A stretch of 44,095 bases of DNA from a virus: the IMG/VR virus record IMGVR_UViG_3300020470_000034, positions 1 through 44,095 of that record. One strand, 5' to 3'. Positions within the stretch are counted from its first letter, which is position 1, and every line of letters starts with the position of its first letter. Position numbers and translations under genes: made by a program. This document shows, piece after piece, positions 1-44,095 of the stretch. The notes beneath the pieces are model-generated. The model saw nothing but the letters and a program-made list of their open reading frames with translations. It was not told the origin of the DNA and searched no databases.

Positions 1-2
1 TT

Positions 3-161
3 GAAGATAGAAAAGGTAAATTGATTCAAGGTGGAAATTTTACTTTAAAGAGTGATGCTAATCTCTATATTAAAGATATGGTAAAGAAACATAAGTTAAG
101 AAGAGGTAAAGGTATGTGGTATAATGAAAAGACTGGCGTTGAAATGAGTACTAATTTTTAG
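3..161 (+). CDS. 3' end of an unidentified protein (partial)
   Basis: An open frame runs in from the left edge and stops at TAG 159-161, giving 52 residues of a C-terminus. The fragment is basic and ends in MSTNF. It has the same A-rich codon use as the following genes and lies 9 bases before the next start, so it is probably the last part of an upstream gene in the same head-gene operon. I do not recognise the family; a late head gene such as protease or portal could lie upstream, but nothing here proves it. Confidence 0.6.
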   Translation, partial: EDRKGKLIQGGNFTLKSDANLYIKDMVKKHKLRRGKGMWYNEKTGVEMSTNF

Positions 162-170
162 GAGATTGAA

Positions 171-485
171 GTGATTAAATTAATAGATATAGCACCCACA
201 AATAAACAAAATTTAAATGAAAAGAAAAAAATGGGTGATAAACAATTGATGAACATTAAACATATGACAGATAGAAACCAACATACGGAAAACAGAAGAA
301 AGTTATCAAGTTTGATGGGAAATGATAAGTTAGCTCAATTCTATAAAGCTATGGCTACACTTAATATGGTATTTAATGGTACTAACGCTGAAATGAATAA
401 ACTTAATCAAAAGATGGAAAAAGAATTTTATAAACAGATAAGAAAATCTTATCTAAATGCAGAAGAAATCATAGGACTATTCTAA
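171..485 (+). CDS. Small basic protein of the head-gene cassette, unknown function
   Basis: 104 residues from a GTG start preceded by GGAG (162-165). The protein starts MIKLIDIAP, a weak version of the MIKLKxLLTE leader seen in the next two genes, followed by a Lys/Asn-rich, mostly helical body. The middle (TLNMVFNGTNAEMNKLNQKM) looks coiled-coil-like. There is no membrane segment or cysteine motif. Its stop overlaps the next start (ATG at 485), which implies translational coupling. By context it is a candidate head-internal or head-assembly protein; the function is not recognisable. Confidence 0.6.
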   Translation: MIKLIDIAPTNKQNLNEKKKMGDKQLMNIKHMTDRNQHTENRRKLSSLMGNDKLAQFYKAMATLNMVFNGTNAEMNKLNQKMEKEFYKQIRKSYLNAEEIIGLF

Positions 486-871
486 TGATAAAATTAAAAG
501 ACTTATTAACAGAAAAATCATTCAGAAGTCAAAGAGACTTCGGTAGACAGAAATATTGGACTGTAACTCAATCATTTACTGCTCAGACATATACTGGTAA
601 GTATAAAGGAACAGGACAACATTATGGTGGATGGGGAAGAGGAACATCTGAATTACAGAAAGCTATAACAAAAAAATTAGATGTAAAAAAAGGTATGGAA
701 TTTCAAAATTTACCAGGTGGTTTATTCGTTATAGACGATAGAAAGAAAAAAGCTTATAGTATAAAAGATGGTAGTTTTTCAATTAATGATAAGTTTGTAG
801 AACCAAGAGATAGTAAAATAACAGATTTTAGTTTATGGAAGAGATGGAGTCCATATAAGGATAAAAAATGA
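485..871 (+). CDS. Putative capsid-targeted internal protein (short MIKLKDLLTE leader)
   Basis: 128 residues. The N-terminus MIKLKDLLTE is a short amphipathic helix ending in Leu-Thr-Glu, which fits the (L/I)-x-E cleavage rule of T4 gp21 prohead protease and resembles T4 capsid-targeting peptides. The rest is basic and Gly/Tyr/Trp-rich (GQHYGGWGRGTSEL) and ends in a lysine cluster. It overlaps both neighbours by a few bases (the stop region contains the next ATG at 868). The inference is that it is packaged in the head and trimmed after residue 10; the mature function is unknown. Confidence 0.6.
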   Translation: MIKLKDLLTEKSFRSQRDFGRQKYWTVTQSFTAQTYTGKYKGTGQHYGGWGRGTSELQKAITKKLDVKKGMEFQNLPGGLFVIDDRKKKAYSIKDGSFSINDKFVEPRDSKITDFSLWKRWSPYKDKK

Positions 872-1230
872 TAAAGTTAAAATCATTAATGACAGAAGGT
901 AGTTTAGCAATTGGTAAAGGTAAGTATGCCAATCTTTATAAAGTAAAAGAAGATATGAAAGAAGGTAAGTTTGACCCTAAAGACCCACAAGTTCATGTTC
1001 AAGGACTTGGAGTTTATACTCTTAAATTGTTAGAGAAGGTAATTAAGAGAGATTTAGGTAAAGCACTTGGTGATTTGGGATATGAAAGTGGAGCAAAAAA
1101 TTTAGTATATCATTTGTATGGAAGACTAACACCATTAAGTTCAAAGATACAAGGTTTATGGGAAGTATATCAACAAATGAATAGCCCTCAATATAAGAGA
1201 GCTGTAACAATGTATAAGAGGAGACGATAA
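868..1230 (+). CDS. Putative capsid-targeted internal protein (short MIKLKSLMTE leader)
   Basis: 120 residues, starting in an ATGA overlap with the previous gene. The leader MIKLKSLMTE is nearly identical to the one before it, with a predicted cleavage after Glu10. The mature part is basic (predicted C-terminus MYKRRR) and contains HLYGRLTPLSSKIQGLWEVY, probably helical. There is no known domain. The shared leader in two adjacent but otherwise dissimilar proteins argues that the leader is a modular sorting signal rather than a sign of gene duplication. Confidence 0.6.
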   Translation: MIKLKSLMTEGSLAIGKGKYANLYKVKEDMKEGKFDPKDPQVHVQGLGVYTLKLLEKVIKRDLGKALGDLGYESGAKNLVYHLYGRLTPLSSKIQGLWEVYQQMNSPQYKRAVTMYKRRR

Positions 1231-1464
1231 GTGAAACTAACAAGAAAAAAACTTAAAGAAATGATTAAAGAAGAATTGTTGGAACAAAGAACTAGAAAGT
1301 GGGCTGTTAAAGTAGTTGGTATAGGTATGGTTATTGTTGATGCTCCTAATGCTACTGATGCTAAAAGAATGGTTGGTAAAAAGTTACGAGGTGGTATTAA
1401 AGATGTTGAAAGTGTTACTCGTGCATTTCCAGCAAAAAAAGTTAAGGATATTGGCGAAGAGTAG
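1231..1464 (+). CDS. Putative capsid-targeted small protein (long MKLTRKKLKE leader)
   Basis: 77 residues from GTG 1231, with GGAG seven bases upstream. The N-terminal MKLTRKKLKEMIKEELLE is a basic-acidic amphipathic helix with several possible gp21-type cut points (LKE, IKE, LLE). The remaining ~58 residues (RKWAVKVVGIGMVIVDAPNA onward) look like a small alpha/beta fold with a beta strand, an Ala-rich helix and a second strand. The first 30 bases are almost identical in DNA to the start of the gene at 6336. Function unknown. Confidence 0.6.
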   Translation: MKLTRKKLKEMIKEELLEQRTRKWAVKVVGIGMVIVDAPNATDAKRMVGKKLRGGIKDVESVTRAFPAKKVKDIGEE

Positions 1465-1964
1465 TGAAGTTAACTAAAGAAAAATTAAAAGAACTTGTTA
1501 AAGAATGCATTGATGAAATGGAATTAGAAGAAGCTAAAAATAAAGGTTTATGGCATAATATACATAAACGGAGAAAAAAAGGGTTACCTAAAAGAAAACC
1601 TGGTGACAAGAATTATCCTAAAACTTTAGATATTGATGAAGATTTTGGAATGTCTGCTAGACAATTACCAACATTTTCTTCAAAAGAAGCAAAAAAAGTA
1701 TTGGATGATAGTGTTAGACAATATGCTTCTTTATTAAGAAAGGCCGAAGCTAAAATTATTAAAGATTGGATGTCAAAGGCAAAAGCTGGTGTCATTGATT
1801 ATTTTGACATTGTTAGAGGTTTAGAGACTGGTGATATATCAAGAGCTTACAAATTTGAAATGGAATTTTTAAAAGGAATTTTAAATAGAGATAAAATTAT
1901 GAATAGATTCAAAAGTTATTTTGGTGGTAAAAAAGGTAAACCTGGTTATAGAGGACCATCTTAA
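1464..1964 (+). CDS. Putative capsid-targeted protein (long MKLTKEKLKE leader)
   Basis: 166 residues from a GTG start that overlaps the preceding TAG. The leader MKLTKEKLKELVKECIDE belongs to the same family as the previous gene, followed by a Glu-rich joint (MELEEAK). The body is very basic near residues 25-50 (HKRRKKGLPKRKPGDKNYPK), then helical, and ends in a Gly/Lys tail. A basic mature protein behind a cleavable leader suits a DNA-associated internal head protein, but there is no recognised domain. Confidence 0.6.
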   Translation: MKLTKEKLKELVKECIDEMELEEAKNKGLWHNIHKRRKKGLPKRKPGDKNYPKTLDIDEDFGMSARQLPTFSSKEAKKVLDDSVRQYASLLRKAEAKIIKDWMSKAKAGVIDYFDIVRGLETGDISRAYKFEMEFLKGILNRDKIMNRFKSYFGGKKGKPGYRGPS

Positions 1965-2248
1965 TGGCTACGAATAAACATATAGTAGAAAGATTAGATT
2001 GTATTGAAAAAAGATTACCAAATGGTGAACTTCAAGAAATACATGAAAATGTAAAAGAAATTAAAGAAATTCTTTTAGATCCAGAGGATGGTATTATTGT
2101 TCGTGTAAATAAAAATACTTATTGGAGAAAAGAATTGGACGCAGATGAATTTAAAGCTTTATTAAGGTGGAAACAATCGGTTACACATGCTATGTGGATG
2201 ATTTATTCTGCGGTAATTGGAATTTTAGTAAAATTAATATTTTTTTAG
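1964..2248 (+). CDS. Small protein with C-terminal membrane anchor (holin- or spanin-like topology)
   Basis: 94 residues, start overlapping the previous stop (TTAATGG). Residues ~1-70 are charged with a probable coiled coil (RLDCIEKRLPNGELQEIHEN), and residues ~72-94 form a hydrophobic segment ending in ILVKLIFF, so it is a predicted tail-anchored membrane protein. It does not carry the leader seen in its neighbours. A lysis (holin-like) or membrane-tethering role is possible, but the sequence is not diagnostic. It lies ~16 kb from the only lysozyme gene in the window. Confidence 0.55.
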   Translation: MATNKHIVERLDCIEKRLPNGELQEIHENVKEIKEILLDPEDGIIVRVNKNTYWRKELDADEFKALLRWKQSVTHAMWMIYSAVIGILVKLIFF

Positions 2249-2255
2249 GATTGGA

Positions 2256-2735
2256 ATGAAATTAAAAAAACTTAAAAATTTTTTAGATGTAGAAACCACC
2301 ACAACAATTAGTGATGTTGTTAATTTAAAAAAACTTGAAAGTTTTTTAAAAGAACAAACTTCTGCAGAAGTTGGAACTTTTGTTGGAACTGGTGGTCAAG
2401 AAGTTGATAAGGTTTTTGCAGGTGGATTTCATCCAATGTTTGGACAAATAAAAGCTTTGTTACAATCTCAATTAGATAGAAAGAAAGATATTGGTGAGTG
2501 GAATAAAAAATCAACACCAATTTTAAATTTATTATATCAATATATACCATCGTATATGGAATATCTTGATAAACAAATAAGAATTAACAAACGTGGTAAA
2601 ATAAAAAGAAAAGTATATGATGATACAATGGAATATGATGATTATGGAACTAAAATAGATAATGATAAATATATCAATAAAGGTAATAAAATGAAGCCAA
2701 TTGGTAATTTTTCAGATATTTATAGGAAAATGTAA
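2256..2735 (+). CDS. Putative capsid-targeted protein with duplicated leader-like helix
   Basis: 159 residues. It begins MKLKKLKNFLDVE and repeats the same pattern about 24 residues later (NLKKLESFLKEQ), so the leader-like helix appears twice, each copy ending in an acidic residue. The rest is Lys/Tyr/Asp-rich with no cysteine or membrane segment. The gene ends just before a TATTTATT promoter-like stretch and a 45-base gap. It is probably another head-cassette protein; function unknown. Confidence 0.55.
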   Translation: MKLKKLKNFLDVETTTTISDVVNLKKLESFLKEQTSAEVGTFVGTGGQEVDKVFAGGFHPMFGQIKALLQSQLDRKKDIGEWNKKSTPILNLLYQYIPSYMEYLDKQIRINKRGKIKRKVYDDTMEYDDYGTKIDNDKYINKGNKMKPIGNFSDIYRKM

Positions 2736-2742
2736 TTATATA

Positions 2743-2762
2743 ATATTTATTATATTATAATG
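2743..2762 (+). promoter_or_regulatory. Putative late promoter (ATATTTATTATATTATAATG)
   Basis: AT-rich box TATTTATT at 2745-2752, followed by TATTATAATG, 29-36 bases upstream of the gene at 2781. It resembles the motif ATATTTATAATNGAA found before several other structural transcription units in this window. It also contains a sigma70-like TATAAT. Confidence 0.4.
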
Positions 2763-2780
2763 TAATATTGGAGATTGTGA

Positions 2781-3863
2781 ATGAAAATAACAGAGAAAAA
2801 ATTAAGACGACTAATTAGATCTGTGATTAAAGAAGCCACTGGTGGTTTTTCTTTACAAGGGGCGTCTAGAAGATATTTAAAAGGTGTTACTAAACAGGGT
2901 GATAAATTTACTCCAGTAAAATCACCCAAAACTAAATCAAGACAATCTAAATATGATCACTATAAAAGTTTAACAATTCAACATCAAGCAAATAGACCAA
3001 CTCCAGTATCAAAAACGATAATACAATCTCAACCTGATACAACAAGATGGATTCATCCACAATCAAAGGTCACAACAACATTAGGTCAAGGTGAAACTCA
3101 ACCAAAGAAAGGTTGGTCATATAGACAAAGGACGGATACAACTGTACCTGATACAACAAGATGGACTCATCCATATTCTAAACAAACAACTACATTATCA
3201 AAAGGTCAAACTCAACCCAAATTAGGTTGGCAAGTAACACCTACCTTTAAGGGTGGAAAAATAGTATATAGCCAAGGAGCTGTAAGCGATTATCAGAAAG
3301 CTCAACCACCTAAAGGATACACGAAAAGTAAAGCATTATCAACAACCAATCCAACAACTACTCAAACTTCATATGCAACTAAATATGGACAAGGTAGTTT
3401 AAGTGATTACTCAACTGCTCAAGCTGGTAGTGGAAGAGATAATTGGGCAGTTGGGGATACAACAAATCCAAATGTGGATGTAGAAGTGGATAATCCAGCT
3501 TATGACGATTATGTAACTGCAGACGCTGAATGGGAACAACAAAATCAAGATTTAGAACAATCCGCACAAGATGCATATGATGATTGGCAACAACACACAC
3601 AATCTGATACTCAAGGCTCTATGCCAGATGCTCCACCTCAAGGTGGAGGAGGAGGAGGACAAGGTGGTGGACCTTCAAAAGGAGGAGGTGGCTCTGGAAA
3701 AGGTAAAGGTGGTGGAAGAGGTAAAGGCAAAGGCAAAGGTAAAGGTAAAAAAGGTAAAAAGAAAAGAAAAGATGAAAATTTAAATTTATTAAAACAAGAA
3801 GTAAACGAAATTGTAAAGAGTTTAACTCTTATAAACAAGGAGAATAAAAAATGGCAAAGTTAA
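2781..3863 (+). CDS. Repeat-containing, Gly/Lys-rich putative internal head protein
   Basis: 360 residues. The leader MKITEKKLRRLIRSVIKEA belongs to the long capsid-targeting type. Residues ~85-150 contain two 28-residue repeats (PDTTRW.HP.SK.TTTL..G.TQPK.GW), 21 of 28 identical. A second weaker pair follows (YSQGAVSDYQKAQ and YGQGSLSDYSTAQ). Then come an acidic Asp/Gln stretch, a poly-Gly block and a (GKGK)n lysine-rich tract at ~290-330. The whole protein is low-complexity and probably disordered. The Gly/Lys tract resembles nucleic-acid-binding tails, so DNA packing in the head is a reasonable guess. The gene overlaps the next by 13 bases. Confidence 0.65.
   Translation: MKITEKKLRRLIRSVIKEATGGFSLQGASRRYLKGVTKQGDKFTPVKSPKTKSRQSKYDHYKSLTIQHQANRPTPVSKTIIQSQPDTTRWIHPQSKVTTTLGQGETQPKKGWSYRQRTDTTVPDTTRWTHPYSKQTTTLSKGQTQPKLGWQVTPTFKGGKIVYSQGAVSDYQKAQPPKGYTKSKALSTTNPTTTQTSYATKYGQGSLSDYSTAQAGSGRDNWAVGDTTNPNVDVEVDNPAYDDYVTADAEWEQQNQDLEQSAQDAYDDWQQHTQSDTQGSMPDAPPQGGGGGGQGGGPSKGGGGSGKGKGGGRGKGKGKGKGKKGKKKRKDENLNLLKQEVNEIVKSLTLINKENKKWQS
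3033..3230 (+). repeat. Two 84-bp in-frame repeats (starts at 3033 and 3147)
   Basis: The units 3033-3116 and 3147-3230 start with nearly the same DNA (CCTGATACAACAAGATGG) and recur at a 114-bp period. They encode 28-residue units with 21 identical positions. Divergence is mostly non-synonymous, so the duplication is not very recent. Confidence 0.8.
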
Positions 3864-4537
3864 AAGATTTATTGGGTGAAGCTTTCGAAGATTCACCAAA
3901 AGTCAATAAATATGAAGTCACAGAAGGTGTGAGAAATTTTGGAATTGTTGGTAAGTCTCTTTATAATCAAGGTAATATACTTGAGATTGCAAAACAACTT
4001 TCCGATGTTGCTGAATCTGCACATCATCATATTTTAGGTGAACAAGATGATTGGTTTGATAAAGTTTCGATCAATAGAAATATGAAATCATTAAAAGGTA
4101 ATGTAGTTGAATTTCAAAAAGCTGCTAAAGAAGCACACGCTTTAAACCAAAGACTAACAGGTCTTTATGAGGATATTGGTCATGTACTTAATCGTTACTA
4201 TGATATTGATGAGGCTATGGATCCAGTTGGTAAAGAAGATGGTGACATAGATAATGATGGTGATAAAGATTCTTCAGATGAATATCTTGCAAAGAAAAGA
4301 GCAGCTATAGCTAAGTCTATGAAAAAAGAAGATAAAGGTGACATGGATAATGATGGGAAAGATGAACCTGATGATGAAGAATATCTTCAAAATAGAGACA
4401 AGGCTATTAAAAAAGCTATGAAAGAAACAGCTACAGCACAAGCCGCTAGACCAAAAGTTAAATTAAAAGATATTGGTGGTGTTGTTACTTCTAAACCTAT
4501 ATCTTTTAAAGGTTTGGCACCATCAAGAAAAAAATAA
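3851..4537 (+). CDS. Putative capsid-targeted protein with two Asp-rich Ca-binding-like repeats
   Basis: 228 residues, with a short leader MAKLKDLLGE that fits gp21-type cleavage after Glu10. Residues ~20-125 are a helical domain (LSDVAESAHHHILGEQDDWF). After this come two repeats: DGDIDNDGDKDSSDEYL followed by AKKRAAIAKSM, and KGDMDNDGKDEPDDEEYL followed by QNRDKAIKKAM. DxDxDG loops with a following helix resemble EF-hand/dockerin calcium loops. The basic C-terminus follows. SD AGGAG lies within the end of the previous gene. Calcium binding is inferred from the pattern only. Confidence 0.65.
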   Translation: MAKLKDLLGEAFEDSPKVNKYEVTEGVRNFGIVGKSLYNQGNILEIAKQLSDVAESAHHHILGEQDDWFDKVSINRNMKSLKGNVVEFQKAAKEAHALNQRLTGLYEDIGHVLNRYYDIDEAMDPVGKEDGDIDNDGDKDSSDEYLAKKRAAIAKSMKKEDKGDMDNDGKDEPDDEEYLQNRDKAIKKAMKETATAQAARPKVKLKDIGGVVTSKPISFKGLAPSRKK

Positions 4538-4546
4538 GAGGTTAAT

Positions 4547-4924
4547 ATGAATGCTGAACCAATTAGCATAAGATCACTTGTTCATCACATTGAACATTTA
4601 GTTTTATATAGTTTAGTTTTTTGGCAAATAATACTAGGTATTTGGTTATTATTGAGATGGGTTAATAATAATTGGAAAATAAAAAAAACATTTTCTGTTA
4701 ATTCTCCTTCAGAAAATAAACAACCTATCATTAATATAGATGGATCTAGTATTACTAAAAATATTGCAGATGAAAAAATGTCAAAAGATATGGGAGCAGT
4801 TGAAGTTGATTATAATAAAAATATTTTTATTTCTGATGTAGATAATAAAAATATAAAATCTGATAAAGTTAAGGGTAAGGTAAAAACCCAAAAAGATAAA
4901 CTAAAAAAATTGAGGGGTAAATGA
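4547..4924 (+). CDS. N-terminally membrane-anchored protein with a C-terminal module shared with the gene at 12925
   Basis: 125 residues. Residues ~18-40 form one transmembrane helix (LYSLVFWQIILGIWLLLRW). A linker follows, and then a basic C-terminal module of ~45 residues starting AVEVDYNKNIFISD and ending DKLKKLRGK. That module aligns without gaps to the C-terminus of the protein at 12925-13296, with 18 of 40 identical by hand count. No leader peptide. Its stop overlaps the next start (ATGA at 4921). Function unknown. Confidence 0.65.
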   Translation: MNAEPISIRSLVHHIEHLVLYSLVFWQIILGIWLLLRWVNNNWKIKKTFSVNSPSENKQPIINIDGSSITKNIADEKMSKDMGAVEVDYNKNIFISDVDNKNIKSDKVKGKVKTQKDKLKKLRGK

Positions 4925-5280
4925 AGAAGTTAAGTAATTTATATAATAGTATAAAAAGGAGTAATCCAACTAATACATTAAGAAAAGTTAATTTATTTAG
5001 TGCTTTTCCCTTCAATAATACTATTCCAGTGAATCAAGATTCTAAATTTTCACCACCTAAAGTAGATTACGGTGATAATAAAGGACCAGATTCATCAGGT
5101 GTTGATTTTGGAAAATTTGATGGTGGTAAAGGGAAGGGAAAAGGTGATAAAGTTTCACCTATAACTCCTGGTGGTACTAAACAAGTTCATACAAAAGCAG
5201 CATCAGCAACATCAGCAGCAACATCGGCAGCAGCTGTATCTTCTGTATCTTCGGTACAATCTACTGGAGGTAAAAAGTAA
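4921..5280 (+). CDS. Low-complexity Gly/Lys and Ala/Ser-rich protein
   Basis: 119 residues, starting in an ATGA overlap. The N-terminus MKKLSNLYNSIKR is basic and amphipathic. The middle is Pro/Asp/Gly-rich (PKVDYGDNKG), then GGKGKGKGD, and the end is an Ala/Ser/Thr run (SAATSAAAVSSVSSVQS). It is predicted disordered throughout. It shares the GKGKG flavour of the gene at 2781, suggesting a similar nucleic-acid-facing or linker role inside the virion. No homologue recognised. Confidence 0.55.
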   Translation: MKKLSNLYNSIKRSNPTNTLRKVNLFSAFPFNNTIPVNQDSKFSPPKVDYGDNKGPDSSGVDFGKFDGGKGKGKGDKVSPITPGGTKQVHTKAASATSAATSAAAVSSVSSVQSTGGKK

Positions 5281-5314
5281 TGAGTTATAAATTAATTAAT
5301 AATTGGAGGTCAAT

Positions 5315-6355
5315 ATGGCAAAAGGTTTAGATTGTGGTACATCATTTTATATAGCATCAACAGAAAATAGTATAAAAAAACAAAGAAATGCTTTTTTAAC
5401 TGTAGATGGTGATCCTAATCAAGTAAAAAGAATGTTAAAAAGACAAAGAATACCATTTGTAGAAAAGAGTGGTAAAGTTCACATTGTGGGTGAACACGCA
5501 TTTAATTATGCACAAATTTTTAGTGGAGCAGATTTAAAAAGACCTATGAAAAGTGGATTATTAAATCCAGCTGAGAAAGATGCTCTACCTATTTTAAATG
5601 CAATTATAGGTGAATTACTTGGGGAAAAAGGTAATGGTGAAATAGTTACCTATTGTATTCCAGCAGCACCTATAGATCAAGAACGAAGAGTTGATTATCA
5701 TGAGGATGTTTTAAGTCAAATTATAAACGGGTTTGGATATAAAGCGAGAGTGATAGAGGAAGCAGTAGCATTAGCTTATGAAGGTTTAGTTGATAATAAC
5801 TTAACTGGTATAGCTATTTCTATGGGAGCTGGTATGTGTAACATAGCTGTTATGTATGCTGGTATGACTGCATTATCATTTTCAGTAGCAAGAGGTGGAG
5901 ATTGGATAGATGAAAATGTGGCTAATGATACTGGAGTATCAAAAGCTAAGGTTCAACATATAAAAGAAAATTCACAACTTGTTGATTTAAGTAAGGGTGT
6001 ACAAAAAGATATTTACGAAGAAGCTGATGAACAAAGTAATGTATTACATGCAATTCGTTCTTATTACGGTGTATTGGTAAATTATTTGTTAACAAACTTA
6101 CAACATCAATTTGATGGTGCTGATAAAATGCCAAACTTCCCAGAAGATGTTCCTATTATAATAGGTGGTGGAACTTGTTTAGTACCTGGATTTATTGATG
6201 TTTTTAAAGAACAATTTGATCAAGACACATTTCCAATACCTGTAAAGGAAATTAAAATAATAGAAGATTCACATACAGCTGTATCAAGAGGTTGTTTAAG
6301 TGAGGCTCAATTAATTGAAGATGAGGAGAATGAGAGTGAAACTAACAAAAAGTAA
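5315..6355 (+). CDS. Divergent actin/MreB/ParM-like ATPase
   Basis: 346 residues. ATG 5315 is chosen because GGAGG (5305-5309) lies six bases upstream; an upstream TTG at 5303 would run through the ribosome-binding site. Actin-fold signatures are in order: phosphate-1 LDCGTS (residues 5-10), a connect-1-like segment EEAVALAYEG (~149-158), phosphate-2 ISMGAG (~168-173) and the adenosine motif IIGGGT (~282-287). The usual phosphate-2 Asp is replaced by Ser169. The C-terminus is acidic. It lies among head genes and overlaps the next gene. It may form filaments or act as a switch in host takeover or head assembly; ParM-like DNA segregation is the alternative. Confidence 0.75.
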   Translation: MAKGLDCGTSFYIASTENSIKKQRNAFLTVDGDPNQVKRMLKRQRIPFVEKSGKVHIVGEHAFNYAQIFSGADLKRPMKSGLLNPAEKDALPILNAIIGELLGEKGNGEIVTYCIPAAPIDQERRVDYHEDVLSQIINGFGYKARVIEEAVALAYEGLVDNNLTGIAISMGAGMCNIAVMYAGMTALSFSVARGGDWIDENVANDTGVSKAKVQHIKENSQLVDLSKGVQKDIYEEADEQSNVLHAIRSYYGVLVNYLLTNLQHQFDGADKMPNFPEDVPIIIGGGTCLVPGFIDVFKEQFDQDTFPIPVKEIKIIEDSHTAVSRGCLSEAQLIEDEENESETNKK

Positions 6356-7865
6356 ACTTAAAGAACTTATTAAAAAAGAAATTTTGAAAAAAAGTTTAGA
6401 AGAGTTAAAATTCGGTTCAAAGGCACAATATGATGCTTACAAAAAGAAACACCATATAAAACCTGGTACTGAAGTTTCTGTTGGTGATAAAAAATTCAAA
6501 GAAAAAGGTAAAAAGAAAGAAAAAATGGTACGAAACGCAGCTGGGGATATGGTCCCTGCAAGTTCAGTTGCAGGTCATCCTGATTTTAAATCAGCTGCTG
6601 AGAAATCAGGTAAACCACATCCAGGTGAAAGAGACCCATCAGTTAGAAAGAGTAGAGAAAAAGGTGGTGACGATTCAGGTGGTCCTTCTTATGCAAATGT
6701 ACCAAAAGGTGCAAAATCTTCTAAACAAGCTAAACTTATGAAAAAGAATGATAGTGTTGCAAAAAAAATGTTCTCCTACTTCTCAACTTCAAGTGATTTG
6801 GTGAAGTATGGTGATTCTGATGATATAGGTGAATTTATGAATAAAATTCCTGATATGGGGCAAGATTTTGAAAAAGCTGATGAGTTGTTAAACCTTGTAA
6901 GAGATAATGAACAAGCTATGCGTAGTGACGATGAAGATGTAATAGATGACTATAAAAAAGGAATCCTAAAAATACTAAATACACCAGGTAAAGGTGGAAG
7001 TGGTAAATCAGGAAAAGATATAGAAAAACAATCAATGAAAGCTGCTGATGATGCAAATGCTAAAATGGATAGAGCTGAAAAAGCTCAAGAACTTAAAAAT
7101 GACATTTTACGAATAAAAGCTGGCAATCAAGGTTGGGATGACATTGCTAAGTCAAAAGAAGATGCTATAAAAGTTCTTCAAGGTAAGATAAAAAAACTTC
7201 AAAGTGAATCCATTAAAGAATCCAAAAAAAGAAGATACACTGTAAAAGAAGTTAGAATGTGGATGAAAAAATTAGAAGAGAATCGTTATAAGAAAGTATA
7301 CAATTCAGACGCTCGTAGAGTGGCTTGGTTAGCTAACAATAATTTATCGGAAGATTATGAATCAATGCCAATATCAATGAGAAAAAAATGGTCAAAAGCC
7401 GCATATGGTAGAGAAAGATATTTGGCTAAAGAATTTTTGAAATCTAAATTAGATCAATTAAAGGAACAACTTGAAGAACAAAAGTTAAAAGAATCTATTA
7501 AAAAAATCGTTTTTAGAATGTTAAACGAAGGTGGTCCAGGAAGTGGTCCTCATAAAGATGATGAAGATAATCCATTTGATAAAGAACCAACAGATGATGA
7601 ACTTGCAGATATTGAAAAAGAATTTGAAGGTGTTAAAAAAGAAGGTAAACTAAATGAAACTTTACCAGCACTAGCTAAAGAGTATACACAATATCAAAAG
7701 GCAGAAAAATTATATATACAATCTATTAGAAAATTGGCTATGAAAGCTGGTAGGGTTGAAAAGGTGTATGATAAACAAATAATGCATTCCCTAAAAGTTT
7801 TTCTTGGTAAGGGTATGAATCAGTTTCAAAATGCAGTTAAAGATGTTTTAGATAAATTACAATAA
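6336..7865 (+). CDS. Large putative capsid-targeted protein, disordered and helical
   Basis: 509 residues from GTG 6336, seven bases after GGAG and matching the DNA start of the gene at 1231; an ATG at 6315 lies upstream of the ribosome-binding site. The long leader MKLTKSKLKELIKKEILKK is followed by a Lys/Gly/Asp-rich disordered region to ~150. Helical segments follow. Near residue 300 is a KKRRYTVKEVRMWMKKLEE region, and ~400 has GGPGSGPHKDDEDNP, a Gly-Pro linker. The C-terminus is a helical bundle. It overlaps the actin-like gene by 20 bases, so they are probably co-translated. Function unknown. Confidence 0.6.
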   Translation: MKLTKSKLKELIKKEILKKSLEELKFGSKAQYDAYKKKHHIKPGTEVSVGDKKFKEKGKKKEKMVRNAAGDMVPASSVAGHPDFKSAAEKSGKPHPGERDPSVRKSREKGGDDSGGPSYANVPKGAKSSKQAKLMKKNDSVAKKMFSYFSTSSDLVKYGDSDDIGEFMNKIPDMGQDFEKADELLNLVRDNEQAMRSDDEDVIDDYKKGILKILNTPGKGGSGKSGKDIEKQSMKAADDANAKMDRAEKAQELKNDILRIKAGNQGWDDIAKSKEDAIKVLQGKIKKLQSESIKESKKRRYTVKEVRMWMKKLEENRYKKVYNSDARRVAWLANNNLSEDYESMPISMRKKWSKAAYGRERYLAKEFLKSKLDQLKEQLEEQKLKESIKKIVFRMLNEGGPGSGPHKDDEDNPFDKEPTDDELADIEKEFEGVKKEGKLNETLPALAKEYTQYQKAEKLYIQSIRKLAMKAGRVEKVYDKQIMHSLKVFLGKGMNQFQNAVKDVLDKLQ

Positions 7866-7875
7866 AGAGGTACAT

Positions 7876-8127
7876 ATGAGAAGAAAAAAAAGTTTTAAAA
7901 AAAGGAAACCAAAAGAAGAGTTACCAGGTTTACAAGTAAAGGTTTATAATAATAATGTAGAAGCAGCATTAAAAATATTTAAAAAGAAAGTTAAGAATAG
8001 TGGTTTAATGTTAGATTTAAAAAAGAAAACATACTACGAAAAACCTTCCAAAATTAAACGAGAGAAAAAAGCTTTACAGAAAGCTCGTTATAGATACAAA
8101 AGTAAAAAAGAAAATTCAAATTTTTAA
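7876..8127 (+). CDS. rpsU: Phage-encoded ribosomal protein bS21
   Basis: 83 residues. After a basic extension (MRRKKSFKKRKPKEELPG) comes an S21 core: LQVKVYNNNVEAALKIFKKK, then YYEKPSKIKREKKA and a basic tail KARYRYKSKK. The spacing of the V-x-V strand, the ALxxFKxxxxxxG helix and the YEKPS..R.KK motif matches bS21. bS21 binds the 30S platform near the anti-Shine-Dalgarno end of 16S rRNA, and viral copies are known in marine phages including a T4-like pelagiphage. A homologue in the phage could replace host bS21 to favour phage mRNAs. It is the last gene before the gp22 promoter region. Confidence 0.85.
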   Translation: MRRKKSFKKRKPKEELPGLQVKVYNNNVEAALKIFKKKVKNSGLMLDLKKKTYYEKPSKIKREKKALQKARYRYKSKKENSNF

Positions 8128-8131
8128 TATT

Positions 8132-8172
8132 TTTTTATTAATTTTTATTAATTTCTTATATTTATTATTGAA
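8132..8172 (+). promoter_or_regulatory. Putative late promoter of the gp22-gp23 unit with upstream AT tract
   Basis: Two tandem copies of TTTTTATTAA (8132-8141 and 8142-8151) resemble an UP-like element. They are followed by TATTTATTATTGAA at 8159-8172, which matches the motif seen before the genes at 11227 and 17390 (ATATTTATAATNGAA). The start codon is 130 bases downstream, leaving a long untranslated leader. Confidence 0.45.
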
Positions 8173-8178
8173 TCGAAT

Positions 8179-8255
8179 ACACCGTTTTAATTACATGCGA
8201 ACATTTACGGTGTCTAAATATCCGCATTAATCTTATTAAGATTCCTAATAATCTT
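8179..8255 (+). promoter_or_regulatory. Structured 5' leader of the prohead-core mRNA
   Basis: A perfect inverted repeat ACACCGT (8179-8185) / ACGGTGT (8207-8213) with a 21-nt loop. It is followed by three alternating 6-mers AATCTT (8229-8234), AAGATT (8238-8243) and AATCTT (8250-8255), where the middle one can pair with either neighbour. This is compatible with a translational or stability control element, or a protein-binding site. Function is inferred only. Confidence 0.4.
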
Positions 8256-8288
8256 ATTCCAAATTAAAATAATATGAGGAGAAATATC

Positions 8289-9392
8289 ATGGGAGATATT
8301 TTAAAAGAAGCTATTGCTGATGCTAAAGCGGTTCGTGAAACAGCTTTACAAAATGCAAAAATAGCTTTAGAAGAAGCATTTACACCTCAACTTAAATCTA
8401 TGTTATCAGCCAAACTTCGTGAAGAAGATGATGAAATCGAAGGCGAAGAAGAAGAAATGGGTGATGAAGAAGAAATGGGTGATGAGGAAGATGTAGATTC
8501 AGCTGAAGAAATGTATGATGAAATGGCTGATGAAGCTGGTGAAGAAGAAATGTCCGATGAAGAAGTTCCTGAAGAAGAACCTGAAATGGATGAAATTGCT
8601 GATGAAGAAGGTGAAGATGTCGAAGACGAAGAAGACTCTGAAGAAGAGATGGATGAGTCTGAAGAATTTTCTGATAATCTTGATTTAGAAGCAGTTATTC
8701 GTGAGTTAGAAGACGAATTATCTGAAGATGAAGGTGAAGCTTCTGAAGAAACTGTGGATGAAGAAGCTGTTGACGAAACTATTGAAGTTAATGGTGTCAG
8801 ATACGCTCCAATTAAAGAGGATTCTGTTGATGAAGATTCTGATGAAGTTAACGAAAGTGACGATGACGAATTAGAAATTGACGAAGCTACTCTTGAAGAA
8901 GATGAAGAAGAGATTGAAGAACAATCTAAATCATCTGAAATTGGTGGTGGTGACAACAAAGTTGATGTAGCAGATGGCAATGATGAAGAAGATCCACAAG
9001 GAACTAAACTGAAGGAAGCTAAAGAAGAATTGGCTGAATATAAAGAAGCTGTTTCTTTCTTAAGAGATAAACTTCACGAAGTGAACATCTTGAATGCTAA
9101 ATTATTGTTTACAAACAAATTGTTTAAAGAATTTGCTTTAAATAATGATCAAAAGTACAAAGTTGTTGAAAACTTTGACAGAGCACAAACAGTTAGAGAA
9201 ATCAAACTTGTTTATGCTACATTAGCAGAAGGATTTGGTGAAAATTCTACTGTTCAAAAAAGACAAGTTTCTGAATCAATTGGTGGTTCTTCTAGATCTG
9301 TAGGTACTTCAAAGCCAAAAGCTAAAGTAATCAGTGAAGAAGCTCAAGTTGCTAATAGATTTAGAAAATTAGCAGGAATAATTAAAGGATAA
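8289..9392 (+). CDS. 22: Prohead core scaffolding protein (T4 gp22-like)
   Basis: 367 residues. ATG 8289 follows AGGAG (8277-8281) at a good distance; an ATG at 8274 would lie on the ribosome-binding site. It has an N-terminal helix (MGDILKEAIADAKAV), a very long acidic Glu/Asp tract (~45-240), then a C-terminal coiled-coil domain (ELAEYKEAVSFLRDKLHEVN and LYTNKLF-like LLFTNKLFKEFAL) with TVREIKLVYATLAE, typical of T4-type core proteins of marine phages. It lies directly before gp23, as in T4. It forms the scaffold core and is degraded by the prohead protease. Codon use includes more CGT than its neighbours. Confidence 0.8.
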   Translation: MGDILKEAIADAKAVRETALQNAKIALEEAFTPQLKSMLSAKLREEDDEIEGEEEEMGDEEEMGDEEDVDSAEEMYDEMADEAGEEEMSDEEVPEEEPEMDEIADEEGEDVEDEEDSEEEMDESEEFSDNLDLEAVIRELEDELSEDEGEASEETVDEEAVDETIEVNGVRYAPIKEDSVDEDSDEVNESDDDELEIDEATLEEDEEEIEEQSKSSEIGGGDNKVDVADGNDEEDPQGTKLKEAKEELAEYKEAVSFLRDKLHEVNILNAKLLFTNKLFKEFALNNDQKYKVVENFDRAQTVREIKLVYATLAEGFGENSTVQKRQVSESIGGSSRSVGTSKPKAKVISEEAQVANRFRKLAGIIKG

Positions 9393-9415
9393 CTTAATTT
9401 TTAGGAGAAATTAAA

Positions 9416-11089
9416 ATGAGTGATTATATAAACGACGCTTTATTAAATGTTGGTCCTGATAAAAAACTAAAAGAAGAAACCAAAGTTCTCGTTGACAAAT
9501 GGGATAAAACTGGCCTGCTAGATGGAATCAATGAAGATTTCGAAAAGTCTGGAATGGCTGTTCTTTTAGAAAATCAGGCAAAACAACTTATTAGTGAAGC
9601 TAATAAAACATCTACAACAGCGAACTCTGAAGAGTGGTCTGGTGTAGCACTTCCATTGGTGCGAAGAATCTTTGCTGACATATCAGCACAAGACTTCGTA
9701 AGTGTACAACCAATGAACTTACCATCTGGTCTAGTATTTTATCTAGATTTTAAATATGGTACAAATGTAGGTAATCGAAGAGATACTGCAGGCGGTGAAT
9801 CTATGTTTGGTAGTACTGGTAAAAATTCACCATTTGGCACAAGTGATACAAACTTTCCATCGAAAGGTTTGTATGGTGCTGGACAATTTGAATATACCGC
9901 TCCAACTGGATCTCACGTAGTAGCAGCAACAAATAATACTTCTGTTGCTTCTTCATCTCTTGCAGACTTGAATTATGATACTGACTTTTCAGCATCTAAT
10001 GCAGGTGTGTTACTTACTTGTAAAATGACTTTAGCTAATTTAAATTCATTATCTGGTTCTGATGACGAAGGTGTTAAAGGTTGGTCTTTCGATACTCACA
10101 CTGGAAGATCTCTTGGAACTGACTACGAAATAGTACCACAGTTTACAGAAAAAACTGGTAATGTTTATAAATTTGTTATCAAGTCGTTAACAATGGGTAC
10201 AGCTACGAAGTTCTATTTAGCTTCATCAGCTGATATTAACCTAAACTACTTGAAACAACCAACTGCTACTTCAAGGGGTGATTTTGAGGATGGTAACTAT
10301 AACAGTGGAATAACTGAACCAGCTACTAACTTAAACATACCTGAAGTTAACCTTGAGTTGAAGTCAAGCACAATTGTTGCTAAAACTCGTAAGTTGAAAG
10401 CCGTATGGACACCTGAGCTAGCTCAAGACTTGAACGCCTATCATAGTGTAGACGCTGAAGCTGAGTTAACTTCTGTGTTATCTGAATACATCTCAATGGA
10501 AATCGATTTAGAAATCCTTGATATGTTAATCTCAGATGCTCCAACTAAAGAGTATTGGTCAGCTAGAGTTGGATATGATTGGAATGGTTCATCATTTGCT
10601 GACGGACTACATTCAAGTAATGCATTGGCTTACACAAAGTCTGCTTGGTATGAAACACTACTTCAAAAAGTACAAAAAGTATCAAACAAAATACACCAAT
10701 TAACCTTAAGAGGTGGTGCTAACTTTGTTGTTTGTTCACCAACAGTTGCTACAATCTTGGAATCTATTCCTGGATACGCAGCAGCTACAGATGGTAATCA
10801 ATCTAACTTTGCAGCAGGTGTTAAGAAGATTGGTGCTTTAGCTAACAGATGGAGTGTTTATAAAAATCCATATATGACTGAAAATACAATGTTGGTCGGA
10901 TTCAGAGGTCAAAACTTCCTTGAAACTGGTGCGGTTTACGCTCCTTATGTTCCATTGATTATGACACCTCTAGTTTATGATCCTTCTAACTTCACTCCAA
11001 GAAAAGGTGTGATGACAAGATACGCTAAGAAAATGGTTAGACCAGAGTTCTATGGTAAAATCTTCGTTCACGGATTGGAGACAGTATAA
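9416..11089 (+). CDS. 23: Major capsid protein (T4 gp23-like)
   Basis: 557 residues. The hallmark is the N-terminal region LLENQAKQLISEANK (a gp23 propeptide-type segment) and the conserved VRRIFADISAQDFVSVQPM, PSGLVFYLDFKYG and C-terminal VRPEFYGKIFVHGLETV. HK97-fold hexamer subunit; T4 gp23 is cleaved after residue 65, and a similar removal of the first ~65-75 residues is likely here. SD TAGGAGA lies eight bases upstream. Codon use is richer in C-ending and CGT codons than in the hypothetical genes, consistent with high expression. It is followed by a strong terminator. Confidence 0.93.
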   Translation: MSDYINDALLNVGPDKKLKEETKVLVDKWDKTGLLDGINEDFEKSGMAVLLENQAKQLISEANKTSTTANSEEWSGVALPLVRRIFADISAQDFVSVQPMNLPSGLVFYLDFKYGTNVGNRRDTAGGESMFGSTGKNSPFGTSDTNFPSKGLYGAGQFEYTAPTGSHVVAATNNTSVASSSLADLNYDTDFSASNAGVLLTCKMTLANLNSLSGSDDEGVKGWSFDTHTGRSLGTDYEIVPQFTEKTGNVYKFVIKSLTMGTATKFYLASSADINLNYLKQPTATSRGDFEDGNYNSGITEPATNLNIPEVNLELKSSTIVAKTRKLKAVWTPELAQDLNAYHSVDAEAELTSVLSEYISMEIDLEILDMLISDAPTKEYWSARVGYDWNGSSFADGLHSSNALAYTKSAWYETLLQKVQKVSNKIHQLTLRGGANFVVCSPTVATILESIPGYAAATDGNQSNFAAGVKKIGALANRWSVYKNPYMTENTMLVGFRGQNFLETGAVYAPYVPLIMTPLVYDPSNFTPRKGVMTRYAKKMVRPEFYGKIFVHGLETV

Positions 11090-11129
11090 GTTAGTTAGTT
11101 AGATTTATACATAATCTAAAAAAAACAAT

Positions 11130-11160
11130 AAAGGGTGGGAGTTTTCTCACCCTTTTTTGT
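11130..11160 (+). terminator. Rho-independent terminator after the capsid gene
   Basis: Left arm 11130-11140 AAAGGGTGGGA, loop GTTT, right arm 11145-11155 TCTCACCCTTT. This forms an 11-bp stem with one G-T wobble and a T run (11153-11158). It closes the gp22-gp23 unit 40 bases after the stop. Confidence 0.9.
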
Positions 11161-11179
11161 ATCTTTTATAAATTTATTT

Positions 11180-11195
11180 GATATTTATAATAGAA
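11180..11195 (+). promoter_or_regulatory. Putative late promoter before the neck genes
   Basis: GATATTTATAATAGAA lies directly after the terminator and 45 bases upstream of the next start. It is almost identical to the motif at 17328 (GATATTTATAATTGAA). Confidence 0.55.
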
Positions 11196-11226
11196 TAGAA
11201 GTATACAGTATTAATGGAGAAATTTA

Positions 11227-12435
11227 ATGGCGAACAATAAATTTAAATATGTTTATTCAGATCCAATTGGAGCATATAGTTCAGGTGGTACACCATATTC
11301 TTTATATGATGGTGATGCCGATTTTAAATCTGATATAATCACTACTACTAAATGGGTAGCTAAAAGATTAGGGTTTCCTGTAATGCAAGTGGAGATTCCA
11401 AGTGGTTCAATCTATGCTTGTTTTGAAGAAGCTGTGTGTGAATATTCCCAACATATGAATAGTTTTAATATGAAGAATTGGTTTTGGAACTCTTATGGGA
11501 ATGATACGGCTGTAAGTAGTTCTATATCAGGAAGTCCATCAACTTTTCAACCACAACATAAAAATATGGGAATAACATCAATGTTATCAGAAAATTATGG
11601 TGAAGCGGTTGGTATTGGTGGTGATACAAATTTATATAGTGCTTCTTTAACTTTAGTTTCTGGTAAACAAGATTACAATTTACAATCAGCGTTTAGTGCT
11701 TCTGTTGCTAGTAATACAGCTTTAAGTGCTTCTGTAGATAAAAGAATAGTAATACAAAGAGTATTTAATAATCCACCAGCAGCTATAACAAAATTTTGGG
11801 ATCCCTATGTTGGTACATATGATCAAAGAACAATGTTAGATCAATTTGGATTTGCTTCATATTCACCAGCAACTACAATGATATTAAGACCATTATATTA
11901 TGATTTGTTAAGAACTCAAGCAGTTGAATCAAGTGATTATTTACGAAAATCAAATTATTCATTTCAAATAAATAATAATAATGTTAAACTATTTCCTATA
12001 CCAGCTAATACTGATGCTGGAAATAAAGTTTGGTTTCATTATTATATAAAAGATGATCTAAATAAAACAACACAAACTTATTCAAAAGATAAGGTATCAG
12101 ATCCATCAAATGCTCCATATAAATTTATAAATTATTATAGTATAAATTCTGTTGGAAGACAATGGATAAAAAAATATACATTAGCTTTATCAAAAGAATT
12201 ACTTGGTATTGTTAGAAGTAAATATCAATCTATGCCAATACCAAACGGTGATGTAACTTTGGATGGTGAAGCATTAAAAGCGGAAGGTAGAGAAGAAAAG
12301 TCTTTATTACTTGATGAACTTAAAGAATTTTTAGATCAAATGACATTGACAGAAAAATCAAGACAAGAACAAGAGCAGGCTGAAGCTACTCAACAAGTAT
12401 TAAATAAAGCTCCATTAGAAATTTATATAGGTTAG
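11227..12435 (+). CDS. Neck/head-completion protein, probably gp13-like
   Basis: 402 residues, SD GGAG seven bases upstream. The N-terminal part has the pattern SGSIYACFEEAVCEYSQHMN, an amphipathic helix typical of portal-proximal connector proteins. The region ~85-290 is Ser/Asn-rich beta, and a C-terminal helix (LLLDELKEFLDQMTLTEKS) follows. Its position right after gp23 and ahead of gp14/gp15-like genes fits gp13. Family assignment is from context and pattern only; a different connector type is possible. Confidence 0.55.
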   Translation: MANNKFKYVYSDPIGAYSSGGTPYSLYDGDADFKSDIITTTKWVAKRLGFPVMQVEIPSGSIYACFEEAVCEYSQHMNSFNMKNWFWNSYGNDTAVSSSISGSPSTFQPQHKNMGITSMLSENYGEAVGIGGDTNLYSASLTLVSGKQDYNLQSAFSASVASNTALSASVDKRIVIQRVFNNPPAAITKFWDPYVGTYDQRTMLDQFGFASYSPATTMILRPLYYDLLRTQAVESSDYLRKSNYSFQINNNNVKLFPIPANTDAGNKVWFHYYIKDDLNKTTQTYSKDKVSDPSNAPYKFINYYSINSVGRQWIKKYTLALSKELLGIVRSKYQSMPIPNGDVTLDGEALKAEGREEKSLLLDELKEFLDQMTLTEKSRQEQEQAEATQQVLNKAPLEIYIG

Positions 12436-12445
12436 GAGAAAATCA

Positions 12446-12925
12446 TTGGCAATTTATAAACCATTTTTTGTACCCAAAGGTGAAGTTGACTTATTTGACG
12501 CTTTTAATGAAGAATTAATTGATGAGATAATAGGACAATCTGTTGATATATACAAAGTTTCCACAGATGAAACCAACACTAATATGTATGGTGAAGCCAA
12601 AGGTGGTGGACAAAAAACATTCGAAAAAGGATTTAGAGTTAATTGTCTTATTATGTTTAATGAACCAGAAAATCTTATGCAAGATGAATTGGGAACTGAT
12701 TATGACGCTAATGTAGAAATATATTTTCATAGAACAGCATTATCTGGTTCTGATTTTTATCCAGAGATAGGTGATGTAGTTGATTGGAACGAACACTATT
12801 TTGAAATAGGAAGTGTTACAGAACCACAATTAGTAGCAGGTTCACCTGATTATAGACATCAAGTAAAGGCATTAGCAAGTAGAATTAGATTATCGTCTAT
12901 TAATTTTGATGAGAGGATTAGATAA
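12446..12925 (+). CDS. Neck / head-tail connector protein (gp14-position)
   Basis: 159 residues from TTG 12446 with AGGAGA upstream. A beta-rich domain carries GFRVNCLIMFNEPENLMQDE, the NVEIYFHRTAL strand and IGDVVDWNEHYFEIGSVTE, a pattern seen in T4-type neck proteins of marine phages. Predicted role: seals the portal after packaging and joins head to tail. Shorter than T4 gp14 (256 residues), so homology to gp14 itself is uncertain. Ends exactly at the next start (ATAATG). Confidence 0.5.
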   Translation: MAIYKPFFVPKGEVDLFDAFNEELIDEIIGQSVDIYKVSTDETNTNMYGEAKGGGQKTFEKGFRVNCLIMFNEPENLMQDELGTDYDANVEIYFHRTALSGSDFYPEIGDVVDWNEHYFEIGSVTEPQLVAGSPDYRHQVKALASRIRLSSINFDERIR

Positions 12926-13296
12926 TGTCTGTAAAACCATTAAAAGTAGGACAAACATTTATAGTTGAAAGAGATAGAAAATCTTTTTCAAAAAAAGAAA
13001 AACCTAAAAATAATAAAGAAACAAAACACTATTACTATGAAGATAAAAGTGGTAATGTAGATGTTCAAGATTTAATGAAGGTTTTATTAAATAAAATAGA
13101 TTCACTAACATCGAAAAATCATATTACGGAAGATATTTATGGTGATAAAAAAATGAAAGCAGTTGATGTTGATTTTAAAAGAGATATTCATTTAACTAAA
13201 TTAGATGATAGTAAAATTACTTCAAAAGAAATAAAGGGTAAAGTAAATAATAAACTAGATAAATTAAAAGCATTGAGAAAACGAAATGGCAGTTAA
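12925..13296 (+). CDS. Protein sharing its C-terminal module with the membrane-anchored gene at 4547
   Basis: 123 residues. The N-terminus is basic (VERDRKSFSKKEKPKNNKET) and apparently disordered. A helix (DVQDLMKVLLNKIDSL) follows, then the C-terminal module beginning ITEDIYGDKKMKAVDVDF and ending DKLKALRK. This module aligns to the C-terminal end of the 125-residue protein at 4547-4924 (18/40 identical, no gaps). No membrane segment here. It overlaps the next gene by 11 bases. Function unknown; by position, neck-associated. Confidence 0.6.
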   Translation: MSVKPLKVGQTFIVERDRKSFSKKEKPKNNKETKHYYYEDKSGNVDVQDLMKVLLNKIDSLTSKNHITEDIYGDKKMKAVDVDFKRDIHLTKLDDSKITSKEIKGKVNNKLDKLKALRKRNGS

Positions 13297-14131
13297 ACCA
13301 ATAACAAATCCAAACCCAACACCACCAAGTAAACTTGATAGATCTAAACAAATATCTAATAAGGATTTAAATGTAAGGAGTATATCCAATAAAGAAACTG
13401 TTGTTGTTCCTGGTAAAGATGCAACTAAAAATTTTCATGTAGTATTAAAAGATTTGGATACGGCTATTTTATCACATATCCAAAATGTGATGAGAATTAA
13501 AGTTAGAGAAAATGGTGAAATGGTTGATGTTCCAATTATGTATGCGAATCAAGAAAGATGGGCTAATATAAAAAGAAATGGGGTTATAAGAGATAAAAAT
13601 GGTTCATTACTATTACCATTAATGTCTTTTAGAAGAGTTAATGTTGAGTTTAATGATGAATTACCATCATATAAACAAGATGTTACTGGAGATTTTGTAC
13701 AAGTGGTTAGAACATCTGGTTGGTCTAAAGCTAATCAATACGACGCCTTTGGTGTTCAAACTGGAATAAAGCCAATAAAAGAAAATATAGTAACAGGAGT
13801 TCCTCAATATGTAAATGCTACTTATGATTTCATAGTGTATTCCAGTTTTATTACTCAAATGAATACTATAGTTGAATCATTTGTACAACAACATCAAACT
13901 TATTGGGGTGATAATACAAGTTATAGATTTCATTGTTTAGTAGAGGGTGGTATGGCAGATGCTACTGAGATGGATGTAGCTGGTGAAAGAATTGTTAAAA
14001 CTACTTTTTCTGTAATGTTAAAGGGATATTTATTACCAGAAGTTATTGCTAATGTGATACAATCAAAAAGATTTTCTGCTAGAAAAAATATTGTAGGTGG
14101 AAAAATAGTTTTCGGTGAAAAAATAGTATAA
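13286..14131 (+). CDS. 15: Tail sheath stabilizer/completion protein (gp15-like)
   Basis: 281 residues, against 272 in T4 gp15. After a Pro-rich N-terminus, the pattern matches gp15: a VDVPIMYANQERWANI segment (T4: RVPITYASKEHF), then PLMSFRRVNVEFN, VPQYVNATYDFIVYSSFITQ, TIVESFVQQHQTYWG, and a terminal beta region KTTFSVMLKGYLLPEV. gp15 forms the terminal hexamer capping the tail and joins it to the neck. It starts inside the end of the previous gene (overlap 13286-13296). Confidence 0.7.
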   Translation: MAVKPITNPNPTPPSKLDRSKQISNKDLNVRSISNKETVVVPGKDATKNFHVVLKDLDTAILSHIQNVMRIKVRENGEMVDVPIMYANQERWANIKRNGVIRDKNGSLLLPLMSFRRVNVEFNDELPSYKQDVTGDFVQVVRTSGWSKANQYDAFGVQTGIKPIKENIVTGVPQYVNATYDFIVYSSFITQMNTIVESFVQQHQTYWGDNTSYRFHCLVEGGMADATEMDVAGERIVKTTFSVMLKGYLLPEVIANVIQSKRFSARKNIVGGKIVFGEKIV

Positions 14132-14167
14132 AATTAATAAAAAATATTGATTTTGGAATTATTTTTA

Positions 14168-14185
14168 TATATTTATATATGATAA
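14168..14185 (+). promoter_or_regulatory. Putative late promoter before the sheath genes
   Basis: TATATTTATATATGATAA in a 90-base gap, 52 bases from the start at 14222. The core TATTTATA (14170-14177) recurs before other structural units. Confidence 0.4.
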
Positions 14186-14221
14186 TTTGTAGTTAAAATT
14201 AAGTTATATAAGGAGGGTTAT

Positions 14222-14497
14222 ATGTCAGAAGGTACTAAATTTTCAAAAGAAGAATTAGAATCTATTAATAAGTTACAAGAAGAATATGTTGGAATACAAT
14301 CAAAAATGGGTAGTTTGGGAATTTCCAGGTTGAACTTAAAAAATCAATTTTTAGAATTGGAAAAACTTGAAGAAGAAATAACAAAAAGTTTTTCTGAGTT
14401 AAGAAATAAAGAGAGAGAATTAGTAGATGGACTTACCGAAAAATATGGGAAAGGATCAATTGACCTTAGCACAGGAACATTCACACCCAATAAATAA
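14222..14497 (+). CDS. Small coiled-coil protein upstream of tail sheath
   Basis: 91 residues with a strong GGAGG ribosome-binding site. Almost entirely helical and charged, with heptad-like spacing (SRLNLKNQFLELEKLEEEIT and SFSELRNKERELVDGL), and a short Gly/Thr tail. A long two-stranded coiled coil is predicted. No homologue recognised; by position it could be a tail-assembly helper. Confidence 0.6.
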   Translation: MSEGTKFSKEELESINKLQEEYVGIQSKMGSLGISRLNLKNQFLELEKLEEEITKSFSELRNKERELVDGLTEKYGKGSIDLSTGTFTPNK

Positions 14498-14518
14498 AAA
14501 TAAAAATGGAGAATTAAC

Positions 14519-17272
14519 ATGGCTGAAAGAATCGTAAGCCCAGGTGTATTTACAAATGAGATAGATGCATCTTTTTTACCTGCGGCTGTTAGTGAGATTG
14601 GTGCTGCTATTGTTGGTGTTTGTAATAAAGGACCAGCATTTGTACCAACTGTGGTTGAAAGTTTTACAGACTTTAAAATTCAATTTGGCGAATTGGATAC
14701 AAGTCTATATATGCCGTACGCGGCAAAAAGTTATTTAAAAAATGCAGGTACTGCAACTATTGTGAGAGTTCTTGGTACAAGTGGTATGACAGCAGCTAAA
14801 TATTTAGTATTGAAGTCAGCTGGTACAAATGGACAATATGCAACTGCGTCAATTGGATTAGGACAAACATTTGTAGGAAATACAGCTGGTGCTGTTGGTA
14901 AAGATATAGCATTTACTGGATCTGATGGTAAGACTGTATACAAGTTTGAACCATGGTCTGGTTCAGCTAATGGGTATAATGTAGATGGTCCTGGTAGTTT
15001 TGGAATATCAAATCCAAGTGGGGCTACATACTTTTTCCAATTAGGTAAATTTGCAAATAAAACAGGTGATAATTTAGCGGGAATAATAAATTCTGGTTCA
15101 GCTACACATGGTGTATCTGCTACTCCATCAACGGGTGGTACTGGTGCTACTTTACATTCCACGATAATTTTATCTGCTAGTTTAAAAGGAACTCAATTTG
15201 GTAATGGAACAAAAATTTATACATCAAGTAATACTTTTTATACTACATCTGTTGTACCTGATACAGCTATAAAAGATTTTACTTGGGGTGGTGGTCAAGC
15301 TACAGTTGGTTCTGGAGTTGTTGCGACTATATTCCCAACATCATCTAACTATTCACTTGCATCTGCAACACTTGTAGGGAAAAGTCAAGTAGGTGATTTT
15401 AATATTAGATGGCAAGGTACTGCAGGAACTACATCACCAACGATGTCATTACATAGTTCAAATACAAGTTATATTGAAAATGTATTGTCAAAAGATCCTT
15501 CTTCAACACAAAAAGGATATTTATTCTATGTGTTTAGATCATTTGCAGATAATTTAGCTGCAGGTGCTACATTGTCACTTGATGTTAGAAGTAACTACTA
15601 TGGTGGACAATACGCTTCAGCTAAAACACCATTCATCAATAGTCAACAAATAGGTGGACAAGTAACTAACTTATTTAAAATTGAATCATTGTCTGATGGT
15701 GTAGCTGCTAATTCATCTTGTAAAGTAGCTATATCTAATATTAAGAAAAGTTCAAATGAAGATGTAACTAAATATGGTACATTTGATGTGATTATTAGAA
15801 GTTATGGTGATACTGATAATAAACCACAAGTACTTGAAACATATAGTGGATGTAATTTAGATAAAGATTCACCTAATTTTATAGCTAGGAGAATTGGAGA
15901 TATTAAAGAAACATTTAATACATCAAAAGGTAAAATAGAAGTAAGTGGTGATTATAAAAATAGATCTAAATATGTTAGAGTTTCTGATATAAACTCTCAA
16001 GTTAAGAGTGGAGCAGCTTCACCTTACTTACTACCATTTGGATTTAAGTCTTACCCTTATCCAACTGTTCACGCTGGAAGTGATTCAGCAGTTCCTTTAC
16101 CAATGGTAACAGCTCTTTCTGAAAGTGGAGAGTTTAATAGTAAGATGTTCCATGGTGTAGCTTTTGATAGTTCATCTAAACACGATATCTATCCTTACTT
16201 ATATCCTTCAACAACAACTGCAGCTGGTGGTACTTCATTAGCTGATACTAAAATTAGTAGTTCAAGGTTTGGTTTGGATACCACTGTTGGATTAACTACA
16301 GATTCACCATTAAATACTAAACGATTTATTATGGGATTACATGGAGGATCTGACGGTTGGGATCCAAGAGTAGTTGGTAGTTTAGGTATGGGTAATGGTC
16401 AATTTGGTAACTCTGGTGCTAATCTAAATGATTTCAAAAATGCATTAGCTACCATATCTAATCCAGATGAAACTGATATTAATATGTTAGTGATGCCTGG
16501 AATCAATAAAACAGATCATTCTAAAGTATATAATAAAGCTAAAACTATCGTAGAAGATAGAGCTGATACATTTATGGTTGTTGATCCAGCTGGATATAAT
16601 GGAACACAGACAGACGCTGTAGCAGCAATTGAAACTGAGGATAGTAACTTTATAGCTACATATTATCCATGGGTTAAAATCTTTGATGATGAGAATAATA
16701 CATTTGTATGGGTGCCACCTTCTGTTGTATTACCTGGTGTCATATCATTTACAGATAAAGTATCTCATCCATGGTTTGCTCCAGCAGGTCTAAATAGGGG
16801 TGGATTAACTGAAGCTGTTATGGCTAAAGAAAGATTAACTCAAGCTGAAAGAGATTATCTATATGAAAATAGAGTTAATCCAATTGCAACATTCCCAGGA
16901 CAAGGGGTGTGTGTATGGGGTCAAAAAACTCTACAAGCTAAACCTTCAGCACTTGATAGAATCAATGTAAGAAGACTACTAATTAGATTGAAGAAATTTA
17001 TTGCTTCAACATCTAAATTCCTTGTGTTTGAACAAAACAATCAAGCTACAAGAAATAGATTCTTAAATATTGTAAATCCATTTATGGAACAAGTACAATC
17101 AAAATCTGGATTAACAGCATTTAAGATAGTAGTTGATGAAAGTGTAAACACACCAGATGTTGTTGATAGAAATGAATTGAGAGGTCAAATATTCATTCAA
17201 CCAACAAGAACTGCTGAGTTTATAGTATTGGATTTCGTAGTGATGCCAACTGGTGCTACATTTCCAGAGTAA
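14519..17272 (+). CDS. 18: Contractile tail sheath protein (gp18-like), enlarged
   Basis: 917 residues against ~659 in T4 gp18. The N-terminus IVSPGVFTNEIDASFLP and the DFKIQFGELDTSLYMPYAAK segment are sheath hallmarks. The C-terminal sheath core has KVSHPWFAPAGLNRGGL, RINVRRLLIRLKKFIAS and FVVMPTGATFPE. The extra length lies in Ser/Thr/Gly-rich surface-exposed regions around residues 100-370. The protein surrounds the tail tube and contracts at infection. A terminator follows. Confidence 0.93.
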   Translation: MAERIVSPGVFTNEIDASFLPAAVSEIGAAIVGVCNKGPAFVPTVVESFTDFKIQFGELDTSLYMPYAAKSYLKNAGTATIVRVLGTSGMTAAKYLVLKSAGTNGQYATASIGLGQTFVGNTAGAVGKDIAFTGSDGKTVYKFEPWSGSANGYNVDGPGSFGISNPSGATYFFQLGKFANKTGDNLAGIINSGSATHGVSATPSTGGTGATLHSTIILSASLKGTQFGNGTKIYTSSNTFYTTSVVPDTAIKDFTWGGGQATVGSGVVATIFPTSSNYSLASATLVGKSQVGDFNIRWQGTAGTTSPTMSLHSSNTSYIENVLSKDPSSTQKGYLFYVFRSFADNLAAGATLSLDVRSNYYGGQYASAKTPFINSQQIGGQVTNLFKIESLSDGVAANSSCKVAISNIKKSSNEDVTKYGTFDVIIRSYGDTDNKPQVLETYSGCNLDKDSPNFIARRIGDIKETFNTSKGKIEVSGDYKNRSKYVRVSDINSQVKSGAASPYLLPFGFKSYPYPTVHAGSDSAVPLPMVTALSESGEFNSKMFHGVAFDSSSKHDIYPYLYPSTTTAAGGTSLADTKISSSRFGLDTTVGLTTDSPLNTKRFIMGLHGGSDGWDPRVVGSLGMGNGQFGNSGANLNDFKNALATISNPDETDINMLVMPGINKTDHSKVYNKAKTIVEDRADTFMVVDPAGYNGTQTDAVAAIETEDSNFIATYYPWVKIFDDENNTFVWVPPSVVLPGVISFTDKVSHPWFAPAGLNRGGLTEAVMAKERLTQAERDYLYENRVNPIATFPGQGVCVWGQKTLQAKPSALDRINVRRLLIRLKKFIASTSKFLVFEQNNQATRNRFLNIVNPFMEQVQSKSGLTAFKIVVDESVNTPDVVDRNELRGQIFIQPTRTAEFIVLDFVVMPTGATFPE

Positions 17273-17291
17273 TTAAAAAAATAATGGAATT

Positions 17292-17318
17292 AAGAGCCTA
17301 TTTATAGGCTCTTTTTTC
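17292..17318 (+). terminator. Rho-independent terminator after tail sheath
   Basis: Perfect 9-bp stem AAGAGCCTA (17292-17300) / TAGGCTCTT (17305-17313), loop TTTA, followed by a T run to 17317. Confidence 0.93.
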
Positions 17319-17327
17319 TTATTTATT

Positions 17328-17343
17328 GATATTTATAATTGAA
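17328..17343 (+). promoter_or_regulatory. Putative late promoter of the tail tube gene
   Basis: GATATTTATAATTGAA immediately after the terminator, about 50-60 bases from the start at 17390. It is the closest match to the copy at 11180. Confidence 0.55.
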
Positions 17344-17389
17344 GAAAGTATTAAAAAGTAAAATTATTTACTATATTAGGAGATAAAAA

Positions 17390-17878
17390 ATGGCTGAAAT
17401 GATAGATGCTAATGATATAATGTTTACCCCCTTCGAGCCGAAACTCAAGAATAGGTATATAATGCAGATTGATGGTATACCTGCTTATTTGATTAAAACG
17501 GCCGCACGACCTCAAATTACATTTGAAGAAGTTGTGCTTGAACATATGAATGTGAAAAGATATGTTAAAGGTAAAGGTGAGTGGCAAGCATTATCTATAT
17601 CATTATACGACCCAATTGTTCCTTCTGCTTCACAAGCAGTAATGGAATGGATTAGATTGTCACACGAATCTATTACTGGAAGAGATGGTTATTCTGATTT
17701 TTATAAAAAAGACATAACATTTCAAGTATTAGGTCCTGTAGGTGATATTATAGAAGAATGGAAATTAAAAGGAGCATTTATTACTGATGCTAATTTTGGT
17801 GAATTGGATTTTGGTGATAGTACTCCAGTTGAAATTGCTTTAACTATGAGATATGACTACGCAATACTTCAATTCTAA
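17390..17878 (+). CDS. 19: Tail tube protein (gp19-like)
   Basis: 162 residues, essentially the length of T4 gp19 (163). It has MFTPFEPKLKNRYIMQIDGI at the N-terminus, PAYLIKTAARPQITFEEVVL, GEWQALSISLYDPIVPSASQ and the C-terminal LTMRYDYAILQF, all typical of T4-type tube subunits. It polymerises into the inner tail tube under the sheath. SD AGGAG lies eight bases upstream. Single-gene unit bounded by a promoter-like motif and a terminator, so stoichiometry can be set independently of sheath. Confidence 0.9.
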   Translation: MAEMIDANDIMFTPFEPKLKNRYIMQIDGIPAYLIKTAARPQITFEEVVLEHMNVKRYVKGKGEWQALSISLYDPIVPSASQAVMEWIRLSHESITGRDGYSDFYKKDITFQVLGPVGDIIEEWKLKGAFITDANFGELDFGDSTPVEIALTMRYDYAILQF

Positions 17879-17914
17879 AATTTAAAACCACACAAAGAAG
17901 CCACAATAATAAGA

Positions 17915-17942
17915 AAAACCTCAATTTTTTGGGGTTTTTTTT
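17915..17942 (+). terminator. Rho-independent terminator after tail tube
   Basis: Left arm AAAACCTCAA (17915-17924), loop TTTT, right arm TTGGGGTTTT (17929-17938), one T-G pair, ending in an eight-T run. Confidence 0.85.
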
Positions 17943-17949
17943 ATGTTTA

Positions 17950-17964
17950 TATATATTTATATTT
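17950..17964 (+). promoter_or_regulatory. Putative late promoter of the lysozyme gene
   Basis: TATATATTTATATTT directly follows the tube terminator, with the core TATTTATA at 17954-17961, about 40 bases before the chosen start at 17994. Confidence 0.4.
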
Positions 17965-17993
17965 ACAAACGATTTCTTAATAAAGAGGTTATT

Positions 17994-18470
17994 ATGATGA
18001 AAACATTTGAAGAGATAATAGAACAAGTTTTAGAACACGAAGGTGGTTATGTTAATGATCCCGATGATCCAGGTGGAGAAACCAAATACGGGATAGCTAA
18101 AAAATTTAATCCTGATGTTGATATAAAAAATCTAACTAAAGAAGGTGCTAAAGAGATATACTATGAAAAGTATTGGAAACCTTCTAAAGCTGATAAACTT
18201 CCAGATAGATTAAAACATATCTATTTTGATATGGTTGTTAATTTTGGACAAGGTGGTGCTGTTAGAGTATTACAACAAGCAGCTGTTTCTAAAGGACATA
18301 ACATAAAAATAGATGGTGGGATAGGACCTAATACTATTAAAGCTATACAAAATGTAGAGACTGATAGAGTTAGAGCTTATAGAGTTTTAAAATTTGCAAG
18401 AATAGTAATTAAACGGCCAACCCAAGAGAAATTTTGGTTAGGATGGTTCAGAAGAGCATCCGAAGTATAG
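17994..18470 (+). CDS. GH108-family peptidoglycan hydrolase (lysozyme/endolysin)
   Basis: 158 residues. ATG 17994 (or 17997) is chosen because AGAGG (17984-17988) precedes it; an upstream ATG at 17943 overlaps the terminator and promoter motif. The N-terminal catalytic domain has EHEGGYVNDPDDPGGETKYG, the GH108 signature with catalytic Glu16 in EGGY. Residues ~90-150 (DGGIGPNTIKAIQN) match the peptidoglycan-binding half of this family. It cleaves the glycan backbone. No signal peptide, so export would need a holin or tail delivery. Its location between tube and baseplate genes leaves a tail-lysozyme role open. Confidence 0.85.
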   Translation: MMKTFEEIIEQVLEHEGGYVNDPDDPGGETKYGIAKKFNPDVDIKNLTKEGAKEIYYEKYWKPSKADKLPDRLKHIYFDMVVNFGQGGAVRVLQQAAVSKGHNIKIDGGIGPNTIKAIQNVETDRVRAYRVLKFARIVIKRPTQEKFWLGWFRRASEV

Positions 18471-18480
18471 GAGAAATAAA

Positions 18481-18666
18481 ATGGCAAATAGTAATGAATT
18501 ATATAATAAAATAAATGATTTATTTGAAACATTTCAAGAAAATCATAGAAAATTTGAAGAAAAAGGTACAAAAGCAGCAGGTGGTAGAGCAAGAAAAGCT
18601 ATTGGTGAAATTAAAAAGTTAGTTACAGACTACAGAAAAGCATCTGTTTCTGAATCTAATAGTTAA
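18481..18666 (+). CDS. Histone H1-like Hc1-family small protein
   Basis: 61 residues. The pattern FEEKGTKAAGGRARKAI followed by EIKKLVTDYRKASV matches the Hc1-type domain (F..KG.KAAG.R.RK...E.K.L....RK.S). Known members are small basic helical DNA-binding proteins of chlamydiae and many Bacteroidetes. SD GGAG is seven bases upstream. The gene sits in the tail cluster, not with replication genes, so packaging into the virion or nucleoid remodelling late in infection is a guess. The assignment is from motif only. Confidence 0.65.
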   Translation: MANSNELYNKINDLFETFQENHRKFEEKGTKAAGGRARKAIGEIKKLVTDYRKASVSESNS

Positions 18667-18681
18667 ATTTAGGAGGTTATA

Positions 18682-19452
18682 ATGGCAGAATCCAAAGCAA
18701 CAACACAACCAACGGCGGAATCTAAATTTCCAAGTGAAATGATAGATTTACCAAGTGGTGGAAAACTATATCCAAAGGGTAGTCCTTTAAGAAGTGGTAA
18801 AATTGAAATAAAATATATGACCGCAAGAGAAGAGGATATTCTTACATCCCAAAATCTTATAAAAAAAGGATTAGTTATAGACTCACTTTTAAATGCATTG
18901 ATAGTAGATAAGTCAATTAATGTAAAAGATTTATTTTTGGGAGATAAAAATGCAATTATGGTAGCAGCTCGTATATTAGCTTATGGACCAGAATATACTG
19001 TTGAAATGTCCAGTCCAGTTTCTGGTGATAGAAAAACACATACATTTAATTTATCAGAACTTGATTATAAATCATTACCAGATGATATTAAGTATGATAA
19101 AAACGAGTTTTCATATAAATTACCATTTTCTGGGTTAGATATAACATATAAAATTCTTAATGGTATTGATGAAGATAATATTGAAAAAGAGTTAAAAGCT
19201 TTGGATAAGATAGGAACAAGTAAAGAAATAACCACAAGATTAAAAAAAGCTGTAATCTCAATAAATGGTGAGACTGATGCAGCAGTTATTAATGCTGGGG
19301 TTGAGAATATGATTGCAAGAGATTCATTAGCTTTTAGAAAAGAAATAACTAGAATTACACCAGATATATTATTAGAACAAACTATAGAAATGGAGGGCGA
19401 AGAGGTCACGGTTGATATACCGATGGCCGCCTCGTTTTTTTGGCCTACCTAA
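18682..19452 (+). CDS. 26: Baseplate hub/tail-assembly protein, gp26-like
   Basis: 256 residues, SD AGGAGG. After a Thr/Ala-rich start comes IDLPSGGKLYPKGSPLRSGK and IEIKYMTAREEDILTSQNLI, a pattern of the T4 gp26 base-plate family (P-x-GxxYP...G.I.IK.MT..EEDILT..N). An RILAYGPEYTVEMSSPVSG segment follows. Ends MAASFFWPT at 19452, across a T7 run that overlaps the next ORF. In T4, gp26 is followed by gp51. It may double as a tape-measure chaperone. Confidence 0.7.
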   Translation: MAESKATTQPTAESKFPSEMIDLPSGGKLYPKGSPLRSGKIEIKYMTAREEDILTSQNLIKKGLVIDSLLNALIVDKSINVKDLFLGDKNAIMVAARILAYGPEYTVEMSSPVSGDRKTHTFNLSELDYKSLPDDIKYDKNEFSYKLPFSGLDITYKILNGIDEDNIEKELKALDKIGTSKEITTRLKKAVISINGETDAAVINAGVENMIARDSLAFRKEITRITPDILLEQTIEMEGEEVTVDIPMAASFFWPT

Positions 19453-19678
19453 AGACTACAGGAAAAAACTACACGAAGAAATATTTGGATTATGCTATTA
19501 TAGTAATGGCGGGTTTAGTCATACAGATGTTTATACTATGCCTGTTTATTTGAGGAGATTCTATACTCAAAAATTAATAGAACATAAAAATCAAGAAAAA
19601 GAAGACATAGAAAAATCTATGAAAAAATCCCAACAAAGAAATAAATCATTTGTTCCTGGGCAAGGAAATCGAAGATAA
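19412..19678 (+). CDS. gp51-position ORF overlapping the gp26-like gene, possible frameshift partner
   Basis: 88 residues in the +1 frame relative to the gp26-like gene, with a 41-base overlap. The core is KKLHEEIFGLCYYSNGGFSH followed by DVYTMPVYLRRFYTQKLIEH and a basic tail, a pattern common just upstream of tape measure genes in marine T4-like phages. It could start at TTG 19412, which has GAGG six bases upstream. Or it could be made by slippage on GTTTTTTTGG (19434-19443). It lies two genes before the tape measure, where lambda makes gpG/gpGT. Confidence 0.6.
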   Translation: MIYRWPPRFFGLPKDYRKKLHEEIFGLCYYSNGGFSHTDVYTMPVYLRRFYTQKLIEHKNQEKEDIEKSMKKSQQRNKSFVPGQGNRR

Positions 19679-19714
19679 ATAGATTAATTTAACATTTCTT
19701 TTTCATTATCATAA

Positions 19715-19722
19715 TATTTATA
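19715..19722 (+). promoter_or_regulatory. Putative late promoter core TATTTATA
   Basis: TATTTATA at 19715-19722 in a 78-base gap, 42 bases from the start at 19757; part of the recurring late motif. Confidence 0.35.
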
Positions 19723-19756
19723 TATGACTAACAGTATTGTAATAATTGGAGAAAAC

Positions 19757-19996
19757 ATGTCTAAAAACTCATATATGGATTCAAAATCACTTATAAATGA
19801 AGGATTTCTTAAATCTCTTATTTCTTTGGTAAGAAGTAAAAAGTTGAGGAAGTTCCATAAAGCTGCAAACAATCCAAAAATAAATAAACAATTAAATGAT
19901 TTAAATAAAAGTGTTGATAATTTAGAAAATGAATTTAAAAAACAATTTAAAGTTGATTTAAAATTAGACAAGTTTACTCTTAAAGACTTTATTTAA
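19757..19996 (+). CDS. Small basic protein upstream of the tape measure
   Basis: 79 residues. ATG 19757 follows TTGGAGA at a good distance; an in-frame ATG at 19724 has none. It contains KSLINEGFLKSLISL, similar to the leader-type helix ending in Glu, followed by a basic stretch (VRSKKLRKFHKAANN) and a coiled coil (LNDLNKSVDNLENEFKKQ). Its stop is 12 bases before the tape measure start. It may be a tape-measure partner; unknown function. Confidence 0.55.
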   Translation: MSKNSYMDSKSLINEGFLKSLISLVRSKKLRKFHKAANNPKINKQLNDLNKSVDNLENEFKKQFKVDLKLDKFTLKDFI

Positions 19997-20007
19997 AGAG
20001 AACATAA

Positions 20008-22131
20008 ATGGCTAAAAAAAGAAATTATGTAAAAGATTTGAAAGAAGTTCAAGATTTATCCAAAGCTTTGGATGATCTTTATTCTGGTAGTACTGATGCC
20101 TTAAAAGAAATGAATCAAGCACAATTGAAACAATTGAATAATGCTAGAAAAATGGCAGATGCTTTATCAAGATCTCAAGGTTACAGTCAAGAGTCTTTAG
20201 ATTTAGCCAAAGATTATACTAAAACAATTCAAGAAGATATAGATTTATTAAAAGAGAAAAAAGATGTAGAAGATGAAATAACTGGTTCACAAGAAGAACA
20301 AAATAAAGAACGAAAAAAAGGTTTGGCTCACTTCCTAAAAACTAACCAACAAGTTAAAGCTGTTGGAAAAGGAATTGGTCAAATAGATAGTGCAACTGGT
20401 GGATGGGGAAGTAAATTAATAAATATGATATTGAACCCATTCAATTTATTAATGGCATTACTCGGTGCGGGTGTTGCTGTAATGTTGAAAATGAATGAAC
20501 AACAAAGAGAATTAAATAATCTCTTTGGTGTAGCTGCCCACAAAAATCAACAATTTTTAAAAGATACTATAACCGTTAGAAAAAATATAGCCGCTCTCGG
20601 TAAAGGAATGAAAGAGATAGCTGCTACAGCTGATCAATTAACAGATGGATTGAATATTAGTGCGGAAAGTTCTATTTTACTTTCTGGGGGAATATTAGAT
20701 ACAGCTACTGCAATTGGAATGAGTGATTCAGCGGTTGCTGGACTTAGCATAAATCTTGCAAAATTAAGAAATATGTCTTTAGATCAAGCTAATATTTTTC
20801 AAAAACAAGTATACTTTTTATCACAACAAAATAAAGTTGCACCAAAAGCAGTATTAAAAGATTTAGCTGAAAACTCACAAACAATGGCTAAATGGACACG
20901 AAGTAGTTTAGATAATTTAGCTGCATCTGCACTAGCCGCTAAAAAACTTAATAGTAATTTAGGTACATTTGATGCAATTGCTGAAAATATATTATCTTTT
21001 GAAGAGTCAATAAATGCTGAAATGAGACTTCGTACCCTATTGGGTACAGATATAGACCTATCTCGTGCTAGACAATTAGCTGCTAGTAGAGATATGTTAG
21101 GATTTCAAAAAGAAATTGTTAAACAAATATCAAAAGCTGGTGATTTAAATGAATTAGATTATTTCCAAATGAAAGGAATAACAGAATTATTTGGAGCAGA
21201 ATTTGAACAAATATTAGCTATTAATCAAGCTCAACAAGCTGGTAATGATATATCTAAAATTGGTGCAGAGAATATGAAAGAAACTCTTGAATCGGCTAAA
21301 GAATTAAAAGGTGTTGATAATGTTACTCCTGCAGATCAATTGATGAATACTATGGCCAATCTGGATGTATTTATGCAAGAAGAAATGATGGGTACATTTA
21401 CTGACTTACAAGATAATATTAAAAAAATAAATACAAAAATAGAATCATTTGTAGGATTCCTTAATATGGCTTATAATATTATTTTAATGATGTCTGCAGC
21501 TTGGGTTGGTATGAAAATATTTAAAGGTTCAAAAGCATTATTGAAATCAGCAAAAGCTTTAAAGGGTGTTAAAGGTTCAAAAAGTGTTGTTAGTGCAGCT
21601 AAAGGACAAGCTAAAAAAGGTGCGGGAAAAGCTTTAACTAAAACTGCAACAAAATCAGCTGGAAAAAGTTTACTAAAGAAGATACCTGGTGTAGGACTTT
21701 TAGCTGGGTTAGCATTTGGTGCTGGTAGATTGATGTCTGGTGATTGGAAAGGTGCGTTGGGTGAAGTTGCATCTGGTGCAGCAAGTACGATACCTGGTGT
21801 TGGAACAGCTGTATCTGCAGCAATTGATGTTGGGTTGGCTGCTAGAGATGTAAATAATGCAACTCAAGAAACACAAGCAAATGTTGAAGCTATAGAACAA
21901 GAAACTGGAGAGCAATTAGACAATATACAAAGTAGTGAAGTTAGTACACGAATGGCAGAGAGACAAGCACTAAAACTAAAAAATGTTACTTTGGCAGAAG
22001 ATACTATTCAAAAAATAATTGATGGATTTGGTACACAATTAAATGCATCAATGGATAGAGAACAATCTAGAATAGTTGTTACACGAGATCATATACAAAA
22101 ATTAAATTCAACACCTGGACCACATGCGTAA
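20008..22131 (+). CDS. Tape measure protein (gp29-type)
   Basis: 707 residues. It has an N-terminal helical region rich in Gln/Lys/Asp, a hydrophobic helix at ~145-165 (NPFNLLMALLGAGVAVMLKM), a second around 485-505 (MAYNIILMMSAAWVGMKIF) and a Gly/Ala-rich segment GLLAGLAFGAGRLMSG at ~570, then a helical end. Length-by-rise (0.15 nm per residue) predicts a tail near 106 nm, close to T4. Position after gp26/gp51-like genes matches gp29. It fixes tail length and is delivered at infection. Confidence 0.75.
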   Translation: MAKKRNYVKDLKEVQDLSKALDDLYSGSTDALKEMNQAQLKQLNNARKMADALSRSQGYSQESLDLAKDYTKTIQEDIDLLKEKKDVEDEITGSQEEQNKERKKGLAHFLKTNQQVKAVGKGIGQIDSATGGWGSKLINMILNPFNLLMALLGAGVAVMLKMNEQQRELNNLFGVAAHKNQQFLKDTITVRKNIAALGKGMKEIAATADQLTDGLNISAESSILLSGGILDTATAIGMSDSAVAGLSINLAKLRNMSLDQANIFQKQVYFLSQQNKVAPKAVLKDLAENSQTMAKWTRSSLDNLAASALAAKKLNSNLGTFDAIAENILSFEESINAEMRLRTLLGTDIDLSRARQLAASRDMLGFQKEIVKQISKAGDLNELDYFQMKGITELFGAEFEQILAINQAQQAGNDISKIGAENMKETLESAKELKGVDNVTPADQLMNTMANLDVFMQEEMMGTFTDLQDNIKKINTKIESFVGFLNMAYNIILMMSAAWVGMKIFKGSKALLKSAKALKGVKGSKSVVSAAKGQAKKGAGKALTKTATKSAGKSLLKKIPGVGLLAGLAFGAGRLMSGDWKGALGEVASGAASTIPGVGTAVSAAIDVGLAARDVNNATQETQANVEAIEQETGEQLDNIQSSEVSTRMAERQALKLKNVTLAEDTIQKIIDGFGTQLNASMDREQSRIVVTRDHIQKLNSTPGPHA

Positions 22132-22144
22132 TAGGAGATATTAA

Positions 22145-24697
22145 GTGCCATTAGAAGATATGACAAGTCAATTTAATCAAGGAGCTGGTGAATCAAAACC
22201 ATTGAGTCATTTGGCAGATGCACAAAACTTTTCTCCTATATATAATAATGATAAAATAGGAGAAGTAGATTTTATATCAAGTGATATTCCAGGATTTACA
22301 TCAAATGCAACTGAATTATTTTTAACGGATGGATTAATAATTCAAGGTTCTAGTAACTTAAATAGAGGACCTATAAATTCTCCATTGGTTGAATACTTGA
22401 CATCTGGTGGTCAAATAAATGGTGAAGCTCCAAATGCTTCTGCAATTATAAATATGGATAATCAAATATATGACCCTAGACCAGATACAAATGGTATACC
22501 GTCTTTTACCATAAGTGGTATTCAAAATAAAAACTCATACAATGGTTCAATATTTGATGATTTACTTGGAACACAAATATCACCATTTTCAAATGATGCA
22601 CAAATAGCTGGATATGTTTCTACAACACCTGGTCCAACTTTACCATTTACAAGTGAGGCTGAGTGGAATCCAGATACAGGTAATCCACCTCTAAAATACT
22701 ACGATAATTATCACTATGATCCAAGAGATGATAAAACAGTATTTGGTAGATTAATACCAATTACTAATAAAAATCCTTATACTGGTACTATGTTTGATGA
22801 TACATTAGCTGATAATGTTCAAGGTGGTGGTTTATTTGACTCTGGGGATACTCCATATGGTGGAAGTACTGGTTATAGAATACCACCAAACACATCAGCA
22901 AAAGATATAGCTCAAACTGGAAACTTTGGTGTATTAATAAATGATCAAAAACTTGGTGGAGAATTATACGAAGCTAATTTAGCAATAACAAATTTCGAAA
23001 ATACAACAGGAATTACTTTACCTACACCAACTACAACTTCACAAATAGATTGGTCTGGTGGTACTGCTATTGAACCTTATGCTAGTAATACAGAACCAGT
23101 TATTGGTGATGGTCTTGGAAATCATTCACCAATATTAGAGAAAGGTAGTTGGTTATATAATGGTTCGATACAAACTGGCTTTCCTGATGTTAATACTTAT
23201 ATATCAGATACGATTCCTTTTGGGAATGCATCAGAAAGATCTAATATTGTAGTTACATCTGATGGTGTACATAGATATACTTCTGATTCATTAGCAAGTC
23301 AAGATTTAACATTATCTACTATTGCCACAACTCAACAATTTTCTTTAGTTGATGATAGATTACATATTTATAATGGATCTGATACAATGAATTATAGGGG
23401 TTTAGAACCTTATTATACCTCATCAATTTCCCCAGCAGGAGTAAATACTCCTCCACCATATACAGACGATTTTGGTAGATTTAAAAAGTTTATGGATACA
23501 TCAGCGGGTGCTAATTTTAGAATTAATTCTAGTGCATTAGCAAATACTTCACATATTAAGAATGTCGTTAATCATAATTATACTTTTTTTAATAATAATG
23601 ATGGTCATAATACACAAACAGATGGTCCTTATCCAGCACCAACAACAAGATATACAGAGTTAGATGGTAATGGTTATAGACCATTTTCAAAGTTTTCTGG
23701 AACACAAGAAACATCATTAGATGGTTCATTCATTCCTGAGTATTTATGGGATGGTAGTTTGTCTTGGAAAGATAAGGGAAAGAAAGCTATCAAACAAGGT
23801 GTCAGACTCTCTTTAGCTACACTAGAAAGAAAAATGAAAGGACCTCCAAGAGGAGATTTCTTAACACTAACCCCTATGAATGAGGGAAGTGTTCAAATGG
23901 CTGCATATCCTGAAACTTTTCATGATTTAGAATCAGACTTATTACCATTTTATATTAAAGATATGAGAGATAATAGTTTTATATTTTTTAGAGCTTATAT
24001 AGAAGGGTTGACAGAAAATGTTAGTGCTGATTGGAATGAGGAAACTTTTGTTGGGAGAAGTGAATCTGTTTTCACCTATACGAAAGCTAATAGAGATATA
24101 TCATTTTCATTGAAAGTTTATGCACATACACAAGAAGAATTAGATATGATTTATAGAAAAATTAATAGACTAACTTCATTATGTTATCCAGATTATCAAA
24201 CAGATAATATCAATTTTATGGGTAAGATGAGGCCTAAACCACCAATAACAAAATTGAGATTGGGTGAATTGTATGGTAAAGCTAATAAAGAATTGGGTGG
24301 ATTTATAAAAAGTTTAACTTACAGCTTTCCAGAAAATTCTACTTGGGAAACTCAACGAGGCAAAAGAGTTCCAAAACATGCAATTATTTCTATAACATAT
24401 CAAGTAATACATGATAGAACTCCTAATATGGATACAAACTTCATTGGTAAAAAACCTCTACAAGATTCATTGGGTGCACTCGCGGGTGGATTTGTAGATG
24501 GTGGATGGTCTGGAGTAGCACAAGCGGCTGGTTCAGATTTAGGTATTAATGGTTCTAGTATGACTGCAACTATAACATCAGCTGTAGCTGCAGTTACAGA
24601 AGGTGGACTCGGTGAAAGAATTGAAGATTTTGCTGGTGATGCACTTAAAAACGCTGTTCAAAAATTAAGAGGTGGTTCTGTAATACTACCAGGATAA
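22145..24697 (+). CDS. Large baseplate protein at the gp48/gp54 position
   Basis: 850 residues from GTG, SD GGAG. The first ~540 residues are Asn/Ser/Thr/Gly/Pro-rich and carry an internal duplication (22469 and 22715). The C-terminal ~280 residues contain DLLPFYIKDMRDNSFIFFRA, ENVSADWNEETFVGRSES, FTYTKANRDISFSLKVYAHT and LDMIYRKINRLTSLCYPDYQ, a conserved baseplate domain in marine T4-like phages. By order after the tape measure, it may form the tube cap or initiator. Confidence 0.55.
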   Translation: MPLEDMTSQFNQGAGESKPLSHLADAQNFSPIYNNDKIGEVDFISSDIPGFTSNATELFLTDGLIIQGSSNLNRGPINSPLVEYLTSGGQINGEAPNASAIINMDNQIYDPRPDTNGIPSFTISGIQNKNSYNGSIFDDLLGTQISPFSNDAQIAGYVSTTPGPTLPFTSEAEWNPDTGNPPLKYYDNYHYDPRDDKTVFGRLIPITNKNPYTGTMFDDTLADNVQGGGLFDSGDTPYGGSTGYRIPPNTSAKDIAQTGNFGVLINDQKLGGELYEANLAITNFENTTGITLPTPTTTSQIDWSGGTAIEPYASNTEPVIGDGLGNHSPILEKGSWLYNGSIQTGFPDVNTYISDTIPFGNASERSNIVVTSDGVHRYTSDSLASQDLTLSTIATTQQFSLVDDRLHIYNGSDTMNYRGLEPYYTSSISPAGVNTPPPYTDDFGRFKKFMDTSAGANFRINSSALANTSHIKNVVNHNYTFFNNNDGHNTQTDGPYPAPTTRYTELDGNGYRPFSKFSGTQETSLDGSFIPEYLWDGSLSWKDKGKKAIKQGVRLSLATLERKMKGPPRGDFLTLTPMNEGSVQMAAYPETFHDLESDLLPFYIKDMRDNSFIFFRAYIEGLTENVSADWNEETFVGRSESVFTYTKANRDISFSLKVYAHTQEELDMIYRKINRLTSLCYPDYQTDNINFMGKMRPKPPITKLRLGELYGKANKELGGFIKSLTYSFPENSTWETQRGKRVPKHAIISITYQVIHDRTPNMDTNFIGKKPLQDSLGALAGGFVDGGWSGVAQAAGSDLGINGSSMTATITSAVAAVTEGGLGERIEDFAGDALKNAVQKLRGGSVILPG
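22469..22807 (+). repeat. Internal duplication in the baseplate protein N-terminal region
   Basis: Two copies start at 22469 and 22715 and encode YDPR.D followed ~20 residues later by NKN.Y.G(S/T)(I/M)FDD.L. The pattern is visible in protein; DNA similarity is weaker, so this is an old duplication. Confidence 0.6.
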
Positions 24698-24711
24698 TAG
24701 TGAGAATATGA

Positions 24712-24981
24712 ATGTCAAGATATAAGAATACTAAAATTAAAACAATAGATGGTAAAGAATCATATGATACAACATTATATGAAGTTATACCTGAGGATAC
24801 AAATGATATTCATGTTATGACTCAAATTGGTGATAGATTAGATTTGTTAGCTTTACAATTTTATGGTGATAAAAATCTCTGGTGGTATATAGGAAAGGCT
24901 AACAATTTAAAATTTAATAATTTAGAACCAGGAATTATATTAAGAATACCAGCTTCAATTAGATATGCAAATGGGCAATAA
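24712..24981 (+). CDS. Small LysM-like baseplate protein (gp53/gpX-type)
   Basis: 89 residues. The core DRLDLLALQFYGDKNLWWYI followed by GKANNL and a PGIILRIP end is a LysM-like fold seen in T4 gp53 and Mu/P2 gpX tail proteins. These proteins bind the hub or wedge and may contact peptidoglycan. Size is smaller than T4 gp53 (~196). It sits between the large baseplate protein and the hub. Confidence 0.65.
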   Translation: MSRYKNTKIKTIDGKESYDTTLYEVIPEDTNDIHVMTQIGDRLDLLALQFYGDKNLWWYIGKANNLKFNNLEPGIILRIPASIRYANGQ

Positions 24982-25002
24982 TAAAATAAAAGGTTTTTAG
25001 AT

Positions 25003-28000
25003 ATGGCTATAGATTTTAAACATGATAGACAATTCGGTAGTGACATAAACTTCCAAATCAAAAAAAAATTAGAAAGAAGACAAAAAACCAAACAAATGCC
25101 AGGCCCTGGTGAATCTATGCAAGAAGCACACCAATCTGGAATGTGGAGACATGGTGGTAAAGAAGGAAGTGACTCACAAATGTCTACTAGATCACCATGG
25201 ATAAGGATGTGGTGTGCAGTACAAACTTATATATTAGAAGATGATGATGAGGCTACTAGGAAAGCTAGATCAGAAACTGAACCTCTTATAAAAGCAGGTG
25301 AAACTGTAAAAAAGAAAAAACCTAAAGACATACGAATATACCAAATTGGTAATAATGTATTCAGAGACTATTCAAAAAATAATACATGGTTTGACAGTCA
25401 AGTAGAAAAAATTGTTGACTTGGCTGATGGTGATGATTCGGCAAGAATAAGTACAATTGGTGGAGGGCAATTAACAGAAAACCAATTTATGAAACCTTCA
25501 GCTGGTATAAAATCACTAACAAGTACATATCTTGGTGATACTGGATTGTCAAGAGAAACTGTTGTTAACTTCACGGTAAATAATATCTATGATTATGATA
25601 ACATAATTTTACCATACTTTTTAAGACCTGGATCTAAAGTGTTTATTGACTATGGATGGAATACATCTAATGTTTATGATCAAAGAGATTATATAGTTAG
25701 AAAAGCTGGTGGTGGTATTAAGGCTGATGAAGATTTAGAAACTGCTATATTTAAAAATGAAAGTGGTGGAATATTACACGACGCAGAAGGTGATATGGAT
25801 ACTGTTGTTGGTTTGGTTACAAATTTTGATGCTAAGGCAAATAAAACTGGTGGATTTGATTGTACAGTAACAATAATCTCAACTAATTATGCACTTATTG
25901 ATCATAATCAAACTAATGGAGCAGACATTGCTGATATTATATCTACAAAAGTTACACAAAGATTATGGGATTTTGTTTCAAAAAAATTAAATTTAGAAGA
26001 GTTAGAAAACGAAGATTTATTTAATGATGATGAATTTAAATCGTTGTTGGCATATTCTATTGGATATGGTACTAAAGGGTCATGGGTTGATTTCAAAGCT
26101 CCAGATGAAGAAGATTGGTTTAATATGGCTGAGGGTGATAATAATGTGTTATATGCTATACCTGATGAGGCATATCAAAGTGGAATACATTATCAATTAT
26201 TAGAAGATGTACATTATGCCAATGTAGAACTTAAAACAACTCAACGACAAGATTGTGGAACTAGTAGAAAAAAAATAGAGGCAGAATTTCAAAGATGTAT
26301 TCATAATGTTCCACAAAACTGGAAGGATAATGGTTGGTTGACTTATATGCCACAACAAGATCAATATAAGTTATGCAAAAAAATGCAAGAAGACATGATG
26401 GATGAGTTTCTTAAATGTCAAAAATCTGGTAAAACATCAGCTGAATTAATTGTTAAGGATAGAAATAAAAAAGAGACTAATTTACCACCAGTTGATGAAA
26501 ACTTATTTATTTCACTTGGTACATTAGAACAAATATTGAATGATCATTTAGGATTTACGGCTGAATCTGCAGATGATACATCTATTAAGTTTGACTTGAC
26601 ATCTGCGTATGTTAATTACAATTATTGGCAATCATTAAAACAAAGAGTATTAAGACAAAAAGAAATAATACCATTTATTTTACCTACATTTAATTGGACT
26701 GGAGATACCGATGCACTTTTATATAATAAAGTAAAAGCTGCTGATATTTTTGTTAGTTTAAAATATGTAACACAAGCATTTAGAAATAGAAGTGAAGTTA
26801 AACTAGCTTTACAAGATTTATTAGATGAATTTTCAGCATTTTCTGCTGGTACAAATGATTTTAAATTGACTGCAGGCGGGTTAGAAAATAAAATTATGTT
26901 GATGGATAGGAATGTTACTATACAAAAAGGTGAAACTTTAGATGAAAGAGATGCTTTTAAAGATTTAGATTTTGATGATTACTTTGTATTTAATGTTTAT
27001 GGACCAGATTCAATAGTTACTCAATTTGATCTTTCAATGAATCTACAAAATGATAATTTAAAAAATGCTATGGCTATAAAATCTATGGATTATGGAAAAA
27101 GACTTTTTGTATTAAATGACAAAATAAGACAAGACTTAGCTTTAAAAGAATTGACACGGGGAATTGATGAGAGTGATAATTCGGACTATTATTATGAACA
27201 TCTACCAAATTATACAGCTGATAATGCCAATGAAACAATAATTGGTTCATTAAAACAACAATCTGTTAATGAGTCTTATGGGCAATACACAACAATTCCA
27301 GCCAAAGAATATAATGAATTATATATGAGTCATATTTTAGCTCAAATTTATCAAAATGGTAAACAAGGAAATGCGTATTGGAAAAACTTTTATGATTATC
27401 CTGAGTTACAACATTTGATGAATCATAAAATAGGTGATAATGATACTGGGAGAAAAATATGTTCACAGTACTATAATGATTTTGATGCAGAATACTGTTG
27501 GCATGAGGTAATTATTCCACCAAATGAAGCTTGGAATATAGCTAGCCTACCAAAAGATGTAGATAGGAAGATTCCTATGCCAGGCACTGTTATAATTATC
27601 GAATCTCCAAATGCATCATATGCACAATCAAGGGGTGGTAAAATAAAACCAGGAAATTCATCATTAAATAGTAATATTGTTAATAAAAAAACACCTAGTG
27701 CATCTAATAAAAGTAATCAAATGATAGTTGGTGAAGATGAATTTCCACCTGTTCTATACGCTGATTCTATTGCTGAATATTTTGATTACAAGGTTAGAAT
27801 TGAAGATGCTGAATATGAATATAATCTTGAACCAATCGATATACCATATACATTGAATTTAACTATTCATGGAATAGCTGGAATACTACCAACAAATGCT
27901 ATCAATGTAGATTATTTACCAAAAAATTATAAAGATAGGGTTTACTTTGTTATTACTAAAGTTAAACAAACTATCAATGCTGGTAAATGGGAAACGGAAT

Positions 28001-28437
28001 TGGAATGTGCTATGAGATATAGATCAAATCAAGAATGGAAACATATTGATTGGTACAGACCAAAAATTCAAATGAATAAATCTGTTTTAGAATCATTAGG
28101 ATTTAAAAAACAAGATATAGAAAATATTTATGCATTACCATTAGAATGGTGGACTGTATATCCAGGTTTTTCTGGTAATGTTGAAGCTGAAGGCTTTTGG
28201 GATAAACGAAAAGTTTGTACTGGTCCACAAGATACTAGTTGTGGATATAAAAAACATCCAAGTTCCCCACCTGGGGAAGCCTTAATGGTTGCTGGTAATT
28301 GTACATTTGATACACACAACGCTGTATGGTATTGTACTTGGAGAGAAGGTTGGGATGCCGAACCAGCCCCACCAAGTGGACAAACTGGAAACACAGCTGT
28401 TGAGGGTGGTGGAGAAGAAGAACTTCCACCTACATAA
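25003..28437 (+). CDS. Large baseplate hub/tail-tip protein
   Basis: 1144 residues. The N-terminal part has QFMKPSAGIKSLTSTYLGDT, LSRETVVNFTVNNIYDYDNI and YFLRPGSKVFIDYGWNTSN, a hub-type pattern (gp27-like) from T4-like marine phages. A long central region with acidic loops follows. The C-terminus ends in a four-Cys tail (KVCTGPQDTSCG, GNCTFD, VWYCTW) and a Gly/Pro-rich end. Its size suggests fusion of hub and additional domains. It is the last structural gene here; the next unit has a different promoter type. Confidence 0.6.
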   Translation: MAIDFKHDRQFGSDINFQIKKKLERRQKTKQMPGPGESMQEAHQSGMWRHGGKEGSDSQMSTRSPWIRMWCAVQTYILEDDDEATRKARSETEPLIKAGETVKKKKPKDIRIYQIGNNVFRDYSKNNTWFDSQVEKIVDLADGDDSARISTIGGGQLTENQFMKPSAGIKSLTSTYLGDTGLSRETVVNFTVNNIYDYDNIILPYFLRPGSKVFIDYGWNTSNVYDQRDYIVRKAGGGIKADEDLETAIFKNESGGILHDAEGDMDTVVGLVTNFDAKANKTGGFDCTVTIISTNYALIDHNQTNGADIADIISTKVTQRLWDFVSKKLNLEELENEDLFNDDEFKSLLAYSIGYGTKGSWVDFKAPDEEDWFNMAEGDNNVLYAIPDEAYQSGIHYQLLEDVHYANVELKTTQRQDCGTSRKKIEAEFQRCIHNVPQNWKDNGWLTYMPQQDQYKLCKKMQEDMMDEFLKCQKSGKTSAELIVKDRNKKETNLPPVDENLFISLGTLEQILNDHLGFTAESADDTSIKFDLTSAYVNYNYWQSLKQRVLRQKEIIPFILPTFNWTGDTDALLYNKVKAADIFVSLKYVTQAFRNRSEVKLALQDLLDEFSAFSAGTNDFKLTAGGLENKIMLMDRNVTIQKGETLDERDAFKDLDFDDYFVFNVYGPDSIVTQFDLSMNLQNDNLKNAMAIKSMDYGKRLFVLNDKIRQDLALKELTRGIDESDNSDYYYEHLPNYTADNANETIIGSLKQQSVNESYGQYTTIPAKEYNELYMSHILAQIYQNGKQGNAYWKNFYDYPELQHLMNHKIGDNDTGRKICSQYYNDFDAEYCWHEVIIPPNEAWNIASLPKDVDRKIPMPGTVIIIESPNASYAQSRGGKIKPGNSSLNSNIVNKKTPSASNKSNQMIVGEDEFPPVLYADSIAEYFDYKVRIEDAEYEYNLEPIDIPYTLNLTIHGIAGILPTNAINVDYLPKNYKDRVYFVITKVKQTINAGKWETELECAMRYRSNQEWKHIDWYRPKIQMNKSVLESLGFKKQDIENIYALPLEWWTVYPGFSGNVEAEGFWDKRKVCTGPQDTSCGYKKHPSSPPGEALMVAGNCTFDTHNAVWYCTWREGWDAEPAPPSGQTGNTAVEGGGEEELPPT

Positions 28438-28440
28438 AAA

Positions 28441-28476
28441 AAAACGTTTGTTTTATTCATAAAAATGTTATATATT
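28441..28476 (+). promoter_or_regulatory. Putative early/middle promoter for the polymerase unit
   Basis: AAAACGTTTGTTTTAT (28441-28456), then TATATATT (28469-28476) 12 bases further on. Very similar to the element at 35671. In T4, early promoters show a comparable GTTTACTTT-type upstream box. No late TATTTATA motif here. Confidence 0.5.
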
Positions 28477-28484
28477 GAGGTACG

Positions 28485-29726
28485 ATGTATATTGTTATAC
28501 CTATATTTAAAGATCCAAACTTACATCCATTACATAAAAACAATGGATTATCAGCCCTATGGGTTAAACCCAAAGACGATAAATCATTCTTTATAATACA
28601 GAAACATCCTGATTCGGATAAAGTATTAGAAGATTTCAAATGGTTGAATGAACATACAATCCTCACACCTGATAAAAAAATATTAAATCATTTTTATGAA
28701 TTTGATAAAGTTATAGATATTAACTACTTGTATTGGGATGATACAGGTAAACCATTTGAAAAACATATAACGAATAATGCAATAGATTTCTTGTCAAACA
28801 AGTATTACAATGTAAAAAAACTTAACGAGATTATACCATTATGCAAACATAATGAGTATTGTAATGATATTGTGAAATCAATGGATAATTTAATTGTTGA
28901 GTTGTTTGATGAATATATGAATGATGTTGTAAAGGCGTTTACATCTATTGAAAAGAATGGAATCAAAGTTTCAGATGATATATGTGATATATTTGATATG
29001 AGAGTAAAGAAACATATATCAGATGGTAAATTATATTCACAATACAATCTATGGACAACAACAGGTAGGCCAAGTAATTCATTTGGTACTGTTAATTTTG
29101 CAGCTCTACCACCCGAAAAAAGAAAGGCTTTTATACCTGAAAATGATTATCTCGTAGAGTTTGATTTTGATGCATATCATTTAAGATTAATTGCTGATTT
29201 AGTAGATTATGATTTTGGTAAAGAATCTGTACATGAACACTTGGCACAACATTATGGTTGTTCATATGAAGAATCTAAACAAAAAAGTTTTAAGTTATTA
29301 TATGGTGGAATTGACGAAAAAACACGAAAAACAGTACCATTTTTTGAAAAAACTTATAATTTTATTAATAAAAAGTGGAATGAAATAAATACTCATAATT
29401 GTATTTATACAGATATTTATAGAAGGAAACTTATATATGATAATTATACAGATTTAAATAGAAATAAACTTTTTAATTATCTAATACAGTCTACAGAAAC
29501 GGAAAGAAATATTAAACGAATATTAGAGGTACAAAATTACTTATTAGATAAAAAAACTAAATTAATTTTATATGGTTATGATAGTTTTTTATTTGATATT
29601 GATAAATCTGATGGAGTAAATATATTGAAAGATATTAAGAATATTTTAGAAGAAAAAAAATATGTAACAAAAGTTAAACTTGGTAATACTTATGACCATA
29701 TGGTTGATATTACAAAAAGGTTATAA
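28485..29726 (+). CDS. Compact, divergent family A DNA polymerase-like protein
   Basis: 413 residues, SD GAGG. It contains the family A pattern without any exonuclease domain: TTGRPSNSFGTVNFAALPPE (~190), motif A VEFDFDAYHLRLI with D227, motif B KQKSFKLLYGG with K265 and Y273 spaced as in Pol I, and motif C YGYDSFLF with D366. Both metal-binding Asp residues are present. The motif C HDE has become YDS, and motif A's Glu is replaced by His. A role in repair or gap filling, or a replicative backup, is inferred; the T4 replicative polymerase (gp43, family B) is not in this window. Confidence 0.7.
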   Translation: MYIVIPIFKDPNLHPLHKNNGLSALWVKPKDDKSFFIIQKHPDSDKVLEDFKWLNEHTILTPDKKILNHFYEFDKVIDINYLYWDDTGKPFEKHITNNAIDFLSNKYYNVKKLNEIIPLCKHNEYCNDIVKSMDNLIVELFDEYMNDVVKAFTSIEKNGIKVSDDICDIFDMRVKKHISDGKLYSQYNLWTTTGRPSNSFGTVNFAALPPEKRKAFIPENDYLVEFDFDAYHLRLIADLVDYDFGKESVHEHLAQHYGCSYEESKQKSFKLLYGGIDEKTRKTVPFFEKTYNFINKKWNEINTHNCIYTDIYRRKLIYDNYTDLNRNKLFNYLIQSTETERNIKRILEVQNYLLDKKTKLILYGYDSFLFDIDKSDGVNILKDIKNILEEKKYVTKVKLGNTYDHMVDITKRL

Positions 29727-29729
29727 TTT

Positions 29730-31577
29730 ATGAATTTCTTACCAATGAAAATAGTAGAAAAGTGGTCGTATCGTGTAAACAACGGAATGCCTAACGTTTC
29801 TAATCCCTTACATATAGTAAAACTTAAAGAAATCTTGAAAGAAGATAATTATCCTGAAAAATTTATAAATGAATTAATTAATAATTTAACAGAATCATCA
29901 TTCTATGCTCGTAGTAAAAAGAGTGGAAAGATAGTTATATACAAAGACAAAGCTAATTATCAAAAGGGTATTGAAGATGGTTCTCATGAAAAAGTGGATA
30001 GAGCAGAAGCTGAAAAAGAATTAGGCATTGATAAAAAAGATGACGAAAAACCAGTTAAAAAAGATTCACCTAAAGTATCAAAGGATGATGGATATACTGG
30101 TGATGTTGCACACGACTTAAAGGTTGATGATTTAAAACAAAAAGAAATTGAAAAAGAAAAAAACATTGGTAATGAAAATATAGATGACTTTAGAAATAAA
30201 GATCATCAAGATACTGATTCTGCTTTAGTTTATACAAAAACACAAGAACAAAAAGATAAAGAAAGTGGAACATCAGATTTTGATAAAGGAGCTGGAACAC
30301 ATGCTTCCAGAGCTGGTGAAGCTGCAACTCATAAAGCATTAAGAATGTTAAAGAAAGGTTCTTCATATGATGAAGTAAAAGATTACTTGATGTTTATAGC
30401 AAATGATAAAGATAGTTTTCTCGACAAAGATTGGGTTAATGCTTCAATATCTGCTACCAAATCTATAGAATCTACATTTGGTATAGATAATATAGAAGAG
30501 GTTGTTTGGGATACTAAAAGTGGACATAAAACCATAGGTGTCGAAAATCACGGAACATCAGCTGATATGTTTGTTAAGACAAAAGATGGAACTAGAGTTG
30601 GAATATCTTTAAAGAAAGATGGTAAAGTATTTATAAGGAATGGTGGTTATAAAAGTGTCTTTGGAAAATTATCATCTGATTTATCAAGTGCTGGTGTATC
30701 TGAAGCTGAATTAAAAGCATTTGATGATAAAGCAGGTATGAAAAGTTTTGTAGAAGATTTAAATCAATCAATTAATGAGGGTGTCGATAAAATAAAAGTT
30801 TCCCAAGCCTATCCAAATGTTGTAAGTAATCTAAAAACTGATACAGAATACGCTAGAAAAGCTTTAGGTCCTAATTATGAAAAATATATTAATAGAATGG
30901 ATGATGAACTTTTTGATAGACTACAAGGTAAATCTGGTAAAATGACAAAAGATGATGTCAAGATTTTAGCTAAAATATCAGCAACCCCAGAAATGATGAG
31001 TGAAGATTCTTCAATTTATGATAATATGAGAAATGCTGATGTTAGACTAACACAAAGATTTTTACAAGGTATACAAGAAAGTAAACCAATAGAATCTGCC
31101 ATCAAAGATGAAGTTTTAAAAGGTATACATGTTGAACAAATTATAGGAACAGATGATAGTATGAACCTTGATAAGTTTATGACTGTATATGGAATTGAAC
31201 CTGATGGTTCTCAATTAAGTGAGAGAACTTTAATGAATATGTTTGGAGAAGATGCTGAGAAATCTCTAAAATCTTATAGGGAAAGTAAGTCACCAGAAGA
31301 TAGAAAAAAATTACAAAAAACACTCAGAGATAAATTAAAAATTGATTATTCGGATGGTGCAAAAGATGGTACGATTAAAATTAAACATGAAGGTCCTCCA
31401 CCTCAAGAATTTTCATTGTTCACAATAAAGGCTAGGTCTAGAGGAATAGGTGCTTCACCCACATTCGAAATGGCACAAACTAATTTTATGTCCAATGCAT
31501 TAAAATTTGGGTTAGATGTTAAGGAATGGCCTGAACCTCAAAAAACTAATTTTTTGAGAAAACAAAGAGAAGAATAA
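29730..31577 (+). CDS. Large protein with possible PD-(D/E)XK-like core
   Basis: 615 residues, ATG 29730 three bases after the polymerase stop. Residues ~1-90 are helical/basic (NPLHIVKLKEILKEDNYP and SFYARSKKSGKIVIYKDKAN), 90-180 disordered Lys/Asp/Glu, then a domain ~190-310. In it, E197 (RAGEAATHKAL), D279 (TSADMFVKTKDG) and K296 (GISLKKDG) are arranged like a PD-(D/E)XK nuclease, although the usual second acidic residue is Ser. The C-terminal part is helical. The nuclease call is a guess based on spacing. Confidence 0.5.
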   Translation: MNFLPMKIVEKWSYRVNNGMPNVSNPLHIVKLKEILKEDNYPEKFINELINNLTESSFYARSKKSGKIVIYKDKANYQKGIEDGSHEKVDRAEAEKELGIDKKDDEKPVKKDSPKVSKDDGYTGDVAHDLKVDDLKQKEIEKEKNIGNENIDDFRNKDHQDTDSALVYTKTQEQKDKESGTSDFDKGAGTHASRAGEAATHKALRMLKKGSSYDEVKDYLMFIANDKDSFLDKDWVNASISATKSIESTFGIDNIEEVVWDTKSGHKTIGVENHGTSADMFVKTKDGTRVGISLKKDGKVFIRNGGYKSVFGKLSSDLSSAGVSEAELKAFDDKAGMKSFVEDLNQSINEGVDKIKVSQAYPNVVSNLKTDTEYARKALGPNYEKYINRMDDELFDRLQGKSGKMTKDDVKILAKISATPEMMSEDSSIYDNMRNADVRLTQRFLQGIQESKPIESAIKDEVLKGIHVEQIIGTDDSMNLDKFMTVYGIEPDGSQLSERTLMNMFGEDAEKSLKSYRESKSPEDRKKLQKTLRDKLKIDYSDGAKDGTIKIKHEGPPPQEFSLFTIKARSRGIGASPTFEMAQTNFMSNALKFGLDVKEWPEPQKTNFLRKQREE

Positions 31578-31578
31578 T

Positions 31579-31974
31579 ATGAACACACAATTACTATGTA
31601 CATTCACAACAAAAAAAGATTTAGAAAATGTTGTAAAACAAATTGAAGAAGCTTATGATATAGTATTTAATAAAATTTATGTATTACAAAATGAAGAAAA
31701 TATAAATGAATTGATATGCACTTATAATGTAGAAGTTGGTCAAGGTATTGATTATAATAAAGTAAAGGGAACTATATCATTACATAGAAAGAAACATTCA
31801 AACACTTTATATACTATAAATGCCTTGAATGAATGTATAAAAAATCTAAACAATGGAGCTTTAGACAAAGATTTTATTATCCCATGGGAAAATTTTAGAA
31901 ATATGTTATTAGTAACAAATTCAGAAGGATTGAATAGAATTAGTACACGAATTTTTAAAATTATAAAGGTATAA
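31579..31974 (+). CDS. Conserved-looking protein of unknown function
   Basis: 131 residues, start two bases after the previous stop. It starts NTQLLCTFTTKKDLENVVKQ and has alternating strands and helices (AYDIVFNKIYVL, ELICTYNVEVG, YTINALNECIKN, FIIPWENFRNMLLV). It looks like a compact alpha/beta fold. I recall similar small proteins in marine T4-like phages but cannot name the family. Confidence 0.5.
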   Translation: MNTQLLCTFTTKKDLENVVKQIEEAYDIVFNKIYVLQNEENINELICTYNVEVGQGIDYNKVKGTISLHRKKHSNTLYTINALNECIKNLNNGALDKDFIIPWENFRNMLLVTNSEGLNRISTRIFKIIKV

Positions 31975-31980
31975 TAAAAA

Positions 31981-32010
31981 AAACGTTGACTTATATATAT
32001 TTTTATATGT
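31981..32010 (+). promoter_or_regulatory. Putative early/middle promoter before the thioredoxin-like gene
   Basis: AAACGTTGACTTAT with a TTGACT box (31986-31991), followed by TATATG (32004-32009). It shares ACGTTG with the elements at 28444 and 35677 but has shorter spacing. Confidence 0.4.
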
Positions 32011-32066
32011 AAGTTATGAAAATAGTATTTAATTATAAAACAAATCGATTATAGGAGAAAATGGTT

Positions 32067-33011
32067 ATGGCAACAAAATCATCTACAAATAAAAAAAGTA
32101 AATCTACTAATAAAAAAGTAGATAACAAACATGATCTTCTTTATATAATGAGTCCGACATGTGGTTGGTGTAAAAAATCTGACCCAATTGTTGACGAACT
32201 TATATCGGAAGGTCATAAGATAACAAAATTGGATGTAACAAATCCAGAAGAAGCAAAAAGAGCTAATGACATTAAACAAAAATTTAATGCTCAATGTGGA
32301 ACACCACTATTTCTTGATGCTGAAACTGGAAATCAAATATGTGGATTTAGAGAAAAAGATGTTTTAGAAAAATGGGTAGGTGGGGAAGAAATTCCAAAAC
32401 CTCCTCAACCTAAAACACCACCACCTCCACCACCAACAGATTTAGATAATGAAGATATGGTTTCTGACTTTAAATCTAAATATGAACAATGGGTTAAGGA
32501 CAATGATCATATGCCTAAATTGTTAACTTTTGAACAAGTTATTCAAAGATTGACACAACAACGAGCTATGAGAGCTCAACAAGCTCAACAAGCTGGTAAT
32601 CAAGCTGGTACAGCTCCAACTGCACCACCACCAGCACAAGATGGTGAGATTATACATAATTTAAATCACTATTATATAGTTGAGAATAATGTAAGGTCTG
32701 CAGTAGTTGCTGATGAATCTTATATTAGAAGTATTGTTCAACAATATTATTTTAGAGAAAATGATGGTAGGTTAACTAAAGTTATTGGTGACAAAGCTTG
32801 GGATGCTAAAAATAATACGGCACCAATTGCAAAACCAAATGCACCAAAAACACCTCAACAACCACCACAAGTAGCTAAGAAAGAAATACCAGCGGCTGTT
32901 AAAGCTAAAATAGAAGAAAAGACTGCTAAACTAAAAGAAGAAAAAGAAGTAGCTTCTAAAGCTAAAACTGCTAAAAGTAAATCTAATAAGAAAACTGTAG
33001 CTGGTTTTTAA
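32067..33011 (+). CDS. Thioredoxin-fold domain protein with long disordered tail
   Basis: 314 residues from ATG 32067 (nine bases after GGAG; ATG 32061 is only three away). Residues ~20-110 form a thioredoxin/glutaredoxin-like domain with SPTCGWCKKSDP (CxxC), a LDVT strand and the cis-Pro loop GTPLF. A poly-Pro linker (KPPQPKTPPPPPP) and a Gln/Ala stretch follow. A second small domain (NHYYIVENNVRSAVVADESY) and a Lys/Ala tail come last. Could reduce disulfides, for example as reductant for the class II RNR further on. The large tail suggests extra roles. Confidence 0.75.
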   Translation: MATKSSTNKKSKSTNKKVDNKHDLLYIMSPTCGWCKKSDPIVDELISEGHKITKLDVTNPEEAKRANDIKQKFNAQCGTPLFLDAETGNQICGFREKDVLEKWVGGEEIPKPPQPKTPPPPPPTDLDNEDMVSDFKSKYEQWVKDNDHMPKLLTFEQVIQRLTQQRAMRAQQAQQAGNQAGTAPTAPPPAQDGEIIHNLNHYYIVENNVRSAVVADESYIRSIVQQYYFRENDGRLTKVIGDKAWDAKNNTAPIAKPNAPKTPQQPPQVAKKEIPAAVKAKIEEKTAKLKEEKEVASKAKTAKSKSNKKTVAGF

Positions 33012-33031
33012 TTAAAATAAGAGGGTTATAA

Positions 33032-33541
33032 ATGTCTAAAAAGGTTAAATTTTCTTCCTTATGGCAAAGCTTAGTAGATGATGGATATAACGTTGGTACT
33101 TATGAGGAGTTTATTCAAAAACTTGAAGACTCCTCTAAAGTATCTTCTTTAGAATCCTTTCTAAAATCTGAATATAATTTAGATGATCAAGATTTAGAAC
33201 GAATTACTAAAATGGAAAGAATGCTAGAGGAAGAAGAAGCTTCTAAAACTAAATTTCCATCATTGTTTAGTATGGGTAGAAATCTTGTTAAAGATACTTG
33301 GACAAGTATGAAAGCCAAATCAAAAGGTTATAATTGGATGGTTTCTGCAGAAAAAGCAAATGAAAGATTGGAAATTTGTAAAGTATGCCCATTTTTTAAA
33401 TATGATATAGAAAATCCTGAAACTGGTTTAGCGGATGGTAGATGTTTGAAGTGTGGATGTTTTATGAATACAAAAGCTCATTGGGCTCATGCAGAATGTC
33501 CAATTGGAAAATGGGGTAAGTGTGAAGAAATTAGCACCTAA
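33032..33541 (+). CDS. Zinc-ribbon-type protein
   Basis: 169 residues. The N-terminal half is helical and charged (FEEFIQKLEDSS-like, MERMLEEEE). The C-terminal half has EICKVCPFFKYDI, then GRCLKCGCFMNTKAHWAHAE and CPIGKWGKC. This gives two CxxC pairs plus further Cys (C at the CPIG segment), the arrangement of a small zinc-binding treble-clef or ribbon. DNA/RNA or protein binding is plausible; the family is not named. Its last 20 bases overlap the next start. Confidence 0.6.
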   Translation: MSKKVKFSSLWQSLVDDGYNVGTYEEFIQKLEDSSKVSSLESFLKSEYNLDDQDLERITKMERMLEEEEASKTKFPSLFSMGRNLVKDTWTSMKAKSKGYNWMVSAEKANERLEICKVCPFFKYDIENPETGLADGRCLKCGCFMNTKAHWAHAECPIGKWGKCEEIST

Positions 33542-34589
33542 ACCAATTAGTAACTTAAATCATGGTGATACTGCAGACTCAATGCTGGGTAATTGGTATG
33601 AGGATGATAAGAAAATTTCAGATTATAAAACTTATGTAACTAATAAACATTCTATGTATAATTTTGATACTATTACTTTAGATGATGAAAGAAAAACTAA
33701 AGTAGTTGTGATGGATGATTTTTACAATAATCCAGACGAAGTTAGAAAATTAGCATTTAAGTCTGCATATTCAAAAGATCAAATATATAATTATAACTTC
33801 CCAACAGCTAGAGCTGCCGTACTCAATCAAGAGGTGTCAGCTAATTTGAATAATCCTTTTAGACATATTATATTTGACAATCCTGTATGGGATGATCCAT
33901 ATGACAAAAGAAAAGGCACTAGGGAAAATTCACAAATACCATTAACTTTTGAATTAATGAGGGGTAATATATATAGTATAAATTCCGATTATAATAATAT
34001 TGTTAAAAATGATTTTACTAACGGGATTGATAGATATAGAACGAGTCTTTTTTCTGGGAGTCATAGATATTCAAATATGGCTTTAGGTACTAATATGATT
34101 TTAAATTTGGCAAATCGTGGAAACGATAATGTACGAGATCATAGTCAAAAATATAATATTCCATTCAGGATACATCATTTTTCTGCAAATATATTTTTAA
34201 ATAAAGAAGATGAGTGTAAGGGTGGAATAGCATTTTACAGACACAAACCAACAGGTTTGAGTTATCTAGGAACTAGAGAACTTGCAGACTATTATACAAA
34301 CATATATTTAAATAATGATGAACCATTAGCAGTTAGAAATAATTTAAGAAGAAAGATACGATGGAATACACAGAACTATTTTAACTATGATAATTTTATT
34401 ACAGATAAAAATAATAGTAGTTTTTGGGTGAGAGAAAATACCCATAAAGATTTTGAAATGATAGGTTTTATTCCAATGAAATATAATAGATTAGTTTTTT
34501 GGGAACATGATTTATTAACTGGACCATACATGAAAGATAAGTGGTATAATGATGATACTTATAGATTAACACAAGTGGTTGAGGTTTAG
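33522..34589 (+). CDS. Degenerate 2OG-oxygenase-fold protein (paralogue of the next gene)
   Basis: 355 residues from GTG 33522; an upstream in-frame ATG at 33489 lies within the previous gene. It has KVVVMDDFYNNPDEVRKLA, SANIFLNKEDECKGGIAFYR and MKYNRLVFWEHDLL, the same landmarks as the next gene. At the position of the metal-binding HxD of the paralogue it has Ile-Pro-Phe, and at the distal His it has Thr. Probably catalytically inactive but folded. A structural or regulatory pair with the next gene is possible. Confidence 0.6.
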   Translation: MKKLAPKPISNLNHGDTADSMLGNWYEDDKKISDYKTYVTNKHSMYNFDTITLDDERKTKVVVMDDFYNNPDEVRKLAFKSAYSKDQIYNYNFPTARAAVLNQEVSANLNNPFRHIIFDNPVWDDPYDKRKGTRENSQIPLTFELMRGNIYSINSDYNNIVKNDFTNGIDRYRTSLFSGSHRYSNMALGTNMILNLANRGNDNVRDHSQKYNIPFRIHHFSANIFLNKEDECKGGIAFYRHKPTGLSYLGTRELADYYTNIYLNNDEPLAVRNNLRRKIRWNTQNYFNYDNFITDKNNSSFWVRENTHKDFEMIGFIPMKYNRLVFWEHDLLTGPYMKDKWYNDDTYRLTQVVEV

Positions 34590-34590
34590 T

Positions 34591-35667
34591 ATGAAATTTA
34601 ATATAGTAGATGAAAAAAAATTATTTGAATTTGGATTTGATTATGAAAAAGATGTAAAGATAATTGAATTAGAAGAGGGAAATCCAGAAGCAAAAGTTAT
34701 TCAAATAGATAATTTTTATAAAAATCCAGATGATGTATCTAATTTTTTTAAAAATCAATTACATAATGATGCTTTATATATGAGAGCTGCAGCTCCAGTA
34801 CTTAGATCTAAAACCATATTAAATACTCATCATTTTTTAGAATTATATAAATATATTGTATCGAGATACTATGATATGTCAATAGAATGGATTGAAAAAT
34901 CTATTTTAACAACACCATGGGTTGAAGATAATTTAATGTCATTAAGTGAGAATGATATAGAAGGGTGGTCCGATACAGTTTTTACATCCACCCAACAAAT
35001 GCATGAAATGGTAGAGAAAGGTGATAAATATGTGCGTGATGTATTTGTGAATTGTTTTTCACACTATAAAACAGATGAACCCATTATAAAATCTATACAC
35101 AGAGATACATATTCTAGATATGCTACACTGATATACTTGAATAAACCAGAACATTGCTCTGGGGGAACTGCATTTTGGAAACATAATATATATAATAGTG
35201 TACAACGAACAGAAATAGAAGATAGACTTCATCTAGCTAACATGTGGGTTGAAAATGATAATTATAATTCACACCAACTAGCTAACCATTCTGAACAATT
35301 GGGTTATTGTGGTAATGATAAATACAAAGCTCCAAAGGGATATTGGTGTACAAAAGATAACCAAAATTTATGGGAATTGAAACACTTATCAAAAATGAAA
35401 TATAATAGGTTCTTATTTTACCCAGCTACAATATGGCATTCATCGTATATTGAAAAGAAAAATAAATTTGATGATGTAGGTAGACATGTACAAGTTTCAT
35501 TTATAGGACCTGATGGTAAAGTTAGAGAAAAATGGGAAGATATTATAAAATGGAAACAAGTTCATGACTTACCAATTTCTGACTTGGAAGTGGATGGTAG
35601 TGTGTACGAGAACAATTTTTTAAGCTTAGACGACGCAGTACTATCACCAGATGGTAAGAAAATTTAA
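34591..35667 (+). CDS. Putative 2-oxoglutarate/Fe(II) oxygenase-like protein
   Basis: 358 residues from ATG 34591 with GAGG six bases upstream; TTG 34579 is less likely. The landmarks are AKVIQIDNFYKNPDDVSNFF, IHRDTYSRYATLIYLNK with H170 and D172, CSGGTAFWKHN, and MKYNRFLFYPATIWHSSYI with H283, giving a 2-His-1-Asp facial triad, then GRHVQVSFIG with a candidate 2OG-binding Arg. Likely a hydroxylase on protein or other substrate. It follows a paralogue that has lost these residues. Confidence 0.6.
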   Translation: MKFNIVDEKKLFEFGFDYEKDVKIIELEEGNPEAKVIQIDNFYKNPDDVSNFFKNQLHNDALYMRAAAPVLRSKTILNTHHFLELYKYIVSRYYDMSIEWIEKSILTTPWVEDNLMSLSENDIEGWSDTVFTSTQQMHEMVEKGDKYVRDVFVNCFSHYKTDEPIIKSIHRDTYSRYATLIYLNKPEHCSGGTAFWKHNIYNSVQRTEIEDRLHLANMWVENDNYNSHQLANHSEQLGYCGNDKYKAPKGYWCTKDNQNLWELKHLSKMKYNRFLFYPATIWHSSYIEKKNKFDDVGRHVQVSFIGPDGKVREKWEDIIKWKQVHDLPISDLEVDGSVYENNFLSLDDAVLSPDGKKI

Positions 35668-35670
35668 ATA

Positions 35671-35709
35671 AAAAAAACGTTGTTTTATATGTCTGAAAAG
35701 ATATATATT
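35671..35709 (+). promoter_or_regulatory. Putative early/middle promoter for the gp32 unit
   Basis: AAAAAAACGTTGTTTTAT (35671-35688) followed 13 bases later by TATATATT (35702-35709). Strong match to the element at 28441-28476. Confidence 0.5.
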
Positions 35710-35718
35710 ATAGAAATA

Positions 35719-35769
35719 GGTTATATGGTTATATGAGTTAACCATAAATAATAAACGATAAATAATAAA
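35719..35769 (+). promoter_or_regulatory. Structured gp32 mRNA leader (candidate autoregulatory operator)
   Basis: Direct repeat GGTTATAT (35719-35726, 35727-35734), a perfect hairpin TATGGTTA (35724-35731) / TAACCATA (35739-35746) with loop TATGAGT, then two copies of ATAAATAATAAA (35744-35755, 35758-35769) separated by CG. The SD AGGAGA follows. In T4, gp32 represses its own translation by binding an unstructured leader downstream of a pseudoknot; this arrangement looks similar. The ATAAATA units could alternatively be late-promoter-like. Confidence 0.55.
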
Positions 35770-35785
35770 ACATAGGAGAAATATA

Positions 35786-36595
35786 ATGGATATTTCAAAA
35801 ATCAAAGATAGATTAAATCAGTTACAATCAACAACTTCAACAAAGAAAAACTTTTGGAAACCACAACCTGGTAAACAAGTTGTTAGAGTTGTTCCTTACT
35901 CACACAATAAAGACAATCCTTTCATTGAATTGTTCTTTCACTACAGTTTAGGTGATAATAAAACATATCTTTCACCAGTTTCATTTGGTCGTCCAGATCC
36001 AGTAGAAGAATTTTCTAGGAAACTAAAATCTACAGGTAATAGAGATGAGTGGATTCAAGGTAAAAGACTTGAACCTAAAATGAGAACTTTTGCACCTGTA
36101 ATAGTTCGTGGTGAAGAATCTGAAGGTGTTAAGTTTTGGGGATTCGGTAAAACTGTATATCAAGAACTACTTGGTGTAATTGCTGACCCTGATTATGGTG
36201 ACATCACGGATGCTTTAAATGGTAGAGATATTATGATTGAAAGACAGACTCCTGCTGAGGCTGGAAATCAATATGGTAAAACTACTGTGAGAGTTAAACC
36301 TAATCAAACTCCAATAACAGAAGATAAATCATTATTGGAGAATCTATTAACAGATCAATCAAATCTTACAGAGTTATATGACGAACCATCATATGATGAT
36401 TTAAAAGAAGCTCTTCAAAATTATCTGAATCCTAGTGAAGATGGTGATGGTGAAACATCAACAACTTCTAATGGTGTAGCAGCTACTACAGCTCCAACTA
36501 CAAATACTGGAACTGCAACTACTACAGCAACTACAATGGATACAAAGAAAACAGAAAATGTTGATGATGCATTTGATGAGTTGTTCAATAGTTAA
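35786..36595 (+). CDS. 32: Single-stranded DNA-binding protein (gp32-like)
   Basis: 269 residues. It has a short basic N-terminus (STTSTKKNFWKPQPGKQ), a core OB-type domain with VVRVVPYSHNKDNPFIELFF, LSPVSFGRPDPVEEFSRK and GVKFWGFGKTVYQELLGVI, then Thr/Ser/Ala linker and an acidic tail NVDDAFDELF that recruits replication partners. There is no cysteine, so the zinc site of T4 gp32 is absent. Organises ssDNA for replication, recombination and repair. Codons include CGT, as in other highly expressed genes. Confidence 0.9.
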   Translation: MDISKIKDRLNQLQSTTSTKKNFWKPQPGKQVVRVVPYSHNKDNPFIELFFHYSLGDNKTYLSPVSFGRPDPVEEFSRKLKSTGNRDEWIQGKRLEPKMRTFAPVIVRGEESEGVKFWGFGKTVYQELLGVIADPDYGDITDALNGRDIMIERQTPAEAGNQYGKTTVRVKPNQTPITEDKSLLENLLTDQSNLTELYDEPSYDDLKEALQNYLNPSEDGDGETSTTSNGVAATTAPTTNTGTATTTATTMDTKKTENVDDAFDELFNS

Positions 36596-36620
36596 TCAAT
36601 AATCAATAACATATTGTTAA

Positions 36621-36688
36621 GAGTGGGATGCACATTTCACATACCACGAAACATAGGAATGACATGGTTGAGTATCACTCTCCCACTC
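36621..36688 (+). other. Long hairpin between gp32 and uvsX
   Basis: GAGTGGGA (36621-36628) pairs perfectly with TCCCACTC (36681-36688), closing a 52-nt region with weaker internal pairing (ACCA/TGGT). Not followed by a T run, so it is not a classical terminator. It may slow transcription, stabilise mRNA or act as a processing site. Confidence 0.5.
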
Positions 36689-36709
36689 ATAACATAATAG
36701 GAGAATTAA

Positions 36710-37828
36710 ATGTCTAAAGATGATTTAGCAAAAGTTATACAAGGTGAATTGAATAAACAATTCAAACATCAGAAAGTAGCATACTTTCTTGATGGTGATG
36801 AAAATCCTACGGATGTAACGGATTTCATTTCTACAGGTTCAACAATGTTAGATATTGCTATTTCCAATAGACCAAATGGTGGAGTTGCCGTAGGTAAAAT
36901 CACAGAGTTAAATGGTTTAGAAGGTAGTGGTAAGTCTTTGATAGGTTCTCATTTGTTAGCTTCAACACAGAAGAAAGATGGTATAGCAGTTTATATAGAT
37001 ACGGAATCAGCAGTATCTCAAGAGTTCTTGAGAGCTATTGGTGTCGATACTACAAAAATGTTATATGTTCATTTGGAAACTGTTGAAGAGATATTTGATA
37101 CTATTGAAACAATTGTTACGAAGATTCGTGAGTCTAATAAAGATAAGTTAGTAACTATTCTTGTTGATTCATTAGCAGCTGCTTCTACGAAAGTAGAGAT
37201 GGATGCTGACTTTGATAAAGATGGTTGGGCTACTGCGAAAGCTATTATCATAAGTAAAGCTATGAGAAAGATTACTCAAATGATAGCTAGACAAAAAGTC
37301 GCATTGGTTTTCACAAATCAATTACGACAAAAGTTAGGTGTTATGTTTGGAGATCCTTGGACTACTTCAGGTGGTAAGGCTCTTCCATTCCATTCATCAA
37401 CTCGTGTTAGATTCAAAAACGCTGGACAAATCAAAGATACTAGTAAAAAAAATACCATCGGTATTAAAATAAAAGGACAAGTAATCAAAAATAGATTAGG
37501 TCCCCCAATGAGAACTGCAGAGTTTCCATTATATTTTGATACAGGTATTGCTGACTACGATAGCTGGTTAACAGTTATGAAAGAACATAAGATTTGTAAA
37601 GTTGGTGGTTCTTGGTACACATTATCACAATATGATACCGAAACTGGTGAATTAATTAAAGATCATAAATTTCAATCAAAAGATTTTGAAGAATTGATGG
37701 ATACTAATTCTGAATTGAGGGAGTTTTGTTATCAACAAATCTGTGAAGCTTGTATTCTTAAATATGATTCAAAAGAATTAGGTATCGATGATGTAGAAGA
37801 AACTGATGAGGTAGTTGATGAGCTTTAA
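36710..37828 (+). CDS. uvsX: UvsX recombinase (RecA family)
   Basis: 372 residues. Walker A GLEGSGKS at residues ~69-76, ETESAVSQE after it, Walker B TILVDSLAAAS at ~149-159, loop region LGVMFGDPWTTSGGKALP, and an acidic C-terminus. Forms filaments on ssDNA with gp32 and drives strand exchange for recombination-dependent replication. It sits after the gp32 gene with an SD AGGAG. Length is similar to T4 UvsX (391). Confidence 0.92.
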   Translation: MSKDDLAKVIQGELNKQFKHQKVAYFLDGDENPTDVTDFISTGSTMLDIAISNRPNGGVAVGKITELNGLEGSGKSLIGSHLLASTQKKDGIAVYIDTESAVSQEFLRAIGVDTTKMLYVHLETVEEIFDTIETIVTKIRESNKDKLVTILVDSLAAASTKVEMDADFDKDGWATAKAIIISKAMRKITQMIARQKVALVFTNQLRQKLGVMFGDPWTTSGGKALPFHSSTRVRFKNAGQIKDTSKKNTIGIKIKGQVIKNRLGPPMRTAEFPLYFDTGIADYDSWLTVMKEHKICKVGGSWYTLSQYDTETGELIKDHKFQSKDFEELMDTNSELREFCYQQICEACILKYDSKELGIDDVEETDEVVDEL

Positions 37829-38885
37829 AAAATCTGATTTGAATGAAAAATTCATATCATTTTTGGATCAAGTTAAAGACGAAGAACATAAATCTGTTAC
37901 ACATCTAAACGATAGAGTATTAATTGTGGATGGCTTGAATACATTTATTCGAGCCTTCGCAGTTAATCCTGCTATCAATGATGATGGATTACATATTGGT
38001 GGTATGATAGGATTTCTAAAGTCACTACGATATACTTGTGATATTCTAAAACCATCTCGTTGTATTATTGTATTTGATGGTAAAAATGGTAGTGGTAGAA
38101 GACAAAAAATCTATCCTGAATATAAACAAAATCGTAAAGTTAAGAAAAGATTAAATCGTAATGTGGACTGGGGTACAGCTCCACAAGACGAAGAACAATC
38201 CATGTTACAACAAATGGGTAGAGTGGTTGAGTATCTTGAACAATTACCCGTTACTATGATTTGTGTTGACGGTATAGAAGCTGATGATGGTATGGCTTAT
38301 ATATCTCAGCAATTATTACCAGAAAGTGATATTATATTAATGTCGACAGATAAAGATTTCTTACAATTAGTAGATAATAGAGTAAAAGTTTGGTCTCCAA
38401 CAAAAAAGAAACTTTACACTAAAGAAACAGTATTTGAAGAATATGGTATATATCCTAACAACATATTAACCTACAGAATATTAGATGGTGATAAGTCGGA
38501 TAATATAGGGGGAATACGTGGTGCGGGACTCAAAAGCCTGAAAAAATTCTGTCCAAAAATTTCATCAGAAGAAAATTTTACTGCAAAAGATTTATTAGAA
38601 TTTGTAAATAAATCAGATTCTAAAATAAAACTGTTGGAAAATATAAAAAAAGGTAGTAACTTAATAAAACGAAATTACTTATTAATGCAGTTACAAAATG
38701 TAGATATACCAAAACATGTAAAAAGAAAAATACAAGGAGCTGTAAATGGTGATATACCACAATTAATTAAGTATAAATTTCAAACAATGTTTTTAAAAGA
38801 TAAATTGTCTAACGCTATTCCTAATTTGGATAGTTGGATAATGGAGTTTACAAGATTAGATAGATTTAGAGGATTAAATAAATGA
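37818..38885 (+). CDS. rnh: 5'-3' exonuclease / FEN-family RNase H (T4 rnh-like)
   Basis: 355 residues. ATG 37818 has GAGG six bases upstream, inside the end of uvsX. FEN landmarks: VLIVDGLNTFIRA (~34), VFDGKNGSGRRQKIYPEYKQ (~92), IEADDGMAYI (~154), STDKDFLQLV (~176) and the helix-three-turn-helix GDKSDNIGGIRGAG (~224). The acidic metal-binding residues are all present. Removes RNA primers and flaps on the lagging strand. Overlaps the next start (ATGA). Confidence 0.85.
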   Translation: MSFKKSDLNEKFISFLDQVKDEEHKSVTHLNDRVLIVDGLNTFIRAFAVNPAINDDGLHIGGMIGFLKSLRYTCDILKPSRCIIVFDGKNGSGRRQKIYPEYKQNRKVKKRLNRNVDWGTAPQDEEQSMLQQMGRVVEYLEQLPVTMICVDGIEADDGMAYISQQLLPESDIILMSTDKDFLQLVDNRVKVWSPTKKKLYTKETVFEEYGIYPNNILTYRILDGDKSDNIGGIRGAGLKSLKKFCPKISSEENFTAKDLLEFVNKSDSKIKLLENIKKGSNLIKRNYLLMQLQNVDIPKHVKRKIQGAVNGDIPQLIKYKFQTMFLKDKLSNAIPNLDSWIMEFTRLDRFRGLNK

Positions 38886-39538
38886 CAAATTTAACACAAC
38901 TTAATATATTTCCAGTAAAAATATTTACAAAGGTGCTTCTTGATAGTGAGAGTAATAGACTGGAGATTATAGATGAGTGTTATAGGTTGAGAGATAAAAA
39001 TAATAATGGTATTAAAAGATCTAATTTTGGTGGATGGCATAGTGAAAATAATTTAATTCAAAATAAAGTATTTGATAAGTTACATAATAATATTATTGAA
39101 ACTATAAATAAAGATATTAATGTTAATTATTATAAAAATTTAAATAATAAAGTATTTACTAAAGAATTTATATCTTCATCTTGGGTGACTATAAATAATA
39201 ATTCTGATTTTAATATGCCTCACACTCATGAAGGAAGTTGGCTAAGTGGAGTATTTTATATTAAATTACCTGATAATTATAAACAAGCTGGAGATATTTT
39301 ATTTCAAGACCCAATCCAACAAAGAAAACATGAAATATGGTATCATAAAATGGAAAATGGTAATGGTAGAAGCTTTACCCCAGAACTTGGTAGATTAGTT
39401 TTATTTCCATCTTGGTTATGGCATCAAGTTACTGGTAATAATACAAATCAAGATAGAATATCATTTTCTTTTAATATAGAATATCTACCACCTTACGAAT
39501 TAAATACATACACAGGAAAGAAAGGAGAATATACATAA
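38882..39538 (+). CDS. Putative 2OG-Fe(II) oxygenase (small PF13759-type)
   Basis: 218 residues. The pattern SSWVTINNNSDFNMPHTHEG and WLSGVFYIKLPDNYKQAGDI, then ELGRLVLFPSWLWHQVTG and DRISFSFNIE matches the TIGR02466/2OG-FeII_Oxy_5 family: H-x-H for the metal, a distal His in WLWH and the Arg before the ISF strand. Common in T4-like marine phages; substrate unknown. It sits between the replication nuclease and helicase, overlapping both. Confidence 0.75.
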   Translation: MTNLTQLNIFPVKIFTKVLLDSESNRLEIIDECYRLRDKNNNGIKRSNFGGWHSENNLIQNKVFDKLHNNIIETINKDINVNYYKNLNNKVFTKEFISSSWVTINNNSDFNMPHTHEGSWLSGVFYIKLPDNYKQAGDILFQDPIQQRKHEIWYHKMENGNGRSFTPELGRLVLFPSWLWHQVTGNNTNQDRISFSFNIEYLPPYELNTYTGKKGEYT

Positions 39539-40902
39539 TGTCTAATAGTAGGTTACAAGAGTTTGGACATAATTTTCAAATAAAATCAATAGTATGTCTA
39601 ATGACTAAACCTAATTTTATTGAACAAGTAATTGATATTTTAGATGAGAGTCAATATGATAGTGACGCTTTAAAATGGGTTGTAAAGGAATGTAAGAAAT
39701 ATTTTAATGAATATAAAAAGCCAATTACACTTGATGTATTTAAAGTTAAGGTAAATGATGTTACAAATGATGTATTAAAAACAACCATAGTAGAAACACT
39801 AAAAGAGGTTTACAGATATTTAGAAGCACCTGATTTAGATTATGTTCAAGATAAATGTGTCGATTTTTTTAAAAATCAAACATTAAAAAATGCAATTGTA
39901 GAATCTGTTGATATATTAGAATCAAATGGTGATTATGAAAAAATAAAAAATATTATAGATGATGCTATGAAAGCTGGTACGGAAAGAAACATAGGACACG
40001 AATATGCAGATGAAACTGCGATAGAATTACGATATTCTGAAATGGCTCGTAATACTGTTGAAACACCATGGGATGTGATTAATGATTTAACACAAGGTGG
40101 TTTAGCTGGTGGTGAACTTGGTGTGATTGTTGCACCTGCTGGTATAGGTAAGACTTGGATATTATGTGCACTTGGAGCTGGTGCGATGAAACGAGGAACT
40201 AATGTTGTACACTATACTTTAGAGTTAAATGAATCTTATGTTGGATTAAGATATGATTCAGTATTAACAGGACTTGCAAATCAAAATCTAAAATATCATA
40301 TAGATGAAGTGAAGACTGCAGTTGACAAGGTTGATGGGGAATTGGTAGTAAAGTATTTTCCAACTAAAACTGCATCAGTTCATACTCTTGGAGCTCATTT
40401 ACAAAAGTTAAAAACTTTAGGTAAAGATTTTGATATGGTGGTTGTGGATTATGGTGACATATTAAGAGATACGAGTAATAGTAGGGAAGTAAGACATGCA
40501 CTTGGAAACATATATGAAGATCTTCGTGGGATGGCTGGTGAGTTTGATGTTCCAATATGGACTGCTTCACAAGCTAATCGTTCAGCATTAGATGAAGATG
40601 TGATTGAAGCTACAAAAGTGTCTGAATCATATCAAAAAGTTATGACAGCAGATTTCGTAATGTCATTAAGTAGAAAAGTGGAAGATAAGATTGCTAACAC
40701 TGGTAGATTCCATGTTATTAAAAACAGATTTGGACCTGATGGTATTACTTATCCAGCTAAGGTAAATACTAATACAGGTGCAGTTGATATCTATGAGGCA
40801 AATACTGTTGATGGTAAAGAACAACAACAAAAGATTAATAATAGAGAAAATATTATGAAAAAGATGTTAGCTAATAAATATGAAGATTTGATGAATGATT
40901 AG
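39538..40902 (+). CDS. 41: Replicative DNA helicase (gp41/DnaB-type)
   Basis: 454 residues. It has an N-terminal helical domain with KWVVKECKKYFNEYKKP, a linker, Walker A GVIVAPAGIGKTWI (~195-208), LELNESYVGLRYD, Walker B FDMVVVDYGDIL (~298-309), ASQANRSALDE and a C-terminal RFHVIKNRFGPDGITYP with the arginine-finger region. Hexameric 5'-3' helicase that also loads primase. Start AATG overlaps the previous stop; the end overlaps the next gene by eight bases. Confidence 0.88.
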   Translation: MSNSRLQEFGHNFQIKSIVCLMTKPNFIEQVIDILDESQYDSDALKWVVKECKKYFNEYKKPITLDVFKVKVNDVTNDVLKTTIVETLKEVYRYLEAPDLDYVQDKCVDFFKNQTLKNAIVESVDILESNGDYEKIKNIIDDAMKAGTERNIGHEYADETAIELRYSEMARNTVETPWDVINDLTQGGLAGGELGVIVAPAGIGKTWILCALGAGAMKRGTNVVHYTLELNESYVGLRYDSVLTGLANQNLKYHIDEVKTAVDKVDGELVVKYFPTKTASVHTLGAHLQKLKTLGKDFDMVVVDYGDILRDTSNSREVRHALGNIYEDLRGMAGEFDVPIWTASQANRSALDEDVIEATKVSESYQKVMTADFVMSLSRKVEDKIANTGRFHVIKNRFGPDGITYPAKVNTNTGAVDIYEANTVDGKEQQQKINNRENIMKKMLANKYEDLMND

Positions 40903-41326
40903 TAAACAAGATGTTATAGATTTTTTAAAGAATGATTATTATTGTAGAATAAAACCATCATTAATTCATGGTGTAGGAGTTTTTGCAATAAAAGATATCC
41001 CTAGAGGTGTAAATCCATTTATTCCTTTTGAGGATAGTGTTAATTTTAACTTTCAATTAGATGAATTGTCAGATGTTAATACTAATATAGTTAATGTTTT
41101 TGAGTCTAGATATTTTTCTCCAAGTGATGGAGTTAATATTGTTTTAAATAAGTGTAATACCACACATTATGTTGACTATATTAATCATTCTCTTAAACCA
41201 AATGTTGTTTATTTTTATGAAAATGGTAAATATAATTGGGAAACATTAGTTGATATAAAAGAAGGTGAAGAGTTGACACATAATTATAATAATGTTGAGT
41301 TAAATAGTGAGGGATATTGTAAGTGA
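40895..41326 (+). CDS. SET-domain protein
   Basis: 143 residues. PSLIHGVGVFAIKDIPRG (~21-38) is the SET N-motif (GxGvFA...i..G). YINHSLKPNVVYF (~98-110) matches the NHSxxPN motif. TLVDIKEGEELTHNY (~118-132) matches the terminal I..GEEL...Y motif. The tyrosine in THNY corresponds to the usual catalytic or SAM-binding residue. Unusually small, with only a short post-SET region. Could methylate a lysine on a host or phage protein. Overlaps gp41 and the ASCH gene, so the unit is translationally coupled. Confidence 0.75.
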   Translation: MISKQDVIDFLKNDYYCRIKPSLIHGVGVFAIKDIPRGVNPFIPFEDSVNFNFQLDELSDVNTNIVNVFESRYFSPSDGVNIVLNKCNTTHYVDYINHSLKPNVVYFYENGKYNWETLVDIKEGEELTHNYNNVELNSEGYCK

Positions 41327-41592
41327 AAATATTACATTTAGTTTTAAAAAGAAAATATTTTGAAAGAATACATGAGGGAACAAAAACAACAGAGTATAGG
41401 GATTTTACACCATATTGGAAAAAAAGAATAGAAGGTAAACACTATACTCACATAAAATTTCAATTAGGATATACTAAAAATCCACCAACAATGTTAGTAG
41501 AAGTAAAAGATAGAAATGTGGTTGAATATAAGGATGACTTAGCATATGCGTTTGATTTAGGAAAGATAATGGAGGTAAATAACTATGAGTGA
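41323..41592 (+). CDS. ASCH/PUA-like domain protein
   Basis: 89 residues from GTG 41323 in a GTGA overlap. LHLVLKRKYFERIHEGTKTT followed by EYRDFTPYWKKRI and HIKFQLGYTKNPPTMLVEV fits an ASCH domain (G.K..EyR...W...). ASCH proteins bind RNA or modified nucleotides and some are nucleases. Immediately upstream of a Mom-like gene, it could read or handle modified DNA or RNA; that is inference. Confidence 0.7.
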   Translation: MKILHLVLKRKYFERIHEGTKTTEYRDFTPYWKKRIEGKHYTHIKFQLGYTKNPPTMLVEVKDRNVVEYKDDLAYAFDLGKIMEVNNYE

Positions 41593-41845
41593 TTTAAAAA
41601 GATTCCAAGAGTTTGTCAAATGGTTTGAAGAACTTGTATTTGGAACTAAAAAAACATCAAAAACAGAATGTAAAGTGGATATATGTTGTGGAGGTGATTG
41701 TCACACAGACATAAAACCAAAAAGAGCTAGAGGTAAAAAGGGTAGGTATTTAGCTGATGACCCCAAAACAAAAAATTATAATGAAGCTTATGTTGGTGGT
41801 AAAGCACCAAAGGATTTATTAGGATTAAAAAAGAGGAAAAAGTAA
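41585..41845 (+). CDS. Small Cys-cluster basic protein
   Basis: 86 residues. It has a helical start, then CKVDICCGGDCHTD with four Cys within 11 residues, and a basic region KPKRARGKKGRYLADDPKTK ending in NEAYVGGKAPKDL and a lysine tail. Similar small RARGKKGR...NEAY.GGKAP proteins occur in marine T4-like phages; function unknown. A metal-binding, nucleic-acid-binding role is plausible. The stop overlaps the following ATG (TAATG). Confidence 0.6.
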   Translation: MSDLKRFQEFVKWFEELVFGTKKTSKTECKVDICCGGDCHTDIKPKRARGKKGRYLADDPKTKNYNEAYVGGKAPKDLLGLKKRKK

Positions 41846-41937
41846 TGAATGAATATTTTACAAAATATCCAACACACATTGAAGTACCAGACGATTATTG
41901 GGTATCTACACACGATGTGGAGTATATTGAAGGTTAG
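41845..41937 (+). CDS. Short leader ORF overlapping the mom-like start
   Basis: 30 residues (MNEYFTKYPTHIEVPDDYW and 11 more). ATG 41845 overlaps the preceding TAA and has GAGG eight bases upstream. The stop (41935-41937) lies just inside the Mom-like gene, whose candidate start TTG is at 41927. An overlapping upstream ORF that could gate mom translation recalls the com-mom overlap of phage Mu, though Com itself is a zinc-finger protein and this is not similar. Confidence 0.5.
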   Translation: MNEYFTKYPTHIEVPDDYWVSTHDVEYIEG

Positions 41938-42553
41938 AGATTTTATAGTAGAACCTGTACCTCGTAGTGCAATACAATCGTTTGTACATAAATGGCATTA
42001 TTCACATGATACAAATGGAGTTCAACAAACACAATGTTTTGCATTGTTTGATGGTACTAGAATGATAGGAGCAATGATATATGCTTTACCATCTATGAAA
42101 TCAACAGCTGCAAAATACAATCCTGATAACCCTTTAAGATGTTGGGAGTTACGAAGATTGTGTTGTATAGATGATACACCAACAAACACAGAAAGTTATT
42201 TTATAGGGCAAACTTTGAGATGGATAAGACAAAACACGGATATAGAAGTTATTGTATCTTATGCTGATTTAGAACAAGGTCATGAAGGTGTTATTTATAA
42301 AGCTAGTAATTTTCACTTATTAGGACAAAGTGGTGGTGGTAGAAATCTTATGGTTGATGGTAAAAAGTTTCACGCTAGATCTATGAATCAAAAAGAGAAA
42401 CCATATGGTAGAGATTTAAAACGGAGATGGAATAACAAAGATGGACATAGTTTTTGGGAGTCAAAACAAGACATGTATTTTGTAGATACAAAACCAAAGA
42501 ATATTTATGTTTACTATTTGAATAAAAAAATAAAGAAGAAATTGTTGAATTGA
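41927..42553 (+). CDS. mom: Mom-like DNA-modification enzyme (GNAT fold)
   Basis: 208 residues from TTG 41927 (GGAG four bases upstream), which begins at the conserved KVRDFIVEPVPRS; ATG 41915 and 41849 are alternatives with poorer sites. The Mom family pattern is KWHYSHDTNG, ALFDGTRMIGAMIYALPSM, CWELRRLCCIDDTPTNTESY, QTLRWIRQNTDIEVIVSYAD and EQGHEGVIYKASNFHLLGQ. Mu Mom converts adenine in DNA to N6-carbamoylmethyladenine and blocks restriction. The product here may protect phage DNA. Next gene has its own promoter-like motif. Confidence 0.75.
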   Translation: MKVRDFIVEPVPRSAIQSFVHKWHYSHDTNGVQQTQCFALFDGTRMIGAMIYALPSMKSTAAKYNPDNPLRCWELRRLCCIDDTPTNTESYFIGQTLRWIRQNTDIEVIVSYADLEQGHEGVIYKASNFHLLGQSGGGRNLMVDGKKFHARSMNQKEKPYGRDLKRRWNNKDGHSFWESKQDMYFVDTKPKNIYVYYLNKKIKKKLLN

Positions 42554-42591
42554 TATTTATATTTGTCTACTTAAAAAGGTTGATATATATC
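42552..42591 (+). promoter_or_regulatory. Promoter-like region before the RNR gene
   Basis: GATATTTATATTTG (TATTTATA at 42554-42561) followed by AAAAAGGTTGATATATATC (42573-42591). This combines the late-type core and an AAGGTTGA box similar to the ACGTTG class. Which one is used is unclear. Confidence 0.35.
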
Positions 42592-42617
42592 ACAACATTA
42601 ATTAGGAGAAGTTAAGA

Positions 42618-44095
42618 ATGGATTATAAAAAATTTATGTTATCTGAGAATTTTATAGAGGGTTACAAGAGAAAAAGAGCTCCTTTTGGTTTTAATGGTCT
42701 CGGTGAATTAGTTTATATGAGAACCTATTCAAGAATTAAAGATGATGGAAAAAACGAAATGTGGTGGGAAACTTGTCAACGAGTGGTTGAAGGTACTTAC
42801 AACATGCAGAAAAAATGGATAGAATCACATCATTTAGGGTGGAACGCGTGGCAAGCACAACGAAGTGCACAAGAGATGTACGATAGAATGTTTAATATGA
42901 AATTCTTGCCACCTGGCCGAGGTCTTTGGGCAATGGGAACTCCAATAACAGAAGAACGAGGTTTATACGCCGCCCTTAACAATTGTGCATTTGTATCAAC
43001 ATCAAATCTAAAAGAAGATTTATCTAAACCATTTACATTCTTAATGGATGCTTCAATGGTTGGAGTTGGTGTAGGATTTGATACTAAAGGTGCAGAACAA
43101 TTCGTAGTTAGAGGACCAAAAGAAGATAGAGAAAGAGAAACATATGTTATACCTGATACGAGAGAAGGTTGGGTTGAATCTGTAAGACGATTATTGGATA
43201 GTTATTTTCTCGGTATAACAGGTGTTGATTTTGATTATTCCTTAATTAGAGCAGAAGGTGAACCTATTAAAGGTTTTGGTGGTGTATCAAGTGGATATAA
43301 ACCACTGGAAGAAGTACATAAATCTGTTTCAGAATGTTTAGATAAAAATATAGGTTCACCAATATCAGTAACTACAATTGTAGATATAATGAACTTGATT
43401 GGTAAATGTGTTGTAGCGGGTAATGTTAGAAGAACTGCTGAGATTGTGTTTGGAGATCCACAATCTGAAGAATATATAAATTTAAAAAATTATAAAAAGA
43501 ATCCTCATAGAGAAATGTATGGTTGGACATCTAACAATTCAGTATTTGCTGAGTTAGGACAAGACTATACAGATATAGCAGAAAGAATTAAAGACAATGG
43601 AGAACCTGGTCTTGCTTGGTTAGATAATATGAGACACTATTCAAGAATGAAAAATGGTGGTGATAACAAAGACCATAGAGTAAGTGGTGGTAATCCTTGT
43701 CTTGAACAATCATTAGAATCATATGAGTTATGTTGTTTAGTAGAAACATTTCCACATAACCACAAAGATTTAGATGATTATTTGACAACATTGAAATATG
43801 CTTATCTATATGCTAAGACAGTAACACTTGGAAAAACACATTGGCCTGAAACTAATCGTGTGATGTTGAGAAACAGAAGAATTGGATGTAGTGTAAGTGG
43901 TATCGCACAATTCATTACTCATCGAGGACAAGGTGAGTTGAGAACTTGGTTAGAAGATGGGTATAATAAATTACAAGAGTATGATAAAAAATATTCAGAT
44001 TGGTTTGCTGTACCTCGTAGTATAAAAACTACATCTGTAAAACCAAGTGGAACTGTATCATTATTGGCGGGCTCCACCCCAGGACTTCATTATCC
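42618..44095 (+). CDS. nrdJ: Adenosylcobalamin-dependent (class II) ribonucleotide reductase, partial
   Basis: 492 codons read before the window edge; the family's usual length is ~740. SD AGGAG is ten bases upstream. Clear RTPR-type motifs: MKFLPPGRGLWAMGT, NNCAFVST (C123, one redox Cys), FLMDASMVGVGVGFDTKG, YVIPDTREGWVESV, EGEPIKGFGGVSSG, NLIGKCVVAGNVRRTAEIVF, and NPCLEQ with N359, C361 and E363 as radical-site residues, then KPSGTVSLLAGSTPGLHYP. Reduces ribonucleoside triphosphates using adenosylcobalamin. Monomeric class, unlike T4's class Ia NrdAB. Confidence 0.92.
   Translation, partial: MDYKKFMLSENFIEGYKRKRAPFGFNGLGELVYMRTYSRIKDDGKNEMWWETCQRVVEGTYNMQKKWIESHHLGWNAWQAQRSAQEMYDRMFNMKFLPPGRGLWAMGTPITEERGLYAALNNCAFVSTSNLKEDLSKPFTFLMDASMVGVGVGFDTKGAEQFVVRGPKEDRERETYVIPDTREGWVESVRRLLDSYFLGITGVDFDYSLIRAEGEPIKGFGGVSSGYKPLEEVHKSVSECLDKNIGSPISVTTIVDIMNLIGKCVVAGNVRRTAEIVFGDPQSEEYINLKNYKKNPHREMYGWTSNNSVFAELGQDYTDIAERIKDNGEPGLAWLDNMRHYSRMKNGGDNKDHRVSGGNPCLEQSLESYELCCLVETFPHNHKDLDDYLTTLKYAYLYAKTVTLGKTHWPETNRVMLRNRRIGCSVSGIAQFITHRGQGELRTWLEDGYNKLQEYDKKYSDWFAVPRSIKTTSVKPSGTVSLLAGSTPGLHY

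Follow-up and report, generated by a model that had tools for sequence, protein, structure and literature searches.

Whether a T4-type phage can rely on a Mom-type modification of adenine, as a strategy different from the glucosylated hydroxymethylcytosine of T4, is the question raised by an open reading frame (ORF) ending at position 42553 of an uncultured ocean phage sequence. The stretch of DNA analyzed here, hereafter the window, comprises positions 1–44,095 of the IMG/VR record IMGVR_UViG_3300020470_000034 (44,095 nucleotides).

Phage Represented by the Window

PHROG matches in the window included the T4-type core genes, namely those encoding the gp23-type major capsid protein (9416–11089, + strand; PHROG 138, E = 1e-72), gp18/gp19-type sheath and tube proteins, gp32, a UvsX-like recombinase (36710–37828, + strand) and the gp41-type DnaB-like replicative helicase (39538–40902, + strand; PHROG 19, E = 2e-69). 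The window also contained a 5'-3' exonuclease and a ribonucleotide reductase (Nrd; 42618–44093, + strand; PHROG 367, E = 1e-94) truncated by the contig end, and a gp43-type polymerase was present in the relative G001. The window gp23 shared 54% identity with those of Flavobacterium immuto phages and 53% with that of Microcystis phage Mel-JY01, while the window UvsX was 27% identical to that of T4. Thus, the preliminary description of the phage as T4-type stands by its core genes but, judging from these identities, is appropriate in the broad sense only, and the phage represents a deep branch. No Mom gene was found in the immuto phages, Mel-JY01 or RM378. The gp23 affinity suggested a Bacteroidota host. 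This candidate was not supported, because Shine-Dalgarno-like sites were found for 74% of the window ORFs of at least 100 aa (12% for random positions), and Bacteroidota seldom use such sites.

Identity of the Window Gene

The product of the window ORF matched Pfam PF25680 with an E-value of 2.3e-37 (129.1 bits against a cut-off of 27.1, covering positions 1–193 of the 202-position profile), PHROG 1384 "Mom-like DNA modification protein" with an E-value of 1.9e-55, and, in phmmer, Mom of phage Mu (8bv8) with an E-value of 4.6e-10. The Mom signature described earlier as strong (KWHYSHD, WELRRL and VSYADLEQGHEGVIYKASNF) was recovered in this ORF, which is read from the + strand, and the family matches lie far above chance. 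The AlphaFold model, for which 46 aligned sequences were used as the input, had a pLDDT of 89.2 and a pTM of 0.80. The best PDB match of this model in Foldseek was 8bv8 (E = 4.8e-13, TM 0.72), followed by generic GNATs (E = 5.5e-6). As the fold has hundreds of acetyltransferase matches, the protein could be a GNAT acetyltransferase that acts on a protein or a small molecule in host takeover and merely resembles Mom. We regard this as very improbable, since Mom ranks first in both the sequence and the structure comparisons, well ahead of other GNATs (E-values of 5e-13 vs. 5.5e-6), the specific family models match, and the gene is located in a replication block.

8bv8 was deposited as "phage Mu protein Mom inactive mutant S124A." The sequence at the mutated site is NSEARAIS in 8bv8 and NSESRAIS in the Mu genome, and the mutated serine is therefore the one aligned with S90 of the window protein. 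A serine occupied this position in all of the 123 homologs aligned, in which H24, Y25, E74, R77, N87, S90, G121, Y124 and N128 were invariant (123/123). The dN/dS of the window gene against seven relatives ranged from 0.07 to 0.18, showing that the gene is under purifying selection. Altogether, the sequence, the predicted structure, the catalytic serine and the synteny described below firmly support the window ORF as encoding a Mom-family protein, and the gene is a real and very probably functional mom.

The longest mechanical ORF at this locus starts from the ATG at 41849 and extends to 42553 on the + strand (234 aa). We dropped this start in favor of the TTG at 41927, the one given in the preliminary description, which yields an A-type Mom of 208 aa (41927–42553, + strand). 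The TTG is preferred because (i) a GGAG Shine-Dalgarno-like site (41919–41922, + strand) is located 4 nt upstream, (ii) the N-termini of the homologs begin at the equivalent K-V-x-[DEN]-F point, (iii) a stop codon lies immediately 5' of the equivalent point in the relative L004, and (iv) the upstream region contains a micro-ORF in another frame. This micro-ORF of 30 aa, MNEYFTKYPTHIEVPDDYWVSTHDVEYIEG (41845–41937, + strand), overlaps the 5' end of mom, and residues 1–26 of the 234-aa ORF result from reading it out of frame. A homolog, MDYWDSEYPTHIEVPEDYWVCSHNVEYINED, was found in L012. The window micro-ORF begins at TAATG, after an 86-aa ORF. A supposed insertion within mom of L012 was resolved into the micro-ORF and, inserted 5' of mom, an ORF judged cupin-like by eye.

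Genes Surrounding mom

Three genes lie between the gp41 helicase gene and mom in the window, encoding a SET-domain protein (40895–41326, + strand; PF00856, E = 7e-11), an ASCH-like protein (41323–41592, + strand; PHROG 625, E = 2.7e-19, with Pfam ASCH below the cut-off) and a basic protein of 86 aa (41585–41845, + strand). The relatives in IMG/VR kept Mom between gp41 and Nrd, which are the conserved 5' and 3' landmarks of the locus, respectively. The genes gained or lost around Mom in these relatives were those for the SET-domain, ASCH-like, 86-aa, cupin-like and 2OG-oxygenase proteins; the ASCH-like protein is a recurrent neighbor, and the SET-domain and 86-aa proteins are variable ones. In a second group of relatives, Mom was found between the exonuclease and gp41. 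The occurrence of a SET-domain protein (40895–41326) within a phage replication block is itself worth recording. In two loci (L005:3239–5209 and L006:5324–7294), the gp41 gene was split into two ORFs in an insertion-like manner, possibly by an intron or a homing element.

No Com homolog was found in the window. The 86-aa protein was considered as a Com-like translational regulator and rejected, as its cysteine cluster is seen in the window only and is missing from the orthologs.

Multiple Mom Genes in Relatives

We analyzed 29 contigs (G000–G028), in which G000 is the window and the rest were fetched for encoding Mom or a DruA-like protein (the latter for G025 and G026). G001 is syntenic with the window, with the capsid gene at 7015 and an A-type Mom gene at 40682, and possesses two further PF25680 genes at 52217 and 93364. 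Among the 29 contigs, 19 encoded two or more Mom proteins scoring above the cut-off and 10 encoded three or more, counts that include one gene truncated by a contig end. In G008, four Mom paralogs reside within 3.1 kb (L109:1816–4904). At least two Mom genes were also found in approximately 38 of the 80 fetched loci with a Mom alignment, although the loci were fetched because they have Mom and these proportions are no estimate of prevalence.

In the Mom phylogeny, the short A-type proteins (including that of the window) and the long B-type proteins were separated from each other. A second tree divided the B type into B1 and B2, with weak support for the deep nodes. A or A-like, B1-like and B2-like copies were each found in G001, G009, G010, G013, G020, G024 and G026, the placement of the G026 copies being uncertain. 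The gp43-type polymerases of the contigs with A, B1 and B2 were 51–60% identical to that of G001, and we therefore regard these contigs as one broad lineage. A, B1 and B2 of the relatives form a conserved set of three anciently diverged Mom paralogs.

We searched 50,697 deposited phage records by tblastn (E ≤ 0.05). The A-type query matched 295 places in 294 records, and the B-type query matched 326 places in 326 records. Each query recovered the single gene of the other type, with the B-type query meeting ICP1, DSL-LC03 and EniLVp02 at the A-type places; the place-by-place comparison covered a part of the listed records. Since Mom was essentially always single in these records and both queries met at the same gene, multiple Mom genes appear essentially absent from the deposited phages within the sensitivity of tblastn. 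We found no description of several Mom paralogs in one phage in the titles and abstracts of the open literature.

The window contig ends 1.5 kb 3' of mom, and the phage represented by the window may, by extrapolation from its relatives, possess B1 and B2 as well. Finding one Mom gene in a T4-type phage adds only modestly to the database content; the greater novelty and interest lie in the set of A, B1 and B2 seen in the relatives. The three-paralog set predicts several target contexts or several modifications per genome, and the paralogs are natural variants with which the determinants of the sequence specificity and chemistry of Mom can be located.

DruA-Like Proteins and Nucleases beside Mom

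A gene encoding a DruA-like protein adjoins Mom in G006 (L010:9415–9999) and G001 (94059–94649); the stretches containing both genes are L010:9415–10630 and L033:13340–14649 (= G001 93340–94649). The G006 protein matched Pfam DruA with an E-value of 2e-10 and the G001 protein with an E-value of 1e-5, which is below the cut-off. A weak match to PHROG 1384 was found, and a profile comparison between the DruA-like proteins and Mom gave a probability of 97%. The structural model had a pLDDT of 79, and its top match, 8bv8 (E = 3e-5), was barely ahead of other GNATs. Thus, the DruA-like proteins are predicted to have a Mom/GNAT-like fold, which provides a testable clue to the defence protein DruA. 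The idea of an obligate partner of Mom was discarded, as Mom was nearby in few of the 38 loci with a DruA-like protein. No match to the DruA-like protein was found in the deposited phages at E ≤ 1e-5.

Other genes were also observed near Mom. The second Mom gene of G001 (Mom2) is flanked by DUF1599, "nucleotide modification associated domain 1," and a PD-(D/E)XK nuclease (L031:11618–13801 = G001 51618–53801), and DUF1599 was near a Mom gene in six of the seven contigs having this domain. In L033, a UvdE UV-endonuclease gene (12334–13353) lies just 5' of Mom3 and a 4HBT thioesterase-like gene (15042–15404) shortly 3'.

Jumbo phages are known to encode Mom, usually as a fusion with nuclease domains (PMC7824862). 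Following what was proposed for these Mom-REase fusions (PMC7824862), the window Mom could supply the modification activity of a phage-encoded restriction-modification cassette directed against host or rival DNA. Mom genes do occur beside nucleases: an annotated type II restriction endonuclease overlaps mom in cyanophage DSL-LC03 (L016:4436–5606), an overlapping HNH-like ORF (L109:1317–1829, by eye) precedes the four Mom genes of L109, an HNH endonuclease is annotated at Mom in Geobacillus phage PK3.6, and the PD-(D/E)XK protein is encoded 3' of Mom2 in G001. The last protein, however, matches exonuclease PHROGs, and no restriction nuclease was found fused or adjacent to the window Mom, which is a single-domain protein with gp41, SET-domain, ASCH-like, 86-aa and Nrd neighbors. 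We thus consider a role in such a cassette improbable.

Modification Route of T4 and Mom in T4-Type Phages

The T4 pathway was searched for with PF00303 (thymidylate synthase and dCMP hydroxymethylase) and PF11440 (alpha-glucosyltransferase). Neither family was detected in the window or the contigs of the relatives searched, including the 113-kb G001, all of which are fragments; T4, as the positive control, matched both. This result supports, but with fragmentary contigs falls short of proving, the absence of the hydroxymethylcytosine/glucosylation route. A Mom-type route in place of glucosylated hydroxymethylcytosine, as was suggested for this phage, is plausible.

Single Mom genes are annotated in the T4-type isolates EniLVp02 and AS-zj (Straboviridae), DSL-LC03 (Kyanoviridae) and cyanophage S-SSM7. 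At the annotation level, Mom had thus been recorded from T4-type phages before, and the window is not the first case. Mom need not exclude the route of T4, because AS-zj and EniLVp02 possess, besides Mom, a PF00303-family gene for thymidylate synthase or dCMP hydroxymethylase.

Proposed Function

We consider it likely that the window gene encodes a functional Mom-family enzyme of the GNAT fold, which would modify the N6 of adenines in phage DNA against host restriction, with the paralogs dividing the work. The use of acetyl-CoA and iron has been reported for Mu Mom. By analogy with Mu Mom, the window Mom would most likely use an acyl-CoA-type donor. A carbamoylmethyl or related group would be transferred to the N6 of adenines in phage DNA, and the genome modified in this way would be shielded against host restriction endonucleases. 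The DNA substrate, donor, product and division of labor are postulated in this proposal, as are the adenine target and the protection, which are taken from Mu: its Mom produces N6-carbamoylmethyl-adenine (ncm6A; PMC8281217), and the modification gives restriction resistance (PMC6483171). The position of mom within the replication block (gp32-UvsX-exonuclease-gp41-mom-Nrd) makes its co-expression with the replisome probable. A, B1 and B2 would probably have separate tasks, the simplest division being one by sequence context.

The identity between the window Mom and Mu Mom (8bv8) is only ~22%, so that the two may not share the donor, the target sequence or the product. A Mom-fold enzyme with altered chemistry, acting on another DNA base or transferring another group to adenine, would fit this low identity, the long separate branches of the A type and Mu, and the coexistence of diverged paralogs in one genome, which would be redundant if all of them had identical reactions and sites. 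Nevertheless, the core residues, including the equivalent of the catalytic serine, are conserved without exception between Mu and the window, and we regard altered chemistry as the less likely reading. Extending the proposed adenine modification to the lineage, we tentatively suggest a toolkit of three (up to four) specialized Moms that differ in specificity or transferred group and modify complementary sets of adenines, perhaps with the DruA-like protein as a further arm. If true, the toolkit amounts to combinatorial DNA hypermodification, with essentially no counterpart among the deposited phages that were searched.

Comparison with Known Systems

The window Mom shares the fold, the catalytic serine and the invariant H-Y and Y/N core with Mu Mom (8bv8, PF25680). 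Unlike Mu Mom, from which it differs at most positions (~22% identity), it lacks the Mu-type N-terminal extension and is encoded in a T4-like replication block. In the com-mom operon of Mu, the gene for the zinc-finger protein Com overlaps the start of mom, whereas the window has no Com gene.

The single A-type Moms of ICP1, Enterococcus Efquatrovirus, RaK2, EniLVp02, DSL-LC03 and S-SSM7 are closer to the window Mom, with ~40–44% identity and a position on the same side of the tree. In contrast to the lineage of the window, these phages have one Mom per genome and other neighborhoods. Likewise, the B-type Mom of Polaribacter phage P12002L is 54% identical to the B1 paralog of G001, but the genome of this phage is small (48.7 kb) and encodes a single Mom. 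The jumbo-phage Mom-REase fusions (PMC7824862) also place a Mom domain in large phages, while the window Mom is neither fused to a nuclease nor adjacent to one. Finally, the glucosylated hydroxymethylcytosine of T4 shares its presumed purpose, restriction evasion, with the modification proposed for the window phage, and the two differ in both the base and the enzymes.
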